64,000 nt of DNA from Desulfurobacteriaceae bacterium (lineage in GTDB: Bacteria > Aquificota > Aquificia > Desulfurobacteriales > Desulfurobacteriaceae): contig JAMOTD010000014.1 of NCBI GenBank assembly GCA_027068415.1, positions 62,001-126,000 on the forward strand. The letters are read 5' to 3'. Below the pieces are notes generated by a model. The model did no database searches, had not been told where the DNA came from, and worked only from the letters and a program-made list of their open reading frames with translations. This document shows, one piece after another, positions 1 through 64,000 of the stretch (the first letter of the stretch is position 1; each line of letters opens with the position of its first letter). The position numbers were made by a program, and so were the translations under genes.

Positions 1-1
1 A

Positions 2-358
2 TCTTTAAGCGGAGGGGAGAAGGTTAAAGTTCTCCTTTCAAGGCTCTACCTTTTAAAGCCATCCCTTCTCCTCCTTGACGAGCCCTCTGCTTTCCTTGAC
101 CTTTCTGTGATGGTTGAGCTTGCCTCTTTTGTGAGGGAGGCCGCAGAGCGAGGCAGGAGCGTTATAGTCGTCTCCCACGACATCCCCTTTCTCTACTCAA
201 TCTGCGACAGGTTCTTGGGCCTAAAAGGGGGAGAGCCCCTCTTTTTCGGGGGGAAAGAAGAGCTCCTTGAAAGCCTTGAGCTCCTTTTTGACTGCCCTTT
301 GGAAGTAAAGGTAATAAACGGAGAGCTCTTTATAAAACCCGCAAAGGAGGCAAAGTGA
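2..358 (+). CDS. ABC transporter ATP-binding protein, C-terminal part (partial)
   Basis: The frame is open from the left window edge, so only the last 118 residues are visible. The ABC signature LSGGE is at visible residues 2-6, Walker B (LLLLDEPS) at 22-29, and the H-loop His in VVSHD at 59. The Walker A half lies outside the window. The protein is a cytoplasmic ATPase that powers an importer. Its stop codon overlaps the ATG of a BtuB-like TonB receptor (TGATG), which points to a cobalamin or siderophore importer (BtuD/FhuC type). The substrate is inferred only from that neighbour. Confidence 0.85.
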   Translation, partial: SLSGGEKVKVLLSRLYLLKPSLLLLDEPSAFLDLSVMVELASFVREAAERGRSVIVVSHDIPFLYSICDRFLGLKGGEPLFFGGKEELLESLELLFDCPLEVKVINGELFIKPAKEAK

Positions 359-2157
359 TGAGGAGAGAGCTCCTTACCCTAACGCTTCTTCTTCTTACGT
401 CTGCTGCGCAGGCCGGGGATGTGGTTATTACCGCAAACAGGGTTGAGGTTCCTGCTGAGGCCGTAAGCGAGGACTTCACAGTAATAACGAAGGAAGAGAT
501 TAAGAAGTACGGCCTCACCAGTATCACTGATGTTCTTAAGTACGTTGCCGGAGTTCATATCTCAAGTAGCGGAGGTCCGGGACAGCCCACAAACCTTTTT
601 ATGCTCGGACTTCCCGGTAAACACGTCCTCGTAATGGTTAACGGCGTTCCCCTTTACGACCCCTCAAGAATCGGTGGGGAGGCAAACTTTGAGTGGATTG
701 ACATTTCAAACATTGAGAGGATAGAGGTAATCAAAGGACCTCAGGGAGCTCTCTACGGCTCCGACGCTGTTGCGGGAGTTATAAACGTAATCACTAAAAG
801 GCCGAAAGAGAAAGAGTTCAGGGTTAACCTTGAGGGCGGGAAGTACAAGAGCTTTAAAGAGAGGGTTTACGGGGCTCTTCCCCTTAAAGAAGGTTTCCTC
901 TCCTTCTCCTTTGAGAACTTCAAGACCAACGGCTTTAGTGCTACCAATGAGAAAAACTCCAGGTATGAATCAGATAACGACGGCTTCAGGTACAAAACTG
1001 GCTGGCTCTCTTGGGGATACAGGCCCGACGGCTGGCTCAGGATAACCGGAGACCTGAAGGTAAAGGGCGGAAGCGTTGACTTTGATGCTAATAACCCTAA
1101 TCCTCAATACGCTGTTCCTAAAGCTAAAAGCACCTACGATAATTTCTTTACAGACCTAAAAGCTGATGCCCTCATCTCCGATAACTTCTCAATAACTGCC
1201 GCCTTAGGCCACAACAGGGAGGAGAGAGAGTACTCCTTCGGCTCTTACACGGGAGTTTTAAGGTACATTTCGCTTCAGCCCGTTTACTATTTCAGTGATA
1301 ACCTCTTTATCACCGGCGGAGTGAACTACAGGCAGGAGAAGGCCGACTTCTCCGAGAGGGTCTCTGCCCACTTAAAGTCTGCCTTTGCCGAGCTCCACGG
1401 CCTCTTCTACGGTCTCAGCACTACCGTTGCCCTGAGGAGGGACCTTCACAGCCGGTTTGGATGTAAAACCACCTATAAACTCTCTGCCGGCTACACCTTT
1501 AAGTCTACCGGTACAAAAGTCAGGGCCCAGTACGGAACCGGTTTTAAGGCTCCCTCCCTCTACCAGCTCTACGGCCCGTGGGTGGGGAACGACTCCCTGA
1601 AGGCCGAGACGAGCGAGGGCTGGAACGTCGGGGTTGACCAGAAGCTTCCCTTCATCAAAGGGAAACTCTCGCTTACTTACTTTAAGAACCACGTCTGGAA
1701 CCTTATTGACTGGTCTTGGACTACCTACAAGTACGAAAATACCGGTAAGGCCTTAACCGAAGGGGTTGAGCTTAAGGGAGAGGTTGAGCTTGCCGGTTTC
1801 CTTACCCTCTTCGGAAACTACACGCATTTGAGGGCTAAGGAGTACGACCCCTCCACCGGGAGCTGGGAGAAATTGGCAAGGAGGCCCGAGTTCAGCTACA
1901 CCCTCGGCTTTAAGAGCTCCTACGGGAAACTCAGCTTCTCCGCCTGGGCCCTCCACTACTCTGACAGGGAGGATTCAAACGGAAAGACCCTCGGAGGCTT
2001 CACCACCTACAACTGTTATGCCTCCTACAGGCTCTGGGATAACCTTGAGCTCTACGCTAAGGGCGTTAACCTTACCGATAAAGACTACGAGCTTGCCTAC
2101 GGCTACAACACGATGGGAAGGGCTCTCTTCGTCGGAGCCATCTACTCCTTTAAGTAA
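358..2157 (+). CDS. TonB-dependent outer-membrane receptor, BtuB-like
   Basis: This 599-residue protein has a signal peptide ending AQA, followed by a TonB-box-like stretch (DVVITANRVE) that closely resembles the BtuB box. A plug domain follows at about 35-140, ending in the usual GSDAVAGVINVITK-type strand, then a long beta-barrel rich in alternating aromatics. It should take up a large chelated nutrient (cobalamin or siderophore) with TonB energy. The ATG at 358 is preferred over the GTG at 355 because AGGAGG sits just upstream and the ATG overlaps the ABC ATPase stop by one base, indicating coupled translation. The family is firm; the ligand is inferred from BtuB similarity. Confidence 0.9.
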   Translation: MRRELLTLTLLLLTSAAQAGDVVITANRVEVPAEAVSEDFTVITKEEIKKYGLTSITDVLKYVAGVHISSSGGPGQPTNLFMLGLPGKHVLVMVNGVPLYDPSRIGGEANFEWIDISNIERIEVIKGPQGALYGSDAVAGVINVITKRPKEKEFRVNLEGGKYKSFKERVYGALPLKEGFLSFSFENFKTNGFSATNEKNSRYESDNDGFRYKTGWLSWGYRPDGWLRITGDLKVKGGSVDFDANNPNPQYAVPKAKSTYDNFFTDLKADALISDNFSITAALGHNREEREYSFGSYTGVLRYISLQPVYYFSDNLFITGGVNYRQEKADFSERVSAHLKSAFAELHGLFYGLSTTVALRRDLHSRFGCKTTYKLSAGYTFKSTGTKVRAQYGTGFKAPSLYQLYGPWVGNDSLKAETSEGWNVGVDQKLPFIKGKLSLTYFKNHVWNLIDWSWTTYKYENTGKALTEGVELKGEVELAGFLTLFGNYTHLRAKEYDPSTGSWEKLARRPEFSYTLGFKSSYGKLSFSAWALHYSDREDSNGKTLGGFTTYNCYASYRLWDNLELYAKGVNLTDKDYELAYGYNTMGRALFVGAIYSFK

Positions 2158-2163
2158 TCCTTC

Positions 2164-2183
2164 GGGGCTTTCTGCCCCCTTCT
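2164..2183 (+). terminator. Weak stem-loop after the TonB receptor
   Basis: GGGGC and GCCCC form a 5-bp stem around a TTTCT loop shortly after the receptor stop. The 3' flank is only moderately T-rich (CTTCT), so termination may be partial. Confidence 0.3.
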
Positions 2184-2198
2184 GCTAAACTTTTCCCT

Positions 2199-2963
2199 AT
2201 GGGAAAGAAGGTTTTAATAACCGGAGCTTCGGGCTTTATTGCAGGGCACCTGATTAAGGAGCTCTCCGAGGAGTACCCCTTAGTTCTTATTTCAAGGAGA
2301 GAGCTCCCCTACCCCTTCCCCCGCTACTCTCCGGAAGAGCTTGAGAGGGCCTTTGAGGTGGAAAGGCCTCAGGCAGTAGTAAATACGGTGGGGATTTTGA
2401 AAGAGAAGGGAGAGAGTACTTACGAGAGAGCCCACACTGAGTTTACCGAAAAGTTGGTGGAGCTTGCAAAGAGGTGGGGCGTAGAGAAGTTTATCCAGAT
2501 TTCTGCCCTGGGAACTTCCCCGGAGGAGGAGAGCAGGTACTTTAAGACAAAGTGGCAGGCGGAGGAGTTGGTTAGAAGCTCGGCGATTCCCTACCTGATT
2601 TTAAGGCCTTCAATAGTCCTGGGGGAGGGGCAGAAGCTCTACGAAGACCTGAGAAAGCTCTCCCGATTCCTTCCCGTTCTGGCCGCTCCGAAGATGAAAG
2701 TTCAGCCGGTAAGAGTGGAGAGGGTGGTTGAGGCGGTTAAGAAGGGGATTGAGTGTAAGCTGACGGGGACGGTTGAGCTGTGCGGCGACAGGGTTATGAG
2801 TATGAAGGAGCTCTTTAAAGAGGTTTTGGAGGAGCTCGGAATCAGGAGGTTTGTAGTAGAACTCCCAAAGCCCCTCTTACTGCCGGTAGCCCTTTTGGGT
2901 CTCTTCGGCCTTGACCTTGAGCAGTACAAAATGATTAAAAACAACACCTGTAAGGAGGTATAG
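2199..2963 (+). CDS. NAD(P)-binding atypical SDR (NDUFA9-like)
   Basis: This 254-residue protein opens with a Rossmann dinucleotide motif (TGASGFIAGHL, residues 7-17). It continues with the NTVGI and SALGT segments and a YFKTKWQAEE stretch, characteristic of extended/atypical short-chain dehydrogenases related to complex I subunit NDUFA9 and nucleoside-sugar epimerases. A hydrophobic segment near the C-terminus (PLLLPVALLGLFGL) could make it membrane-associated. The next gene starts directly after its TAG, so the two are probably co-transcribed. No good Shine-Dalgarno precedes the ATG. The substrate is unknown; a quinone or envelope redox role is speculative. Confidence 0.75.
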   Translation: MGKKVLITGASGFIAGHLIKELSEEYPLVLISRRELPYPFPRYSPEELERAFEVERPQAVVNTVGILKEKGESTYERAHTEFTEKLVELAKRWGVEKFIQISALGTSPEEESRYFKTKWQAEELVRSSAIPYLILRPSIVLGEGQKLYEDLRKLSRFLPVLAAPKMKVQPVRVERVVEAVKKGIECKLTGTVELCGDRVMSMKELFKEVLEELGIRRFVVELPKPLLLPVALLGLFGLDLEQYKMIKNNTCKEV

Positions 2964-3932
2964 GTGGAGGAGCTCTTCAATCTGGCACAGGAGGTTTTGG
3001 AGGGGAAGAGGAGTTTAGAGGAGCTTTCGGCCTACCCAGAAGAGCTTAAGGAGAGGAAAGATGTAGAAAACCCCTTTAAAAGGGCGGCTTTAATAGTTTC
3101 GGCCGACAGAGTTAAACACCTATCTAAAGCCCTTCAGAGGGAGGCAGACGTTATCATCTTCAACCTTGAGGACGGAGTGAGTGACGAGAGGAAGCCCTTT
3201 GCAAGGCTCCTTTTAAGGAAGTTCTTAGTAAACATCCCTTTAACCGGCGAGAAAGAAGTTATAGTGAGGGTTAACCCCATAGACTCCCCCTATTTCTGGG
3301 AGGATATGTTAAATATCCTGCCGGCGCTTCCCCACGGGATAAGGCTCAGTAAGGTATCCTCTCCCGAAGACGTTGCCGCCCTTGACAGGTTAATAACCGC
3401 CTATGAGAGGAGCAGCGGAGCTCCCGAAGGCTTCATAAAAATCCACCTCTCAATAGAAACCTCTCAAGCCCTCTTAAAACTGCCCGAAATACTTAAGGCT
3501 TCCGAAAGGGTTGAGGTTGCTTACCTTGGAATTCTTGACCTCTTTGCCGGCCTCGGTGTTAGCCAGAGGTTAACGGGCAAGAGCTTAGGAAACTACGTAA
3601 GGGAAAAGTTCTCCTTTGAGTGTAAGGCCTGTGGGGTTTACCCGATAGCTCCGGCCTACCAGGATTACGAGGATTTGGAGGGCTTTAAGGAGGAGGCCTT
3701 AAAGGAGAAGGAGCTCGGGTTCAGCGGGAAGATGGCAATCTCGGTAAAACAGGCCAAGGTTGCTACCGAAGTCTTCTCGCCGGAGCCCGAGGAGATTGAG
3801 GAGGCTAAGAGAATAGTTGATGTTTACGAGAAAGCCCTTAAAGAGGGTAGGGGAGGGGTTGCTTACAAAGGCAAGTTTATAGACCAGCCTATTTACAGAG
3901 ATGCTCTCAACAAGCTCCGTTTCGGTTTCTAA
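2964..3932 (+). CDS. HpcH/HpaI aldolase / CitE-like lyase
   Basis: This 322-residue TIM-barrel protein of the citrate-lyase-beta/malyl-CoA-lyase superfamily starts at a GTG directly after the upstream stop, with GGAGG just upstream. Visible family features are the metal-binding region (IIFNLEDGVSDERK), a substrate arginine in IVRVNP, the IHLSIET strand and YLGILDLFAGLG. It should cleave or form a C-C bond on a CoA-type substrate such as citryl- or malyl-CoA. In an autotroph it could serve citrate cleavage or a related anaplerotic step, but the substrate cannot be told from sequence alone. The last 26 bases overlap the convergent LysR gene. Confidence 0.8.
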   Translation: MEELFNLAQEVLEGKRSLEELSAYPEELKERKDVENPFKRAALIVSADRVKHLSKALQREADVIIFNLEDGVSDERKPFARLLLRKFLVNIPLTGEKEVIVRVNPIDSPYFWEDMLNILPALPHGIRLSKVSSPEDVAALDRLITAYERSSGAPEGFIKIHLSIETSQALLKLPEILKASERVEVAYLGILDLFAGLGVSQRLTGKSLGNYVREKFSFECKACGVYPIAPAYQDYEDLEGFKEEALKEKELGFSGKMAISVKQAKVATEVFSPEPEEIEEAKRIVDVYEKALKEGRGGVAYKGKFIDQPIYRDALNKLRFGF

Positions 3933-4818
3933 AGAGCTTCTCTATTTTGTCCCAGATAGTCCTTACTGCCGGAACGGGGGTAATGTCCCTCCTCTTTACG
4001 GCGAAGAAGCACCTCTTAATTGAGAGGTTCCTTACTCTCACCACCTTTACTTTTCCGCACTCTACTTCGTCCTGAACCGAGTACTTTGAGACAAGACCGA
4101 AGCCGGCTCCCCTCTTTACCGCCTCTTTAATCGCCGTATTGCTCCCCAGGTAAGCGACAACTCTTAACTTCCCTACCGGAATTCCCGCCCTCTTCAGGGC
4201 GCTCTCAACGGTCTTTCTGGTTCCCGAGTCCTCCTCTCTGAAGAGTAGGGGAAGGTTTATTAGCTCCTCAAGGGGTATGGAGCCCTCCTTAAAGTAGGGG
4301 GGAGCAATAAGGACAATTTCATCGTCGTGAATTTTTTTAAGCTCAAGTTTAGGGTCGTTTACCTCAAGGCCTATGAACCCCAAGTCAAAGTTTGGAATAC
4401 TTTCCCTTAGAAGTTTCACCACCCTGTTTGAGTCGTAAATCTCAATTTGGAAGAGTACCTGAGGCAGGAGCTCTTTGAGTTTGTTTAGAAAGTGGGGAAG
4501 GAAGTAGTCTCCCGGAATGTTGCTCGCCGCAATTCTTACCCTTCCCGAGAGCTTTGAGCTGTCAAGGGAGAGGAGCTCTGCGAGGGCCTCCTCCCTCTTC
4601 TTTAAAATCTCCACTGCGTACCTGTAGAGGATTTTTGCCTCTTCTGTCGGGATAACCTTCCTTCCCAACCTGTCAAAGAGCTTTTTCCCTAAAATGTCCT
4701 CAAGGTGCTGTATGTGGGTACTTACAGTCGGCTGGGAGAGCCCTAACTGCTGTGCAGCCTTTGAGAAGCTCTGGTTCTCAAAGACTTTTGTAAATACTTC
4801 AAGCTGCCTTATATCCAT
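3907..4818 (-). CDS. LysR-type transcriptional regulator (resembles selenium-associated group)
   Basis: This 303-residue LysR protein has an N-terminal winged helix-turn-helix at about 1-60 (SFSKAAQQLGLSQPTVSTHI) and a two-lobed periplasmic-binding-like effector domain (IAASNIPGDYFLP, then EIYDSNRVVKLL). From memory, those motifs resemble the LysR subgroup that co-occurs with selenium metabolism, which fits the probable selenoprotein at 43.3-47.3 kb; this assignment is unverified. The gene overlaps the convergent CitE-like gene by 26 bases. It sits directly downstream of a small membrane-protein gene on the same strand and could share its transcript. Confidence 0.85.
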   Translation of the reverse strand: MDIRQLEVFTKVFENQSFSKAAQQLGLSQPTVSTHIQHLEDILGKKLFDRLGRKVIPTEEAKILYRYAVEILKKREEALAELLSLDSSKLSGRVRIAASNIPGDYFLPHFLNKLKELLPQVLFQIEIYDSNRVVKLLRESIPNFDLGFIGLEVNDPKLELKKIHDDEIVLIAPPYFKEGSIPLEELINLPLLFREEDSGTRKTVESALKRAGIPVGKLRVVAYLGSNTAIKEAVKRGAGFGLVSKYSVQDEVECGKVKVVRVRNLSIKRCFFAVKRRDITPVPAVRTIWDKIEKLFRNRNGAC

Positions 4819-4828
4819 ATCTATCCTT

Positions 4829-5155
4829 TTACTCTAAGCCTATTACTTTGAGAGCGACGTCAACTACCACGAAGAAGAGGACTCCCGACATTATGAGGGA
4901 AATCATTGTCCCGAAGCCCCATACAATCGGGGGGAGCTTGAGAGCTCTGACGTACCTTACGTAGTAGGCAAAAGTTATAAGTGAAAAAACCACTGCAAGA
5001 CCGAACTTCAGCTCCAAGTAGTGTTTAAGGTCAAGGAGCTGAGAGAATATTCCCAGCGGCAGGAGTGAGAACATTGTCATCATGTAGAGGCCTACTATTG
5101 TAGCCCCTATCCCGAGGCCCTTTGCAAGGCCGTCGTTAAAGCTCCTTGTAGCCAT
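4829..5155 (-). CDS. Small membrane protein of unknown function
   Basis: This 108-residue protein has three predicted membrane helices (about residues 15-37, 48-70 and 79-104) and little else. I do not recognise the family. AAGGAGGG lies just upstream of the ATG, so the start is well supported. A TATAAT-like box lies 32-37 bases upstream, and the lysR gene follows 10 bases downstream, so the two may form a short operon. Confidence 0.65.
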   Translation of the reverse strand: MATRSFNDGLAKGLGIGATIVGLYMMTMFSLLPLGIFSQLLDLKHYLELKFGLAVVFSLITFAYYVRYVRALKLPPIVWGFGTMISLIMSGVLFFVVVDVALKVIGLE

Positions 5156-5186
5156 CTCAGCCCTCCTTGAATTTTGCGTAAAATTA

Positions 5187-5192
5187 ATTATA
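5187..5192 (-). promoter_or_regulatory. -10-like box upstream of the small membrane protein gene
   Basis: A perfect TATAAT on the minus strand lies about 32 bases before the ATG of the membrane protein gene and overlaps the end of the alpha/beta hydrolase gene. No convincing -35 hexamer is seen at 16-18 bases spacing. Confidence 0.35.
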
Positions 5193-5805
5193 TCGCATAC
5201 TTCAAAACAGTTAGGTGGTCGGCTTTTGGAATAACTTTTAGCTGTGAGAGGGGGGCTCCCTTAAAAACCGAGTAAGCCCCGATTAATCCCGTTATGGCGT
5301 CATCCTCCCCAACTATCACCTTTACCGGTACCTTTAGTTTCCAAAGCTCCTCGGTGCAGTCAATCTCTGTAAAGCTCTCAAGGAGCTCTGTGCACGCTTT
5401 CGGGTTTAGTTGGGGAAGGGGAGCGTTTTTCGTTGAGGAGAGCTCCCTAAAGAACTCTACCCCTTCGTAGAAATCCCTCTTTAACCTCCTGAGAAACCGC
5501 CTTACTACTGCTTCAGGTTGAGATGTTCCCGTAAAGGAAGGGGTAGGTGCGTAGAGGATTAACTCCCGGACTTTTTCCGGGTAGTTCAGGGCTACGAGGA
5601 TTGAGACTGTAGCACCCAAAGACCAGCCTACAAGGGTGGAGCCCTCCTCTATGCTTTCTCCGACTTCGGCGGCAAGCTCCCAGAGGTCGGTTGAGTTGAA
5701 GGGAGACTCCCCGTGGCCGGGGAGCTCCAAGTGAACTGCTCTCTCAAAAGGCGTTCCCTTCCAGACTCTTCCGTCGTAGCTCCAGCCGTGGAGGGTGTAA
5801 ATCAT
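5188..5805 (-). CDS. Alpha/beta hydrolase, BioH-like
   Basis: This 205-residue protein is short for the fold but has a complete triad: nucleophile Ser62 in GWSLG, an acidic residue in GEDD (168-169) and His197 in ADH. The N-terminal TLHGWSYDGRVW oxyanion region and the LPGHGES loop match BioH-type carboxylesterases, which release pimeloyl-ACP from its methyl ester in biotin synthesis. No other bio gene is nearby, so the biotin role is inference. Its ATG overlaps the upstream protease stop by 4 bases (ATGA), indicating translational coupling. Confidence 0.75.
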   Translation of the reverse strand: MIYTLHGWSYDGRVWKGTPFERAVHLELPGHGESPFNSTDLWELAAEVGESIEEGSTLVGWSLGATVSILVALNYPEKVRELILYAPTPSFTGTSQPEAVVRRFLRRLKRDFYEGVEFFRELSSTKNAPLPQLNPKACTELLESFTEIDCTEELWKLKVPVKVIVGEDDAITGLIGAYSVFKGAPLSQLKVIPKADHLTVLKYAI

Positions 5806-7103
5806 GCGGCCTTTTTCTCCTCCTTCTTACCCTCCATGGCCTTAAAGAGGTGGAACTCCTTAATAACTTCAATAGCCCTTTTCATCTGGTTGTCTATTCT
5901 CTTCTCTCTCTTCTTCCTGATTTCCTCTGTCTTCTCGGGGTGCTCCTCTATCTCCTTAAACTCCTTCTTGAGCTCCTCAATGTCCTCCTTAGAGAGCTTT
6001 ACCTCAATGTCCGGCTCAATTCCCTTGCCGTCTATACACTGGTGGTTGGGCATGTAGTACTTGGCAGTCGTTATCTTCACGGCGTAGCCCATGTCTAAGG
6101 GGTAGAGGGTCTGAACCGAGCCCTTTCCGAAAGTCTTTTCTCCCACAACTATTGCTCTATCGTTGTACCTGAGAGCTCCCGTTAAAATCTCCGCCGCGCT
6201 CGCCGTTCCGCCGTTAACGAGCATTACTACGGGAACGTCGGTGGGGATTATGGGCTCGTGGAGTGAGTAGAACTTCTTAATGCTCTCGGGAATTCTTCCC
6301 TTTGTATAGACTATGAGAGCTCCCTTCGGAAGGAAGTAGTCGCTTATTGCAACTGCAGAGTCAAGGAGACCTCCGGGGTTGTTCCTTACGTCAACTATTA
6401 TTCCCTGGAGCTTCTTGTCCTTCCTTATTGCCTCAAGGGCCTTTTTGAACTCCTCTACCGAGTTCCTCTGGAACATCGTAAATCTTATGTAGCCTATGTC
6501 TCCGGTAAGAATTCTGTACTTAACGCTCTGGATTTTGATTATCGCCCTCGTTATGGTGAAGGGTTTTGGCTCGGGCCATCCCTTTCTCCATACCCAGATT
6601 GTAATTTTGGTTCCGGGCTTACCCCTCATAAGCTTTACCGCTTCCATCAGGCTCATGTCGGGTGTAACCTTTTTGTCGTTAATTTTGACTATTATGTCTC
6701 CGGGCTTTAGGCCTGCCCTGTAGGCGGGGGTATCCTCAATGGGGGCTATTATCATTAGCTTTCCGTCTTTGGTCTTTGTTATTTGGATTCCTAAACCTCC
6801 GAACTGGCCGCTGGTCTCAACCTGAAACTCCTTCAGCTGGTCGGGGGTAAATAGGGTTGAGTGGGGGTCAAGGCTGCTAAGCATTCCCCTTATTGCCCCT
6901 TCAAAGAGCTCTTTGGGCTCCTTCTTCTCAACGTACCTCTCCTTAACGAGCTGGTAGGCCTCCATGAAGAGCCTTATGTACTTGAGCTCCTCCTGTTGAG
7001 TATCCTGCTTCTTCATTACCGCAGAGACGGAGCTCTTTCCTATAAGGGCGAGGAAAGTGAAAAGGAGTACGAGAAAGAGAGAGGTTTTAAAGCTCTTCTT
7101 CAT
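5802..7103 (-). CDS. C-terminal processing protease, S41 family (CtpA-like)
   Basis: This 433-residue protease has an N-terminal membrane anchor (residues 8-28) and a PDZ domain at about 100-170 (GGLGIQI, then GLKPGDIIVKI). The S41 catalytic domain has nucleophile Ser302 in GGTASAAEI and general-base Lys327 in TFGKGSVQ. A charged C-terminal tail follows. It should act on the periplasmic side of the inner membrane, trimming proteins from the C-terminus. The gene lies between the split transketolase genes and the BioH-like hydrolase; 4-base overlaps join all of them into one minus-strand run. Confidence 0.93.
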   Translation of the reverse strand: MKKSFKTSLFLVLLFTFLALIGKSSVSAVMKKQDTQQEELKYIRLFMEAYQLVKERYVEKKEPKELFEGAIRGMLSSLDPHSTLFTPDQLKEFQVETSGQFGGLGIQITKTKDGKLMIIAPIEDTPAYRAGLKPGDIIVKINDKKVTPDMSLMEAVKLMRGKPGTKITIWVWRKGWPEPKPFTITRAIIKIQSVKYRILTGDIGYIRFTMFQRNSVEEFKKALEAIRKDKKLQGIIVDVRNNPGGLLDSAVAISDYFLPKGALIVYTKGRIPESIKKFYSLHEPIIPTDVPVVMLVNGGTASAAEILTGALRYNDRAIVVGEKTFGKGSVQTLYPLDMGYAVKITTAKYYMPNHQCIDGKGIEPDIEVKLSKEDIEELKKEFKEIEEHPEKTEEIRKKREKRIDNQMKRAIEVIKEFHLFKAMEGKKEEKKAA

Positions 7104-8044
7104 CTTCTTTTCCTCTCAAGGACTTTTTTGACCTTTTCAATTATCCCCTTATCATCAAGGCCGAAGTAGTGTAGGAGCTCCCACCCTTTACCCGACCTTC
7201 CGAAAACGTCGGGAGTTCCGAGTCTCTCCATCGGAACCGGGTAGTTCTCAACAAGAACCTCGGCCACCGCTGAGCCGAGCCCCCCTATTATTGAGTGCTC
7301 TTCGGCCGTTACTACTGCGCCGGTCTTCTGGGCAGATTTTACTATAAGCTCACTGTCAATAGGTTTAACGCAGGACATATGTATAACTTCAACCGAGATT
7401 CCCTCCCTCTCAAGCTCCTCAGCAGCTAAGAGGGCAAAGGAAGTCATAACTCCGTTTGCTATAACGGTAACGTCCTCTCCCTCCCTCAGAACGTGTCCTT
7501 TTCCAATTTCAAACTTAAAGGTTTCCTCGTCAAAAATCCGGGGGAACTTCTCCCTGGTCAGCCTTACGTAGAAGGGGCCGTCAGTATAGGCGATTTTCCT
7601 GATTACTGCCCTCGTCTCAACGTCGTCTGCCGGAACGATTACCCTCATGTTGGGTATGTTCCTCATGTTTGCAACGTCCTCAAGGGCCTGGTGGCTTGCT
7701 CCGTCCTCCCCTACAGTAATTCCCCCGTGGGTGCAGACGATTTTAACGCTCAGGTTGGGGTAGCAGATTGTCTGCCTTACCGCCTCCCAGGCCCTTCCGG
7801 TTCCGAAGATTGCAAAGGTGCTCACAAAGGGGATTTTTCCGGTGGTTGCAAGGCCTGCGGCGGTGTTCATCATGTTTGTCTCTGCTATTCCCATATTAAA
7901 GAACCTTTCGGGAAAGCGCTTTGCAAACTTTGCCGTCTTTGTTGAGCCCGAAAGGTCGGCATCCAATACAACAATCCTCTCGTCCTTCTCTCCCAACTTA
8001 ACGAGAGTATCCCCGTAGGCGTCCCTTAAGCTAACCTTTTCCAT
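7100..8044 (-). CDS. Transketolase, C-terminal subunit
   Basis: This 314-residue subunit contains the pyrimidine-binding (PP-fold) and C-terminal halves of transketolase: FFNMGIAETNMM, FVSTFAIFGTGRAWE and VVTAEEHSIIGGLGSAVAEV. It must pair with the N-terminal subunit encoded just upstream to bind thiamine diphosphate and move two-carbon ketol groups in the pentose phosphate pathway. AAGGAGG six bases upstream supports the ATG at 8044 rather than a TTG at 8062; the Shine-Dalgarno overlaps the upstream stop. The two-gene arrangement is typical of archaea and several deep-branching bacteria. Confidence 0.92.
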   Translation of the reverse strand: MEKVSLRDAYGDTLVKLGEKDERIVVLDADLSGSTKTAKFAKRFPERFFNMGIAETNMMNTAAGLATTGKIPFVSTFAIFGTGRAWEAVRQTICYPNLSVKIVCTHGGITVGEDGASHQALEDVANMRNIPNMRVIVPADDVETRAVIRKIAYTDGPFYVRLTREKFPRIFDEETFKFEIGKGHVLREGEDVTVIANGVMTSFALLAAEELEREGISVEVIHMSCVKPIDSELIVKSAQKTGAVVTAEEHSIIGGLGSAVAEVLVENYPVPMERLGTPDVFGRSGKGWELLHYFGLDDKGIIEKVKKVLERKRR

Positions 8045-8054
8045 CTCTTCCTCC

Positions 8055-8918
8055 TTAAACAATCTCTCCCAGCTCTTTTAGGGCTTCTTTGAGGAGCTCC
8101 GGCGGTAGAGCCTTTCCGTGCCACTCTGCCCTGTTCTCCATAAAGGAGACTCCCTTGCCCTTAACGGTTTTTGCGATGATTATTGTCGGCTTGAACTTTG
8201 AACGGTCGGCCCTATCAAGGGCTTCCTTTATTTCCTTAAAGTCGTGGCCGTTTATCTCCATAACGTTCCAGCCGAAAGCCCTCCACTTCTCTGCCGCCGG
8301 GTAGATTGACATTACTTCGTCAACGGGGCCGTCTATCTGGAGGTTGTTGTTGTCAAGGATTACTACGAGGTTGCTCAGGTTATAGTGGGATGCCGCCATC
8401 GTAGCTTCCCATACGCTTCCCTCCTGAGCCTCACCGTCTCCAATCATACAGTAGACTTTACTGTCTGAGCCCGAGAGCTTCAGCCCTAAGGCCATTCCGA
8501 CTGCCGCCCCTATTCCGTGGCCCAAACTCCCGGTGCTTATCTCAATTCCCGGGGTTTTGTGCATGTCGGGGTGGCCCTGAAGGTCGCCGTCAATCTTCCT
8601 GAACTCCATCAGCTTCTCTAAGGGGAAGTAGCCGGTTCTTGCCAAAACCGAGTAGAGGGCGGGGCAGACGTGGCCTTTGGAGAGGACGAACCTGTCCCTC
8701 TCCTCCCACTTGGGATTTAACGGATTGTGCCTCATCTTGTAGTAGTAGAGTGTTACGATTATGTCGGTTGCAGACATTGCCCCGCCGGGGTGTCCTGACT
8801 GGGCGTTTGAGGTCATTTTTAAGATGTCTTTCCTCACTTCCCTTGCTATGGCCCTTAAGGTTACCTCGTCTATGTCTCTGTTGCGCTTAAGGAAGAACTC
8901 CGGCTCAAAAGTTATCAT
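8055..8918 (-). CDS. Transketolase, N-terminal subunit
   Basis: This 287-residue subunit carries the thiamine-diphosphate binding half. It has the GHPGGAMSATDI segment, KGHVCPALY, the TPP motif beginning GDGEAQEGSVWEA and ending ILDNNN, and the HGKALP tail region. The gene directly precedes the C-terminal subunit, and together they replace a single ~650-residue transketolase. The start at 8918 is the first Met and leaves a 12-base gap to argH upstream. Confidence 0.93.
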   Translation of the reverse strand: MITFEPEFFLKRNRDIDEVTLRAIAREVRKDILKMTSNAQSGHPGGAMSATDIIVTLYYYKMRHNPLNPKWEERDRFVLSKGHVCPALYSVLARTGYFPLEKLMEFRKIDGDLQGHPDMHKTPGIEISTGSLGHGIGAAVGMALGLKLSGSDSKVYCMIGDGEAQEGSVWEATMAASHYNLSNLVVILDNNNLQIDGPVDEVMSIYPAAEKWRAFGWNVMEINGHDFKEIKEALDRADRSKFKPTIIIAKTVKGKGVSFMENRAEWHGKALPPELLKEALKELGEIV

Positions 8919-8930
8919 CTCAACCTCCGC

Positions 8931-10313
8931 TTAAAATCCCTCTTCCTCTTTTATTTTCTCTATCTCCTCTTTAACCCTTTCGGGAGATGTTCCTCCTATT
9001 ACTCTTCTGCTCTCTACCGAGCCTTCAAGGCTCATTAGGTTTAAAACGTCCTCTTCAAACTTATCGGAGAATTTTTTAAACTCTTCCAAGGTAAGCTGGC
9101 TTAGGTCTTTTCCTTCATCAAGGCAGTAGGCCACCAGTTCCCCTACTACCCTGTGGGCTTCCCTGAAGGGAACCCCCTTTTTGGCCAAGTAGTCCGCTAC
9201 GTCGGTTGCTAAGGAGAAGCCCTTAGAGGCCTGCTCCCTCATTCTTTCGGCTTTCGGCTTCATACCTTCAACTATCAGGGTGTTTACTTTCAGCGCCAGT
9301 TTAACTGTATCTATTGCGTCAAAGAGAGGTTCCTTATCCTCTTGAAGGTCTCTGTTGTAAGTTAAGGGTAGACCTTTGAGGATTGTTAGAATTGCTATTA
9401 AATCTCCGTAAACCCTTCCCGTTTTACCCCTCGTTAGCTCCGAAACGTCGGGGTTTTTCTTCTGGGGCATTATTGAACTTCCCGTGCAGAAGGCGTCGGG
9501 GAGCTCTATAAAGTTAAACTCCTCGGTTGACCACAAAATCAGCTCCTCGGAGAGCCTTGAAAGGTGCATCATTACCATTGCACAGTCAAAGATTGTCTCT
9601 GCTACAAAGTCCCTGTCGCTGACGGCGTCCATACTGTTGCGGGAAACGTCGGAAAAGCCCAGTAGCTTTGCGGTGAACTCCCTGTCAAGGGGGTAGCTCG
9701 TTCCGGCCAGGGCCGCCGAGCCCAAAGGTGAAACGTTAACCCTCTTTAGAGTATCCTCAAACCTCTCGGCGTCCCTCTTAAACATCTGGTAGTAGGCCAG
9801 CATGTGGTGGGAGTAGAGAACCGGCTGGGCAATCTGGAGGTGTGTGTAGCCGGGCATGATTACCCCGAGGTTCTCCTCGGCCTGCTTTAAGAAGGCGCGG
9901 CGCAGGTTCTTAAGGAGCTCCAAAATCTCTTTAATCTCTTTCCTTACGTATAACCTTACATCTGTTGCAACTTGGTCGTTCCTTGAGCGTCCCGTGTGGA
10001 GCTTACCGCCGACGGGGCCGATTTTCTCCGTTAGCCTTTTTTCTATGTTCATGTGAACGTCTTCAAGCTCGGTCTTCCATGGAAAATTGCCCTTCTCTAC
10101 TTCGGTTAAAATCTCGTTAAGCCCCTTTACTATTTTATCCGCCTCTTCGGGAGTGAGAATCCCTTGTTTTTCAAGCATTTTAACGTGGGCTATACTTCCG
10201 GCTACGTCGTAGGGAGCAAGGCGTTTATCGTAGGAGACCGACTCGGTAAACTCTTCAACCAGCTTATTTGTACTCTCTTTAAACCTTCCGCCCCATAGTT
10301 TACCTTCGGCCAC
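8931..10313 (-). CDS. argH: Argininosuccinate lyase
   Basis: This 460-residue cytoplasmic enzyme is full-length for the fumarase/aspartase superfamily member that splits argininosuccinate into arginine and fumarate, the last step of arginine biosynthesis. The superfamily signature [12 protein letters not shown] is intact, with [12 protein letters not shown] and [10 protein letters not shown] upstream as expected. It is the first gene of the long minus-strand run down to 3.9 kb and is divergent from guaB across a 74-base gap. No other arg gene is close. Confidence 0.97.
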
Positions 10314-10332
10314 TTTACACCTCCCAATCTAC

Positions 10333-11870
<1,538 letters not shown>

Positions 11871-11872
11871 CT

Positions 11873-13312
11873 TTACTGGCACCCTATCTCAAAATCCCAC
11901 GCCGTTTGGGGGTCTTCCCCTACTATAATTACAACAACTTTGCTCTTAAGGGGGTCTACTCCGTAAAAGTTGTTAACTTGGAAGCTTTCATTAATCGGTA
12001 AATCGGGCGTTCCTACGTTCCTTCCGATTTTTATTCTCTTGTAAATCTCATTTCCCGGCGGATGGCTTATACAGATGCTGTCGGGTATGTAGTAAGGCTC
12101 AAAGTAGAAGTTGAGAGAGCTGTTTTTGGGCAGCTTTGAAGTATCAAGAATTAAAGTGGTGACCTGATAACCTCCCCGCATGGCTACTCCGGGGTTGTTT
12201 GAGCAATCAAGCTCTACAATTCTCGGTGGGTCTATCTGACGCCCCGTTATTGCGGTCGGGTCAATACCGCACACGGGACATCTGCCGTTTAAGGCTAGCT
12301 TTTCAAACTCGTAGAAGTTGCTGCCGGGAGCTCCTATTAAATTGCTGTACCACTCTTCTACGGCGGACTTTATAAAACTCTCAAGAGCAGTTCTTACCAG
12401 ACTCCTCATAGAGTTGCCGGGTGGGTAGTTTTCATTGAGGTAGGTATTTACAAAACTGTGGAGTGTTATGTCGTGAAGGCGGGACAGACATACTGCTATA
12501 GAGCCGCAGTTAAGGGAGATATTCGGAGGGAGAATCTTAATATCAAGGGCTAAATCTGAAGCGAACCTTACGAATTTCGCTATTACCAAATCCTCGGATG
12601 CCGTGTAGTAGATAGCTTTTCCGTCTCCTAAGGCCAACTTTGTGGCCGGAGTTGCGAGGTGGAGAACCCTGACAACCGGAGGCGGGGCCGAATTGTCGGA
12701 AGGTTGGAGCCACCCATTGTCAGCATAGGCGTTGGCAAAGAAGTTGCCTTGAGAGTGGGCTACCAGAATTACCGGATAGCCTTTATTTAGCCATTCTTGA
12801 AGTTTCTCCTTGTGCTCTTGATAATTTTTCAATAGTATGCCGTAGTTTTCCTCGGTGAGCTTCTCTACCTGTTTTTCTGTAATTTTATCAAGATACTTAT
12901 CAAAGAAGAGTTGATATATTGGTGAAAGAGTAGGTGGTATTGCGATGTTATTTAACTTCGCCAGCCAGAGGTATAAGGTCTTCCTCGCCTCTTCAAAAGT
13001 CATTCCGCTTTCAAGACAAAGCTGTATGTAAGCTTCAATTGCATCGTCTACTTTACCCATGTGGTAGTTGTATAGCAACTTGGGAGATTCGGCTTCAAAA
13101 TAGTTTTGCAGATAAAAATTTTTAAGCTGATTATTTATTGGAACTAAAATTAAATTTTTAAGTTTATTGATACTGTATCTTGCAGACTTTCTATCTACTA
13201 ACATGCCGTTGACAAAGACTGTCTGGACTTTCCTTTCATAACACCAGTCCGGAACACCTGCAAGTGAAGGGATATAAAATATTAGTACCAGGATAAAAGT
13301 TAGTAATCTCAT
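11873..13312 (-). CDS. Secreted lipase-like alpha/beta hydrolase of unknown function
   Basis: This 479-residue protein has a cleavable signal peptide (hydrophobic to about residue 18, ending SLA). A serine-hydrolase nucleophile elbow AHSQGN lies near residue 185, preceded by a hydrophobic strand (YPVILV). HDITLHSFVNTYL could supply the catalytic His. The C-terminal third looks like a beta-rich domain with CPVCG and paired cysteines. It probably acts on lipid or ester bonds outside the cytoplasm. A lipoprotein gene lies 18 bases upstream on the same strand, so the two are likely co-expressed. Base composition is slightly more AT-rich at the 5' end than in neighbours. Confidence 0.65.
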   Translation of the reverse strand: MRLLTFILVLIFYIPSLAGVPDWCYERKVQTVFVNGMLVDRKSARYSINKLKNLILVPINNQLKNFYLQNYFEAESPKLLYNYHMGKVDDAIEAYIQLCLESGMTFEEARKTLYLWLAKLNNIAIPPTLSPIYQLFFDKYLDKITEKQVEKLTEENYGILLKNYQEHKEKLQEWLNKGYPVILVAHSQGNFFANAYADNGWLQPSDNSAPPPVVRVLHLATPATKLALGDGKAIYYTASEDLVIAKFVRFASDLALDIKILPPNISLNCGSIAVCLSRLHDITLHSFVNTYLNENYPPGNSMRSLVRTALESFIKSAVEEWYSNLIGAPGSNFYEFEKLALNGRCPVCGIDPTAITGRQIDPPRIVELDCSNNPGVAMRGGYQVTTLILDTSKLPKNSSLNFYFEPYYIPDSICISHPPGNEIYKRIKIGRNVGTPDLPINESFQVNNFYGVDPLKSKVVVIIVGEDPQTAWDFEIGCQ

Positions 13313-13330
13313 AGCTCATCCTATATTTGT

Positions 13331-14065
13331 TTACTTTTGTGAGAGCTCGTCAATTATTTCCATATAATCAATTGAACTAATATCTCTTCCCTGCTTCCAG
13401 TATTCTTTTATTTTCTCAAGAACTTGGCAGGTGGATAATCCTCTTTTATGGGCTTCATCGGGAATTGATGAAGATACAGTTCCATCTAAACTTCTGTTTA
13501 ACTGGTCGTAATACTTTGCTCTTTCATAAGTATTGTAAGTTAAGGCAGTTATTGTTTTTCCGGTTTCTATAATTTCATCAAACCCTTCTTCGTACTCGGC
13601 TGCAGGTTCTTTTACATCTAAAAAGTTCGGATAGGGTATTTTGTACTTATTTTCTATTTTAGGAATAATGTATTCATTATAACTATCTATATTGCAGTCA
13701 ACACCCAGGTCTATTAAAACTGCATGGTGTTTAGCCTGCTCTCTGTCAGTAGGGTCAATTTCAAACAGCCTCTGGTCAACCCATGCAGAGAGGAGAATTG
13801 ACTTATAGATGTTCCCTTTATCCTGGTATTTCTCTTTAAATCTCTTCTCAATCTCTCTGAGTACGTCCTCTCTTATGCCGTCAACCTCTTTGCCCCTTAA
13901 ATCGGTGCTTGTGTCAAGCTTGGGGAGCTCCCCTTTCTTAATAGCCTCTTCAATTTGGGAATAGAGCTGGCTCTTCTCCTCGGGAGGCGGTTTGACAGAA
14001 TCCTGTTTCCAGTTGCATGAGGTTGAGATGATAAAGAGGATGAAAAATGATAAGAGCTTTTTCAT
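13331..14065 (-). CDS. Putative lipoprotein upstream of the lipase-like gene
   Basis: This 244-residue protein has a type II signal peptide with lipobox STSC near residue 17, so it should be membrane-anchored in the periplasm. The rest is charged, mostly helical and not a family I recognise. It is AT-richer than neighbours. The gene lies 18 bases upstream of the secreted lipase-like gene, and a decayed second copy lies immediately upstream of it. A lipoprotein paired with a lipase is compatible with an immunity or chaperone role, but nothing in the sequence proves it. Confidence 0.65.
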   Translation of the reverse strand: MKKLLSFFILFIISTSCNWKQDSVKPPPEEKSQLYSQIEEAIKKGELPKLDTSTDLRGKEVDGIREDVLREIEKRFKEKYQDKGNIYKSILLSAWVDQRLFEIDPTDREQAKHHAVLIDLGVDCNIDSYNEYIIPKIENKYKIPYPNFLDVKEPAAEYEEGFDEIIETGKTITALTYNTYERAKYYDQLNRSLDGTVSSSIPDEAHKRGLSTCQVLEKIKEYWKQGRDISSIDYMEIIDELSQK

Positions 14066-14169
14066 ACCTTCCCCTCCTTCATTTTTTTCTGAATTTATCC
14101 TCTAGGTGGGGATTCAAGGGTTAAAAGGGGTTAATAAAACTGTTCAATTTTTCCGATTTTAGAAGGGTT

Positions 14170-14773
14170 CTGCTTTTTCCCTTGAGCTAATTCATTGATT
14201 ATCTCTTTGTAATTAATTGAATTGATATCTTTACCTTGCTCCCGGTATTCTTTTATTTTCTCAAGAACTTGGCAGGTAGAAAGTCCTCTTTTGTGGGCTT
14301 CTTCGGGTATTAACGATGTTACTGTTCCATCAAGGCTTTTATTTACTTGATTGAAGTATTTAGCTCTTTCCTAAGTATTGTAAGTCAGTGTACTTATTAA
14401 ATCTCCTGCATCAAGGACTTCATCAAGTTCTTTAAAGTATTTAGGAGGCTTTCTTTATTTCCAAAAAAATCCGGGTAAGGTTTGTTGTACTTTTTTATCA
14501 AATATAGGTATGTAATACTCTTTATAGCTATCACCTATGTACTCAACGTCTAGCTCCCACAAAATTGAATAGTGTTTAGCCTGTTCTTTGTCAGTCGGGT
14601 CAATTTCAAACAATCTTTGGTCAACCCATGCAGAGAGGAGAATGGACTTATAAATGTTTTCTTTACCTTGGTATTTCTCTTCAAATCTCTTTTCAATCTC
14701 TCTTAGGACGTCCTTTCTTATACCGTCAACCTCTTCACCCTTTAAATCGGTGCTCGTGTCAAGTTTGGGGAGC
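14170..14773 (-). pseudogene. Decayed tandem copy of the lipoprotein gene
   Basis: The stretch is clearly homologous in nucleotide sequence to the lipoprotein gene at 13331-14065; for example, the regions around 14245-14275 and 13405-13435 are almost identical. It contains an in-frame amber codon (minus strand, forward CTA at 14371-14373) where the intact copy has a Tyr codon. It also has at least one single-base length difference near 14435-14465 that shifts the frame. Homology stops abruptly near 14773, so the signal peptide and lipobox part are missing. It is a dead paralogue from a tandem duplication. Confidence 0.75.
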
Positions 14774-14842
14774 AGGGGCTATTGCTACACGATGGGTTGG
14801 CGAGAAAGGGGAGAACGAGGAAGAGAAGCCGGCTCATTTTCT

Positions 14843-15382
14843 CTACCCTATCTCCTCTTCCCACCTTACTCCGAACCTGCCGAGGGCTTCTAAGAACTCC
14901 CTGTTAAACCTGTTTCTCCACCTGTTAAGGTCTATCTGGAAGTTTGAGGGCTTTTTGGGTTTAAATAGGAGCTCCATTCCCGCCTCTTTCGGCGTCTTCC
15001 CTCCCTTTCTCTGATTACACTCGGAGCAACAGGTAATCAGGTTCTCCCAGCTCCACTTTCCCCCTCTGCTTTTGGGGATTATATGGTCAATTGTTGCCTC
15101 ACTGTCCTTAACTATTTTCCCGCAGTAGGCACAGGTAAAGTTATCCCTTATAAAGATTGCCCTTCTTGTGGGGGAAGAGCTCTGCCAGTGGCGGAGGAGA
15201 ACCGGAATTCTGATAGTCAGGGGGGCCGGGTACTTCTTTGCGGGGGAGCTCAGGTAGAGGTTTTGGTAATACTCAAGGACTTCACACTTACTTAGGAGCT
15301 CCAGCAGAAAGGCCTTCTTGTGGCTGAATACGGCAACCGGGTAGTAGGTCTTGTCAAGAACCAGAACGGGGTGAAGGAGCAT
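14843..15382 (-). CDS. HNH endonuclease family protein
   Basis: This 179-residue protein has a C-terminal HNH/zinc module: CAYCG near residue 85, then IDHIIPKSRGG, WENL and CCSECNQRKG. The N-terminal ~70 residues (VLVLDKTYYPVAVFSHKKAF) are characteristic of a widespread chromosomal HNH family of unknown role in bacteria rather than homing endonucleases. All metal and Cys ligands appear intact. The gene stands alone on the minus strand between a decayed paralogue and a small hypothetical gene. Confidence 0.85.
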   Translation of the reverse strand: MLLHPVLVLDKTYYPVAVFSHKKAFLLELLSKCEVLEYYQNLYLSSPAKKYPAPLTIRIPVLLRHWQSSSPTRRAIFIRDNFTCAYCGKIVKDSEATIDHIIPKSRGGKWSWENLITCCSECNQRKGGKTPKEAGMELLFKPKKPSNFQIDLNRWRNRFNREFLEALGRFGVRWEEEIG

Positions 15383-15445
15383 ACTCTCTCCGTAAAAGGT
15401 TCACCTCCATTATATATGCCCCTGCCACCCCGAGTTGGTCTTCCC

Positions 15446-15670
15446 TCAAACTTCAAGCTCCTCAATGAAGTTGTAGGAGCTCTGGGGGATTATTAGAGTC
15501 CTCTTTTTTGCCCCCTCTTCTTTAAGCCTTTTGTACTCGGAAATGTCCTCTTTATAGGCGAAGTAGCCCGAAACCCTGACGTGGGCGTCGTTTATAAACT
15601 CAAGCTCTTCTGCAAACATGAAAGTTCCCTCGGCGCAGGTAGGTGAGAAGACAATCAAATAGACCTTCAT
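15446..15670 (-). CDS. Small protein of unknown function
   Basis: This 74-residue protein has no recognised domain: two or three short beta strands and a charged middle (EYKRLKEEGAKKRT). AAGGAGG lies 6 bases before the ATG, strong support for a real gene. It is divergent from truD across a 55-base gap. Confidence 0.6.
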   Translation of the reverse strand: MKVYLIVFSPTCAEGTFMFAEELEFINDAHVRVSGYFAYKEDISEYKRLKEEGAKKRTLIIPQSSYNFIEELEV

Positions 15671-15725
15671 ACTTCCTCCTTAGTTAATAGATTTCCTTAA
15701 ATCTTAACCGATTTTCGGAGGTGCA

Positions 15726-16787
15726 TTGAAGGTAAAGGGAAAGCCTGAGGACTTTAGGGTTGAGGAGGTTTTAAGCCTGAACCCTTTAAGAGGGAAAAGA
15801 GGGAAGTACAGGTATTACAGGCTCTTTAAGAGAGGAATGGAGACCTCTGAAGCCGTAAATAGAGTTGCAAGGCTTTCGCAGCTTAAGCCCCGGGATGTCC
15901 TCTACGGAGGGCTTAAGGATAAGAATGCAGAGACCGTTCAGTTTATAGCCGTTAAAGAGCCCTTGAGGTTAAAGGAGTTAAATGAAGATAACCTGAAAGT
16001 TGAGTTTGTCGGCCGGCTTGATAGGGCTCCGAGAGAGGTATTAAAGGGGAACAGGTTTGAGGTTGTGGTAAGGGGAGTAAGGGACCTCCCTCCCGATAGG
16101 CTGGAAGTTTTAAGAAATCTCGGCCTTCCCAACTACTACGGTGAACAGAGGTTTACTCCCGTAAGGGGAGAAAAGTTCTTTATTACCGAGCTTTTAAAGT
16201 CTAAGGAGGAGGCGGTTAAGTACCTCTTTACTCCAGCAGGTTGGGAGGGCTCGGCCTTAAGGAGGGCAAAGAAACTTTTTGTGGAGGGAAAGTTTAGTGA
16301 GGCCGCCCGTCTCTTTAAGGGCTGGAGGAGGAGAGTCTCTAACTTCTTAGCACGGGGAGGGGATTGGGATGGAGCTTTCAAACTCATTCCTCAGAGTGAG
16401 CTTGAGTTTCAGGCCAACGTCCTTCAGTCTTACCTCTTTAATGAGCTCCTCTCAAGGCTGGTTAGGGAAAGGAGTTCCCGGGCACTGAAGTTCAAGTATA
16501 AGTTAGGTTACCTCTACTACCCCCTTGAGGAAATCCCCCTTCCTTCCTCTATTGCCTCCTTTACTCCCCAAGTGGCACTCTACGACGAAATCCTGAAAGA
16601 TTTGGGAGTTAAAAGGGAGGAGCTCCTACCCCTTTCTCCCCTATTCCACCCTTTTAAAAGGAAGGCTCTTGTAAAACCCGAGCAGCTTGAAGTTGAGAGG
16701 TTGAGTGAGGGCTACCGGCTAAAGTTCTTCCTTCCGGCCGGCTCTTACGCCACAAATCTCTTGAGGTTTCTCTTCAGCGCCGTTTAA
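15726..16787 (+). CDS. truD: tRNA pseudouridine synthase D
   Basis: This 353-residue enzyme makes pseudouridine 13 in certain tRNAs. The catalytic Asp lies in the diagnostic motif YGGLKDKNAET. NYYGEQRF near residue 137 and the FQANVLQSYLFNE segment also match the TruD family. It lacks some spacing of the E. coli form and looks more like archaeal/Aquificales versions. The start is a TTG preceded by GGAGG; no ATG or GTG in frame fits better. Its product is cytoplasmic. Confidence 0.93.
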   Translation: MKVKGKPEDFRVEEVLSLNPLRGKRGKYRYYRLFKRGMETSEAVNRVARLSQLKPRDVLYGGLKDKNAETVQFIAVKEPLRLKELNEDNLKVEFVGRLDRAPREVLKGNRFEVVVRGVRDLPPDRLEVLRNLGLPNYYGEQRFTPVRGEKFFITELLKSKEEAVKYLFTPAGWEGSALRRAKKLFVEGKFSEAARLFKGWRRRVSNFLARGGDWDGAFKLIPQSELEFQANVLQSYLFNELLSRLVRERSSRALKFKYKLGYLYYPLEEIPLPSSIASFTPQVALYDEILKDLGVKREELLPLSPLFHPFKRKALVKPEQLEVERLSEGYRLKFFLPAGSYATNLLRFLFSAV

Positions 16788-16830
16788 CGGGTGTATAATC
16801 TGCACCCACAAGGAGATTTGGAGGTTAAGA

Positions 16831-18432
16831 ATGGAAAAGTTTAAGGTTCTGATAACCGAACACATTGCCGAGCCGGGAATAGAGCTCCTTAAAAAACAGC
16901 CCGACATTGAACTTACCTACGAGCCGGAGCTCTTTAGGGACTTTAAGAAAATCCTTGAGATTATCCCTCAGTACCACGCCCTCATTACGAGGAGCGGTAC
17001 GCCGGTTAACGAGGAGCTTTTAGAGAGAGCAAAAAACCTCAAAGTGGTAGGAAGGGCCGGCGTCGGAGTTGACAACATAGACCTTGAGGCAGCTTCAAGA
17101 AGGGGAATCCTCGTAGTTAATGCCCCTACCGGTAACACTTTAGCCGCCACAGAGCACACGATGGGAATGATGATAGCCGCTGCAAGGTTAATCCCCTACG
17201 CCCACAAGTCCTTAAAGGAAGAGAGGAAGTGGGAGAGGAAGAAGTTTATGGGGGTTGAGCTTGCAGGTAAAACCCTCGGAATAATCGGCTTCGGAAGGAT
17301 AGGCTCAAGGGTAGGGATAAGGGCAAAGGCCTTTGACATGAAAGTAATTGCCTACGACCCCTACATAAAGAAAGAAAAGGCCGAGAGGCTCGGGGTTGAG
17401 CTGGTTGACGAGCTTGAGGAGCTCTTAAGGCGCTCGGACATAATAACCGTCCACACTCCCTTAACCGAAGAGACCCGCAATATGATTACAAAGAAAGAGA
17501 TGGAGAAGATGAAGGACGGAGTTATCCTCCTTAACATTGCAAGGGGAGGGATAATAAACGAGAGGGACTTATACGAAGCCCTCGTTAGCGGAAAAGTTAG
17601 GGCAGCGGCAGTTGACGTCTTCAGCAAAGAGCCCACCACCGATAACATCCTCCTTGACGCCCCCAACATAGTCGTAACTCCCCACATCGGTGCAAATACC
17701 TTTGAATCCCAGACAAATGTTGCTGTAATAATTGCAAATCAGGTTCTTGCTGCCTTGAGGGGTGAAGAGGTTGAATTTGCGGTAAACGCTCCATTTGAAG
17801 ATACTGCCGCTGCCAAAGTCTTAAAGCCCTTTATGGAGCTTGCGGAAAAGCTCGGTCTCTTTGCTGTTCAGGTTGCCTGCTCAAGGAGTAAGGAAATCGT
17901 CCTTGAGTTCAGGGGAGATTTGGGAGAGGATACAAAGCCCCTTACTACGGCCTTCCTTAAAGGCTTTCTTGAGAAAGTTGTTGACATTCCCATTAACCTG
18001 ATTAACGCTCCGTTCCTTGCCAAAGAGAAGGGGATAAAAATCGTTGAAGTTAAGAGGCCTGAAGGTATTAACTTTAAGAAGTTAATCAGGGTTATCTGCA
18101 AGGGGGAAAACGGAGAGGAGTTTACGATTGCCGGGACGGTTATGGACGATAAGTTCCCCAAAATTGTTGAGATAAACGGCTTCCTCTTTGACCTTACTCC
18201 TGAGGGCAAGCTCCTCTTAATTAAGAACTACGACGTTCCCGGAGTTATCGGGAAACTGGGCTCAATTCTCGGTAAGTACAGGGTAAACATTGCAGGCTTC
18301 CAGCTCGGCAGGAAGGAGAAGGGCAAAGAGGCCAAAGGAGTGATTCTCGTTGACGACGACGTCCCTCAGGAGGCAATTGAGGAGATTAAAGAGATTCCCG
18401 AAATACTTGAAGTCAAGCAGGTAAATCTCTAA
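16831..18432 (+). CDS. serA: D-3-phosphoglycerate dehydrogenase
   Basis: This 533-residue long-form SerA oxidises 3-phosphoglycerate to phosphohydroxypyruvate, the entry to serine biosynthesis. It has the NAD-binding Rossmann motif GIIGFGRIGSRVG at about 150, catalytic Arg in NIARGGIINE and His in TPHIGANT. An intervening ASB domain and a C-terminal ACT domain (YDVPGVIGKLGSILGKY) probably mediate serine feedback. GGAGG precedes the ATG. It is followed by two hairpins before the curlin gene. Confidence 0.96.
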   Translation: MEKFKVLITEHIAEPGIELLKKQPDIELTYEPELFRDFKKILEIIPQYHALITRSGTPVNEELLERAKNLKVVGRAGVGVDNIDLEAASRRGILVVNAPTGNTLAATEHTMGMMIAAARLIPYAHKSLKEERKWERKKFMGVELAGKTLGIIGFGRIGSRVGIRAKAFDMKVIAYDPYIKKEKAERLGVELVDELEELLRRSDIITVHTPLTEETRNMITKKEMEKMKDGVILLNIARGGIINERDLYEALVSGKVRAAAVDVFSKEPTTDNILLDAPNIVVTPHIGANTFESQTNVAVIIANQVLAALRGEEVEFAVNAPFEDTAAAKVLKPFMELAEKLGLFAVQVACSRSKEIVLEFRGDLGEDTKPLTTAFLKGFLEKVVDIPINLINAPFLAKEKGIKIVEVKRPEGINFKKLIRVICKGENGEEFTIAGTVMDDKFPKIVEINGFLFDLTPEGKLLLIKNYDVPGVIGKLGSILGKYRVNIAGFQLGRKEKGKEAKGVILVDDDVPQEAIEEIKEIPEILEVKQVNL

Positions 18433-18445
18433 TTTTTATCCCGCC

Positions 18446-18465
18446 AATTTCAGGAAACTGAAATT
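18446..18465 (+). terminator. GAAA-tetraloop hairpin after serA
   Basis: AATTTCAG and CTGAAATT form a perfect 8-bp stem capped by a GAAA (GNRA) loop, 13 bases after the serA stop. The flank is AT-rich without a long T-run, so it may be an RNA 3'-end stabiliser rather than the terminator itself. Confidence 0.45.
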
Positions 18466-18480
18466 TAAATTTCCATTTTC

Positions 18481-18502
18481 GGGGGAGCCCCTCCCCCATT
18501 TT
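18481..18502 (+). terminator. Rho-independent terminator of serA
   Basis: GGGGGAG and CTCCCCC form a 7-bp stem around a CCC loop, followed by ATTTT. It insulates the curlin gene from serA read-through. Confidence 0.6.
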
Positions 18503-18620
18503 CTATCCAATGGTTTAATCAAGGTTAGCCTTTGGGTAAGTTCTTTTTCTCCTTATGGTTAAAAACCAAAAACACCTCTTTTTATACCTTTAAACAGCAA
18601 ATCTTGGGGTTGCTCCTCCC

Positions 18621-18626
18621 TATAAT
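18621..18626 (+). promoter_or_regulatory. -10-like box upstream of the curlin gene
   Basis: A perfect TATAAT lies 44 bases before the curlin ATG in the ~237-base gap after serA. There is no good TTGACA-like box 16-18 bases upstream, which would suit an activator-dependent promoter (for example the LuxR-type regulator at 28371-28997). That dependence is inference. Confidence 0.35.
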
Positions 18627-18669
18627 CAGAGTCAGGAAGCAACAAAAAACCAATCGGAAGGAGGAGACC

Positions 18670-20721
18670 ATGGGAGTCAGGAGGCTTCTCAGAGCAACTC
18701 TCGCACTGGCAGCAGTGGGAGGAGTAACCTTTGCAGGTGCCGCAGTAGCCGGCAATAACGAAGTAGATGTTTACCAGAAAGCCGGCGGCGACGCTGCAGT
18801 TAAAGGTTTTGACGGAAGCTCTGCTTACCATCAGGAAGGAACTGGAAACAAATTATACGTAAAGAAGCAGGAAGCCGGAAGTGATAATGAAGACACCGCT
18901 TACATTAACTTTGACCAGTACGGTGATGGCAACGTAATCAAGGTTAATGACGCACAAACTGCCGGTGATGATGCTTTAATCAAGGTCAAGCAAGGTCAAG
19001 ATTCCTCTACAACTGCAAACAGCAACCAAGTCGTTCTCGGAACACAGAGTGCCGGAACAAACGCTACTCTTCAAGTTGAGCAGTACTCAAATAGTAACAC
19101 CATTCACATTTCTGAGTCTTCGGCAAATAGTGGTGAGAACAAAATTACGATTCTTCAAACAGGTGTAGAAAATAACGAGGTATCTATTGATACTCAGTCA
19201 GCAGATCAAAACCAAACCACTACAATTACTCAGGATGGTTCAGGAACAGGCCACAGCCACTTAACTATCACTACTCAAAAGGCTTCAGGTGGAGATATCA
19301 CAAACACTGTAAATCAGCATGCTAACGGTGCAGGAGACAACACGGCTTCCATTGGTACTCAGAGTGCAGGCGGTTCTATTAGCAATGAGATAACTCAGAC
19401 CAACGATGGAGACAAGAAAGATAAGGTTAACCTCAGCACTCAAATTGCCGGCTCTGACATAATGAACACTATATCTCAGACTGGAACCGGTGATTCTGTA
19501 GAGGTTCTTTCACAAAATGCTGGTGATTACATTCAGAACGTCTTTACTCAAAGTGGAAACGACAACTCAATTTCACTGCAAACTCAGGAAACTGACGATG
19601 GTTATATGGAAAATGAAGTAGAACAATCCGGCGACTCCAACTCCCTTACCATTAAAGACCAAGATGCAAAGACTAACATCGGTAACTTCGTCAAGCAGCT
19701 TACCAACAACAACACGATTTCTATTGATACTCAAACTGCAAGTGATGAATTCATTGAGAACGAAATTACCCAGAAAGGTGGCGATGGCAACACCATAACT
19801 ATTACCAAGCAGGAAGCCGGTACTTACGTTGACAACAACATCACTCAGGACGGTGCTAACAACTCAATCACTGTTGAGACTCAGGAAGCTTCAAGCGGTT
19901 ATGTAAAGAACGAAATTACTCAAACTGGTGACGACAACACTGTAGTTCTCAACCAGACTGCTGCTGACCACATCAATGACAAGATTGAGATTACAGGAAG
20001 CTCAAACCTCGTCAGGGTTAAGGGAACAGCTTCAGGAGCTAATGACGATGTAACAATCAAAATTAACGGAAGCTCAACTAAGATTGCTGGCGTTAAGTAC
20101 GACAGCGGCGACCTTACGTTTGAGGAGTCCGGTTACGCTACTCAGGACGGTAATGACAACGACTTAGAGATTACTGCAGGCTCTAACAACACCGTCGGTC
20201 TCTATCAGAAGGCTACCGGAGATAACGACTTTACAGCTACAATGGGAGATGGTAACACAAACCTTGTTTACCAAGAGACATCAAACGGAGCTAACAGCGT
20301 TTCAATCGACGAAGGAAACGACAACTTCGTAAGCATCTACCAGAGCGGTGATGCTAACAATACAATTACACTTGACATTACAGACTCTAACAAAGTTCTT
20401 GGCTCCTACCTTGACAGCAACAACCACGTTGTTGCTTACGAGGAGTCTGACAACAAGCCTGCTGTACAGCTCGGCGGTGAGAACGTCTTAGATATCGCTG
20501 TTAACAGCGGTGATACTAACCTCTTTGCAATCCACCAGGAAGCCGATACTCAGAATTACTTCCACGCTGTAGTTGACGGAAGCAACAACAATATCATGGT
20601 CTACCAGACTGCTGCTAACAAAGCCTATGCTGACATTCAGGTTGCTTCCAGCGATAACACAATCAAGATTGTTCAAGACAGCGTAAGCGGAAATGCAACG
20701 GTTGAGGCATATGTCAAGTAA
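18670..20721 (+). CDS. Giant curlin-type amyloid subunit (CsgA-like)
   Basis: This 683-residue protein has a signal peptide (residues 1-27, cleavage after AVA). The whole mature part is built of curlin-like strand-turn-strand repeats. The most regular block is residues 239-436, with a ~25-residue period and consensus N-x-I-x-Q-x-G-x-x-N-x-I-x-I-x-x-Q-x-A. This matches the Q-x4-N-x5-Q spacing of CsgA repeats. E. coli CsgA has five repeats in about 150 residues; here the mature length would hold about 25. Neighbouring csgE, csgF and csgG homologues support the identity. The ATG at 18670 has AAGGAGGAG upstream and gives a clean signal peptide; an upstream in-frame start at 18532 does not. Base composition is unusual: no GAGCTC in 2 kb. 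Confidence 0.9.
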   Translation: MGVRRLLRATLALAAVGGVTFAGAAVAGNNEVDVYQKAGGDAAVKGFDGSSAYHQEGTGNKLYVKKQEAGSDNEDTAYINFDQYGDGNVIKVNDAQTAGDDALIKVKQGQDSSTTANSNQVVLGTQSAGTNATLQVEQYSNSNTIHISESSANSGENKITILQTGVENNEVSIDTQSADQNQTTTITQDGSGTGHSHLTITTQKASGGDITNTVNQHANGAGDNTASIGTQSAGGSISNEITQTNDGDKKDKVNLSTQIAGSDIMNTISQTGTGDSVEVLSQNAGDYIQNVFTQSGNDNSISLQTQETDDGYMENEVEQSGDSNSLTIKDQDAKTNIGNFVKQLTNNNTISIDTQTASDEFIENEITQKGGDGNTITITKQEAGTYVDNNITQDGANNSITVETQEASSGYVKNEITQTGDDNTVVLNQTAADHINDKIEITGSSNLVRVKGTASGANDDVTIKINGSSTKIAGVKYDSGDLTFEESGYATQDGNDNDLEITAGSNNTVGLYQKATGDNDFTATMGDGNTNLVYQETSNGANSVSIDEGNDNFVSIYQSGDANNTITLDITDSNKVLGSYLDSNNHVVAYEESDNKPAVQLGGENVLDIAVNSGDTNLFAIHQEADTQNYFHAVVDGSNNNIMVYQTAANKAYADIQVASSDNTIKIVQDSVSGNATVEAYVK

Positions 20722-20732
20722 GCTTAAGCGTA

Positions 20733-20757
20733 GGAGGGGAGTCCCCCCTCCGTTTTT
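20733..20757 (+). terminator. Terminator between the curlin gene and csgE
   Basis: GGAGGGG and CCCCTCC form a perfect 7-bp stem around AGTCC, followed by GTTTTT, starting 12 bases after the curlin stop. Partial read-through would give much more subunit mRNA than export-machinery mRNA. Confidence 0.7.
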
Positions 20758-20767
20758 ATACTCGTGG

Positions 20768-21223
20768 GTGGGGGGATTTAAGCGTCCTCCCGGCTGGGGT
20801 AGCCCTCTTCGGAGGGTTATCCCTTCTTTTTTGTCTCTCCTAATTTTCTTCTTTCTTTTCTCCCTTTCACTCCATCAATCAGGGGCAGCTGAAGTTTACG
20901 ATATTGATTATTACATAGTTGATAAAACAAAAACACCTTGGGGGCATAAGTTTTATAGAACCTATCAAGAAATTTGGGAGGCTCCCAAAGGGATAAAAGG
21001 GTACTTCATAATAATTGGTGAAAGAAAGGTTTCTTTCCGGCAAAGTTGGGTTTACGTAAAAGTCGGGGATAACATCTTCAATTACGAAGTTTATACAAGC
21101 CTTCTAAAGCCGACAATGGGCGAAATGGACATGCAGTCAAAAGCTCTTGAAGCTGTAAAAAAAACCCTTTCCTTCTTACTTAGGAATTATTTTCGTCTTA
21201 AATCTCTTGAAAAGGAGCTCTAA
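20768..21223 (+). CDS. csgE: Curli assembly protein CsgE-like
   Basis: The C-terminal ~115 residues match CsgE, the periplasmic adaptor that caps the CsgG pore and delivers curlin. Visible features are the N-terminal strand (YYIVDKTKTPWGHKFYR, like the GHDFYR region of E. coli CsgE), a GERKVSF-type strand, SWVYVKVGDNIF, and a C-terminal helix after MQSKALEAVKKTL. A strong signal-peptide core (residues about 25-45 from this start, ending SGA) precedes it. The start is uncertain. ATGs at 20693 or 20711 would put the terminator inside the gene. A TTG at 20831 has a GGAGGG Shine-Dalgarno but leaves no basic n-region. The GTG at 20768 is chosen because it keeps the n-region RR. The C-terminus is firm. 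Confidence 0.8.
   Translation: MGGFKRPPGWGSPLRRVIPSFLSLLIFFFLFSLSLHQSGAAEVYDIDYYIVDKTKTPWGHKFYRTYQEIWEAPKGIKGYFIIIGERKVSFRQSWVYVKVGDNIFNYEVYTSLLKPTMGEMDMQSKALEAVKKTLSFLLRNYFRLKSLEKEL
20801..20818 (+). promoter_or_regulatory. UUCG-tetraloop hairpin over the csgE Shine-Dalgarno
   Basis: AGCCCTC and GAGGGTT pair (one G-U) around a TTCG loop closed by C-G, an exceptionally stable RNA hairpin. It covers the only GGAGG in the csgE leader. It lies ~45 bases after the intergenic terminator. It could limit csgE translation or stabilise the downstream RNA end. Confidence 0.45.
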
Positions 21224-21238
21224 AGTTGGGGGTATAAA

Positions 21239-21649
21239 ATGAAAAAGCTTTTATGTGCTCTCGTTCTTGTTTCTCTACCAGTTGCTGCTTTAGCTTCAAC
21301 AATTACTTACAAACCTATTATCCCCTCTTTCGGCGGAGACCCTGATAACTGGGGAGGTCTTCTGGCCGAAGCCGATAAACAAAATATTTACCACGCTCCT
21401 CGGAAGAAAGTTTCTGTTAAAAACCCGATAGACCGTTTTAAAGAGCAACTCCAGTACATGATTTTGAGCAGGCTTGCTTCTAAACTGGTTAACGCTGCCT
21501 TCGGAGACGAGGAACTCCCGGCCGGAACTTATCAAATTGAGAACTTTCAAGTTACCGTTCAGCCTCAAGGAGGAGAAATCCACGTTAACATCGTAGATAC
21601 AAGTACCGGTTCAACAACTGAGGTAATCGTTCCCATGTACAACCAGTAG
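21239..21649 (+). CDS. csgF: Curli assembly protein CsgF-like
   Basis: This 136-residue secreted protein has a signal peptide ending ALA. The mature N-terminus, TITYKPIIPSFGGDPDNWGG, corresponds to the FRNPNFGGNP-type segment of E. coli CsgF, which inserts into the CsgG pore. A linker helix and a C-terminal beta domain (TYQIENFQVTVQ, then IHVNIVDTSTGSTTEVIVP) follow, as in CsgF. Family length agrees. It starts 15 bases after csgE with a GGGGGT Shine-Dalgarno, so it should be co-transcribed. CsgF links the pore to fibre nucleation at the cell surface. Confidence 0.88.
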   Translation: MKKLLCALVLVSLPVAALASTITYKPIIPSFGGDPDNWGGLLAEADKQNIYHAPRKKVSVKNPIDRFKEQLQYMILSRLASKLVNAAFGDEELPAGTYQIENFQVTVQPQGGEIHVNIVDTSTGSTTEVIVPMYNQ

Positions 21650-21691
21650 CTCTTCAGATAAACCTTAATAAGACCGGGAGGACGGCTTCAA

Positions 21692-22693
21692 ATGAAAAGG
21701 AGACTGCTACCCATGCTTTTTTCGGGTTTTCTCTCGTTTGTAGGCTGTGCCTACACCCCACCCACAAAACCCTTAAGCGTTGAACCTCCTGTTGTTAACC
21801 AAGAACCTCCGTCCCACAGCCTTCTTCAATTTCTTCCTTCTCCGAAAGAGGTTATTCCCGTCGCTATTTACAACTTCAGAGACCAGACCGGGCAGTACAA
21901 GGTTTACAACAACATAAGTACATTTTCTACCGCGGTGACACAGGGCGCAACTTCCATTTTGGTTAAAGCTGCTTACGACAGTGGTTGGTTCCTACCGGTA
22001 GAAAGAGAGAATCTTGCGGACCTTTTAACCGAAAGGAGAATTATCAGGAACGCTATTGAGCAGGAGCTAAAGGCAAAGGGTTTAAAACCAAAAAAGAACA
22101 TTTTGCCCCCCTTAAAGTTTGCTCCCGTAATTTTGACCGGTGGTATTATCGGGTACGATACCGATACAGTTACCGGAGGCTTCGGCGCCAAGTATTTCGG
22201 AGTCGGCGGCTCTACCCAGCTCAGGAGAGACAGGGTTACTGTTTACCTGAGGGCAATATCTGCAAAGACGGGAGAAGTTCTTTTGACGGTTACTGCAACA
22301 AAAACCATTCTATCACGGGCTTTAGACGTTCATGCATTTAAATACGTCAAGTGGAAAAGGCTCTTTCAACTTGAGACCGGAGTTACTACCAATGAACCCG
22401 GTCTTTATGCCCTTCAGGGAGCAATAGAGAAAGCTGTGTATGCTCTCATAATTGAGGGAATTGCAAAAGGTTATTGGCAACCTAAGAACCCTGCAGATGT
22501 TTATTCCCCCGTTGTTCAGAAGTACTTTAAGTGGAAACTTCAGGAGCTTAAAGAGCAAGAAGATAACCTTAGGAGGATTCTCGGAAGGGACTTTACCGAA
22601 AGGGAGATTAACGACTACCTGAAGAGGTTGAGGAAGGAGAGGAATCTAATTCTCTGGTACGAGAAAACCAAAAGAAGAGGTAGAAATGGATAG
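21692..22693 (+). CDS. csgG: Curli secretion channel CsgG-like lipoprotein
   Basis: This 333-residue outer-membrane lipoprotein has a lipobox ending FVGC (Cys19). The CsgG core is recognisable: VIPVAIYNFRDQTGQ, the YKVYNNISTFSTAVTQGATSIL segment lining the constriction, GWFLPVERENLADLLTER, an FAPVILTGGIIGYDTDT strand and the transmembrane hairpin region around VYLRAISAKTGEVL. CsgG forms a nonameric pore that exports curlin. It is about 55 residues longer than E. coli CsgG, the excess being a charged helical C-terminus. Its last 8 bases overlap the ankyrin gene. Confidence 0.92.
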   Translation: MKRRLLPMLFSGFLSFVGCAYTPPTKPLSVEPPVVNQEPPSHSLLQFLPSPKEVIPVAIYNFRDQTGQYKVYNNISTFSTAVTQGATSILVKAAYDSGWFLPVERENLADLLTERRIIRNAIEQELKAKGLKPKKNILPPLKFAPVILTGGIIGYDTDTVTGGFGAKYFGVGGSTQLRRDRVTVYLRAISAKTGEVLLTVTATKTILSRALDVHAFKYVKWKRLFQLETGVTTNEPGLYALQGAIEKAVYALIIEGIAKGYWQPKNPADVYSPVVQKYFKWKLQELKEQEDNLRRILGRDFTEREINDYLKRLRKERNLILWYEKTKRRGRNG

Positions 22694-25250
22694 CGTAAGG
22701 GAAAGGAGCTCCCTCCTACTTTCCGGAGTTTTAAAGAACGACCCCGAGCTCTTTTCGGAAGGGGTCAGAAGGGGAGAAAACCCTTTAAGTCTTAACGATA
22801 AAGGCCAGTCTCTGCTTCACGTTGCTGCAAAGAGCAACAGCCATCAGGTTGTTGACTTTCTCGTTAAGTTAGGGCTTTCGCCCGACGAGAAAGATAAAAA
22901 GGGGAGAACCCCTCTCCACTACGCTGCAGCCTCGGACTCCCTTGAGGTTGCTCGAAAGCTTCTCTCTTTAGGGGCTTCTCCGTTGGAGGTTGACGAGGAA
23001 GGTAGAACACCGCTCCACTATGCCGCCAGTGCCGGAAGTGCTAAGGTTTTAAAGTTACTCCTTGAGAAGGTAAAGACTCCCGACATTCCCGACTCAAAGG
23101 GAAGAACGCCACTCTTTTATGCCTCTGCAAAGTCAAAGCTTGAGGCAGTAGGGCTTCTTCTAACAGCCGGAGCAGATCCCAATTACAGGGACTCTTCCGG
23201 CTATACTCCCCTTCTCTTTGCTGCCGAGAAGGATGCTCAGTCTTCCGTTCTCTTCCTCATAGAGAAGGGAGCCGACCCCCACGCCCGGGACGGCAAGGGA
23301 CAGACCGCCCTTCACAAGGCGGTTTTGAACAAGAACCTCTTTTTAATTAAGGAGCTCTTCTTCTTAAAAGAGGTACCCGATAATGACAACCTCTACCCCC
23401 TCCACTACGCCGTTAATACTGGAGAGGCCGTCGTACTGGAGGTTTTGCTTGAGCTCGGCCACGGGCCCGACTGTAAGGATAAGTTAGGTAAGACCCCCCT
23501 TCACTACGCCGTCTCAAGGAACCTTACGGAGCTTGTTGACCTTCTTCTTTCTCACGGAGCTCTCCCTTGGGCCGAGGACGGTTTCGCCAGAACGCCTGCC
23601 CACTATGCAATTGCCAACGACAATACGGAAATTCTGGAGCTCCTTTTAAAGGGAGAAGGTCTGGAGAAGTTAAAAGGAAAAGGGCTTGTTGTTGAAGCGG
23701 TTACCTCAAAGGCCGTTAACTCCTTAAAGCTTCTTGCCGACAAAGGCTTTGACCTTAACGAGAGGGATGCTGAAGGAAAAGCTCCCCTTCACCACGCGGC
23801 TGCTCTAAACCTGCCCGAGGTTGCAAAGCTGCTTTTAGAGATGGGAGCAGAGCTTGAGGTTGAAGACACCTTTGGAGGAACTCCCCTCCACTACGCCGCC
23901 GCCGGAGGAAGCTTAGAAGTTATGGAACTCCTCCTCGGACGGGAAGCAGACCCAAACAGAGCTAACAAAAAGGGGAGAACCCCACTTCACTACGCCGTTT
24001 TGAAAGAACAGCCCGAAAGCGTAAGAAGGTTAATCCTCGCCGGGGCGGAGCTTGAGAAGGCTGATGAGGTAGGAAGGACTCCACTCCACTACGCCTGTGA
24101 GGTTGAAAGCCTTGAGATAGTTGATATTCTCCTTAAGGCCGGAGCAAAGGCAGGGAGTTCAGACCCTTCCGGAGTTGCTCCCCTTCACATTGCCGCTTTT
24201 ACCGATAACCTTGAGATAGCCCGCAGGCTCGTTGAGGCCGGCGCAGGCGTTGGAGTTAAAGACAAAGAGGGAAAGACTCCCCTCCACGTCTGTGCCCTCA
24301 GGAACAGTTTAAAGGTTGCCTCTTTACTCATTGAAGAGGGAGCCGACGTTAACGCTAAAGACTTAAGGGGGGAAACTCCGCTTCACTACGCAGTAAAGTC
24401 CTCAAGCGGGGAGCTCCTTGAGCTCTTGATAGAGAAAGGAGCAGACCCGAAGCTCAAGGACGATAGAGGAAGAACTCCCCTTCACCTTGCCGTTATCTCT
24501 GACAACTTGAAAGCCCTTTCTCTTATAGCCGGCTCTGAGCCTCAACTCCTTAACGAGCCTGACAGTGAGGGTAAAACTCCCGTTGACTACGGAGTTGAGC
24601 TGGGGACTCCGGAGCTTCTGGCTTCCCTCTTGGAGCTTGCAGGGGAGAGGCTGAATCCCGAGAGCCCCATAGTTAAGGGAATATTTAAAGCAGACAGAGT
24701 GGAGCTCTTAAAATCTCTCGTTGAGAAGGGGCTTCTATCACTTAAGGAGAGCGGAAAGGAGGGAAAGAGCCTTCTCCACTATGCCGCCTCTTTCGGAGCC
24801 CCAAAGTGTGCCGCATACCTGATTGAGAAGAGGCTTTGGGTAAACCTGAAAGATAACTTTGGAAGGCTTCCCGTTCACCTTGTTTCAAAGAGCGACAGCG
24901 TTGAGACGTTGAAAGTTCTTGTTGAGGCCGGAGCTTACCTTGACTTTAAGGATAACTTCGGTAAAACCCCCCTCCACTTCTGTGCAATGCTTGGAGCTCC
25001 CAAAGTTGCCCGATTTCTCCTTGAGGCGGGAGTTGAGCCCTCTCCCAAAGACATGGTGAAGAAAACTCCCCTCCACTACGCCGCTTCGGGCGATTGTGCA
25101 GAGGTTGTAAAGGTTCTCCTTGAGGCCGGCGCTTCCCTTGACGAAAAGGACTCACAGGGAATCACCCCTTTAGTTGAGGCGGCTCAGAGCGGTAAGTTCA
25201 GAGCTCTGAAGGAGATGGTAGATTTTGTTCTTTCGGGTGGAAAAGTTTAA
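22686..25250 (+). CDS. Giant ankyrin-repeat protein coupled to csgG
   Basis: This 854-residue protein is almost entirely ankyrin repeats: I count about 25 units of ~33 residues with the G-x-TPLHYA-A start and LL-x-x-GA core. A few are degenerate (near 330-365 and 610-670). There is no signal peptide or membrane segment, so it is probably cytoplasmic. Its ATG lies inside the end of csgG (ATGGATAG), strong evidence for translational coupling with the curli operon. Ankyrin solenoids bind proteins; the partner is unknown. GAGCTC is frequent here, unlike in the csg genes, so the coding style differs from its operon partners. Confidence 0.88.
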   Translation: MDSVRERSSLLLSGVLKNDPELFSEGVRRGENPLSLNDKGQSLLHVAAKSNSHQVVDFLVKLGLSPDEKDKKGRTPLHYAAASDSLEVARKLLSLGASPLEVDEEGRTPLHYAASAGSAKVLKLLLEKVKTPDIPDSKGRTPLFYASAKSKLEAVGLLLTAGADPNYRDSSGYTPLLFAAEKDAQSSVLFLIEKGADPHARDGKGQTALHKAVLNKNLFLIKELFFLKEVPDNDNLYPLHYAVNTGEAVVLEVLLELGHGPDCKDKLGKTPLHYAVSRNLTELVDLLLSHGALPWAEDGFARTPAHYAIANDNTEILELLLKGEGLEKLKGKGLVVEAVTSKAVNSLKLLADKGFDLNERDAEGKAPLHHAAALNLPEVAKLLLEMGAELEVEDTFGGTPLHYAAAGGSLEVMELLLGREADPNRANKKGRTPLHYAVLKEQPESVRRLILAGAELEKADEVGRTPLHYACEVESLEIVDILLKAGAKAGSSDPSGVAPLHIAAFTDNLEIARRLVEAGAGVGVKDKEGKTPLHVCALRNSLKVASLLIEEGADVNAKDLRGETPLHYAVKSSSGELLELLIEKGADPKLKDDRGRTPLHLAVISDNLKALSLIAGSEPQLLNEPDSEGKTPVDYGVELGTPELLASLLELAGERLNPESPIVKGIFKADRVELLKSLVEKGLLSLKESGKEGKSLLHYAASFGAPKCAAYLIEKRLWVNLKDNFGRLPVHLVSKSDSVETLKVLVEAGAYLDFKDNFGKTPLHFCAMLGAPKVARFLLEAGVEPSPKDMVKKTPLHYAASGDCAEVVKVLLEAGASLDEKDSQGITPLVEAAQSGKFRALKEMVDFVLSGGKV

Positions 25251-25269
25251 CCTGGAGTTTAAAACAAAC

Positions 25270-25320
25270 TTCCCCTCTCTGTTCACTTAAAGGTTAGCGG
25301 AGAGGGGGAGCTCCTCCCCT
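25270..25320. repeat. Inverted repeats in the gap after the ankyrin gene
   Basis: CCCCTCTC pairs with GAGAGGGG across ~20 bases, and an overlapping near-palindrome AGGGGGAGCTCCTCCCCT lies at 25303-25320. No T-run follows. It could be a processing site or attenuator in the 206-base gap. Confidence 0.35.
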
Positions 25321-25363
25321 AAAATGGAATTTAAAACGGGCTAAAGGTTCCGGGGGGTGAAAA

Positions 25364-25447
25364 ATGAATCATCTGTTTGTTTTCAGTGAAAAAAGGAGTC
25401 CCTTAAAAATCCTCTGGAGTAATACTTCAATCTACATTCCAGTTTAG
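25364..25447 (+). CDS. Possible 27-residue peptide
   Basis: An ATG with CGGGGGG 5 bases upstream opens a 27-codon frame ending 10 bases before the next gene's ATG. It could be a leader or just a chance frame. There is no recognisable feature except a C-terminal hydrophobic tail. Confidence 0.25.
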   Translation: MNHLFVFSEKRSPLKILWSNTSIYIPV

Positions 25448-25456
25448 GAGGGAGAG

Positions 25457-25975
25457 ATGGAGGCATTAGAGAAAACACTTACAAGGCTCAGAAACGTTGC
25501 CGAAACCCTCTTCTTTGTAAACGGAAGTCCGAAGGAGAGGGTAATAAGAGACGTAAACGAGTTTTTAAAACACCTTTCAAGGGAGACCTCAAAGTGTATT
25601 AGGGAAGAGGGAAGGGTTCTCCTTGTCTCTTTTAGAGTTCCTTACCTCCCCGAAGATAAGAAAGAGGAGTTTGAGGAAGCACTTGCAGGAAGCTTCAGGT
25701 TTTACGACCTTATAGCAAACCTCTCCTGGGGAGTTTACTCGGTTGCCGTTGTTTCTCTTAAGTCTCGGGGAGAGGGGATAAATGTTTTTAAGGTGGTTTC
25801 AAGAATTAAAGGAGTTATGAAAAAAAGCGGATTAAATGGTGATGCCTTTAACTACTCTTTTAAAGTTATTCCTTACGACGGCGTAAACCTTGAAGCTCTT
25901 CTGAAGATGAGCCTCAGGGAGCTCCAGAGCAGTTTTGAGCTTCCCCTTGCGCTCTCCCCGAGAGCTACTGCTTAA
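25457..25975 (+). CDS. Degenerate GGDEF-like protein
   Basis: This 172-residue soluble protein has AGGAGG upstream of the ATG. The pattern from about residue 30 follows a GGDEF fold: a leading helix, VLLVSFRV strand, FRFYDLIANL helix where diguanylate cyclases have R-x-x-D-x-x-A-R-L, then WGVYSVAVVSL where GGDEF-F should be, and a final FKVIPYDGVNLEALLKMSLREL like the end of the domain. The catalytic GG[DE]EF residues are absent, so it cannot be an active cyclase and could at most bind a nucleotide or protein. Fold assignment is by eye. Its end overlaps the convergent TPR gene by 11 bases. Confidence 0.5.
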   Translation: MEALEKTLTRLRNVAETLFFVNGSPKERVIRDVNEFLKHLSRETSKCIREEGRVLLVSFRVPYLPEDKKEEFEEALAGSFRFYDLIANLSWGVYSVAVVSLKSRGEGINVFKVVSRIKGVMKKSGLNGDAFNYSFKVIPYDGVNLEALLKMSLRELQSSFELPLALSPRATA

Positions 25976-27011
25976 AGAGTTTCCTGTATAGGAGCTGTGC
26001 CGCTTCGGAGTTGGGAGTTTTGAGCCTTTGTGATAGCAGGTATTCAGCCCAGAGCTCCCCCTCCCTGCACAGCTCCATTAGCTGCTTGTTCGGGAGCTCC
26101 TTTTTAGGCAGTTTCTCTCTTTCTTTAAATGAGTAAACTCTGTAAAGGTGAAGGCTCTCTTCGGCTCTCCTCTCCTCCCCTGCCTTCTTAAACCACCGAG
26201 AGGCCTCCCTGTAGAGCTCTGCCTTCTCCTTTATCTGAGCGACTCTCTCTCTCAAAAACTCCTCGGGACTTTTTACCTCTATTAAGAGGCACTCCCCCTT
26301 TCCTACAGAAGAGGCGGCCTCAAATAGGAGCTCCCCCATTACCTGGGCGGCCTTTCTGTTTCCCCTCTCGTACTCGGTTAAAAGGATTGAACGGGCAAGC
26401 TTTTGGTTCCCCAGTTTAAAAAGACAGGCGGCCGAGCCCAACCTCGCCTCTCTTATTCCGTACCTTATTGCAAGCTGGTAGTAGAAGAGAGCTCCCCTAA
26501 AGAGTTCGTTTTCCTTTAGGTAATCTCCTATATAAAGGTAAAGAACCGGCTCCCTTTTCCCGAGCTCTTCAAGTCTTTTGAGCTCCTTTAGAGTTAGGTA
26601 ATCGGTCAATTTAAAAAGCTCCCTGTTGGGGTAGAGGTTTTCCGTAGCTTTAAAGAACCACTCCCTCGCTTCTTTCCTTTTCCCCTCTTTTAAGAAACTT
26701 TTACCTATCAGGTAGGCCGCCTCTCCCTTCTTTTTTCCTTTAAGGCTTTTAAAGGCCATAAGAAGGTATCTCCTTGCCTCTTTGTTCCTTCCCCCTTTTA
26801 AGAGCAGTTTCCCTTCACAGAGCTGAGCTTGGGGGAAACCCTTGTCTGCCAGCTTTTTTACCTCTACTGCTTGGGAAGGCTTTACTCTGCACTCCTTTAG
26901 GTTGCGGTAGGTTATCGGAGCCGTTGAGCAGGAAAAGAGGAAAATCAGAAGAAGATTACCAGCTAACTTTAACGTCAAGGTATCCGCCCGCCTTCGGTTT
27001 TCTCTCCTCAA
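25965..27011 (-). CDS. TPR/Sel1-type lipoprotein
   Basis: This 348-residue protein has a hydrophobic N-terminal segment and lipobox LFSC (Cys about 28 from this start). Helical TPR/Sel1-like repeats follow, for example DKGFPQAQLCEGKLLLKGG, KGEAAYLIGKSFLKEGKRKEARE, and GALFYYQLAIRYGIREARLGSA. It should be anchored in the outer membrane facing the periplasm, like AlgK- or PelB-type assembly scaffolds. The start is uncertain: TTG at 27011 gives a long basic n-region and overlaps the upstream gene by 56 bases; a TTG at 26978 is an alternative. It is the last gene of a four-gene minus-strand run. Confidence 0.65.
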   Translation of the reverse strand: MRRENRRRADTLTLKLAGNLLLIFLFSCSTAPITYRNLKECRVKPSQAVEVKKLADKGFPQAQLCEGKLLLKGGRNKEARRYLLMAFKSLKGKKKGEAAYLIGKSFLKEGKRKEAREWFFKATENLYPNRELFKLTDYLTLKELKRLEELGKREPVLYLYIGDYLKENELFRGALFYYQLAIRYGIREARLGSAACLFKLGNQKLARSILLTEYERGNRKAAQVMGELLFEAASSVGKGECLLIEVKSPEEFLRERVAQIKEKAELYREASRWFKKAGEERRAEESLHLYRVYSFKEREKLPKKELPNKQLMELCREGELWAEYLLSQRLKTPNSEAAQLLYRKLFKQ

Positions 27012-28386
27012 AGGCGTTTCCCGGGAAGAAAAGCCCGCCGCCCAAGCTCAGCTTTTTTCTGGGTGAGGTTAAGCTATACTTGAGGAATAGGGAGACGCCG
27101 GCAAATCTTCCCCTGCTCTTTAGCTTCCTTTTGCCTATTAAAATCGTTTTGCCCTTACCGTTCACGCCGTAGAGGGAGCTTGAGAGAGAAAACTCTTTTA
27201 AGCTCAGCTTAAACTCCGCTCCCGTAAGGTTCATCGGGTCAAGGGCGAAGAATGGGGTTTTACCGTCGGTATAGAGCTCTCCTTTTGACTGGGGAGGCAT
27301 ACTGAGGGAGCTGTCAGTAAAGAAGTTGAGGTTTAAGTCTTTAACCTTTCCCCCAAGTCTCAACAGGTAGGAGCTCCCCCTGACGGAGGCAAAGGCCGAG
27401 AAGCTCCCGCTCCAGCCTTTAAGGTTAAACCTGCTTCCGGTTGAAAAGGGGAGCTCTCTTTCTTTTGTGAACCTGTCGTAGAGGTAGGTTAGCTCAACTC
27501 CCGAAGAGTTTGAAAAGTGGTAAGTTAGCCCGCCCCTTAAGGAGAGGAGCCCCTTCAGGTCTATCTGGTTTTCGTAGTTTCTGAAGGCCTGATAAGAGGC
27601 CGAAAGTGAGAGCTTTTTGTCAACAAAGTCGCCTAAGGCCTCAGCCGAGAGGGGGCTCCATGATTCAAGGGGATTCTCCCTGCGGAGGATACCGAGCTTT
27701 AAAAGGAGCGTGTCTTTGAGCCAGAACTCCTTTGAGAGCTCCCTTATTGCTACGCCGAGCTCTGTTTTGTCTCCCGACCTAATTAGCCTCAATCCTGCTC
27801 CCCTGTAGTAGAGGGCGGTAAAAGAGTAACTCTTTGAAAGCTCCCTGTTTACCGAAGTTCCGAAAGAAAACTCAACTCCTTTCTCCTTTTTACCTTCCTT
27901 CCTGCTTTCGGGGAACTTAACCTCCCTGCCTCCTTCCTCTCCTACTTCCCTTTTGGTGTTCTCCTTTAATAGAGATTCAATCAGCTGGGAAATTCTCTCT
28001 TGCTCTTTAGGATTTTCCCTAACCCTTCTTTTGGGAGAAGGTCGGGGCTTTTCCGTTTGCTTAGGAAGAACCCACCTTTTGGGCAGGTAGTAGCACTTCC
28101 TCAGGAAAGCTCCCTTAAACCCCTTCTTTCTCAAACGGTTAAGAGCCCTTCTTGCTTCCCCTATCTCTTTCCAGAACCCGATTCTGAGGGTATAGTACCG
28201 GCCGATTTTCTCAAGCCTTACCCCTTTAAACTCCCGGTTAAGCTCTTTGAAGAGCTCCCTCTCTCTTTCAGTTATCTCCTTACTTGACAGGAGCTGAATA
28301 CAGTAATAGCTCTTATCTGTCTGGGCCCCGACGCCCTTGAGGGGGATTAAAATCAGGGCCCACGTCAGAGCTAAGCGTTTAAGCAT
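26956..28386 (-). CDS. SPOR-domain protein with C-terminal outer-membrane barrel
   Basis: This 476-residue protein starts with a signal peptide (ending VGA). A SPOR-like domain is at about 25-110 (YYCIQLLSSKE, then GRYYTLRIGFWKEIGEARRALNRLRKKG), followed by a proline/charged linker at 115-170. About 300 residues of alternating beta-strand pattern end in an aromatic residue (VKVSW), the usual barrel terminus. SPOR domains bind denuded septal peptidoglycan. A SPOR-barrel fusion plus a TPR lipoprotein resembles polymer-export pairs such as AlgK/AlgE in layout only. It overlaps the regulator gene by 16 bases. Confidence 0.6.
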   Translation of the reverse strand: MLKRLALTWALILIPLKGVGAQTDKSYYCIQLLSSKEITERERELFKELNREFKGVRLEKIGRYYTLRIGFWKEIGEARRALNRLRKKGFKGAFLRKCYYLPKRWVLPKQTEKPRPSPKRRVRENPKEQERISQLIESLLKENTKREVGEEGGREVKFPESRKEGKKEKGVEFSFGTSVNRELSKSYSFTALYYRGAGLRLIRSGDKTELGVAIRELSKEFWLKDTLLLKLGILRRENPLESWSPLSAEALGDFVDKKLSLSASYQAFRNYENQIDLKGLLSLRGGLTYHFSNSSGVELTYLYDRFTKERELPFSTGSRFNLKGWSGSFSAFASVRGSSYLLRLGGKVKDLNLNFFTDSSLSMPPQSKGELYTDGKTPFFALDPMNLTGAEFKLSLKEFSLSSSLYGVNGKGKTILIGKRKLKSRGRFAGVSLFLKYSLTSPRKKLSLGGGLFFPGNAFEERKPKAGGYLDVKVSW

Positions 28387-28997
28387 TCCACCAGCTCTCC
28401 CTGATTGATGAGAGCCTGAATTAACTTCTGGAACTTGAGGAACTTAATAATCAGCTGAGTCCTGTTTTCGCACTTAACCTTTTTGAGGAGGTGGTTGATG
28501 TAGTACTTGATGCTCTGCTCGGTCAGTCCCAGCTCTTTTGCAATTTCCTTGTTGGTGTAGCCCTTTAGGAGGAAGTGGATAATCTTCAGCTCCTTCATTG
28601 AGAAATTCCTTACCGCAAGGTCGTCTTTTAGGATGTAGTGGAAGATGGAGCGTTTAATCCAGACTTCTCCTGCCTTAACCGCGTAAAAGAGCTTCTTTAG
28701 TAGCTTTGGGTCCATGTCCTTGTAGATTACTCCTTTTATGGGGAAGAGCTTTAAAAAGACGGCTATGTCGTCCTCTGAGAGTTCGTAGTCAAGGAGTACT
28801 AAAATTTTCTCCTCTTCAATCAACTTCTGTATTTCGGGAAGGTTGTTAAGGAGAAACTCGTCATCAACAATCACTATGTCGGCGTTCTGCCAGTAAGAGA
28901 GGTACTTAATTTCCTCTCCTAAGCTGTCTATCTTTTCCTTCAGGAGCTCCGAGATAAAGCGGTTTGTCAGGGCACAAGAGACTTTCATCTCCTCCAT
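28371..28997 (-). CDS. LuxR-type response-regulator-like activator (CsgD-like)
   Basis: This 208-residue protein has a receiver-like N-terminal half (ADIVIVDDEFLLNN, GVIYKDMDPKLLKKLFYAVKAGEVWI) and a C-terminal LuxR/FixJ helix-turn-helix at about 130-195 (FSMKELKIIHFLLKGYTNKEIAKELGLTEQSIKYYINHLLKKV). Domain order and length match CsgD, the curli/cellulose master activator of enterobacteria. The receiver looks incomplete as a canonical phospho-acceptor. The gene sits 3.2 kb beyond the curli operon, convergent to it. GGAGGAG precedes the ATG. The CsgD-like role is inferred from context. Confidence 0.75.
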   Translation of the reverse strand: MEEMKVSCALTNRFISELLKEKIDSLGEEIKYLSYWQNADIVIVDDEFLLNNLPEIQKLIEEEKILVLLDYELSEDDIAVFLKLFPIKGVIYKDMDPKLLKKLFYAVKAGEVWIKRSIFHYILKDDLAVRNFSMKELKIIHFLLKGYTNKEIAKELGLTEQSIKYYINHLLKKVKCENRTQLIIKFLKFQKLIQALINQGELVECLNA

Positions 28998-29034
28998 TTT
29001 GTTCTCCTCCGTAGTTTTTACGCTTAATTTTCAT

Positions 29035-29787
29035 TTACCAGATAAAGCCAACTCCCAGAGAGAAGACTCTTGAGGTAGCCTTCAAATCGTATCCGTCAAC
29101 GTCGTCGGCTTTACTCAGGCCGTAAGCATAAGAGCCGAAAAGGTAGAGTTGGGAGTTGAGGAAGTACTTCACTCCTCCCTCAATCTCCTTATTTTCCCTC
29201 CTGTCTGAGAAGGGAATGGCTCCCCTCAAGAAAAGGTTCAGGTAGTAGGTAGGGCTACAGCTTATCTTTACGTGGAAGCTCGGGATGACCGTTGAGAGGT
29301 CGTCCTCGGTTTTGGTCGTATTTCCACTGTAGTTGAAGCTCGTTTTTACTTTGTAGTCAATAAAGAAAAGGTTGATTCCCAGTTCAAGGTTCAAGAAGTC
29401 GTAGTTAAGCCGGTCAAGAGGTTGGTAGTAGAGAGTGAGATTAATGTTATTCCCGTCAAGCTTTGTTCCTACTTTCGTTCCCTTTGCAACCGTGTAGTCA
29501 GCAATTGTTAAATCCTCTTTAAGGCGCTTTGAGCCTGTTGTGTGGAGGTGGGTGTACTCAGCTCTTACGTCGGGAATTACGGGGAAGTTCTCAACCGAGT
29601 AGGAGATGCCGAAGCCCTTTTCCGTGTCTGTGGGTACCGTGAAGCTGCTGTCTTTTTCAAGCCGTATTGTTGTTGACGGGCGGTTGACGAAGAGAGTGAG
29701 CTCTTCAAGGAGAAAAGCTTTTGAGCTTTGTGTTGTCGGCAGGAAAAGGGAGAGAGCAGAGAGAAGAGCCAAGCAAGTTTTACGCAT
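29035..29787 (-). CDS. Outer-membrane beta-barrel protein
   Basis: This 250-residue protein has a signal peptide (to about residue 24, ending SSKA) and an eight-or-more-stranded barrel pattern. It ends SLGVGFIW, with the terminal aromatic used for barrel insertion. A TTGAAA-N18-TATAAT promoter and AGAGGG ribosome-binding site lie upstream, making it the first gene of the omp-regulator-SPOR-TPR run. It looks like the OmpW/TIGR04219-type small barrels; the ligand is unknown. Confidence 0.7.
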   Translation of the reverse strand: MRKTCLALLSALSLFLPTTQSSKAFLLEELTLFVNRPSTTIRLEKDSSFTVPTDTEKGFGISYSVENFPVIPDVRAEYTHLHTTGSKRLKEDLTIADYTVAKGTKVGTKLDGNNINLTLYYQPLDRLNYDFLNLELGINLFFIDYKVKTSFNYSGNTTKTEDDLSTVIPSFHVKISCSPTYYLNLFLRGAIPFSDRRENKEIEGGVKYFLNSQLYLFGSYAYGLSKADDVDGYDLKATSRVFSLGVGFIW

Positions 29788-29840
29788 AAAAGCCCTCTGA
29801 TTAAGCCGTTAAGTTCGATATTTAGCTATCTTGAGACTTT

Positions 29841-29870
29841 ATTATATTCTTTCTTAAGTTAGGTTTTCAA
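29841..29870 (-). promoter_or_regulatory. Promoter of the barrel/LuxR operon
   Basis: On the minus strand TTGAAA (29870-29865) and TATAAT (29846-29841) are separated by 18 bases. The predicted transcript starts about 45 bases before the ATG at 29787. Confidence 0.5.
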
Positions 29871-30190
29871 GTTGTACAGAAAGTTGGTATTTGTGGGCTA
29901 TCACTACTAAACTTTGGTATAAAGAGAACCAAACTTAAGGTAGGGAAGTTAAGCTCTGCAGAAGGGCGATAAGGGTACTTGGCCCTAAGCATACCCCTTA
30001 GCGCTACATCTTTCTCCAGCTCGCGGTAGGTACTTTAAAGAGCTCCTGATTTCCTCACTTGGAGAGGATAAGCTCCCCATGAACCGGTTAAAAAGATAAA
30101 AGATAGTAATTCTGAATACGTAGCTGGGGGAGCCCTCGGTTTATCTAATAGGTTTCGGAAGTAAGTTTATGCCTATTCCTGCTCTATGGT
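29871..30190. other. Gap without recognisable genes
   Basis: No frame with convincing coding character was found on either strand. Short stems such as GATAAGGGTACTTGGCCCT are present. It marks the left edge of the gene-poor decayed region. Confidence 0.4.
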
Positions 30191-30430
30191 TTATTCCTCT
30201 TCCTCCTTTACCCTGCTCTTAGATTCCAGCGTAGAGGCAATCTCGGCAACCGTGGAGTTCTCCAGCTTCTCCTCTATGATGGTTCTTATCAGCCTGTTTA
30301 GCTTCTGCTCGTTATTTCCGGCTATTCCGTAGAGGATATAGTAAGGCCTTTTGGGTATAGAGAGTCTAACTGTTTGGTTCGTTCTCTTACCAGCTTTTCT
30401 GCCTCTGGCTATTTTTCCTTCGCGCTTTGA
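30191..30430 (-). pseudogene. Remnant of a small basic protein gene, start lost
   Basis: An open minus-strand frame of about 79 codons has protein-like sequence: basic N-terminus (REGKIARGRKAGKRTNQT), a VRLSIPKRPYYILYGI stretch, an NNEQKLNRLIRTIIEEKL helix and an acidic tail ending EEEE. It contains no ATG, GTG or TTG, so it has lost its start or relies on a frameshift. The strand-helix-helix look is faintly like a ribbon-helix-helix DNA-binding protein. It lies downstream of the frameshifted coiled-coil gene on the same strand. Confidence 0.4.
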
Positions 30431-30458
30431 AGTTTAATTTCTTTTAAAAAAGTATACT

Positions 30459-30979
30459 CTAGCTACTGACCTTTAGGTGAGAAAAGTTATATCTCTGCCT
30501 GAACCTGAGAACCTTTGGAGAAGCCTTAATAGTTATCCTTTCCTCCTCAAGATTGTCTATTCTGTACTGAAGTTTTCTAATAAGGCGTTGGTACTCTATC
30601 TCCCTGCTCTTTAAGAGCTGTTGTTTCTTTCTGAGCTCCCTTAACTCCCTCTCGGTTTCCTTTTTGAGAAGCTCAAACTTGCTTTTGCTGCTCTATTAAA
30701 TATTGAATCATTACTTCATCTAGATCACTACTACCACTGTGTTCTTTCAAGAGCGTGGGGATTTTCTGAAACAGGGTGTAAAGTAAAAGAAAAGTGATTC
30801 CTGAACCAAGGCTCACTACTATGAGAAAAGTTCCCAGATAGACCCCCCTGAAGGGCCCAGAGGTCGGGGTTTACTGCACTCCCTAGGCAGCGTTTAAGAG
30901 ATTGACTAAGACTTCGGTTTTCAAGGAAAAGGTAGAAGATAGCAATGGTTTCTATCAGGATAATGAACCACCTAACCAC
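30459..30979 (-). pseudogene. Frameshifted two-helix membrane protein with coiled coil
   Basis: Three overlapping frames join into one protein of about 170 residues. First is a GTG-started membrane segment (WFIILIETIAIFYLFLENRS), then GVYLGTFLIVV and ITFLLLYTL in a second frame, then a coiled coil (ELLKKETERELRELRKKQ and onwards) in a third. The first shift coincides with a six-base homopolymer (forward C at 30843-30848); removing one base restores the frame. The second is near 30694. The GTG overlaps the stop of the preceding 33-codon gene. It is either a true pseudogene or homopolymer sequencing errors. Function unknown. Confidence 0.5.
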
Positions 30980-31073
30980 TTTCCCTATCCCTTAATACCG
31001 AGATTAAACTGTAGAGAGTGACAACAATTAAAAGTCCGAGAACGGTGTAGCCGAAAATACTGAGTACCAGCAT
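30972..31073 (-). CDS. 33-residue single-helix membrane peptide
   Basis: An ATG with GGAGGGAG 5 bases upstream opens a 33-codon frame encoding one hydrophobic helix (YTVLGLLIVVTLYSLI) and a charged tail. Its stop overlaps the start of the next (frameshifted) membrane gene, so it was part of a small operon. Function unknown. Confidence 0.45.
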   Translation of the reverse strand: MLVLSIFGYTVLGLLIVVTLYSLISVLRDRESG

Positions 31074-31501
31074 TTTTCTCCCTCCTCTCCCTGGTTAAGG
31101 AAGCCGCCCCACTTTTCTACTTTAAATCTTAATTTTTGTTGAAGTTTGTGTAGGACGATTGGAGTTTAGTTAATTCCAAATATCTGTATTAGCCTATCCT
31201 CCCAATTCATTTTCAACTTTTGGCCTTGACGCCTGACTGGGCTTTTTCAACCTATGGCTGTAAAGTTTGGCTAGGAAATCACTTGAGAGACGGAAATTAA
31301 GATAGGTATTAAGTAAGTCATTTCTAGTCGCAAAAAGTTTTACGTAAGAACTTTTTCTTGGAATAATAAGTGGTTATTCAGATGTTAGATGTTATTAGTA
31401 ACTTGATTACCATAAGATTTACACTTTAGAGGCTGTATAATAAGTTTGCCGGCTTGCTCGCACATCTATCAACGTAGATTCTATTTGTTTGAAATTAAAT
31501 A
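31074..31501. other. Gap without recognisable genes
   Basis: This AT-rich stretch has stops in all frames. I see no gene, clear repeat or promoter beyond random A/T tracts. Confidence 0.4.
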
Positions 31502-31822
31502 CTAAATAATTTCAAAAATTTTTTCTTCTTCAGAGATAAGCCGAGACATCATTTCACTAATTAAAATTTCATTATTGTATTCAAGAGCAAAGTCTATAGG
31601 TCTAGCACCAAACTTATCTCTAGTAGTAACATAAGCGTCTTTTTTTATTAGCAGTAGTGCCAATTCTGTATGTTTATTCTTGGTAGCCCAATGCAAAGGA
31701 GTCCAGCCTTCCTTATCTTTAGTATTAACATTAATCCCTTTATCTAATAATAATTTAATTTTCTCTATGTCACCTTCTCTAACAGATTGATATAAAGCTA
31801 AAATTTCCTTCTTCTCTGCCAT
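31502..31822 (-). CDS. Small ankyrin-repeat protein
   Basis: This 106-residue protein has about three ankyrin repeats: VREGDIEKIKLLLDKGINVNTKD, KEGWTPLHWATKNKHTELALLLIKKDA and KFGARPIDFALEYNN. There is no signal peptide, so it is cytoplasmic. Codon use is much more AT-rich than the 854-residue ankyrin protein at 22.7 kb, so it is probably of different origin rather than a recent copy. A short GGAG Shine-Dalgarno and a TATAAT (minus, 31861-31856) are upstream. Confidence 0.75.
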   Translation of the reverse strand: MAEKKEILALYQSVREGDIEKIKLLLDKGINVNTKDKEGWTPLHWATKNKHTELALLLIKKDAYVTTRDKFGARPIDFALEYNNEILISEMMSRLISEEEKIFEII

Positions 31823-31894
31823 CGCTCTACTCCATCAATGGTTTTTCAAAACTTTATTATAACTTATCAGAATCTTTCAGGAAAGACTCACTGG

Positions 31895-32797
31895 AGGATG
31901 TTTGAAAAATCCACCACACCAAAAAGAGAAGCCCCGGATTAAAGAGGATAAACTTTGCCATCACAAACAACTGAGCCAGGTGGAAACTTCTTGTCCTCTC
32001 ATAACTTCCTAAATCCTGAATCCTGCTTAATCTCCCCGAAAATACTTTCTATGAGTCCCCTATACCGGTAAACCTCATCAGACTCAACAAGCCTCTTAGC
32101 CAGACACCTACTCTCAGACCTTACACTCTTGCTGACACTTTCTTTCACCTTGAATAAGAAACAAGCTCAATAAACCTAACGCTATCGTAAGCTTTATTTG
32201 CAAGCAAAGGCTTGTTCTGTAAAACTCTTAGAATGAACCCCCTCTCTAAGAGCCGATGGATTATCCTCTCTCCAACTTTTACTTCCGAAGAATAACTACG
32301 TTCTGGAAAGACAGTCAGAACAAACCTTTTACCGTTCTCAAGGTGAACGCTTAGAACAGCGACTTTAATGTGGCTCTTAACTCTCTTTACCTCAAGCCCT
32401 CTAAGTATCCTCAATCGTACTTAAATCCCATTCCATCTACTATCAGGAACTTTATTTGCCTGTGATATTTGCCAAGGAGCTTTCGGGAGATGAAGTTGAG
32501 GTAATCTATTAAGAGGATAGGAGATAGTTTTTTGAAGCGGTAGTAATAGGTTGAGAAGTCTGGTATGTTTTCTCTTCCAAATATCTGAGCTGCAAAGTGT
32601 TCTAAGTCCCTGAAGGAAAGTCTCCAGGCTACCTGCAAAAATAAGAGGGAGAGAATTGGATAGTCAGGATGCTTTCTGGGTCTTCCCCTTTTGATCTTGA
32701 GGGGATATAAATACTTTATTAGAGCCTGTCTTCTCCGGTTCATATAGGTTTTTGAGAGTTTGAGGATTTGTTGGAAGTTGAGTCTCCTTGCTTTCAT
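31895..32797 (-). pseudogene. Broken DDE transposase (IS5-like)
   Basis: Reading from 32797 downward gives a transposase in pieces. First are an N-terminal region (KIKRGRPRKHPDYPILSLLF, WRLSFRDLEHFAAQIFG) and the first catalytic Asp in IVDGMGF. A frameshift near 32411 follows, then a middle part with the second Asp in LANKAYDS, a shift near 32150, and the third acidic residue in RGLIESIFGEIKQ. A last shift near 32010 precedes a hydrophobic tail. At least three shifts make it inactive. The domain order suits IS5-type elements. No convincing terminal inverted repeats or target duplications were found, so the element boundaries are unknown. Confidence 0.7.
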
Positions 32798-32930
32798 ACC
32801 GGGGAGGATAGGTTTTTTTTATGGGATTGGCAATTTTCAAACCCCCTCATTGTTAAGCTTGAAATTTCCAGATGGAGCAAAAGAGAAAAAGCTTCTGTCT
32901 GTTTATGCCTAGAGTTGCTGAGGTTCATTA

Positions 32931-33121
32931 ATGACTCACAGAGACTTGATAGATAAAGTTATCAAGGAGTTCGAGATTAAAAGGAAAATACTAAGGCTAT
33001 TGTGAAGTGGGAATAGCTGAAATTGTGAGTAAGGGAGAGAGTCTTTATTTAAAGGTTTGAAGCTTTTGAATTGAGAAAGCTGGAGGAGAGGAAGGTAAGG
33101 AATTCAGGGACAAGAAAATAA
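32931..33121 (+). pseudogene. HU/IHF-like DNA-binding protein remnant
   Basis: An ATG opens MTHRDLIDKVIKEFEIK, which resembles the start of HU proteins. After an in-frame stop (33003-33005), other frames give IAEIVSKGESLYLKGFEAFELRK and then RKVRNSGTRK, the positions of the HU beta-arm GFGxFxxR and R-x-RNPxTG. About six codons are missing from the middle compared with an intact HU and at least two shifts are needed, so it is dead. Assignment is by eye and moderate only. Confidence 0.4.
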
Positions 33122-33184
33122 CAGAAGTTTCAAAGATTTGATATGCAATATCAGTAAGAACTATGATTTTCTTGGAGATAGCAG

Positions 33185-33688
33185 TTACTTTTTAAGAATA
33201 TAGTCTGCAGTTGCTTTGCTTAAACAGAGCAAATGATTTTGGTATTTCTCAAAGGTTAATTTCGAAAGTAGTTTCCCTGCTGTCTCCATAGCAAATCTAA
33301 TAAGTAAAGGATAGAAAAAAGGAGGTGGCTTAAGCTGGAAGGCAAATGTATCTGCCAATAAGTTTTCTCTGAGAAGATGAGTAATAGAGTCTATATCAAT
33401 CGAAATTATTTCTTTTCCGTCTATACTGAGTTTCCTGTATTCTATTTGTTTTATGTATTTCTGCCTGTGCTCTGGTAAGTGTTTTGTGCATAGTTCAAAG
33501 TTTTCTTTTGGTATATAAATTTTATTCTTTGAGTCTATTAATTGATATTTTACCATTAGTTTTTTGAGTTCATAGCTCAGTTTATGAAACTCTTCTTCTA
33601 TGTTTATATTGATAAACGGGAATGTATAAAACTTTTTAGATAGAGTTTGTAGTTCCTGAATAAATAAGTAAAACTCTTTTTTTGCCAT
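33185..33688 (-). CDS. Hypothetical protein in the decayed island
   Basis: This 167-residue AT-rich gene has no recognised domain. The protein is helical and Lys-rich with a hydrophobic stretch (LKPPPFFYPLLIRFAME) but no clear signal peptide or membrane anchor. AGAGGT precedes the ATG. It is one of only two or three apparently intact genes between 29.9 and 34.4 kb and could be recent cargo. Confidence 0.5.
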   Translation of the reverse strand: MAKKEFYLFIQELQTLSKKFYTFPFININIEEEFHKLSYELKKLMVKYQLIDSKNKIYIPKENFELCTKHLPEHRQKYIKQIEYRKLSIDGKEIISIDIDSITHLLRENLLADTFAFQLKPPPFFYPLLIRFAMETAGKLLSKLTFEKYQNHLLCLSKATADYILKK

Positions 33689-34214
33689 AATTTACTTACC
33701 TCTTTAGAATATATTGTGCTTTCATTTAGAAATATAACTTATTTTTTTTCAACTTCAAAGAAGTGAGCTTAACAATTTTGTCATGGGTACCGTCCTACCT
33801 GGAGGACAACACAGGTGCAAGTAAGCCAATCATTATTTCCCCTTCAGGAGAGGAGAAAACTTAAGAACTGCTCCCAATCTAATTGGTTCCCTACCTGTTT
33901 ACTGTAATAGGCAGTTTGTTTATCTTCTTCAGGCTTGCGGCCCTGCTGCAGGGAAGATAATGGGTGTTTATTCACTTAAGGTATTAGAGAGTCCTGAGCT
34001 AAGGGCTTCTTCCCTTGTATTCCTTAACCTTAGTATGTCCTTAGGGAGTTTTAGATTAAATATTAAACAAATTGTTTGTTTTGACACTTAAGCTATTACC
34101 AGTCTTGCTATTAGATTACGGTATTTAGAAGAACGATACTTTTAGCACCTTTGTATAAAGAGCTTTAGGTAGGATACAAAGTTTTTAAACCAAGTCAGAC
34201 CTGTTTAAAGCTTA
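33689..34214. other. Gap with only short open stretches
   Basis: No gene is recognisable. A plus-strand open stretch of about 88 codons ending near 34088 (with ACGPAAGKIMGVYSLKVLES inside) lacks a start and similarity I know. A GC-rich patch near 33940 (GCGGCCCTGCTGCAGGG) can fold. It is probably decayed sequence. Confidence 0.35.
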
Positions 34215-34391
34215 ACGAAACTAAGAACCTTAAAAGAGCTAAAGGAAGACCTTAATCCGGATTTCACCTTTATCCGGAGGCTCAAACGCCCTGTTTTCTA
34301 CAAGAACTCTCTCTTTTACAAGTACGAACTGATAGAGAACATAGAGGGAGCTCCCCTTTCTACAACCTATACTGTTAAGTTTAGGCTTTGA
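34215..34391 (+). pseudogene. C-terminal fragment of an unknown gene
   Basis: A plus-strand frame without start codon reads like protein (LKELKEDLNPDFTFIRRLKR, then YKYELIENIEGAPLSTTYTVKF) and ends at a TGA at 34389-34391. The preceding part is in other frames. The frame on the opposite strand is its shadow. The family was not recognised. Confidence 0.35.
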
Positions 34392-34443
34392 ACATTTAAT
34401 AGTAAGAGCCTTACTAAGGAGAGTTCCGATCTTCCGCAAAAAC

Positions 34444-35403
34444 TTAACTTTGCTCAAAGAGATTAAGGGGGAGAATTCCCTCTACCCCTATAGCCTTCCA
34501 GCCCTTCTCCGTTAGCTTTCTGCCCCGGGGGGTTTTGACTATGAAGCCCATTTCTATCAGGTAGGGCTCGTGGACGTTTTCAATTGTTTCGGGGTCTTCC
34601 TTTAAGACGGTCGCCAAGGTCGTAAGGCCCACCGGTCCCCCTTTGAATACCTCTGCAATTGTCTCAAGGATTTTCCTGTCAAGCCTGTCAAGGCCGAGGG
34701 AGTCAATCCCCAACTCCTTTAAGACCATCTCAACCTCTTCTTTGCCGACCTCTTCCCACCTGTGAACCGTTGCAAAGTCCCTTACTCTCTTTAGAATCTG
34801 GTTGAGGATTCTGGGGGTTCCCCTTGAGCAGCTTCCAAGGAGCTCCAACGCCCCTTCGGTAAGTTTAATGTTTAACTTCTGCGCTCCCCTCCTCGCGACC
34901 TCCTTCATCTCCTCGGGGGTGTAGAGCTCCAGCCTGCAGACTATCCCGAACCTGCTCCTTAAGGGGGGAGTAAGGAGGTTGAGCCGCGTAGTTGCTCCGA
35001 TTAGGGTAAAGGGGGCGAGCTCTATAGAGACTGTCCTCTTCCCTCCCATTACGACGTCAACTCTGAAGTCCTCCATTGCGCTGTAGAGGGTCTCCTCAAC
35101 CGCCCTGTTCAGCCTGTGGATTTCGTCAATGAAGAGGACGTCCCCCTCGCTTAGGCTCGTAAGGATTCCTAAGAGGTCTCCCTTCCTCTCAATTGTCGGG
35201 GCGGAGACCAGCTTAATCTCCCTATCAAGCTCGTTTGCTATTATGGTTGAAAGGGTTGTTTTACCCGTTCCCGGAGGGCCGTAGAAGAGGACGTGGTCAA
35301 GGGGCTCTCCCCTCTTTTTGGCCGACTCTATCGCCACTTTCAGAATCTTCTTTACCCTCTCCTGGCCGATAAAGTCTGATAGTCTCTTAGGTCTCTCTAT
35401 CAA
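34444..35403 (-). CDS. ruvB: Holliday junction branch migration helicase RuvB
   Basis: This 319-residue AAA+ motor drives branch migration with RuvA. Walker A is GPPGTGKTTL near residue 45, Walker B FIDEIHRL, sensor ATTRLNLLTPPLRSRFG, and a C-terminal winged helix (GGPVGLTTLATVLKEDPETIENVHEPYLIEMGFI). It is slightly short at the N-terminus compared with E. coli RuvB. The start is a TTG overlapping the ruvA end by 17 bases, confirming a ruvA-ruvB operon on the minus strand. Confidence 0.96.
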   Translation of the reverse strand: MIERPKRLSDFIGQERVKKILKVAIESAKKRGEPLDHVLFYGPPGTGKTTLSTIIANELDREIKLVSAPTIERKGDLLGILTSLSEGDVLFIDEIHRLNRAVEETLYSAMEDFRVDVVMGGKRTVSIELAPFTLIGATTRLNLLTPPLRSRFGIVCRLELYTPEEMKEVARRGAQKLNIKLTEGALELLGSCSRGTPRILNQILKRVRDFATVHRWEEVGKEEVEMVLKELGIDSLGLDRLDRKILETIAEVFKGGPVGLTTLATVLKEDPETIENVHEPYLIEMGFIVKTPRGRKLTEKGWKAIGVEGILPLNLFEQS

Positions 35404-35947
35404 GTTTTGCTCCCGAAAGGCGTTTAACGGCCTCCTTGACTGCTTCCTCCAAGGAGAGCCCCTCTAAATTTATGCCTTTCAGGGCCTCTTTTACCTCTCC
35501 CTTTTTGTAGCCCAATGCCTTTAGAACCCGGTAGAGCTCCTCCGGAATTCCCTTCTCCTCCTTCAGCTTCCCTCTTAGCTCAAGGACTATCCTCTGGGAG
35601 AGCTTCTTCCCGAGGCCGGGAACCGAGGTTAATCTCTCGTAGTCTCCCGAGAGGATTATCTCTTTTAGCTCTTCCGGGTTGAACTTTGAAAGCATTGAGA
35701 GGGCTACCTTTGCTCCGACTTTTGGAACTTTCTGGAGGAGCTTAAAGAGCTCCCTCTCCTCCTTAGTTTTAAAGCCGTAGAGGAGGGGCGTTCCTTCCGG
35801 CGGAAGGAGGAGCTCGGTAAAGAGCAGAACTTCTCCACTCAGCTCTTCGGGGTGGGGCGTGAAGACTTTAAATCCGAACCCAGAGCTCCTCAATACAACA
35901 AACTCCTCTCCCCTCTCAACCACTTTACCGGTTATGAACTCAACCAT
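35387..35947 (-). CDS. ruvA: Holliday junction DNA-binding protein RuvA
   Basis: This 186-residue protein has an OB-fold N-terminal domain (FITGKVVERGEEFVVL), helix-hairpin-helix motifs in the middle (LQKVPKVGAKVALSML and LTSVPGLGKKLSQRIVLEL) and a small C-terminal domain (VLKALGYKKGEVKEAL) that contacts RuvB. The length is typical. It lies 2 bases after gspN, so recombination genes are appended to the type II secretion run. Confidence 0.95.
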   Translation of the reverse strand: MVEFITGKVVERGEEFVVLRSSGFGFKVFTPHPEELSGEVLLFTELLLPPEGTPLLYGFKTKEERELFKLLQKVPKVGAKVALSMLSKFNPEELKEIILSGDYERLTSVPGLGKKLSQRIVLELRGKLKEEKGIPEELYRVLKALGYKKGEVKEALKGINLEGLSLEEAVKEAVKRLSGAKLDRET

Positions 35948-35949
35948 TA

Positions 35950-36681
35950 TTAGAGCCTCAGGTTGTTAACAGAGCCCCTCAGTTTAAAGGTAAAGCTCTT
36001 TCCCTTCAAGGGTTCTTTCTTTACTTTTACCGTTATTTTCAGATTGAGGTAGGAGCTCCCCGGCCTTTTTGGGTTAAAGTTTAAACTTCCCGAAAGCTTG
36101 TAATCTGCGTCTTTTCCCGAACCTTTCCCTTTAAGCTCCAATAGGTTTTTCCCTATTACCCTGTAGCTCCCCTTAAACTCCCCGAGGTCAAGGAGCCCTG
36201 CCTGAAAGAGGCCGAAGGCAACCCCTTTAAGTTTTAGAGAGTTCCCCTTTACCTCTCCCTCTCCCGCCGTCAGCTCCCCCCTTTTAAGCTTAAAGTACCC
36301 CTCTCCTGCTGCTTTTCCCTCAAGTTTTACCTTCTCTCCGTAGCACTTCCCTACCTCTATTCCTTTAGCTTTAAAGGATAAGTAGGTTAAAGGGTTTGTG
36401 AATTTTCCCTCTACCTCGTCTTTGCAAACTCTACAGTAGTAACTGAACTCCTTGAGGTTAAGGGAGGGCTTTAGCCTTACTAACTCTAAGGGGAAGGGTA
36501 GGGCGGGAGCTCTTACTTCCTTCAGGACTACTTCGGGAGGGAGCCTGTGGAACTCCACCTTCTGGGCAGTTATTCCCCTCTTGCAGAGGGAGCTCTCTAT
36601 AAACCTTTCAAAGGGAAAGTTTAAGTAGAGGAAAAATGAGAGAGACAGGATAAAGAGAAGTCCGAAAAGCAGCTTCCTCAT
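35950..36681 (-). CDS. gspN: Type II secretion protein GspN-like
   Basis: This 243-residue protein has one N-terminal membrane helix (residues 4-22) and a periplasmic beta-rich domain with repeated Gly/Lys strands (KAAGEGYFKLKRGELTAGEGE). Together with its position after gspM this identifies it as a GspN/AsmA-like accessory component of the type II secretion assembly platform. It overlaps gspM by 4 bases. A CRVC pair near residue 79 could form a disulfide. Identification rests on context more than motif. Confidence 0.6.
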   Translation of the reverse strand: MRKLLFGLLFILSLSFFLYLNFPFERFIESSLCKRGITAQKVEFHRLPPEVVLKEVRAPALPFPLELVRLKPSLNLKEFSYYCRVCKDEVEGKFTNPLTYLSFKAKGIEVGKCYGEKVKLEGKAAGEGYFKLKRGELTAGEGEVKGNSLKLKGVAFGLFQAGLLDLGEFKGSYRVIGKNLLELKGKGSGKDADYKLSGSLNFNPKRPGSSYLNLKITVKVKKEPLKGKSFTFKLRGSVNNLRL

Positions 36682-37232
36682 TTTACTCTCCGGAAGAAGT
36701 AGAGGCTTACTTTACCCGAAACGAGGCCGTTTTCGTCGTAATCGGAGATTTTAATTCCGTCGGACTTAAAGTAGTACCTTGAGATTTCAAGTTTAAAGAG
36801 GAACCTTGTTAGTCTGTTTAGCGGCTGCTCCTTAAAGTTTACAGAAATTATGTCCGCCTCTATTCCGTTCTGGACTTTACCGGGAAGGAGTTTTACCTCT
36901 TTAACTTCAAGGCCTACCATTCTTGCAACCGTTTTGACGTAGGAGGCGGCGTCAAGCTCGCTTCCCCTTTTTACCTTCTCTAAGAGAGGCTCAATCCGGG
37001 ATTTGAGGGTTAGGAGCTCCTCAATCTGAGGTTTTAGGGCTTCAACCTTCTTAATTAACTTCTCACTCTTATTCTGGTAGTTCTCCCTTGCCCCGAGAAT
37101 TGGTATAAAGACTGTGGTGATGTAGAGGACAACGAGGAGGACGGGGAAACCTAAGAGGATGATTCTTCTCTCTCTGTCGCTTATTGAAGAGAAGTACTGA
37201 ACAAGGCTCTCCTTCAGCCTGCTAAGTTCCAA
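36678..37232 (-). CDS. gspM: Type II secretion protein GspM
   Basis: This 184-residue bitopic protein has a membrane helix at about 23-42 (RIILLGFPVLLVVLYITTVF), a coiled coil (LIKKVEALKPQIEELLTLK) and a small ferredoxin-like periplasmic domain. GspM pairs with GspL in the inner-membrane platform. The start is a TTG within the end of gspL. Gene order K-L-M-N is that of type II secretion operons. Confidence 0.75.
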   Translation of the reverse strand: MELSRLKESLVQYFSSISDRERRIILLGFPVLLVVLYITTVFIPILGARENYQNKSEKLIKKVEALKPQIEELLTLKSRIEPLLEKVKRGSELDAASYVKTVARMVGLEVKEVKLLPGKVQNGIEADIISVNFKEQPLNRLTRFLFKLEISRYYFKSDGIKISDYDENGLVSGKVSLYFFRRVK

Positions 37233-38436
37233 CCTTAACTCTCCAGAGGGTTATTTTGAACTTCTTGCCGTCTGCTAAAGAGATAGAGACCCTCTCAAAG
37301 CGCCTTCTCAGGTTCTCGGTAAACCTCTTGAGGCTCTCTTCGGAGGAGCTTTTCCCTACAACTACAAACTGGCCGGAAGAGGCGCTTCCGCTTACCTCAA
37401 GAACTTTTATTCCCTCTACTACGCTCTCGGATATTGCTTTCAGGTAAATTAGGACCGAGGGCTGGTCAACTTTCAGGAACTCCTTTAGCTCTTTTAACCC
37501 CTCTACCTTCTGAGGAATCTGAACTTCGGGGAGTAAGACCTTTTCACCGGTTAGCTCTGAGAGCTCCCTTACAACTTCCCTTTTAAGGTTGTAGTAGTCC
37601 CTCTTTGCCGCCTTTAGCTTTATTACCTCTCCGGCTGTAATGAGAATTAAGGAAGCGATTACAATTGCTCCTGCCCTAACAAAAATAGTTCTGTTCTTCT
37701 CAAGGAGCTCCGACGAAAAGAGAGAAGGTCGGCTGAAGAGGGCTTTACAGGAAGATTTTTTAAAGTGGTAGAGGCCGTAGGCGTTAAAGTAAAGGGGAGT
37801 TTCGTCTCCGAAAGGCTCAAGGGATGGGACTTTTACCGTGAAGTCCTTTAAGAGCTCCCTTACCTCTTTTTTCAGGGCTCCTCCGCCGATTAGAAGGAGC
37901 TCCTGCCCCCTTTCCAGCCTTGCCGTCAGCTCCTCCCAGGCCTCGGCCTTATTGAAGCCTCCCTTAAAGAGCTCTACTCCCTTTAGCTCTCCTTCCTCAA
38001 AGCTAAGGAGGGATAGTTTTCCCTCTCCGGCGTCAACCACTTTTAATTTTCCTTTTGGGTAAAGGAGTTTTACGGCGGCGGCCGTTCCTATAAGGTCAAG
38101 GGTAATTACCGAGCTCTCCCTGAGCCGGCGAGGAAGTGAATCAATAAGCTCTCTCTTCTCAACGAAAATCAGGAGCCTGCACCCCTTCTCCAGCCTCTCT
38201 ACGGGGCAGTAGGCTACCGAGATTAGGGAAGGCTCTACCGAGAGGTCGGCTATAACCTCGTTGAGTACCAGCTTGTCAAGTTGTCTCCCTTTACACAGGG
38301 GAAAAACGGCCTCTTTAACGAGAGTCTCGGCACAGGTTAGACCTACCGTTAACCCCTTTCGCTCGGGAAGTCCTTTTCCGAACCTCTTTCCGTCAAACCA
38401 CTTTATCTCTTTGGTGCCGTAGTCAACGCCAATCAT
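37222..38436 (-). CDS. gspL: Type II secretion protein GspL
   Basis: This 404-residue protein has an actin/ASKHA-like cytoplasmic domain (GVDYGTKEIKW at the start, GTAAAVKLLYPKGKLKVVDAGEGKLSLL), a single transmembrane helix near residue 260 (AGAIVIASLILITAGEVI) and a C-terminal periplasmic ferredoxin-like domain. It recruits the GspE ATPase to the membrane; GspE is not in this window. The ATG at 38436 overlaps the gspK stop as ATGA and has GGAAGG upstream, better than the GTG at 38451. Confidence 0.8.
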   Translation of the reverse strand: MIGVDYGTKEIKWFDGKRFGKGLPERKGLTVGLTCAETLVKEAVFPLCKGRQLDKLVLNEVIADLSVEPSLISVAYCPVERLEKGCRLLIFVEKRELIDSLPRRLRESSVITLDLIGTAAAVKLLYPKGKLKVVDAGEGKLSLLSFEEGELKGVELFKGGFNKAEAWEELTARLERGQELLLIGGGALKKEVRELLKDFTVKVPSLEPFGDETPLYFNAYGLYHFKKSSCKALFSRPSLFSSELLEKNRTIFVRAGAIVIASLILITAGEVIKLKAAKRDYYNLKREVVRELSELTGEKVLLPEVQIPQKVEGLKELKEFLKVDQPSVLIYLKAISESVVEGIKVLEVSGSASSGQFVVVGKSSSEESLKRFTENLRRRFERVSISLADGKKFKITLWRVKVGT

Positions 38437-39305
38437 CTGATAACCTTCCACTCAAGGGGGCGCCTCCTTGAGGCAAAGACCCTCAGCTGTACGGTAGCCT
38501 CGCCGTAGGAGGCGGTGACGTCAATTTTAAAGTAATCACACCTGTTGGTTATTAAAGGCCTGATTTCAAAGTAGAGCTCCTTACTAATCCCAGGTAGCTC
38601 GGTAAGTTTTGAGAGCTCCTCTATGGGGCGGGCTTCAATTATACTATCGGCGGCCTCGGGGCTCATATCAGGAGAGAGGGCAAGTAGGACTTCCTTCGGT
38701 GCCGAGTTTACGTTTATCCTTCCGCTTCCGTAAATCGTCAGGTACTTCTGCAGTTTTTTGTAGAGCCTCTCGTCTATTCCCTTTACGTATAGGAGCTCCC
38801 CAAAACTCTTCATGGGGCCGTTTGAGGGCTTGTAGCCCAGCCCTTCGTAGAACTCCTCCTCTGCTCCAGAGGGCTCGGGGGAGCTGTCTCTATCAACCCA
38901 GTCCTTGATTGAATCGGCAACCGAAGGCTCAACGCCAATCTCCTCAAAGAGCCTTTTGAGTACTTTAAAGAGGCGCTTGTCGTAAAGGGCGTTTAGGTTA
39001 ACCTTTCCGCACTCGTCTCTTATTGAGACCGATACGGCAATTCCCCTGTAGTTGTAGACTATCGGCCTTGCCCAGTCGTCCCCCTCGCCGTCGTAGTTAT
39101 TCTTATCCTCCTGAAGGAAGTTTAAGGCTATTTTGACGGCCGAGACCGCCGCGTGGTAGGCAACGGCGTAATCCTTAAGCCCTTGGGTTTTGCTGTAGGT
39201 AAGCTGGGAGAGGTAGTAGATTGAGAAGAGAAAAGAGGCCAGGGCCGAGACGATAACGAGAACAATAAAGAGGACAAAGCCCTTACGCCTCTTTGAAGAA
39301 TTCAA
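38433..39305 (-). CDS. gspK: Type II secretion minor pseudopilin GspK
   Basis: This 290-residue protein has a prepilin-like N-terminus (KRRKG then FVLFIVLVIVSAL) to be cleaved after Gly; the residue at position +5 is not Glu, as is typical of GspK. The large globular domain contains GspK hallmarks: AVSAVKIALNFLQED, DECGKVNLNALYD, DSIKDWVDRD and NVNSAPKEVLLALSP (helix-hairpin-helix). It caps the pseudopilus tip. The start is a TTG with GGAGAAGG upstream, overlapping mtnA by 23 bases. Confidence 0.88.
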   Translation of the reverse strand: MNSSKRRKGFVLFIVLVIVSALASFLFSIYYLSQLTYSKTQGLKDYAVAYHAAVSAVKIALNFLQEDKNNYDGEGDDWARPIVYNYRGIAVSVSIRDECGKVNLNALYDKRLFKVLKRLFEEIGVEPSVADSIKDWVDRDSSPEPSGAEEEFYEGLGYKPSNGPMKSFGELLYVKGIDERLYKKLQKYLTIYGSGRINVNSAPKEVLLALSPDMSPEAADSIIEARPIEELSKLTELPGISKELYFEIRPLITNRCDYFKIDVTASYGEATVQLRVFASRRRPLEWKVIR

Positions 39306-40344
39306 CTACCTTCTCCTCGTTGGGAGCGTTGATTACCCCTTTCTCAGTTATTATTCCCGTAATGTTCTCGTGGGGAGTTACGTCAAATGCCGGGTTTTTG
39401 ACCTTTGCACCGTAGGGAGCTATGCGGCAGTCCTTACAGTGGCAGTAGAGGACCTCCTCTTCGCTCCTCTCCTCTATGGGGATTTCCGCCCCGCTCTTTA
39501 TTGAGAGGTCAAAGGTTGATGTGGGAGCGGCTATGTAGAAGGGTATTCCGTGCTCCTTTGCTAAAACCGAGAGGGAGTAGGTTCCGATTTTGTTTGCCGT
39601 ATCACCGTTCCTCGCTATCCTGTCTGCACCTACTATGATGCAGGTAATCTCACCTAAGGCCATGAAGTAGCCGGCCATGTTGTCGGTTATCAGGTAGTAG
39701 GGAATGCCCTCCTGCTGGAGCTCCCACGCAGTTAGCCTTGCCCCCTGAAGGTAGGGGCGGGTTTCGTCAACGAAGACGGTAATCTCTTTCCCCATCTCTA
39801 CCGCAGCCCTTATTACCCCCAGTGCCGTTCCGTAGCCGGCCGTTGCGAGAGCTCCTGTGTTGCAGTGGGTCAGGATTACCTCCCGGGAGGATAGGAGCTC
39901 CGCCCCGAAGAAGCCGATTTTCTTATTGGTCTCAACGTCCTGCCTCTCAATGTTTACCGCTTCGGTCTCAAGGGCTGCAACTATGTCTTCAACCTTCTGG
40001 CCCGCCTCAACTATTCTCCTCATTCTCTTTAGGGCCCAGAAGAGGTTAACGGCCGTAGGCCTCGTTGCGGCGAGCCTGTTTATAATCAGCTCAACCTTTG
40101 CCTTAAAGTCTATGTAGCTCTTTGCTTCCCTTGCCAGCTCCTTTGCTCCCAGTACAACTCCGTAGGCGGCAACTACGCCGATGGCGGGAGCTCCCCTTAC
40201 TACCATCTCCTCAATTGCTCTCGCAACGCACTCGTAGTCCCTGCACTCAATCCAATCCTCTTTCAGAGGGAGCTTCCTCTGGTCAAGGAGGAGTAGGCTC
40301 TCTCCCGTCCACTTCAGGGGTCTTATGTCCTTGATTTTCCCCAT
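39283..40344 (-). CDS. mtnA: S-methyl-5-thioribose-1-phosphate isomerase
   Basis: This 353-residue enzyme of the methionine salvage pathway interconverts methylthioribose-1-phosphate and methylthioribulose-1-phosphate. Signature segments are VVRGAPAIGVVAAYG, TRPTAVNLFWAL, THCNTGALATAGYGTALGV with the catalytic Cys, and GADRIARNGDTANKIGTY with the catalytic Asp. The ATG at 40344 shares a base with the uspA stop (TGATG) and follows GGAGGGAG; an upstream in-frame start at 40383 is not needed. Confidence 0.94.
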   Translation of the reverse strand: MGKIKDIRPLKWTGESLLLLDQRKLPLKEDWIECRDYECVARAIEEMVVRGAPAIGVVAAYGVVLGAKELAREAKSYIDFKAKVELIINRLAATRPTAVNLFWALKRMRRIVEAGQKVEDIVAALETEAVNIERQDVETNKKIGFFGAELLSSREVILTHCNTGALATAGYGTALGVIRAAVEMGKEITVFVDETRPYLQGARLTAWELQQEGIPYYLITDNMAGYFMALGEITCIIVGADRIARNGDTANKIGTYSLSVLAKEHGIPFYIAAPTSTFDLSIKSGAEIPIEERSEEEVLYCHCKDCRIAPYGAKVKNPAFDVTPHENITGIITEKGVINAPNEEKVVEFFKEA

Positions 40345-40826
40345 CAGCTCTCCTCCCTCTTCTTTATTACTAAGACGGGGCACTCGGCCTTCTTTATTAC
40401 GGCCTTTGCTGTACTTCCGATTTCAAGAATCCTCTCAATGAGGCTCTTCCCGTGGTAGCCGATAACTATAACGCTTACGTTCTCTTCCTTTGCAACCCTT
40501 ACAATCTCCTCCTTGGGCTCTCCTACGGTTAGAAGCGTTTTAACCTCAAAGCCGCAGGCCTTAAGCTCCTCTTCAATCTCCTTGAGCCTCTCCTCGTGGC
40601 TCCTTAAAATCGCCTGCTCAATCTCCGGCAGGTGGGCGTAAAGAGTTGCAACGTCAAGGGCAAAGGGGTCGTCAAACTGGGGAAGCGAGAACTCTAAGGG
40701 GTGAATCACGTGGAGAACGACGACCTCTTTTGCGTTAGCCTCTTTTAACTTCTTAACGTACTCCTTTGCTACCTCTGCAAGCTCTGAAAAGTCGGTGGGG
40801 TATAAGATTTTCTTAAATAGCGGCAT
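40344..40826 (-). CDS. Universal stress protein UspA family
   Basis: This 160-residue single-domain USP starts with the KKILYPTDFSELAEVA strand-loop. It ends with the ATP-binding pattern G-x2-G-x9-G-(S/T) in GYHGKSLIERILEIGSTA and the CPVLVIK final strand. It is therefore probably an ATP-binding stress protein in the cytoplasm. It lies in an operon-like run mazG-usp-mtnA-gsp. Confidence 0.9.
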   Translation of the reverse strand: MPLFKKILYPTDFSELAEVAKEYVKKLKEANAKEVVVLHVIHPLEFSLPQFDDPFALDVATLYAHLPEIEQAILRSHEERLKEIEEELKACGFEVKTLLTVGEPKEEIVRVAKEENVSVIVIGYHGKSLIERILEIGSTAKAVIKKAECPVLVIKKREES

Positions 40827-40853
40827 TCTCCCTCCGTAAGCGGCGTTTGGTCT

Positions 40854-41648
40854 TTAAATATTACCACCTTCTTCCCTCTCCTTTGCCTCCTGCCACAGCT
40901 CCTCCATCTCCTCCAAGCTCATCTCTTTTAGCTCCTTCCCCGTCTCTTTTGCCCTCTTCTCCATGTACCTGAACCTCTTCTCAAACTTCTCGTTGGCCTT
41001 TCTGAGGGCAATTTCCGGGTGGACTCCGAGGAACCTTGAGAGGTTAACTGCCATAAAGAGAAGGTCTCCCACTTCCTCCTCTAACTTTTCTCTGTCTCCT
41101 CTTTTTAGCTCCTCCTCAATTTCTTGGAGCTCCTCAACGATTTTCTCTTTGATTCCCTTAAAGTCTTTCCAGTCAAACCCTACCTTTTCTGCCCTTTTCT
41201 GGAGCTTGTAGGCCCTCTCTAAGGCGGGCATACTTTTGGGGATTCCGTCAAGGGAGCTCTCCCTCTTCTTCCCCTCCTTCTCCTTTAACTTCTCCCACTC
41301 CCGGTTAACGTCCTCGGCGCTCTTAATCCCCTCTTTCCCTCCGAAGACGTGGGGGTGGCGGAAGATGAGCTTCCTCGTTATGGAGTCAATAACGTCCTCT
41401 ACCGTAAAAGCTCCTCTCTCCTTTGCTATCTGAGAGTGGAAAACCACTTGAAGGAGCAGGTCTCCCAGCTCTTCTTTAAGCTCTTCGTCGTCTCCCTTTA
41501 AAACTGCATCAACTACCTCGTAAGCCTCTTCTATCAGGTACTTCAGGAGGCTCTCGTGGGTCTGCTCCCTGTCCCACGGACACCCCTCTGGTGAGCGAAG
41601 CTTCTCCATTACTTTAACAAGGTCGCTGAATGTATACTTTTCCTTCAA
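40854..41648 (-). CDS. mazG: Nucleoside triphosphate pyrophosphohydrolase MazG
   Basis: This 264-residue protein has two tandem MazG domains, each with the E-x-x-E...E-x-x-D metal motif: EEAYEVVDA with EELGDLLLQVVFH, and EELQEIEEEL with EEVGDLLFMAVNL. GCPWDREQTHESLLKYLIEE is the typical N-terminus. It hydrolyses non-canonical or excess NTPs and can act on ppGpp regulation. It is divergent from cysS. Confidence 0.95.
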   Translation of the reverse strand: MKEKYTFSDLVKVMEKLRSPEGCPWDREQTHESLLKYLIEEAYEVVDAVLKGDDEELKEELGDLLLQVVFHSQIAKERGAFTVEDVIDSITRKLIFRHPHVFGGKEGIKSAEDVNREWEKLKEKEGKKRESSLDGIPKSMPALERAYKLQKRAEKVGFDWKDFKGIKEKIVEELQEIEEELKRGDREKLEEEVGDLLFMAVNLSRFLGVHPEIALRKANEKFEKRFRYMEKRAKETGKELKEMSLEEMEELWQEAKEREEGGNI

Positions 41649-41719
41649 GGTTTACCTCCCTCGTGAGTTTTCCTGCGGGAAATATATTTAAGAATCAAAA
41701 CGTAAGTTGGGAGTCAGAA

Positions 41720-43138
41720 ATGATTAAATTGACCGATACTTTGACCGAAAAGAAGGTTGAGTTTAAGCCTTTAGAGGGTAAAGCAGTCAAGATGTACGTC
41801 TGCGGCCCCACCGTTTACGACCACGCCCACATCGGTCACGCAAGAAGTGCCGTCGTCTTTGACGTTATAAGGAGGTGGTTTGAGTACAGGGGCTATAAGG
41901 TAATTTTTGTAAGGAACTACACCGACATAGATGACAAGATAATAAAGAGGGCCAAGGAGGAAGGAATTCCCTGGTACGAGGTTGCAGAAAAGTACATAGC
42001 ATCCTACGAAGAGGATATGAAAGCCCTTAACGTTAAAGAGCCAACCTACAAGCCGAGGGTCAGTGAGCACATAAGGGAAATTATTGAGATGATAGACGGC
42101 CTCATTGAGAAGGGCTACGCTTACGAATCGGAAGGTGACGTCTACTTCAGCGTTGAGAAGTTTCCCGAGTACGGGAAGCTGTCAAAGAGGAAGACTGAGG
42201 AGCTCCTTGCCGGTGTAAGGATTGAGCCGGGTGAAAAAAAGAGGAATCCCCTTGACTTTGCCCTTTGGAAGAAGAGCAAAGAGGGCGAGCCCGGCTGGGA
42301 GTCTCCCTGGAGCTACGGTAGGCCCGGCTGGCACATTGAGTGCTCGGCAATGTCAATGAAGTACTTGGGCGAGACTATGGATATCCACGGGGGCGGTTTA
42401 GACCTCATTTTCCCCCACCACGAAAACGAGATTGCCCAGAGTGAGGCATACACCGGTAAGACTTTTGCCCGCTACTGGGTTCACAACGGCTTCGTTATGG
42501 TTAACCGCGAGAAGATGAGTAAGAGCTTGGGGAACTTCTTTACCGTCAAGGAGATTCTTGAGAAGTTTAGCCCCGACGTTTTAAGGCTCTTCCTCCTCTC
42601 AACCCACTACCGGAGCCCCATAGATTTCTCAATTGAGAGGTTGGAGGAGGCAAAGAGGAGCTTTGAGAGGCTTACAAACTTCCTGAGGATAAGGGAGGTA
42701 ATAGAGGGGCTTGAAATCCTTGAAGGAGAAGGCTCTCCTGTAAATGTAGGAGCTTTCAGGAAAGAATTTGAGGAGGCCATGGACGACGACTTTAATACGG
42801 CCAGAGCTCTCGGAGCCCTATTTGAGCTAATCAGAGAAGCCAACCTCTTAAAGGACAGGGCTTTAAAAGAAGGAAAGATTACTAAGGCAGAAAAGTTCTC
42901 TCTCCTTGAAGCCCTTGATTTGGTTGAGGGAGCTCTGAAGACCCTCGGCTTTAGACTTGAGGGTGAAAGGGGAGAGAAGGGTATTGAGGACGAGCTTATT
43001 AAACTCCTTATTGAGGTGAGAGGGGAGCTCAGAAAGAAGAAAGAGTTTGCCCTTGCCGATTTAATCAGGGATAGACTAAAGGAGCTGGGAATAGCCCTTG
43101 AAGACCTGCCTACGGGAACCGTATACAAGAGGATTTAG
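41720..43138 (+). CDS. cysS: Cysteinyl-tRNA synthetase
   Basis: This 472-residue class I synthetase charges tRNA-Cys. It has the HIGH motif ([10 protein letters not shown]), zinc ligands including CGPTVYD and the GWHIECSAM site, and KMSKS in [11 protein letters not shown]. The anticodon-binding helical domain is at the C-terminus. The ATG at 41720 with TTGGGAG upstream gives the canonical short N-terminus; an in-frame start at 41630 would add 30 unrelated residues and overlap mazG. Confidence 0.96.
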
Positions 43139-43140
43139 CC

Positions 43141-43296
43141 GTGGGAATTTACGATAGGGATTACTACAGGGAGAAGAAAGAAAAGGGGGGGAGCTCCCTC
43201 TCAAGGACGGTATTTAAACTTACCTGGTACCTAATAGTCTTCTTCTTTGTTGTTGCGTTTATCGTTTACGTTCTTGCAATCTTTTCGGAGAAGTGA
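43141..43296 (+). CDS. 51-residue single-span membrane protein
   Basis: A GTG 2 bases after the cysS stop, with AAGAGGA upstream, opens a 51-codon frame. MGIYDRDYYREKK, a flexible SSLSR linker, and one strongly hydrophobic helix (WYLIVFFFVVAFIVYVLAIF) are visible. The GIYDRDYYR start is reminiscent of the short N-terminal motif seen on some rhomboid/membrane proteins. It is followed by a strong terminator, so it ends the cysS operon. Function unknown. Confidence 0.65.
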   Translation: MGIYDRDYYREKKEKGGSSLSRTVFKLTWYLIVFFFVVAFIVYVLAIFSEK

Positions 43297-43302
43297 AAAG
43301 AA

Positions 43303-43324
43303 GGGGGCGCGCAGCCCCCTTTTT
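43303..43324. terminator. Rho-independent terminator
   Basis: GGGGGC and GCCCCC form a 6-bp stem around GCGCA, followed by five T. It lies between the cysS operon and the convergent cytochrome gene and may serve both strands (A-rich on the other side). Confidence 0.75.
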
Positions 43325-43325
43325 G

Positions 43326-46300
43326 TTAACTCCTCTTCCTTCTCTTTCCGATTAGGAGTCCCAACAGTCCTGAAAGGAGAGCTCCGACGTTCGCAAGGCC
43401 GTTTGCGGCGCTTTGAGGAGCTCCCATTGAGCAACCGCCTCCTCCGCCGCCTCCGGAGGTTGAAACTGTGGTCGTAGATGTTGAAGAGGGTGCGCTTCCG
43501 ACAACTGCGAAGTAGCTGAGGTTCTGCCTTGCAAAGGTTACGAAGGGGTTGTCCGGGTCAACTGTAAACTCTGCCAGTTTGCTCCAGCTCTTACCGTCTT
43601 CGCTGACCATAACAGCCACTTTACCCGAGACCTTTTCGGGGTCGTACTTAACGGTAAAGGTAATGGGCGCGTTAAACTTGTTGTCCTTGGTGTGAATGTC
43701 AAGGATATCGGTTGCCAAAACGGGGTTCTCAATGCCCTCTTCCTTGGCTTTCTCTAAGGCGCCATCTTCAAGCTGTGAGTTCTCAACCTTTTCAACTTTA
43801 ACAGCCGTCGGTACGTCAACTGCTCCGGGCTCGGCAGAAATCTTGACCTCTTCGCTTACGGGGCCGCTGACTTTCCCGTCAGGCGTGATAAGATAGTAGC
43901 CCGCGTACTCCTTGCTCTCAACCGGGACTGAGGTGAACCTTGCCATAGCTCCCTGAGTAATGACAATCTTGCCGTCCTTAACCTCTGCTCCTTCGGGAAC
44001 CTTCCAGAATCCTGCGGCTTTAGATTCCTCAATTGCTTTCTCAGGTAGGGCCATCGGTGCGAGGGTTATCTCCCTTCCTGCGCTCTCATCTCCGCTCCAG
44101 ACTGCGGGGCTCAGCCTGTTCTTGCTCTCGTCCGAGTTGTGGCAGGCATTACAGGAGAAGGGACCATCCTTCTGGGCACCTAAAGAGTACTCCTTGGGCA
44201 GAACTCCGTGGTCAACTCCGAAGGGAGCCATTGCAAAGAGAATTACCGGGTCGTGGGGGTGGTCGGGGTCCTCTGCGTCAAGAACCTGCTTGAGGGCCTC
44301 CTTCATTGCCATGTACTCGGCATCGGTGTTGATTTCGGGCAGTCCGTCGCCGTTATCGTCGTCAATGTAGTCGGGAAGTCCTCCCGGATTGCCCTTAACC
44401 CAGTGGATTTTGTAGGCCAACTTGTGGGTGTTGGGGTTTATGGTTATTCCGGGAACGCTCTTTTCGGGCTCTTCGGGGTCAATGGTTGAGCGGCCTAAGG
44501 GTTTGCCGCTGCTATCGTAAGCAACTCCGTCAATTGCCATGTTCATCTCCCTGACAAAGAGAGCCCTTCCGGTCTTGGCATCAACCCAGGTTGCAACCTG
44601 AATCGGGTTTATGAGGCCTGCCTTAACGACGTCCTGACCGTCGTCTCCGATTGTGTGCCTCCTGATGATTACAGGCTCCCACCTCCAGGGGAAAAGACCC
44701 TTCTGAATCGCCCAGTTGCCGAACATAGTATTTCCTACCCTCATCATGGCCCTGTAGGGGTCCATGTCTATCTGGAAAATCGGGGCTGTTACGTCGTTTC
44801 CGTCGTCATCGGTCTGGGCGATTACGTAGGAGTAGTTAATTCCGTAGGTTGGGCTGGGAGCAAAGGCCGGTATTGCCCATTCAGGTGGAAATTGCTGGGC
44901 TACCAGCTGGTTGTCTTGTATGCTCATGCTCTTAAGCCTGTCGTCAAACTGGTTGGAGTAACCCATCGTGTCGTCAAAGAACCTGAAGCTCCAGTAGGTC
45001 TTAAAGGGAATGTGGCAGACCTGACACGTAATTGATGAGATGTGTGCCTTTGCAGCAGGACCGAACCAGTTTTCGTGAACCTTTGCCGCTGCCTCGTCCG
45101 AGCCCCAGTGGCATTTCTGGCAGGTCTGAACTGACGGGTTGTAGTCAAGTGCCGGCATGACCTCACCGGCCGGGTCGTTGCCCTTGAGGAAGTTGTGGGG
45201 GTTGTGCTTTAACTTCTCCTCTTTACTGAGGTTATCCTGCCCGTGGCACGACAGACAGGTTAAGTCCCCTTTGTTGCTGTCAAAGTGGACATCGTAGCCT
45301 ACCGGTAGACCTTCTGTTGCGTTTAAATTGGTGTTTATCTCGCCGTTTGAGTCAATTGCTATCGGTGCAACGGAGGGGTCGTTCTCGTGCTCCTGCGGAG
45401 CGTAAACGGCTCCCCTCTTAACGACGTCTGCTCCCAGGCCGATTATTCCCCTTCTTACGTACCAGGAGGGGAAGAACTGCTTGCCGTCGGGAGTCCACTT
45501 GTTCTCAGTATCGGGGATTGCGAAGTGGCACTGGGCACACATTAGCCCTAAGTCTTTATCGCTGCTTCCATTATGGTACTTCACTACTCCCGTCTCTTTT
45601 GTGCTGTCGGGCTTGGCGAGACTGTAGGCTCCGGAGGTTTGGAGAATCGGCAGTTGGACTTCCGATAGGTCAACGTCCTCTGCGTAGTAGGTTTTGGCCT
45701 CAAACCGGCCTGTTTCCGGGTTCTTCTTGAGGACTACAAAGGCGATGGGCTTTGTCGGGTCGTTGGGGTCAGCAATTCCCATTAAAGTTCCCGAATCGGC
45801 CCAGCCGAAGAAAAAGCCCGCCCTTGCAAGGTTAACTATCTTTGCGGTCTCGTTGGGGTCAAAGGGCTTGTAGGAGTAGCTGCTTGAGAGGTCTGTCTGC
45901 CTCAGGTAGAGGCCTCCTCCTACGTAGGGCTGTCCCTCAACTGTTGACTCGTAGAAGGCGTCTCTCAGGTAGTCCTTTGCTAAGTAGTTGGGAGCCCCGA
46001 CGTCAAGGTAGAATTGGCCGAAGAAGGAAGAGAGCCTGTTGCTATTCTGACTGTCGTCGTAGGTAAAGTTGTTTCCTCCGAATCGTGTGTAATCAATGTT
46101 AAAGCCGGTTGTAATGCCCCTTTTGAGAGCTCCCGTAATAACGGCCGTCGTGTAGCTCTTTATCCTTTCAAGGGTCTGCTGGTCAGCGTTTGATAAGTCT
46201 ATTCCCGAGTTCTCAATACAGTACTGGATAACGTCTGAGTAGTAGAGAGCTACAAGTCTTTCAAGGGGGTCTGAGTAGAAGGCTGCCGAGTCTATTGTAT

Positions 46301-47273
46301 AACCCTGATTTTTTTCCTCGTCGGTCAGCTGGGGCGGGAAGCCGAGAGTGATTTTAACCACTTTTCCGTCGGGGTCTTTTTTAACAAAGATGAAAACTCT
46401 CGGATTTGCGGGAGTCGGGTTAACAGCTTTCCAGCCGTTGGCTGTTTGAACTGTTAAGTTCTCACTCTCTGCAAGGCTTCTTGAAGCGTGGCAGAGGAAA
46501 CAGTCGGTATCAAGGACGCCCGACTTTTTCCAGTTAAACTTGTGAGGTTTACCGATGTAGCCCCTTGAGTATTCGTCTTGGGTGTACGAGAAAAGGTCTC
46601 CGTCAATTTGAGAGTCTTTGTAATCGGCCTGTGAAAAGAAGCCGCTTCCGTCCTTCGTCTCGTCCCAGCTCTCCTCTTCGTCGTGCCTTTTGCCGGTTAT
46701 TCTGTCAAACTCAAGAATTCCTCCCGAGTGGCAGGATGCACAGGTGAAAATTTTATCGGGAGTTCCCAAGTCAAAGGAGTATTTGGTATTTCCTCTGTAG
46801 TCAATTCCGTTATTCAGCTCGGGTTCAAGACCGGGGTCTTGGGAGGGGTTCTTTGCCGCCAACTGGCGGTAGGAAGGGGGTCACCAGGCTCCGTCGTCGC
46901 CGAAGGAGCGCAGGAACTTACGCCAGTCTTTACCTGCCTTTACCCTCTCGGCTCCAAAGTTATCGGCCATTTCGTCCCAGCCCCTTCCGATGTGGTAGGC
47001 GGCGTGAATCGGGCCGGGGGACTTAACACCTCCCTTCACGTCACCCGTAATTTCCGAGTGGCAGTAGCCGCAGGTTGCCTCCCAGCTTACTGGAGCTCCC
47101 GCGTAGTACTTCTTTCCTCCCACCTCTATGTAGTCGTTGGTGTCCTTTGTTATTAGGTTTCCGTTTATGTCTCTTAGGGGAACCGGGTCGTGGGAGGAGA
47201 GTGCCTGTCCTGTTAGGGCTAACAGGAAGGCAGAGCTCATGGTCAGAGTGCTCTTCCACCTCAGCCTTTTCAT
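43326..47273 (-). CDS. Octaheme c-type cytochrome with in-frame TGA (probable selenoprotein)
   Basis: Read through a single TGA (minus strand, 46883-46881), the frame encodes 1315 residues. A signal peptide is followed by eight CXXCH haem sites (first at residues 68-72, then CASCH, CFLCH, CAQCH, CLSCH, CQKCH, CQVCH, CNACH). A beta-rich C-terminal region and a sorting-like tail follow: seven Gly then CSMG, a hydrophobic helix, KRRKR. The TGA is residue 131, in GAW-U-PPSY, followed by a SECIS-like hairpin. The part after the TGA has no start-associated signal peptide, so read-through is needed to export its seven haems. The ATG at 47273 has AGAGGTG upstream. It probably carries respiratory electrons at the cell surface; the substrate is unknown. 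Geobacter ExtK/ExtL is a possible relative from memory, unverified. Confidence 0.85.
46856..46869 (-). promoter_or_regulatory. Putative bacterial SECIS hairpin
   Basis: On the mRNA sense, CCGCC and GGCGG form a perfect 5-bp stem around AGUU, starting 12 bases after the TGA; 16 bases separate the TGA from the loop. G as the second loop base, this spacing and this stem length fit published bacterial SECIS rules as I know them. It would bind SelB. Confidence 0.65.
46881..46883 (-). other. Probable selenocysteine codon (TGA)
   Basis: This TGA is the only stop between a signal-peptide-bearing 130-codon frame and a 1184-codon continuation in the same frame with seven haem-binding motifs. Context Trp-UGA-Pro-Pro. 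Confidence 0.7.
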
Positions 47274-47432
47274 TATCACCTCTGAATTGGATACATTCAA
47301 AGAATATTTTATTTAGATATTTAGAAAATTCAAGATAGCTTTTAATAGAATAAGAAAGTTTGAATTTATTGAGAATAAAGATTTCTTTATCTGTTAATTC
47401 TGGCTCTGTTGATGAGGAGAGAAGGAGGAGCT

Positions 47433-48552
47433 CTAAGCTCCCCCGCCGGAAGCTTTCTGCTTCAAGTAGGCCTCAATGAACTGGTCAATTTCGCCGTCCA
47501 TTACGGCGTTAACGTTTGAGGTTTCAACCCCCGTTCTTAAATCCTTCACCAGCTTGTAAGGGTGGAAGATGTAGGAGCGTATCTGGTTCCCCCAGGCTAT
47601 GCTCTTGTGCTCTCCCCTTGCCTGGGCTATTTTCTCCTCCCTCTTCTGTCTCTCAAGCTCGTAGAGGCGGGCTTTCAGGATTTTCATTGCCCTCTGTCTG
47701 TTCTGTATCTGTGAGCGCTCGCTCTGGCAGGTTACCACTATTCCTGTCGGAATGTGGGTAATCCTTACTGCAGAGTCGGTTTTGTTTACGTGCTGGCCTC
47801 CTGCTCCTGAGGCCCTGTAGGTATCAATTCTCAAGTCCTCGTCCCTTATTTCAATGTCTATTTCGTCCTCAATTTCGGGAACTACGATTACCCCGCAGAA
47901 GGAGGTGTGGCGGCGGGCGTTTGAGTCAAAGGGGGAAATCCTTACGAGCCTGTGGGTTCCGTGCTCTGCCCTAAGCAGGCCGTAGGCGTAAGGGCCCTTT
48001 ATGAGGAGGGTTGCACTCTTTATCCCCGCCTCTTCGTTCTCCTGAAGGTCAAGGATTTCAACCTGATAGCCCTTCCTCTCGGCCCAGCGGGTGTACATCC
48101 TCATGAGCATCTGGGCCCAGTCGCAGGACTCTGTTCCTCCGGCGCCGGCGTGGATTGTTATTATTGCGTTGTTTTTGTCAAACTCTCCGGAGAGAACTTT
48201 CTTTATCTCAAGTTTTTCAAGTGTTTTCTCCGTTTCCTTAATGAGCTTCTCGGCCTCGTCAAGGAGGGAGCTCTCCCCCTCTTCCTCTGCCATCTCTATT
48301 AAAACTTCCGCCTCCTCTACCTTCTCCTCAACCTCCTTTATTGATGAAATTTCCCCCTCAATTCTGTTCCTCTCCATTGAAATAGACTGAGCCCTCTTTG
48401 AGTCGCTCCAGAAGTCGGGGGAGGACATCTCCTCCTCCAGCTCTCTTAACCTCCTCTCAAGTGAGGGAAGGTCAAAAATACCCCCTTATCTCAGAGAGTT
48501 TCTCCTTTGCCCTTGAGAGCTCCTCTTTAAGCTCTTGAACCTTCTCTATCAT
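47433..48552 (-). CDS. prfB: Peptide chain release factor 2, with programmed +1 frameshift
   Basis: RF2 ends translation at UGA and UAA. The main frame (from 48471 down) has the stop-recognition SPF in [11 protein letters not shown] and the catalytic GGQ in [13 protein letters not shown]. The true start is the ATG at 48552 in another frame. After 26 codons it meets AGGGGG-TAT-TTT-TGA-C, the classic RF2 recoding site with an internal Shine-Dalgarno. Shifting +1 there joins the two parts into 372 residues, normal for RF2. The slip codon is UUU rather than the common CUU. The site lets RF2 set its own level. The gene is next to the selenoprotein-like cytochrome, whose TGA RF2 would compete for. 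Confidence 0.93.
48472..48487 (-). promoter_or_regulatory. RF2 +1 frameshift site
   Basis: On the mRNA sense AGG GGG UAU UUU UGA C: the Shine-Dalgarno-like AGGGGG is at the canonical distance from the slippery UUU UGA. The in-frame UGA is at 48474-48472 (minus). Confidence 0.88.
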
Positions 48553-48586
48553 TGCTGCTCCTCCAGTGGAAATTTCAGCTAATAAT

Positions 48587-49678
48587 TTACGCTTCTACAA
48601 GGTAAAGTCCTACTTTTATTCCTCCATTGTCAAAGTAGGTCAGCATCCGGACTTCCGGGCTGACTTCTCGGGCAAGTCTCCTATTTGGTGAGAGGAAGAG
48701 GAGCTTAAACTCTTTGAAGGACTTCCTTACCCAGTGCCCTAACTGGCGGTAGATAAGGCTGGTATTTTTAAAGCTCAGCCTTACTCCGTAGGGAGGGTTC
48801 GTTATTACAAAGGCCTTCTCAAAGGAGAGCTTCGGGAACGAGAGGTTCTTAAACTCTACCCACCTTTCAACTCCGGCAGTCCTTGAGTTTTCCACCGCTG
48901 CCTCAACTGCCGTAGGGTCTATGTCAAAGCCCAAAATAGGTACTTTTACCTCTTTCACTCTCTTTAAGGCCTCTTCCTTTATGCTCTCCCAGAGCTCCCT
49001 GTCAAAGTTCTTCCACTTCATAAAGGCAAATTCTCTCCTTGTGCCGGGTGGAACGTTTGCTCCAATCATCGCCGCCTCTATAGGGATTGTTCCAGAGCCG
49101 CAGAAGGGGTCTATTAAGGGAACGTCACCCCTCCAACCCGAGAGCAAAACCATTGCGGCGGCAAGGTTTTCCCTTAAAGGGGCTTCAACATCTTTAACCC
49201 GGTAGCCCCGCTTGTGGAGGAGAGCTCCCGAGCTGTTTATACTGATTGTGCAGATGTCGTTCTCAAACCTAACTATTACGCTGGTTCCCTCGTCCTCGTA
49301 GGTTGTGGTTTGAGGCTCAAAGCCCACGGCCTCCTTGATTGCCCTTAAGACCCGCTCCTCTATGGCCTTTGTGTGGTAGAGCTTTGAGTGGCGGGAGGTT
49401 GCCCTTATTTTTATAGGGAGCTCCGGGGTAATAAACTCACTCCAGGGGCATTTTGAAGCCTTTCTTACGAGCTCTGCAAAGTGTTTTGCCCTGAATGTAC
49501 AGAGCCTGACGAGAACCCTGTTTGCGCTCCTGAGCCACAGATTTGTAAGGTAGATTTCCCTTAACCCCCCTTCAAACTCAACCCCGCCGGGGACGACCTT
49601 CCCCTCTATTCCCAGCTCCTTTAACTCCTGAGCCGTTATCTCCTCAATTCCCGGCTGGGCTACAGCAAAGAGCTTCAA
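48587..49678 (-). CDS. THUMP-domain class I rRNA methyltransferase (RlmL-like)
   Basis: This 363-residue protein has an N-terminal ferredoxin-like/THUMP region (IEEITAQELKELGIEGKVVPGGVEFEGG) and a C-terminal Rossmann methyltransferase (LIDPFCGSGTIPIEAAMIGANVPPG, then GFDIDPTAVEAA and the catalytic NPPYGVRL). It should methylate a guanine N2 in 23S rRNA, like the N-terminal half of E. coli RlmL; the exact site is unknown. It overlaps lpxB by 4 bases (ATGA). Confidence 0.9.
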   Translation of the reverse strand: MKLFAVAQPGIEEITAQELKELGIEGKVVPGGVEFEGGLREIYLTNLWLRSANRVLVRLCTFRAKHFAELVRKASKCPWSEFITPELPIKIRATSRHSKLYHTKAIEERVLRAIKEAVGFEPQTTTYEDEGTSVIVRFENDICTISINSSGALLHKRGYRVKDVEAPLRENLAAAMVLLSGWRGDVPLIDPFCGSGTIPIEAAMIGANVPPGTRREFAFMKWKNFDRELWESIKEEALKRVKEVKVPILGFDIDPTAVEAAVENSRTAGVERWVEFKNLSFPKLSFEKAFVITNPPYGVRLSFKNTSLIYRQLGHWVRKSFKEFKLLFLSPNRRLAREVSPEVRMLTYFDNGGIKVGLYLVEA

Positions 49679-50763
49679 CTTAACTCCTCCAGAATTTCTT
49701 CGGATAGCCTTTTGAAACAGTTGCCCTCTAACTTCCCTGCAACTTCCGTTTTTAAAGCCTCTTTTATCTCCTTTTTCCTCTTTTCCAAGTCATCAAGGGC
49801 TCTTAAAATCTCTTTGGGATTTACTCTTTCCTGTAGGAGCTCGGGAATTACCTCCCTACCGGCAATTACGTTTGGAAGGGAGACAAACTCTGTTTTTACT
49901 ACTCTCTTTGCAATAAAGTAGGTTAAGGGGTTTAGCCTATAAACAACGACGTGGGGAAGGTTCAAGAGTGCCGCCTCAAGGGAGGCCGTTCCCGAAGCTA
50001 TCACTCCCAGTTCCGAGTAGGCCATAAGCTCGTAGCGGGCTTCCTCTTTTAAGAGGGCTACCTGCGGGTTCAATTTGTCCCTTAACCTCTTTACCCTCTC
50101 AAAGTTAACCGTTGATGCAACGGGGATTGCCTTTTCTCCCTTTAAGCCTCTTGCCGTTTCAAGGAGTGGCTCAAGGAGGTATTTAATTTCACTCTCCCTG
50201 CTCCCCGGGAGGAGGGCGTAGAGGGGTTCTTTGAGGCCGGTCTTACCGAAGAACTCCTCCTTTCCGAGCTTCGGCCTTGCTATTTCAAAGAGAGGGTTTC
50301 CGACAAATGTGGCCTCTATCCCGAACCTCCTGTAGAAATCAACCTCAAAGGGGAAGATTACGAAGAGCCTGTCAACGAGCTCTTTCAGTTTCTTTGCCCT
50401 TCCCTCTCCCCATGCCCAGAGCTTGGGAGGAATGAAGTATAAGACCTTTATTCCCCGCTTTTTCGCCTCTGCAGCAACCTTTAGGTTGAAACCGGGGAAG
50501 TCTATAAGAAGAACGGCGTCGGGCTTTTCCCTTTCAAGGAAGTCGGCTATTAACCTTTTGGTCTTAATTATCTGAGGAAGTTTTTTGAGGGCTTCAAAGA
50601 GGCCGAAGGCGGTTATCCTCTTGGAGTCGTAAATCCTCTCTACCCCCTTAACCTCCCTGTGAAGGACTCCGTAGAGCTTAACGTAGGGTGAGAGCTCCCC
50701 CGCTATCCTCTCCCCGTAAATTGAGCCCGAGAGCTCCCCCGTTACGATTAAGAGCTTTTTCAT
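49675..50763 (-). CDS. lpxB: Lipid-A-disaccharide synthase
   Basis: This 362-residue peripheral membrane glycosyltransferase joins UDP-diacylglucosamine and lipid X to make the lipid A disaccharide. Signature segments: TGELSGSIYGERIAGEL at the N-terminus, LLIDFPGFNLKVA, YFIPPKLWAWGEGRAKKL, FVGNPL, LLPGSRESEIKYLLEPLL, and VIASGTASLEAALLNLPHVVVYR. It shows that the organism makes lipopolysaccharide, i.e. is Gram-negative. It lies 3 bases after the amidotransferase gene. Confidence 0.95.
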   Translation of the reverse strand: MKKLLIVTGELSGSIYGERIAGELSPYVKLYGVLHREVKGVERIYDSKRITAFGLFEALKKLPQIIKTKRLIADFLEREKPDAVLLIDFPGFNLKVAAEAKKRGIKVLYFIPPKLWAWGEGRAKKLKELVDRLFVIFPFEVDFYRRFGIEATFVGNPLFEIARPKLGKEEFFGKTGLKEPLYALLPGSRESEIKYLLEPLLETARGLKGEKAIPVASTVNFERVKRLRDKLNPQVALLKEEARYELMAYSELGVIASGTASLEAALLNLPHVVVYRLNPLTYFIAKRVVKTEFVSLPNVIAGREVIPELLQERVNPKEILRALDDLEKRKKEIKEALKTEVAGKLEGNCFKRLSEEILEELS

Positions 50764-50766
50764 CCT

Positions 50767-51336
50767 TTAAATCAGCTTCAGGAAGTTCTCAATTATCTTT
50801 ATTCCGTCTTCGGTCAGGATTGACTCGGGGTGGAACTGAACGCCGTAAATCGGGTACTCCCTGTGCCTTATTCCCATAATCTCCCTGTCGTCCTCGCTCT
50901 CTGCTGTTATGAGGAGCTCCTGCGGCAGGCTCTCCCTGTCAATTACGAGGGAGTGGTACCGAATTGCCGAGAAGGGGTTTTTCATTCCTTCAAAGAGGTA
51001 CTCGCCGTCGTGGATAATGTTTGAGGCCTTGCCGTGCATTAGCTTTTTTGCCCTAACGATTTTCGCCCCGAAGGCAAAGCCTATTGACTGGTGTCCGAGG
51101 CATATACCCAAAATGGGGATTTTCCCGGCAAAGTGTCTGATTGCCTCAACCGAGACCCCAGCCTCCCTCGGAGTACAAGGTCCGGGAGAGATTACCAGCG
51201 CTTCAGGCTTTTTCCTCTCTATCTCGTCAACTGTAATCTTGTCGTTCCTGTAAACCTCAATGTCGGCACCGAGCTTGCCGAAGTACTGGACTACGTTGTA
51301 GGTAAAAGAGTCGTAGTTGTCTATCATCAAAATCAT
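50767..51336 (-). CDS. trpG: Anthranilate/aminodeoxychorismate synthase glutamine amidotransferase
   Basis: This 189-residue class I glutamine amidotransferase has its nucleophile Cys in [10 protein letters not shown], catalytic His-Glu in FHPESIL, and the typical start [16 protein letters not shown] plus SPGPCTP. It supplies ammonia to TrpE or PabB. Sequence does not separate TrpG from PabA, and no trpE or pabB is in the window, so one protein may serve both tryptophan and folate synthesis. Confidence 0.92.
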
Positions 51337-51340
51337 CTTC

Positions 51341-52174
51341 CTACTCCTTTAAAGAAGAGCAGATTTCCTCACCCCAGCCGGCCAGGGCTTTAACGTAGTT
51401 ATCCTCAGGTAGGGGATTTAGGATTAAGACCTTTCCCCCGATTTCCTTTGCAACCGTTTCGGGAATTTTCCTGTCTGAGAAGGTTTCGCCTATTACAAGT
51501 TTTGCTCCCTCCCTCTTTGCCTCCTCAATAACTTCCTTAAGCCTCTCTGGGCTTACCCTTTCCTCTGGAGTTCTTGCTATCTCAATTACTTTAAGGCCAA
51601 AAGTTTCAAGGAGGGGCTTCCAGACCGGGTGGTAGATTACAACTGCTTTGCTTTTAACCCCTTTCAGGCAGGAGTCTATCCTTCCGATTAGCTGCTCAAT
51701 CATTGCTGCGTAGTCCTCTGCCCTCTTTGTGTAGTAGGTCTCCCTTTTGGGGTAGAAGGATGTTAACCTGTGGGCAACCTCAAAGTAAATTTCTTCCATC
51801 AGAACCGGGTTCATCCACAGGTGGTAGCCGGGCTTCTTTACCTGGGGGTACTTTTCTGAAAAGAGAGCTCCCAAGTTTAAAACTTTCCTCTCATCAATTC
51901 CCTTCAGCGCCCAGTCGTCAAGGCCGAGGCCGTGAACTATAACGAGGGAGGCCTCCTTTTCAAGCTTTACGTCTGAAGGTTTTGGCTCGTAGCCGTGAGG
52001 GGAGACTCCACCCTTTAAGATAGAGTGGTACCTAAAGTCCCTTCCCCCTATGTACTCTGCAACGCTTTTCCAGACGGGAAGAGTAGTTACTATGAGGGGT
52101 TTCTCGCTTCTTTCCTTCATACAGCCCAGGACGAACAGGCTCAGACCCACCAGTAAGAGGATTAACCTTTTCAT
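51341..52174 (-). CDS. Metal ABC transporter substrate-binding lipoprotein (ZnuA-like)
   Basis: This 277-residue cluster A-I binding protein has lipobox VLGC (Cys18). His ligands typical of Zn/Mn-binding proteins are in [20 protein letters not shown] and [12 protein letters not shown], with YHPVW and [11 protein letters not shown] in the second lobe. The His-rich loop of ZnuA is absent. The long linking helix is at about 130-160. No permease or ATPase gene is adjacent, so the transporter partner is elsewhere. Confidence 0.85.
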
Positions 52175-52203
52175 TCTTTAACCTCCGCTTTGCTGTGCAC
52201 TGG

Positions 52204-52209
52204 TATAAT
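52204..52209 (+). promoter_or_regulatory. -10 box upstream of carA
   Basis: A perfect TATAAT lies 30 bases before the carA ATG in the divergent gap with the metal-binding lipoprotein. The -35 region at 16-18 bases spacing is poor. Confidence 0.4.
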
Positions 52210-52238
52210 TTAACCCAATTTCCTTGCGGGGTAGGTAG

Positions 52239-53378
52239 ATGTTAAAGAGGAAGAAGGCCATTCTCGCCCTTGAGGACGGAACTTACTACGAGGGTTTAAA
52301 CTTTGGGGCAGAAGGGGAAACCGCCGGAGAGGTCGTCTTTACTACCTCAATGACCGGCTATCAGGAAATCATAACCGACCCCTCCTTCAAAGGTCAGATT
52401 GTAACGATGACCTGCCCCTTAATCGGGAACGTGGGAGCAAACTCTGAGGACGTTGAGTCGGACGGCCCGAAAGCCGAAGGCTTTATAGTGAAGGAGATTT
52501 CCGAAATCTACTCAAACTGGAGGGCGGAGAAGTCATTTGAGGACTACCTGAAAGAGTACGGAGTAGTGGGAATTTGTGAAATTGACACGAGGGAGCTAAC
52601 CAAGAAGTTAAGAAGTGCCGGGACTATGAGGGGGGTTATCTCAACAGTTGACCTTGACGTTGACAGTTTGATTACGAAAGCCCGCTCAATTCCCCCGATG
52701 GAGGGGCTTAACCTCGTTGACGAGGTTACTACAAAAGAGCCCTATGAGTGGGAGCTGGGGACTTGGAAGTTGGGAGAGGGCTACCCGAGGAGGAAGGACT
52801 TTAAGTACTCGGTTGTCGTTCTTGATTTCGGAATCAGGTACAACATCTTGAGGAACTTGGTTGACGTGGGGATAAAGCCGGTTGTAGTTCCGGCTACGAC
52901 TCCCCCCGAGGACATCTTAAAGATGAAGCCCGACGGTATTTTCCTCTCCTGCGGCCCCGGAGACCCGGCCGCAGTGACTTACGCGATAGAGACAATCAGG
53001 TACCTGATTGCAACCTACAACAAGCCAATTTTCGGAATATGCCTCGGCCACCAGCTTACGGCCCTTGCCCTCGGGGCTTCAACCTACAAGCTTAAGTTCG
53101 GCCACAGGGGGGCAAACCAGCCGGTAAAGAACAAGAAGACCGGCAGGGTTGAGATTACGGCCCAGAACCACGGCTTTGCCGTTGACGAGAGTACCCTCCC
53201 CGACGAGCTTGAAGTGACCCACTACTCTTTAAACGACGGGACCGTTGAGGGCTTAAAGCACAAAGTTAAGCCCCTCTTTACCGTTCAGTACCACCCTGAG
53301 AGCTCCCCCGGTCCCCACGATTCAAGGTACCTCTTTAGAGAGTTTGAGAGGTTGATAGGGGATTACAGAGGAAGGTAA
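52239..53378 (+). CDS. carA: Carbamoyl-phosphate synthase small subunit
   Basis: This 379-residue glutaminase subunit of carbamoyl-phosphate synthase feeds arginine and pyrimidine synthesis. The N-terminal CarA domain (ALEDGTYYEGLNFGAEGETAGEVVFTTSMTGYQE) is followed by a class I amidotransferase domain with nucleophile Cys in GICLGHQLTALALGA and the His-Glu pair in QYHPESSPGPHD. carB is not in the window. It is the first gene of the plus-strand run to lon. Confidence 0.97.
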   Translation: MLKRKKAILALEDGTYYEGLNFGAEGETAGEVVFTTSMTGYQEIITDPSFKGQIVTMTCPLIGNVGANSEDVESDGPKAEGFIVKEISEIYSNWRAEKSFEDYLKEYGVVGICEIDTRELTKKLRSAGTMRGVISTVDLDVDSLITKARSIPPMEGLNLVDEVTTKEPYEWELGTWKLGEGYPRRKDFKYSVVVLDFGIRYNILRNLVDVGIKPVVVPATTPPEDILKMKPDGIFLSCGPGDPAAVTYAIETIRYLIATYNKPIFGICLGHQLTALALGASTYKLKFGHRGANQPVKNKKTGRVEITAQNHGFAVDESTLPDELEVTHYSLNDGTVEGLKHKVKPLFTVQYHPESSPGPHDSRYLFREFERLIGDYRGR

Positions 53379-53405
53379 TAAAGAAAATCAAAATGGGAAG
53401 GGGAG

Positions 53406-54530
53406 ATGATATACGATGTTATCGTTTCCGGCCTGGGGCCGGCCGGTTCCTCATTTTTAAAGAGGCTTTCCGGCTCGGGGCTTAAAGTCCTTGCCTTTGA
53501 TAAGGATGAGTTCCCCAGGAGAAAGCCCTGTGCCGGAGGTCTGACGGTAAAGGCCTACAACCTCCTTAACGGCCTGTTTCCCGGTTTAGAAAAGGTTGTA
53601 AGGGTTTCCAGCAAAAGCATAGAGCTCCACTACAAAGACCACTCTGCCGAAATTTCCGCCCCTACAGTCTTAACCTACCTTACCGATAGAGGGGAGCTTG
53701 ACGGCTACCTCTTTGAGCTCCTTCCCCACAGAGAGTTTGAAGTCCACACGGGAGAAAAGTGCCTCTCTGTAGAGAGGTTGAGCGACGAGAACCTTTCGGT
53801 AAAGACTGATAAGGACTCTTACATCTGTCGTACTCTTGTCGTCTGTGAGGGTGTAAACAGCAGGATTGCTTCCCGGTTTAAGATTAAGAAGGATATCGGC
53901 TTTACCTACGAGATTGACGTTGAGTTTAATTACGGCAGCAGAATCGTTATTGACTTTTCTGGGTTTTCTTGGGGGTACTACTGGGCTTTTCCCAAAGGCG
54001 ATTTTATAACTACCGGAGTAGGGGAGTTTAAGAGCAGGGAGCTCTTTAAGAGGTTGAGGGAGCTCTTAAATGGATTTAACGCAAAACACGGCTTCAGAGG
54101 TAGGATTCTTTGGGAGAGGGGATTTCCCATTCCCGCCGGCAAAAAGAATAACGACGTTTACAGGAATAGGGTTCTCTTCCTCGGGGATTCGGGAGGCCTC
54201 GTTGACCCCCTGACCGGAGAGGGAATTTACTACGCCGCAAGGAGCGGGGTTATAGCGGCGGAGGTCGTTAAGTCGGCCTTTGCGAAGGGAGACCTTTCAA
54301 GGCTCTCTGTCTATAAAGCCTGGGTTGACGGGGAGATGGGGGAGGAGTTTAAGTGGGCAAGGGTTGTCGGAAAGCTCTTTTTTCCCTTGAGAGGATTTAA
54401 CTTTTACCTCCTGAAGCGCTCAAAGGAACTCCCCCTCCTTGCAGCACGGCTCCTTTCGGGGGATATTTCCTATAAGGAGGGATTTTTCTCTTACCTTAAA
54501 CTTGTTCCAAAAGCCCTCTTTAAATTTTAG
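53406..54530 (+). CDS. Geranylgeranyl reductase family flavoprotein
   Basis: This 374-residue FAD enzyme has the dinucleotide-binding start VIVSGLGPAGSSFL, the DKDEFPRRKPCAGGLT motif conserved in geranylgeranyl reductases, and the second FAD motif LFLGDSGGLVDPLTGEGIYYAARSG. Members saturate prenyl chains of quinones, chlorophyll or archaeal lipids. Here a menaquinone side chain or lipid is plausible. GGGGAG precedes the ATG. It begins a four-gene run with the methyltransferase, galU and lon. Confidence 0.85.
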   Translation: MIYDVIVSGLGPAGSSFLKRLSGSGLKVLAFDKDEFPRRKPCAGGLTVKAYNLLNGLFPGLEKVVRVSSKSIELHYKDHSAEISAPTVLTYLTDRGELDGYLFELLPHREFEVHTGEKCLSVERLSDENLSVKTDKDSYICRTLVVCEGVNSRIASRFKIKKDIGFTYEIDVEFNYGSRIVIDFSGFSWGYYWAFPKGDFITTGVGEFKSRELFKRLRELLNGFNAKHGFRGRILWERGFPIPAGKKNNDVYRNRVLFLGDSGGLVDPLTGEGIYYAARSGVIAAEVVKSAFAKGDLSRLSVYKAWVDGEMGEEFKWARVVGKLFFPLRGFNFYLLKRSKELPLLAARLLSGDISYKEGFFSYLKLVPKALFKF

Positions 54531-54550
54531 GCTTACAGGAGGATGGGAGA

Positions 54551-55750
54551 GTGCTTCAGGTCTCAATTAAGCGAGGAAGGGAAAAGAGGATAAAAGGATT
54601 CCACCCGTGGGTATATAAAAACGACATTCTCTCGTTTTCAAGGAGACCTAAGCCGGGGGAGCTCTGCGTAGTCAGGGACTACAAGGGAGGCTTCCTCGCA
54701 AAGGGCTACATAAACCCCGACAGCTACATTGCAATAAGGATTTTGACCTTTAAAAAGGACGAGGAGATAGACTATGACTTCTTCGTAAGGAGGATTTCCG
54801 AAGCCCTTGCCTACAGGAGAGAGCTCGTTCCCGATAACTGTACCGCCTTCAGGCTAATCCACTCTGAGGCCGACTACCTTCCCGGCCTCATTGCTGACTA
54901 CTACGACGGCTACCTTGTTATTCAGGTTACTACCCTCGGAATGGAGATTTTGAAGGAGACCGTCGTAAGGGCTCTCGTTGAGGTTGTTAAGCCCAAGGGA
55001 ATTTACGAGAAGTCAACCGTTCAAACCAGGGAGCTTGAGGGGCTTCCCCTTGTTGAGCAGTCCCTCTACGGAGACATTCCCGAGAGGGTCGTAATCCTTG
55101 AGAACGGAATAAAGTTTAACGTTCAGATTATCGGAGGCCAGAAGACCGGCTACTTCCTTGACCAGAGGGAGAACAAGCTCCTCTTCGCAAGGGAGTTTGT
55201 AAGGGAGGGAGACAGGGTCTTGGATGCCTTCTGCCATCTCGGGGGCTTCGGCATCCACGCCGCCGTAATCGGTAAGGCGGGGGAGGTCGTAGCACTTGAC
55301 AGCTCCCAGCTTGCCCTTGAGCTTGCCAAGGAGAACGCAGAGCTTAACGGCGTTGCCGACAGGTTTAAGTTCGTTAAGGGGGACGCCTTTAAGGTCTTAA
55401 AAAAGATGGCTCAGGAGGGGGAGAAGTTTGACTCAATAGTAATTGACCCCCCGGCCTTTGCAAAGAGCAGAACTGTTCTTGAGCAGGCAAAGAGGGGGTA
55501 TAAGGAGCTTTTCTTAAGGGGCTTAAAGATGTTAAAGCCCGGCGGCAGGATTGTGGTCTGCTCATGCTCCCACCACGTTACTCCCCCAATCCTTGAGGAG
55601 ATTCTCCTCTCTGCCGCTTATGACACCAGAACCCCCTTAAGGGTTCTCTACACGACCTATCAGGCAAAAGATCACCCCTTCGTCCTTCAAATACCCGAGA
55701 GCAGGTACTTAAAGTGCATCTTTGCAAGGAGATTTGAGTGGGAGGTTTAG
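54551..55750 (+). CDS. PUA-domain 23S rRNA cytosine methyltransferase (RlmI-like)
   Basis: This 399-residue protein has an N-terminal PUA domain (GFHPWVYKNDI, PGELCVVRDYKGGFLAKGYINPDS), a central EEHxxD-like domain (LIHSEADYLPGLIADYYDG) and a Rossmann methyltransferase domain. SAM is bound by VLDAFCHLGGFGIHA; IDPPAFAKSR and CSCSHHV supply the catalytic region. E. coli RlmI makes m5C1962 in 23S rRNA. The start is a GTG with AGGAGG about 9 bases upstream. Its stop abuts the galU ATG. Confidence 0.9.
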   Translation: MLQVSIKRGREKRIKGFHPWVYKNDILSFSRRPKPGELCVVRDYKGGFLAKGYINPDSYIAIRILTFKKDEEIDYDFFVRRISEALAYRRELVPDNCTAFRLIHSEADYLPGLIADYYDGYLVIQVTTLGMEILKETVVRALVEVVKPKGIYEKSTVQTRELEGLPLVEQSLYGDIPERVVILENGIKFNVQIIGGQKTGYFLDQRENKLLFAREFVREGDRVLDAFCHLGGFGIHAAVIGKAGEVVALDSSQLALELAKENAELNGVADRFKFVKGDAFKVLKKMAQEGEKFDSIVIDPPAFAKSRTVLEQAKRGYKELFLRGLKMLKPGGRIVVCSCSHHVTPPILEEILLSAAYDTRTPLRVLYTTYQAKDHPFVLQIPESRYLKCIFARRFEWEV

Positions 55751-56617
55751 ATGATTAGGAAAGCCGTAATTCCCGTTGCGGGGCTCGGAACCCGCTTTTT
55801 ACCGGCCACCAAGGCCCAGCCCAAGGAGATGCTTCCCATTGTTGATAAGCCGGTAATTCAGTACATCGTAGAAGAGGCCGTAGAGGCTGGAATAAGGCAG
55901 ATTATCTTCGTTACCGGTAAGCACAAGAGGGCAATTGAAGACCACTTTGACAGGAACTTGGAGCTTGAGAGGGCTTTAGAGGAGAAGGGGAAAGAGGAGC
56001 TCTTAAAGCTCGTTAAAGAGATTTCTGAGCTTGCAGACTTTATCTACATAAGGCAGAAGGAGCCCCTCGGCCTCGGCCACGCCATTTTAACGGCGGAGCC
56101 GGCGGTGGGAAACGAGCCCTTTGCCGTTTTCCTCGGAGACGACGTTATGGTCTCAGAGCCCCCTGCTATAAAACAGCTGATGGAGGTCTTTGACAGGTTT
56201 AAGTGTTCGGTCCTCGGCCTTCAAGAGGTTCCTCCCGAAGAGGTTAGCAAGTACGGAATTGCCGGAGGGAAGGAGGTTGAGCCCGGCGTTATAAAGGTTG
56301 ACAAACTCGTTGAAAAGCCCTCTCCCGAAGAGGCCCCCGGGAACCTTGCAATTGCCGGAAGGTACATTTTAACTCCGGGAATCTTTGAGATGTTGAGGAG
56401 AACCGAGCCCGGTAAGGGGGGGGAGATTCAGCTTACAGACGCGATAGCTAAGCTCTCAGAGAGGGAGGCCATATATGGTAGGATAATGGAAGGTAAGCGT
56501 TATGATACAGGAAATAAGCTGGGCTTCTTAGAGGCTACAGTTGACTTTGCCCTTTCAAGGGAAGACCTTAGGGAACCTTTCCTACAATTTTTAAGGAGAA
56601 AACTGGAGAAGGAGTAG
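55751..56617 (+). CDS. galU: UTP-glucose-1-phosphate uridylyltransferase
   Basis: This 288-residue nucleotidyltransferase makes UDP-glucose for envelope polysaccharides. It has the signature VIPVAGLGTRFLPATKAQPKEMLPI, the Mg site FLGDDV, and VDKLVEKPSPEEAPGNLAIAGRY. The length is typical. It starts immediately after the upstream stop, 3 bases before lon on the other side. Confidence 0.96.
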   Translation: MIRKAVIPVAGLGTRFLPATKAQPKEMLPIVDKPVIQYIVEEAVEAGIRQIIFVTGKHKRAIEDHFDRNLELERALEEKGKEELLKLVKEISELADFIYIRQKEPLGLGHAILTAEPAVGNEPFAVFLGDDVMVSEPPAIKQLMEVFDRFKCSVLGLQEVPPEEVSKYGIAGGKEVEPGVIKVDKLVEKPSPEEAPGNLAIAGRYILTPGIFEMLRRTEPGKGGEIQLTDAIAKLSEREAIYGRIMEGKRYDTGNKLGFLEATVDFALSREDLREPFLQFLRRKLEKE

Positions 56618-56620
56618 AAG

Positions 56621-59056
56621 ATGGCGGAAATGATGCAGGGGCCAATTTCTGAGCCCAAGTTCCCTGAGGAGCTCCCGGTTCTGCCTTTAAGGGACGTTGT
56701 TGTCTTTCCGATGATGATAGCTCCCCTCTTCGTCGGAAGGCCTTTCTCTTTAAATGCAGTTGAGGAGGCTTTAAGGGAGCACAAACTCATATTCCTTGCG
56801 ACCCAAAAAGATAAGGAGACCGAAGAGCCTACGAGGGAAGACCTCTACGATTACGGTACCGTCGCCGTGATTTTAAAGGCGATGAAGATGGGCGACGGTA
56901 GGGTGAAGATTCTCGTTCAGGGTTTGGGTAGGGCCAAGATAAAGGAACTCAAGCGAGAGGACGGCTTTTATAAAGCCCTTTTAGAGTACCTTCAGGAACC
57001 CGAGTACAGGCCCAAGACCATTGAAGAGGAAGCTCTCGTTAAGCTGGTTAAAGACCAGCTTGAGAGGGTTGTTGCCCTCGGCAAGCAAATTCCCCCCGAT
57101 ATAGTTGCAATCCTTCGCTCAATTGAGGACCCCGGCCGCCTTGCAGACCTGATTGCCGCCCAGATTGACCTCTCAACGGAAGAGGCTATAGAGCTCCTTT
57201 CAACCGAAGACCCCATAGAGAGGCTAAAGAAAATCAGCGAGAAGCTTGAGCACGAAATCAAGGTTCTTGAGGTTCAGGAGCTCATCAGGACAAAGGCCAG
57301 AGAGTCTATGGAGAAGGAGCAGAAGGAGTACTTCTTAAGGCAGCAGCTAAAGGCAATCAGGAAGGAGCTGGGGGAAGAGGAGGAGAAGAGCAAGGAGATT
57401 GAGGAGTACAGGGAGAAAATTAAAAAAGCCAAGATGCCTAAAGAGGTTGAGGAGGCTGTCTTAAAGGAGCTTGCCCGCCTTGAGAAAATGCACCCCGAGT
57501 CTGCCGAGGCCGGGGTTTTGAGAACTTGGCTTGAGTGGATGATAGAGCTCCCCTGGTCTAAGAGGACAAGGGATAAGCTTGACATAGAGAGGGCGAGGAA
57601 AATCCTTGACGAAGACCACTACGACCTTGAAAAGGTTAAGAGCAGGATTTTGGAATACTTGGCCGTAAAGGCTTTAATGAAAAAGAGGAAGAAGAAGGTT
57701 AAAGAGGTAAAGCAGCCGACAATCTGCTTTGTTGGGCCTCCGGGAGTCGGTAAAACATCCCTTGCCCGCTCAATTGCGAGGGCTTTGGGAAGGAAGTTCG
57801 TTAGAATCTCCCTCGGAGGAGTTAGGGACGAGGCCGAAATAAGGGGACACCGGAGAACTTACGTCGGTGCAATGCCGGGGAAAATCATTCAGGCCTTAAG
57901 GAAGGCCGGAACTAAGAACCCCGTAATTCTCCTTGATGAAATTGACAAGATGGCCTCGGACTTCAGGGGAGACCCTGCCGCAGCTCTCTTAGAGGTTCTT
58001 GACCCCGAGCAGAACAAGGAGTTTGTTGACAACTACATAAACCACCCCTTTGACCTCTCGGAAGTCCTCTTTATAGCAACTGCAAACACTCCCCATACGA
58101 TTCCGGAGCCCCTCTACGACAGGCTTGAAGTCTTAAATATCCCCGGCTACACCGAATACGAGAAGCTCCAGATAGCCAAGAAGTACATCGTTCCGAAGCA
58201 GATGAAGAACCACGCCCTAACCGAGAGCGACATTGAGTTTACCGACTCTGCGCTCCTCCACATAATAAGGCACTACACCAGGGAGGCCGGCGTAAGGAAC
58301 CTTGACAGGAAAATTGCGGCGGTTTGCCGTAAAGTTGCCCTCTGGCTCAGCGAGGGTAAGGAGAAGAAGTACAGGATTACCAAGAAGATGGTTGAGAAGA
58401 TTTTGGGAGCTCCCAAGTTTATCCCCGAGCTTGAGCTGGGAGAGGACGAGGTAGGGGTTGCAACCGGCCTTGCCTGGACTCCCGTAGGGGGAGACGTCCT
58501 CTTCATAGAGGCGGTAGTTACGAAAGGTAGCGGAAGGCTAATCCTTACGGGAAGGCTCGGGGAGGTTATGAAGGAGTCTGCCCAGGCGGCCCTGGGCTTT
58601 ATAAAGGCCAACGCCGATAAGTACAAAATCAAGGACGACTTCTCAAAGATTGACATTCACGTTCACGTTCCCGCCGGCGCAATTCCTAAAGACGGCCCCT
58701 CTGCCGGTATAACAATTGCTACGGCGATGCTTTCGGCGTTGACGGGAAGGAAGGTTCACAAAGACGTTGCAATGACCGGAGAGATTACCCTCGGAGGTAA
58801 AGTTCTGCCGGTAGGAGGGCTGAAGGAGAAGATTTTGGCCGCCCTCAGGTACGGGGTTAAGACCGTAATTCTGCCCGAGAAGAACAGGCAGGAGGTTATG
58901 GAGGAGCTCCCCGAGGAGGCCAAGAAGAAGGTTAAGCTCCTCTTCGTTGATAGAGTGGAGCCTGTCTTTGAAACTGCCCTCTACCCAGAAGAGGAAAAGG
59001 GTAAGAAGCGCAAAGACAGGAGTAAGAGCAATAAGGAGAAAGAGAAGGTCTCTTAA
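56621..59056 (+). CDS. lon: ATP-dependent protease Lon
   Basis: This 811-residue quality-control protease has an N-terminal substrate-binding LON domain ([23 protein letters not shown]), a coiled-coil linker and an AAA+ domain (Walker [14 protein letters not shown], Walker [10 protein letters not shown]). The C-terminal peptidase has catalytic Ser in KDGPSAGIT and Lys in [12 protein letters not shown] Lys/Ser-rich tail of ~20 residues ends it. A strong terminator follows. Confidence 0.97.
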
Positions 59057-59057
59057 A

Positions 59058-59085
59058 GGGGGGGGTGACCGCCCCCCCCTTTTTT
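59058..59085 (+). terminator. Strong Rho-independent terminator of lon
   Basis: Eight G and eight C form a perfect stem around TGACCG, followed by six T, 2 bases after the lon stop. Confidence 0.88.
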
Positions 59086-59126
59086 CGCCATAGAGTTAAT
59101 ATAACCTAACTATCTTTGTAGTGGCT

Positions 59127-59363
59127 ATGGCGGAACTCCTTTTTACTCTCTCCCTTCTGCTCCTTTCCGGCTACTGGCTCTGGAAGTCTGCCTTCAAGAA
59201 GCCCTCCTGTAAGGGGTGCTCTAACTCTCCTTTCTGCGGAGCATCGCCTTCTTTATCTCAAATGCCGCCGAGGCCATCAGCCCTACAGTTGAGACTATCA
59301 GGCCCGTGGGAACAATTACGTTGTAGTCGTAGGTTATCTCAAGAGCGAGGACGACTGCTGTAA
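59127..59363 (+). CDS. Small Cys-rich membrane protein, C-terminal end uncertain
   Basis: An ATG opens a frame with one membrane helix (LLFTLSLLLLSGYWLW), then KKPSCKGCSNSPFCG, a layout like the FeoB-associated Cys-rich membrane proteins. After the cysteines the frame continues 46 codons antisense to the end of the ClC gene with no protein-like character. The original gene probably ended near 59225 and lost its stop, or the tail is real but not functional. No feoB is nearby. Confidence 0.4.
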   Translation: MAELLFTLSLLLLSGYWLWKSAFKKPSCKGCSNSPFCGASPSLSQMPPRPSALQLRLSGPWEQLRCSRRLSQERGRLL

Positions 59364-60483
59364 AGGGTATCTTCATCACCACCCCTACGAAGACCGCCGC
59401 TCCCACGGCTGCAAAGTAGAAGGGCTCAACGGCAAACCCCAGTCCCCTTAATCCCTCGCCGAATCCGTACCCAATCAGTGCCCCTATGCTCATCAGGGTT
59501 ATAAAGAGCCCTCCCACGGCGTTTGAGTAGAGGGAGACGGCGTTTGCCACAATTCTGAGGATTACGAGGGAGAAGATAACCGTAAGGGGAACGTGGAGCT
59601 TGCTGTTTATGAGGGCTTCAACAACCTGATGGCCGGAGAACCCGGCGTAGGGAGTTATTTTGAGTAAAGTTCCGACTGTAATACCTCCTATTAGTGAGGT
59701 TAGAATAGCCTTTTGGATTCTTGTCAGCTTCTTTGAGGCCAAGGAGCTCAGGTAGAAGAGGACTTTATCCCTCAGGGTAAGGTAGAGGTAAACTCCGATT
59801 AGGATTACCGGAATAAAGAGGAGAATTGAGAGAACGTAGTCGGGGTGGATTTCCTTTCCGGTTGAGTAGTTGAAGATTATGGGCTTTAAGAATGAGAGGG
59901 CTATGAGGAAAGAGGTGAAGCTCCCCAGCAGAACGAAACCGACAAAGTCCTTGATAAGGGTGTAGGCAACGTTCTCAACTGCAAAGAGGACTCCGGTAAT
60001 CGGAGAGACGAAGACGGCCGCAATTCCGCTGCTTGCCCCTATTCCGATTGCAACCTTCAGGAGCTCTTTTGGGAGCTTAAAAGCCCTGTTAAGCCTGTAG
60101 GCAATCATCGTTCCTATTGCGGCAGAAGGCCCCTCGTTCCCCACGGCAAAGCCGCTCCCTATTGAGAGGGCTGAGGCGATAATCTTGAGGGCAAGGTCTG
60201 AAGTGGTAAAGGTCAGTCTGTTCTCCTCAAGGGCTTTTGCGATTTCCCTTACTCCGTACTCCCTCGCCCTCTCGCTGTAGAGGATTATCAGGTTAACAAT
60301 CAGGATTGAAGAGGTGGTTATAAAGACTACGTACCACCAGGGAAGAGAAGGGATTGTTTTGAAGGGCTCTCCCAAGTAGAGGATGTAGGAGAGGCTCTCT
60401 GTCAGAAAAACGTAGAAGGCTATGGCCAGACCGGTGAGAAGGCCGGTTAAAAGGGAGAGGATAAGGAGCTTGCTCTTCCACAT
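59221..60483 (-). CDS. ClC-type chloride channel/transporter
   Basis: This 420-residue membrane protein has about ten helices and the ClC selectivity motifs: GSGFAVGNEGPSAAIG (GxEGP region), GASSGIAAVFVSPITGVLFAVE and GGLFITLMSIGALIGYGFGEG. The gating Glu of transporters is present in NEGP. No CBS domains follow. There is no good Shine-Dalgarno before the ATG at 60483. It lies downstream of pepA across a palindrome. Confidence 0.92.
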   Translation of the reverse strand: MWKSKLLILSLLTGLLTGLAIAFYVFLTESLSYILYLGEPFKTIPSLPWWYVVFITTSSILIVNLIILYSERAREYGVREIAKALEENRLTFTTSDLALKIIASALSIGSGFAVGNEGPSAAIGTMIAYRLNRAFKLPKELLKVAIGIGASSGIAAVFVSPITGVLFAVENVAYTLIKDFVGFVLLGSFTSFLIALSFLKPIIFNYSTGKEIHPDYVLSILLFIPVILIGVYLYLTLRDKVLFYLSSLASKKLTRIQKAILTSLIGGITVGTLLKITPYAGFSGHQVVEALINSKLHVPLTVIFSLVILRIVANAVSLYSNAVGGLFITLMSIGALIGYGFGEGLRGLGFAVEPFYFAAVGAAVFVGVVMKIPFTAVVLALEITYDYNVIVPTGLIVSTVGLMASAAFEIKKAMLRRKES

Positions 60484-60495
60484 CTTTGAAGGAGA

Positions 60496-60517
60496 AAGAG
60501 GGGGAGCTCCCCCTCTT
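60496..60517. terminator. Perfect 22-base palindrome between pepA and the ClC gene
   Basis: AAGAGGGGGAG and its exact complement form 11-base arms with no spacer, centred on GAGCTC and covering the pepA stop. As RNA it would make a long stem with a tight AGCT turn; a T-tract lies on the plus-strand side. Confidence 0.55.
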
Positions 60518-61949
60518 ACTTTTTAATTTCTGTAATGAGCTGGGCTACAGTTCTGACCGGCTGGCCAGTTGCCCCTTGAGAGTAGTACTTCCACTCCCTA
60601 TCAAGGAAGGCCGGGCCTGCTATGTCAAGGTGTGCCCAGCTCTTAACTTTCTCTCCGTCAACGAACTTCTTTAAGAAGAGGGCGGCCGTTATTGCCCCTC
60701 CGTACCTGCTCTTTCCTACGTTCTGGATGTCTGCGTAGGCCCCCTTAATCTCCTCCTCAAGGTCTTCGTCAAGGGGCATTCTCCAGAGCTTTTCCCCGCT
60801 CTCCCTTGAGATTGAGCAGAGCTCCTTCGCAAGACCGTCATCTTCAGTAAAGAGGCCGCTCGTGTAGTGGCCGAGGGCCACGACGCACGCTCCTGTAAGT
60901 GTTGCCATGTCAATCATCAGGTCGGGCTCAAGCTCGCTTCCGTAAATCAGGGCGTCTGCAAGGATTAGCCTTCCCTCTGCGTCTGTTGAGTGGACTTCAA
61001 CGCTTACGCCGTTTTTGTAAACGATTATGTCGTCGGGCCTGTAGGCCTTTCCGTCGGGCATGTTCTCAACGGTAGGAATGAGGCCGTGGACTTCAACGTC
61101 GGGGCGGAGCTCCCCAACAGCCTTCATAATCCCGAGGACGGCACATGCCCCCGCCTTATCAGACTTCATCGTCTTCATAAACTGCTCTGGTTTAATGTTT
61201 AGGCCGCCGCTGTCAAAGGTGACTCCCTTACCTACCAGAACTACCCTCTTCTTTGCCTTCTTGGGCTTGTAGGTCAGGTGGATAAACCTGGGCGGGTTCT
61301 TACTGCCCTTACCAACGGTCAGAATTCCTACCATCTGGTTCTTCTCTAACTTCTTCTCGTCAAAGACCTTACACTCAAAACCGTACTCCTGTGCAAGCTC
61401 CTTTGCGACCTCTGCTAACTTCTCAGGAGTGATAACGTTCCCCGGCTCGTTTACGAGCTCCCTCGCAAAGTTTGTGGCCTCTGCAAGAACCCTTCCCAGC
61501 TCAAAGGCCTCTTTAAATTCCTTCTGACCTGCAACGGTTAACCTCTCAATTTCCTCTTTTTTATCCTTCTTGTACTTATCAAACCGGTAGCTTCCGATTA
61601 TCAGGCCTTCGGCTGTGGCCTTTGCTCCCTTCTCCTTGAGCTTGTCAACCCCTAAAAGCTCGCAGACCACCTTTTTGGCCTTGAGCTCCCCTGCCTTCCT
61701 TATCCCCTTTGCCGCCGCAAGCCTTACGGCCTCAGAATCAACCTCGCTCTTCTTCCCGAGGCCTACGTAGATTACCCTCTTAAAGGCCTCCCCGGGCAGA
61801 ACTGCAACCTCTCCCCTCTTACCGCCGAAAGAGAGGGCCTTTAGCCTCTCCCTCTCCTCCTTCTCAACCTCTTTCAGTCCCTCGTAAACTCCGGTAATGA
61901 GGGCGTCTGCCTTTTTACCCTTAATCTCACTCTTAAACTCAACCTTCAT
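60516..61949 (-). CDS. pepA: Leucyl aminopeptidase
   Basis: This 477-residue M17 family aminopeptidase removes N-terminal residues and in some bacteria also binds DNA. Two-metal site motifs are present: KGVTFDSGGLNIKP, MKSDKAGACAVLG and the signature STDAEGRLILADAL, with metal ligands intact, and the N-terminal hexamerisation domain precedes. It is cytoplasmic. It starts 12 bases after the upstream membrane-protein gene. Confidence 0.95.
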   Translation of the reverse strand: MKVEFKSEIKGKKADALITGVYEGLKEVEKEERERLKALSFGGKRGEVAVLPGEAFKRVIYVGLGKKSEVDSEAVRLAAAKGIRKAGELKAKKVVCELLGVDKLKEKGAKATAEGLIIGSYRFDKYKKDKKEEIERLTVAGQKEFKEAFELGRVLAEATNFARELVNEPGNVITPEKLAEVAKELAQEYGFECKVFDEKKLEKNQMVGILTVGKGSKNPPRFIHLTYKPKKAKKRVVLVGKGVTFDSGGLNIKPEQFMKTMKSDKAGACAVLGIMKAVGELRPDVEVHGLIPTVENMPDGKAYRPDDIIVYKNGVSVEVHSTDAEGRLILADALIYGSELEPDLMIDMATLTGACVVALGHYTSGLFTEDDGLAKELCSISRESGEKLWRMPLDEDLEEEIKGAYADIQNVGKSRYGGAITAALFLKKFVDGEKVKSWAHLDIAGPAFLDREWKYYSQGATGQPVRTVAQLITEIKK

Positions 61950-61961
61950 CTCCCACCTCCT

Positions 61962-62453
61962 CTAACCTTTCTGGTCAAACTCTTTAAGTGCGGGGCTTCT
62001 CCTTCCCTTCCTGTAGTTCTCAATCTCCTGAGGAATTAACTTCCTCAGCTTCCTCTGGATTATGAAGTTGAGTACGAAAATTGTAAAGACCGGAAGAGAA
62101 GCCCCTACAAAGGCGCTCTTTACGTTCATTGAGAGGACTTTGAAGGCCTCTCCCGAGTACTGAACGACGAAGTCAATTAACAGGAAAAAGAGGTAGAGTG
62201 AAACGATAAAGTAAACCTGCTTTACGTATTCAACGTAGTCAAGGATTATTGCGGTAAGGAAGGTAATTTTGAAGCTGAAGGTTAAAGCGTAGGCAAATCC
62301 CCCGGGCTTTATTGCGTTTAGGGGCAGAAAGTCTCCCCTCTGGCTCTCTGTAAGGAACTTTAATGCCGCGTTTATTCTCATCAGTCCCGTAATTGTGGGA
62401 AGGGCAATAATCAGGAAAACTACCAAACCCCACAGAAGCATAGTCCAGCTCAT
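61962..62453 (-). CDS. Hypothetical membrane protein
   Basis: This 163-residue protein has about four membrane helices (residues 5-25, 53-72, 80-100 and 115-135) and a charged cytoplasmic tail (RKLRKLIPQEIENYRKGRR). I do not recognise the family. It overlaps the upstream TPR gene by 4 bases (ATGA) and precedes pepA, so it is in the same transcript. Confidence 0.65.
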   Translation of the reverse strand: MSWTMLLWGLVVFLIIALPTITGLMRINAALKFLTESQRGDFLPLNAIKPGGFAYALTFSFKITFLTAIILDYVEYVKQVYFIVSLYLFFLLIDFVVQYSGEAFKVLSMNVKSAFVGASLPVFTIFVLNFIIQRKLRKLIPQEIENYRKGRRSPALKEFDQKG

Positions 62454-64000
62454 CTTCCCTCCTCTCTTCCTATCTCTTTAAGCATCTCTACGGTTCTCTC
62501 AAGTATCCCCGGCTCTTCTTTCCTTATTTGAGGCTCGTTTAGCACGCCTGATAAAGCTCTTATTAAATATTTCTGCGATTCCCTTTTCTTTCCTAACTTA
62601 AAAAGACATTCTCCGTAATGTTGGTTTACTACCGGGTCGTTCGGTTTGGCCTCAAGGGCTCTTTTAAGGTACCTGCACGCCTCTTCGTATCTTCCCATTT
62701 TGTAGAGAACCCACCCCTTCGTGTCAAGGAATGCCGGGTTGTCGGGTACTTCTTTAAGGGCTTTGTCTATTAGCTTTAGGGCCTCTTTGAGGTTTTTGCC
62801 CCTCTGGGCGTAGAAGTAGGCAAGGTAGTTGTAGGCGTCGGGGTCGGGCTTTACTTTGAGGAGTTCCTTAAGGTTCTCCTCCGTCTCGTTGTACCTGCCC
62901 AGCTTCTCTGAGAAGTATGCAAGGTAGAAGAGGATTTCGGGGTTATCCTTAAACTGCCCCTTCCACTCTTTCAGGAGTTTGTAGGCCTCCTCCGTCTCTC
63001 CCAGCTTGTCGGTTATGAGTGCCAGCTTTACCAAGTACTGTGGGTTGTCGGTTAGCTGCCAGAGCCTTTCGTAGTAGGCCTTTGCGTCTTGGAGTTTGCC
63101 CAGTTTGTAGCTTACAACCGCAAGCCTTTCAAGGACTGTAGGGTTTTCCGGGTAAAGGTCAATCGCCTTCTCGTAGGCCTCTACCGCCTTTTCAAGCTGA
63201 CCCGACATCTCGTAGGCAAGGCCTAACATAAAGTAAACGTTCGGGTTATCGGGGTTTAGCTTTGTGATTCTCTCTATTATGGGTATGACCTCTTTGTACT
63301 CTTTGAGCTGAAAGAGGTTTGCAGCAAGCCAGGAGAGGAGCTTTAAGTTGTAGGGCTCAAGCTCTGCCAGTTTGTTTATGAGCTTAACGGCCTGTTGGGG
63401 CTTGTTCTCAAGTACGTAAATTACGATTAACTCCCTTAGGGCGTGGGTGTTGTCGGGGTTTTTCTTTAGAACTTCTTTGAGGAACTTCTCGGCCTCTTTG
63501 TAGCTCCTTTTCTCTTTAAAAAGCCTTCCCAAGAGGATGTAAGCGCTCTCAAAGTCGGGGTTGAGCTCTATGCTCCTCTTAAGGTGCTCTCCGGCCCTTT
63601 TAAAGTCCTTTAGCATGTAGTAGCTCTGTCCGAGGAAGTACTCAATGAGGTAATCGTCGGGGAACTCCTTTTCGGCCTCTTTCAGGAGCTCCACCGCCTC
63701 CTTATACCTCTTCTCGTTTATTAAGAGGTCTGCGAAGAAGATGTAGGTGTCCCTGTCCTTTTTTACCTTTAAAATCTTCCTGTAGAGCTGTGCCGCCCTG
63801 TCAAGCTTTCCTTCAACTACGTTTATTCCCGCAAGGAGCTTTAGGGCACTTATGTTTTCCGGCTCCTTTTTGAGAATCTTCTCAAGGTACTCCTTTGCCC
63901 TATCGTACTTCTTAAGGGCTGCAGAGAGCTTTGCCCCCTCAAATAGGAGCTGGGTGTTATCGGGAGACTGTTTAATAGCCTCTTCAAGGTAATTGAGGGC
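62450..64000 (-). CDS. Tetratricopeptide-repeat protein (partial, 5' end outside window)
   Basis: The frame is open to the right window edge; at least 516 residues are visible, all of it TPR. About 14 repeats of 34 residues carry the canonical W/L-G-Y-A-F-A-P pattern, for example AIKQSPDNTQLLFEGAKLSAALKK and KAIDLYPENPTVLERLAVVSYKLG. A GTG at 63694 is internal. Such proteins scaffold envelope assembly; whether it has a signal peptide cannot be seen. Confidence 0.85.
   Translation of the reverse strand, partial: ALNYLEEAIKQSPDNTQLLFEGAKLSAALKKYDRAKEYLEKILKKEPENISALKLLAGINVVEGKLDRAAQLYRKILKVKKDRDTYIFFADLLINEKRYKEAVELLKEAEKEFPDDYLIEYFLGQSYYMLKDFKRAGEHLKRSIELNPDFESAYILLGRLFKEKRSYKEAEKFLKEVLKKNPDNTHALRELIVIYVLENKPQQAVKLINKLAELEPYNLKLLSWLAANLFQLKEYKEVIPIIERITKLNPDNPNVYFMLGLAYEMSGQLEKAVEAYEKAIDLYPENPTVLERLAVVSYKLGKLQDAKAYYERLWQLTDNPQYLVKLALITDKLGETEEAYKLLKEWKGQFKDNPEILFYLAYFSEKLGRYNETEENLKELLKVKPDPDAYNYLAYFYAQRGKNLKEALKLIDKALKEVPDNPAFLDTKGWVLYKMGRYEEACRYLKRALEAKPNDPVVNQHYGECLFKLGKKRESQKYLIRALSGVLNEPQIRKEEPGILERTVEMLKEIGREEGR

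Follow-up and report, generated by a model that had tools for sequence, protein, structure and literature searches.

What is a long ankyrin-repeat protein, predicted to stay in the cytosol, doing directly behind the gene for the curli secretion channel in a member of the Desulfurobacteriaceae? Curli are a model functional amyloid, and to our knowledge the helpers dedicated to them are periplasmic, sit at the outer membrane, or, in the case of CsgD, bind DNA as a regulator. The ankyrin protein, here called ANK, lies in the stretch of 64,000 nucleotides that was analyzed as a whole (the window; position 1 is its first letter), at the end of the following run of features.

18670..20721, + strand: giant curlin-like CsgA, 683 amino acids from MGVRRLLRA, mature part with a pI of 4.1, weak CsgA match
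20733..20823, + strand: two terminator-like hairpins directly 3' of the csgA stop (pattern match)
20693..21223, + strand: csgE (limits of the open reading frame; the true start is probably further inside), Pfam PF10627, E 8.8e-10
21239..21649, + strand: csgF, Pfam PF10614, E 3.4e-32
21692..22693, + strand: csgG, curli secretion channel (lipoprotein), Pfam PF03783, E 4.7e-58
22686..25250, + strand: ankyrin protein ANK, 854 amino acids, one ankyrin solenoid, without a signal peptide

The CsgG, CsgF, and CsgE homologues are matched by Pfam above the curated cut-offs. CsgA has a leader and a Q/N content of 13 to 20%, but it has no Pfam curlin-repeat match, and its score against the CsgA model is far below the cut-off. 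The hairpins lie at 20733-20751 and 20796-20823, the second one inside the listed csgE reading frame; csgE therefore probably starts further downstream than listed. The hairpins probably act as attenuation ahead of csgE, which suggests that fewer transcripts cover csgEFG-ANK than csgA.

ANK itself is all ankyrin. Its Pfam Ank_2 match has an E value of 7e-180, a repeat profile finds 24 units, and the AlphaFold2 model (mean pLDDT, 85.8) has 26 helix pairs running end to end without interruption, so the 25 repeats of the original prediction are a fair count. As evidenced by Pfam, the repeat profile, the model, and a fold search, these are tandem 33-residue ankyrin repeats stacked into a solenoid, and the solved structures closest in fold are those of ankyrin-1 and ankyrin-B, each a 24-repeat solenoid (8cs9 and 4rlv). 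Neither Pfam nor the model reveals another domain or a membrane anchor, and neither ANK nor any of its four full-length orthologues has a hydrophobic leader or signal peptide, in agreement with what had been read from the single sequence. Assignment as a Dot/Icm ankyrin effector or as the anti-phage protein MzaA was rejected, as all NCBIfam equivalog scores were well under the curated cut-offs. Elsewhere in the window, at 31502-31822 on the minus strand, a reading frame of about 106 amino acids with two ankyrin repeats shows no evident relation to the curli cluster.

The start of ANK was said to lie inside the end of csgG, with an overlap of 8 bases, and the coordinates are exact (csgG, 21692-22693; ANK from 22686). 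The translational coupling deduced from this overlap is plausible at the source locus, but it is not general. A Shine-Dalgarno-like GAGGT just 5' of the ANK ATG means that independent initiation is also possible, and the csgG-to-ANK spacing of -8 nt becomes +161 nt in the sister species, in an AT-rich spacer with no terminator match, and +14 nt in all three species of a second genus. Coupling as a conserved feature is ruled out by this range; judged from these sequences, the overlap is a local detail and the conserved property is adjacency.

How far does the adjacency extend? Of 136 genomes examined from the phylum, five encode a CsgF-family protein, two from one genus (G000 and G134) and three from a second genus (G116, G117, and G118); elsewhere in the phylum, CsgG-like genes are not accompanied by the CsgE or CsgF of curli. 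ANK lies directly 3' of csgG on the same strand in 5/5 csgF-positive genomes, which are few and related, coming from two genera of one family, and are not independent. The orthologues are colinear, 852 to 856 amino acids long, and 41 to 95% identical, with irregular features at matching places (a 30-residue repeat near residue 230 and a KGKGL linker near residue 332), and a dN/dS of 0.05 to 0.07 indicates purifying selection. The csg genes of the first genus are oriented toward the genes for TPR, SPOR, LuxR, and outer membrane proteins described below, while in the second genus all genes run in one direction. Since flanks and gene order differ between the genera and the adjacency is kept, the csgG-ANK pairing has outlived rearrangement. 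The check proposed along with the original prediction, adjacency in related genomes, thus came out in its favor, and a dedicated link between ANK and the curli system is supported by these comparisons.

Long ANK orthologues are absent from curli-free relatives, with a sole exception. This is a decayed curli locus in genome G115 (L065 and L254), where csgA, csgE, csgF, and csgG are missing and ANK is truncated by the end of an insertion sequence; the same element splits the outer membrane protein gene.

Outside the phylum, no such partner was found. No ankyrin reading frame lies within 10 kb of csgG at 80 loci, nearly all from Bacteroidota, or within about 6 kb at 40 loci from Nitrospirota and Pseudomonadota; the ankyrin probe recovers 6/6 known copies of ANK. 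There is no ankyrin in the E. coli csg operons, the text of a 2012 survey of curli systems (PMC3521004) mentions neither ankyrin nor Aquificae, and a literature search for ankyrin with curli found nothing relevant. The statement that known curli systems have no such partner therefore holds for the 120 csgG loci elsewhere and fits the silence of that survey text on ankyrin.

The genes that follow ANK bear on what it might do in the cytosol.

25457..25975, + strand: orf172, a degenerate GGDEF domain without the GGDEF motif (orthologue profile)
25965..27011, - strand: basic TPR-like protein, probably exported, pI 9.8 (Pfam, charge)
26956..28386, - strand: SPOR-domain protein with an outer-membrane-like C-terminal part (PF05036)
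28371..28997, - strand: LuxR/CsgD/VpsT-like regulator with GE[VIL]WI[KR]R (LuxR-type HTH, alignments)
29035..29787, - strand: small predicted outer membrane protein of the conserved cluster (gene neighborhood, identities)

Although orf172 has no Pfam match, a profile of its five orthologues matches true GGDEF cyclases over the core (E 1e-8 to 4e-10), and the GGDEF signature is replaced (by SWGVY at the source locus). Homology with loss of the signature marks it as a degenerate GGDEF domain and, by sequence, not an active cyclase. Structural comparisons gave a best E value of 8.5e-3 in a fold search with a low-confidence model (mean pLDDT, 57) and a weak PDB profile match (E 0.19). The gene is linked to curli in 5/5 loci and is kept in the G115 remnant.

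The regulator has a LuxR-type HTH and is 26% identical to E. coli CsgD over the alignment, which places it with the CsgD-type LuxR regulators, and it also matches VpsT (E 5.8e-6), a protein that binds c-di-GMP (PMC3359988). Its GE[VIL]WI[KR]R motif, conserved in 6/6 loci, aligns at the GECYFTQ stretch of CsgD and is possibly a c-di-GMP site. Curli loci and the G115 remnant are the only places with close, full-length relatives of luxR, the SPOR protein, and orf172; distant paralogues of the luxR and orf172 families are also found elsewhere in the bacterial family. The regulator, the degenerate GGDEF protein, and ANK are three cytosolic-type parts that all track the presence of curli, and together they point to regulation. 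The basic TPR protein and the SPOR/outer-membrane-like protein are likewise constant members of the cluster (25965-28386, - strand), and the TPR protein may be the one that handles the acidic curlin in the periplasm.

From the sequence comparisons, the best explanation is that ANK works in the cytosol as an accessory protein devoted to the curli (type VIII) system of this bacterial family. More specifically, and tentatively (we give it a probability of roughly 0.4), we propose that ANK scaffolds the regulation of curli in the cytosol. It would be produced along with CsgG, and several sites in its long groove would bind extended segments of cytosolic partners, of which the likeliest are the CsgD/VpsT-like regulator and the degenerate GGDEF protein of the cluster. 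Expression of the curli genes would thereby be tuned to the c-di-GMP state or to secretion capacity. There is precedent for such binding in 24-repeat ankyrin solenoids, where extended peptides occupy several sites that are independent of one another (PMC4358367). In favor of the scaffold are the position of ANK 3' of csgG in all five genomes, purifying selection, the restriction of close relatives of luxR, the SPOR protein, and orf172 to curli loci, and the ankyrin-B-like fold. Against it, ANK adjoins csgG and not luxR, which in the source genus belongs to another transcription unit on the other strand, and between genera its groove is no more conserved than its outer face.

That last comparison, with consensus-biased positions removed, gives 0.23 for the inner groove and 0.24 for the outer face between genera. 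Within a genus the values are 0.67 and 0.52 (p 0.002, or p 0.05 without consensus-biased positions). A conserved ligand groove is thus unsupported between genera and weak within a genus, and ANK lacks, between genera, the strongly conserved inner groove of the eukaryotic ankyrin membrane-binding domain. As far as sequence can tell, groove conservation does not decide any of the proposed mechanisms.

A natural experiment among the curlin genes bears on the main rival to the scaffold. Between G117 and G118, identity is 95% for ANK and 89% for csgG but drops to 34% for CsgA and 50% for CsgF, whereas between G118 and G000, which belong to different genera, CsgA and CsgF reach 58% and 71%. At the DNA level, the identity of G117 and G118 is 92% up to the csgA leader, 33 to 66% from mature csgA to the start of csgG, and 76 to 95% through csgG and ANK, with the left breakpoint at about codon 27 of csgA, where the leader ends. 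The divergence of csgA-csgE-csgF departs from that of the species, whereas that of ANK, luxR, TPR, SPOR, and orf172 follows it. Mature csgA-csgE-csgF (18670-22000 in the window; L062 and L064) behaves as a cassette that has passed from species to species, even across genera; one breakpoint lies where the csgA leader stops and the other within the N-terminal part of csgG. ANK appears to have served different curlins unchanged, and its coevolution with mature CsgA is ruled out by the swap.

In this main rival, which we consider possible but unlikely, ANK is a cytosolic holdase that binds unfolded pre-CsgA, most plausibly by its basic leader, and keeps it soluble for Sec export. That ANK is cytosolic and made with CsgG speaks for this rival, as does the binding of extended peptides by ankyrin solenoids (PMC4358367). 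In E. coli this job is done by DnaK, which binds the CsgA signal peptide, and it is the signal peptide, not the amyloid repeats, that decides the aggregation of CsgA in the cytoplasm (PMC6123696). All five species share a well-conserved CsgA leader, MG[IV]R..L, the very part retained in the recombinant G118, which makes the leader a possible target of ANK. However, mature CsgA was swapped while ANK did not change, and both are acidic, with net charges of -43 to -63 for mature CsgA and -15 to -24 for ANK; for these two reasons, binding of ANK to mature curlin is not favored. The TPR protein, at +25 to +29, is by calculated charge the better electrostatic match. Furthermore, the hairpins after csgA suggest that ANK is far scarcer than curlin, and the other curli systems examined work without an ankyrin protein at the locus. 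The suggestion that ANK may hold curlin precursors is therefore weakened as regards the mature sequence, and the leader is the part of it that survives.

Less probable than a holdase is an organizer of the secretion side at the inner membrane, where ANK would dock, for example, on Sec or on cytosolic loops of envelope proteins and cluster the sites of curli secretion. Its place beside csgG in 5/5 genomes and the resemblance of its fold to the membrane-clustering ankyrins would suit this role, yet CsgG, CsgE, CsgF, and the SPOR and TPR proteins all appear to be exported and so present no known cytosolic docking face, and ANK has no membrane anchor. More doubtful again is the notion that ANK is a passenger, a general ankyrin protein that travels with the curli genes by an accident of one family, given that, although the five genomes represent only two related genera and ankyrin genes are common in the family, the pairing survived rearranged flanks and the replacement of csgA-csgE-csgF, orthologues are missing from curli-negative relatives except for the truncated remnant in G115, and ANK is under purifying selection.

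Regulatory scaffolding of cytosolic partners thus remains our preferred reading. A more elaborate form, the most speculative of the ideas put forward here, would have ANK bind the curlin leader, report the precursor load, and release or capture the CsgD/VpsT-like regulator, as a secretion-coupled feedback switch for a bacterial amyloid. The evidence points to a so far undescribed protein that helps or regulates amyloid secretion from inside the cell. A cytosolic ankyrin partner dedicated to curli in a thermophile lineage would, if true, reveal how an aggregation-prone secreted protein is controlled before export, or how its genes are coupled to its secretion. With the curlin cassette naturally swapped and the ankyrin gene beside it constant, the competing mechanisms can be tested directly.

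Several known systems resemble ANK in part. Like the 24-repeat membrane-binding domain of ankyrin-B and ankyrin-R, ANK is one long solenoid of similar length, but it is bacterial, has no spectrin-binding or death domains, and shows no special conservation of the groove between genera. Most genomes of the family have another, exported ankyrin protein of about 230 amino acids (L058 and related loci), which shares ankyrin repeats and genomes with ANK and differs in having a signal peptide and no linkage to curli. DnaK acting on CsgA in E. coli is also a cytosolic helper of curli production (PMC6123696), but it is an Hsp70 ATPase and general chaperone that is not linked to curli by gene position. 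The closest counterpart of the whole locus is the E. coli curli system (csgBAC-csgDEFG), with which it shares a curlin-like gene followed by CsgE, CsgF, and CsgG homologues in order, and a CsgD-like regulator nearby. To this shared plan, the ANK loci add curlins of about 590 to 680 amino acids, compared with about 150 in E. coli, SPOR, basic TPR, and degenerate GGDEF proteins, and a cytosolic ankyrin protein 3' of csgG.

Follow-up and report, generated by a model that had tools for sequence, protein, structure and literature searches.

The cytochrome locus and its in-frame TGA

The window, the whole stretch of 64,000 nucleotides analysed here from the genome of a Desulfurobacteriaceae bacterium (assembly GCA_027068415.1, contig JAMOTD010000014.1), carries on its minus strand a gene for a large cytochrome with eight CXXCH haem sites, hereafter type A, in which codon 131 is a TGA that is very likely read as selenocysteine (Sec). 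The features of the locus, in the direction of transcription, are as follows:

43326..47273 (-), type A octahaem cytochrome gene, very likely a seleno-cytochrome; 1315 residues with Sec at 131 in read-through translation
47277..47283 (-), Shine-Dalgarno-like AGAGGTG, 5' of the ATG (by sequence)
47273 (-), ATG start codon
47196..47273 (-), signal peptide MKRLRWKSTLTMSSAFLLALTGQALS, end approximate (by sequence)
47058..47072 (-), haem site 1, CGYCH, residue 68
46881..46883 (-), TGA codon 131, read as Sec, between haem sites 1 and 2; invariant in 27 of 27 type A and B genes and nine of nine type C genes
46856..46869 (-), putative SECIS hairpin CCGCC-AGTT-GGCGG; 11 nt lie between the TGA and the stem, 16 nt between the TGA and the loop
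46728..46742 (-), haem site 2, CASCH, residue 178
46488..46502 (-), haem site 3, CFLCH, residue 258
45525..45539 (-), haem site 4, CAQCH, residue 579
45243..45257 (-), haem site 5, CLSCH, residue 673
45108..45122 (-), haem site 6, CQKCH, residue 718
45012..45026 (-), haem site 7, CQVCH, residue 750
44139..44153 (-), haem site 8, CNACH, residue 1041
43329..43454 (-), C-terminal sorting-like tail: GGGGGGGCSMG, hydrophobic stretch, KRRKR (by sequence)
43326-43328 (-), TAA stop codon
43303..43319 (-), GC-rich inverted repeat 3' of the stop, likely a terminator (by sequence)

An earlier note, made from the sequence alone, had described a 130-codon frame that encodes a signal peptide and a single haem site and ends at TGA, and a continuation of the same frame for 1184 codons with seven more CXXCH sites and no signal peptide of its own. 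Both descriptions held, with the amendment that the 130 codons are not a separate gene and hold the signal peptide and haem site 1 (CGYCH) of one cytochrome. The note had also claimed that annotation would split the gene in two, and mechanical ORF calling does split it. The first start-like codon of the downstream frame is a TTG (46862-46860) inside the conserved hairpin. Further downstream, residues 667-761, the region of haem 5, match PF14522/PF22113.

Beyond the 3' end of the gene, between it and cysS, lies an 82-bp segment (43213-43294) with 79% identity to sequence located about 1.3 kb beyond tRNA-Sec in a sister genome (G001). Read on the plus strand, this segment resembles the C-terminal portion of a small membrane protein.

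Codon 131 is the only TGA in the window that connects an upstream open frame of 100 codons or more with a downstream one of 300 or more. The hairpin that follows was assessed by a purpose-made hairpin test in place of bSECISearch. Its exact geometry occurred after one of the 1956 TGA trinucleotides on both strands of the window, and it arose in 0.09% of trials when the peptide was recoded at random with synonymous codons. As in other bacterial SECIS elements, such as that of SelD, the hairpin lies directly after the UGA and has a four-nucleotide loop containing GU, and it fits the published bSECIS model (spacing 16-37 nt, loop 3-9 nt, stem 4-16 bp; PMC13188914). By itself, however, it is weak evidence, because a loose bSECIS definition is satisfied by 16% of all TGA. 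RNA folding of the TGA region was not unusual overall (z = -0.32), and an Rfam search of the whole window gave no match. The decisive evidence for the Sec reading is conservation across genomes rather than the hairpin.

Conservation of the TGA and hairpin among homologues

The comparison set comprised 101 related genomes, including 22 of the same family, and relatives of the cytochrome were present in 17 of these 22 Desulfurobacteriaceae. Type A has 13 members with the window gene included; its 12 orthologues are 59-82% identical to the window gene, carry one in-frame TGA each, and keep the basic start and hydrophobic stretch of the signal peptide. In several genomes type A is flanked by housekeeping genes, prfB and cysS among them. 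Fourteen paralogues from the family (type B), 36-41% identical to type A, adjoin alaS or other housekeeping genes. All 27 type A and B genes have one in-frame TGA, invariably within W-U-PPSYRQLAAK. A phylum-wide profile search of 136 genomes yielded a further and shorter octahaem cytochrome, type C, which shares about 25% identity with type A; all nine of its loci that were read have TGA within L-U-P/A-P-A-Y-R-Q-L-A-P together with the same hairpin core. A search with the pattern TGA-N9-TACCGCCAGTTGGCG found 36 exact copies, belonging to the 13 type A, 14 type B, and nine type C genes and located nowhere else, in 17 genomes of the family; the reversed control pattern had no copies in the same search. 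At the Sec position, all 36 loci have TGA, never TAA or TAG, and all share the hairpin and its spacing. The earlier note's claim of a 5-bp hairpin with an AGUU loop at SECIS spacing was upheld, and the window hairpin differs from other bacterial SECIS elements in being a nearly frozen sequence common to three paralogous families.

The pattern of codon use around the TGA points to translation through it. The codons at positions +1 to +3 (Pro, Pro, Ser) each appear as three or four synonymous codons among the 27 type A and B genes with no amino-acid change; they vary only synonymously and are therefore translated, and they precede any possible restart codon. The hairpin codons TAC CGC CAG TTG GCG, by comparison, are invariant in all 27 genes. 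Across the 24 full-length type A and B genes used for the codon statistic, seven of the 207 degenerate columns with an invariant amino acid are also codon-invariant, and five of these seven are the hairpin codons (hypergeometric p = 7e-9). In type C, hairpin codons account for five of the eight codon-invariant columns among 178 (p = 4e-8). Because the sequences share ancestry, both p-values treat them as more independent than they are; the contrast with the neighbouring codons is evident all the same. No covariation was detected at any base pair of the hairpin.

The source genome of the window has one gene each of types A, B, and C. Its type C gene (L117:1729-4188 (-), equivalent to G000:C14:6729-9188) shares a contig with the window gene, at a distance of about 100 kb, and stands beside a ribulose-phosphate epimerase-like gene. 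Types A, B, and C are also found together in genome G002, which we take to be Thermovibrio ammonificans HB-1 (PMC3570795), and types A and C in G005, which we take to be Desulfurobacterium thermolithotrophum BSA (PMC3368423). By the hairpin pattern, types A-C are absent from G009, G014, G017, and G019 (genus g7) and from G010; G009, G010, and G014 keep selA, selB, and selD even so. A version of the TGA-hairpin word with two mismatches (TGAGGGGAAGGGTACTGCCGGTTGGCG; L129, G045:C1:159075-159101) in a genome of the same class (f4) is probably a chance occurrence. A wider genome scan, which used query-derived patterns only, returned solely MAGs of Desulfurobacteriaceae/Thermovibrio. Plasmid tblastn gave no matches, and sequence searches of the PDB gave no informative relative.

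An octahaem paralogue without the TGA, type D, was detected in three genomes (L127:899-4309 (+), L126, and L128; genomes G013, G018, and G016). It has Ser at the Sec column and no hairpin, and it groups with type C in the tree. Sec could be ancestral and lost in type D if the tree is rooted at its midpoint, but the root is not established. In L127, the gene after type D encodes a diheme protein whose start is twin-Arg-like (MKRREFLKNIELVGIG). No homologue with Cys at the Sec column was found within the phylum, and the search beyond it was very limited; Cys homologues are a supportive rather than a strictly defining criterion for a selenoprotein.

Decoding of UGA 131

The machinery required for Sec insertion was largely recovered. 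In the source genome, selA, selB, and selD scored 622.8, 437.5, and 374 bits, all above cut-off, and selD carries its own in-frame TGA and so needs UGA decoding. The hairpin of selD (GCCC-GGTC-GGGC) has an xGUx loop in common with that of the cytochrome. For tRNA-Sec, the Rfam search of the source assembly returned other tRNAs only, below cut-off. ARAGORN found it in G001, G003, G004, G005, G006, G007, and G009, that is, in all relatives with a candidate locus that were scanned, and it is reported in T. ammonificans and D. thermolithotrophum (PMC4227106). In the source genome contig C33 ends at the tRNA-Gly of the tRNA-Sec cluster, and the remainder of the cluster is missing, so selC most likely lies in an assembly gap. 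SelD is a predicted selenoprotein (SG-U-GAK; L055, G000:C31:2171-3097). Formate dehydrogenase was considered as a further SECIS control, and its best matches in the source genome were without in-frame TGA; SelD and the cytochromes are possibly the major Sec users of this genome.

Comparative evidence shows that the frame is read through as one, and Sec is by far the best explanation; that UGA 131 is decoded as Sec within one continuous octahaem cytochrome is accordingly very likely. The earlier note's reading of the gene as an octahaem cytochrome with Sec is thus strongly supported by conservation, while the presence of selenium in the protein is inferred and no protein data are available. In the proposed mechanism, SelA, SelB, SelC, and SelD would decode UGA 131 under the direction of the hairpin, whose loop starts 16 nt after the UGA, and the product would be a c-type cytochrome that is exported, binds eight haems and carries Sec between the first and the second of them.

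Among other readings, Sec decoding could serve as a selenium-sensing switch, giving the full enzyme with selenium and a secreted mono-haem fragment of 130 residues without it. The codons before the UGA do encode an entire signal peptide and a haem site, and termination there would leave an exportable fragment. However, such a fragment follows from the position of Sec alone, no evidence was seen that it is selected in its own right, and this reading is very unlikely. It is all but excluded that the UGA is a true stop between two adjacent genes or in a pseudogene, with the downstream part made by restart. The splitting of the gene by ORF calling is the point in its favour. Against it, the stop would have to be TGA and never TAA or TAG in 36 of 36 loci, codons +1 to +3 change only synonymously in types A and B although they lie 5' of any start codon, no second signal peptide is present downstream, and haem 1 would be parted from haems 2-8. 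An ordinary stop with a second signal peptide was sought among the homologues, and none has such an arrangement. Sequencing error or a pseudogene is ruled out by the agreement of independent genomes, and genome-wide UGA reassignment by the continued use of UGA as a stop, TGA being the ordinary stop of seven of the 44 long ORFs in the window.

Relation to known cytochromes and possible function

Seleno-cytochromes are rare, and a demonstrated role for their selenium was not found. The closest parallel is ExtKL (NF040886, 'cyt_C_like_Sec'; Geobacter GSU2937-2936), described from 2007 on (PMC1914089, PMC5877670, PMC13188914), which like the window gene encodes a c-type cytochrome whose in-frame TGA has been proposed to specify Sec, and which is split in annotation. 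ExtKL, however, has five haems, all N-terminal, is about 50 kDa, and belongs to the ext gene cluster, whereas the window cytochrome has eight haems with Sec between haems 1 and 2 and is encoded by a single gene. NF040886 (cut-off 250 bits) matched neither the cytochrome nor the source genome. The tetrathionate reductase family TIGR04315 is likewise octahaem, and its model matches the haem 5-7 region of the cytochrome over about 80-100 aligned positions, with scores of 33 bits for type A and 41.5 bits for type C against a curated cut-off of 375. One GenBank-annotated selenoprotein, WP_331457571.1, is listed under TIGR04315 in a 2026 review (PMC13188914), and its identity with type C is not excluded. 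By score, the cytochrome lies outside both of these curated candidate seleno-cytochrome families. The outer-surface cytochromes MtrC/MtrF/OmcA (PF22113, TIGR03507) are also large, exported, and multihaem, and PF22113 gave a short domain match (E 1.4e-7). The window cytochrome differs from them in being octahaem and Sec-containing and in its size and tail; its score with TIGR03507 (OmcA/MtrC decahaem) was 25.6 bits against a cut-off of 209, with eight CXXCH sites compared to ten haems. In the literature searched, no description of an octahaem seleno-cytochrome of types A-C was found, nor any paper on Desulfurobacteriaceae with multihaem cytochromes. The selenoprotein papers searched made no mention of Thermovibrio or Desulfurobacterium (PMC13188914 was searched for Desulfurobacter and Aquific only).

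The signal peptide and the glycine-rich, Cys, hydrophobic, and basic tail suggest that the cytochrome is likely exported and probably envelope-anchored. A similar tail was seen in the full-length paralogues, including types B, C, and D. No CTERM model scored above cut-off on this tail, and the Gly-rich/Cys motif was assigned by eye; the search for a rhombosortase gave a weak rhomboid match, as did all the controls. Seven His residues outside CXXCH are invariant in types A and B, for eight haems, and at least one haem is therefore without an obvious conserved distal His. This is consistent with a catalytic haem that has Sec close by or as its ligand, without proving it. The AlphaFold models had mean pLDDT of 48 for type A (residues 24-1075) and 50 for type C, so that the Sec-haem distance is not derivable, and Foldseek with the type C model gave no meaningful match.

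For the function, reduction of elemental sulfur or polysulfide is our first choice, a tentative inference made without activity data and held at clearly less than an even chance. It is inferred that Sec lies next to a catalytic haem, which would make the protein a terminal reductase and not merely a conduit for electrons. In such an enzyme the selenolate would attack the S-S bond or act as a labile axial ligand of the catalytic haem, and the other haems would deliver electrons from H2 oxidation. T. ammonificans uses S0 or nitrate as acceptors (PMC3570795), and D. thermolithotrophum S0, polysulfide, thiosulfate, or sulfite, and neither nitrate nor nitrite (PMC3368423); a sulfur or polysulfide reductase is favoured because S0 is the acceptor that the two species share. 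How T. ammonificans reduces sulfur has been described as unclear (PMC5441870). The inference rests on the distribution of the genes and the physiology of only two species, and some family members (genus g7 and G010) are without the genes.

A bolder reading, which we would not yet call probable, is that types A-C, of which a genome holds up to three, form a superfamily of octahaem seleno-cytochromes that has not been described before, and that their Sec is catalytic at or on a haem of an envelope-anchored respiratory S0/polysulfide reductase. If true, this Sec/c-haem active site would be one not known from any characterised enzyme. Sec at a haem, if that is where it sits, would represent a novel type of redox site and could supply the sulfur-reduction step that is missing in these hydrothermal-vent autotrophs. 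The group is well defined, with three genes per genome in the source MAG and T. ammonificans, and the claim is testable since T. ammonificans and D. thermolithotrophum are culturable. Because mechanical ORF calling splits them, such genes are likely hidden in annotated genomes and may have been missed or misread in proteomes.

Instead of a sulfur reductase, the protein could possibly be an extracellular wire to minerals or metals, with Sec as an axial ligand or structural metal site tuning an electron-transfer haem. In support of this, there are the matches to the MtrC/MtrF-like domain PF22113 and to class III cytochromes, the sorting-like C-terminus, and the conserved His that are one too few. 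In D. thermolithotrophum, moreover, the type A gene is convergent with a multihaem cluster (L096:108-8048) encoding a 28-haem cytochrome, a cytochrome b561, and an NHL-repeat protein, which looks like an electron-transfer conduit. Against it, Sec is usually kept for catalysis, and the accounts consulted describe neither of the two cultured species as reducing metals. A role in the reduction of tetrathionate, nitrite or some other nitrogen oxide, as in the octahaem nitrite and tetrathionate reductases, is unlikely. In its favour, TIGR04315 matches the region of haems 5-7 in part (33-41 bits), and the route from nitrite to ammonium in T. ammonificans has been described as unproven (PMC5441870). 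However, the scores are far below the cut-off of that family, and D. thermolithotrophum, which has types A and C, uses no nitrate or nitrite.

A gene for a PPIC-type peptidyl-prolyl isomerase was observed 3' of type B and near type A in T. ammonificans, and its product may aid folding or maturation.
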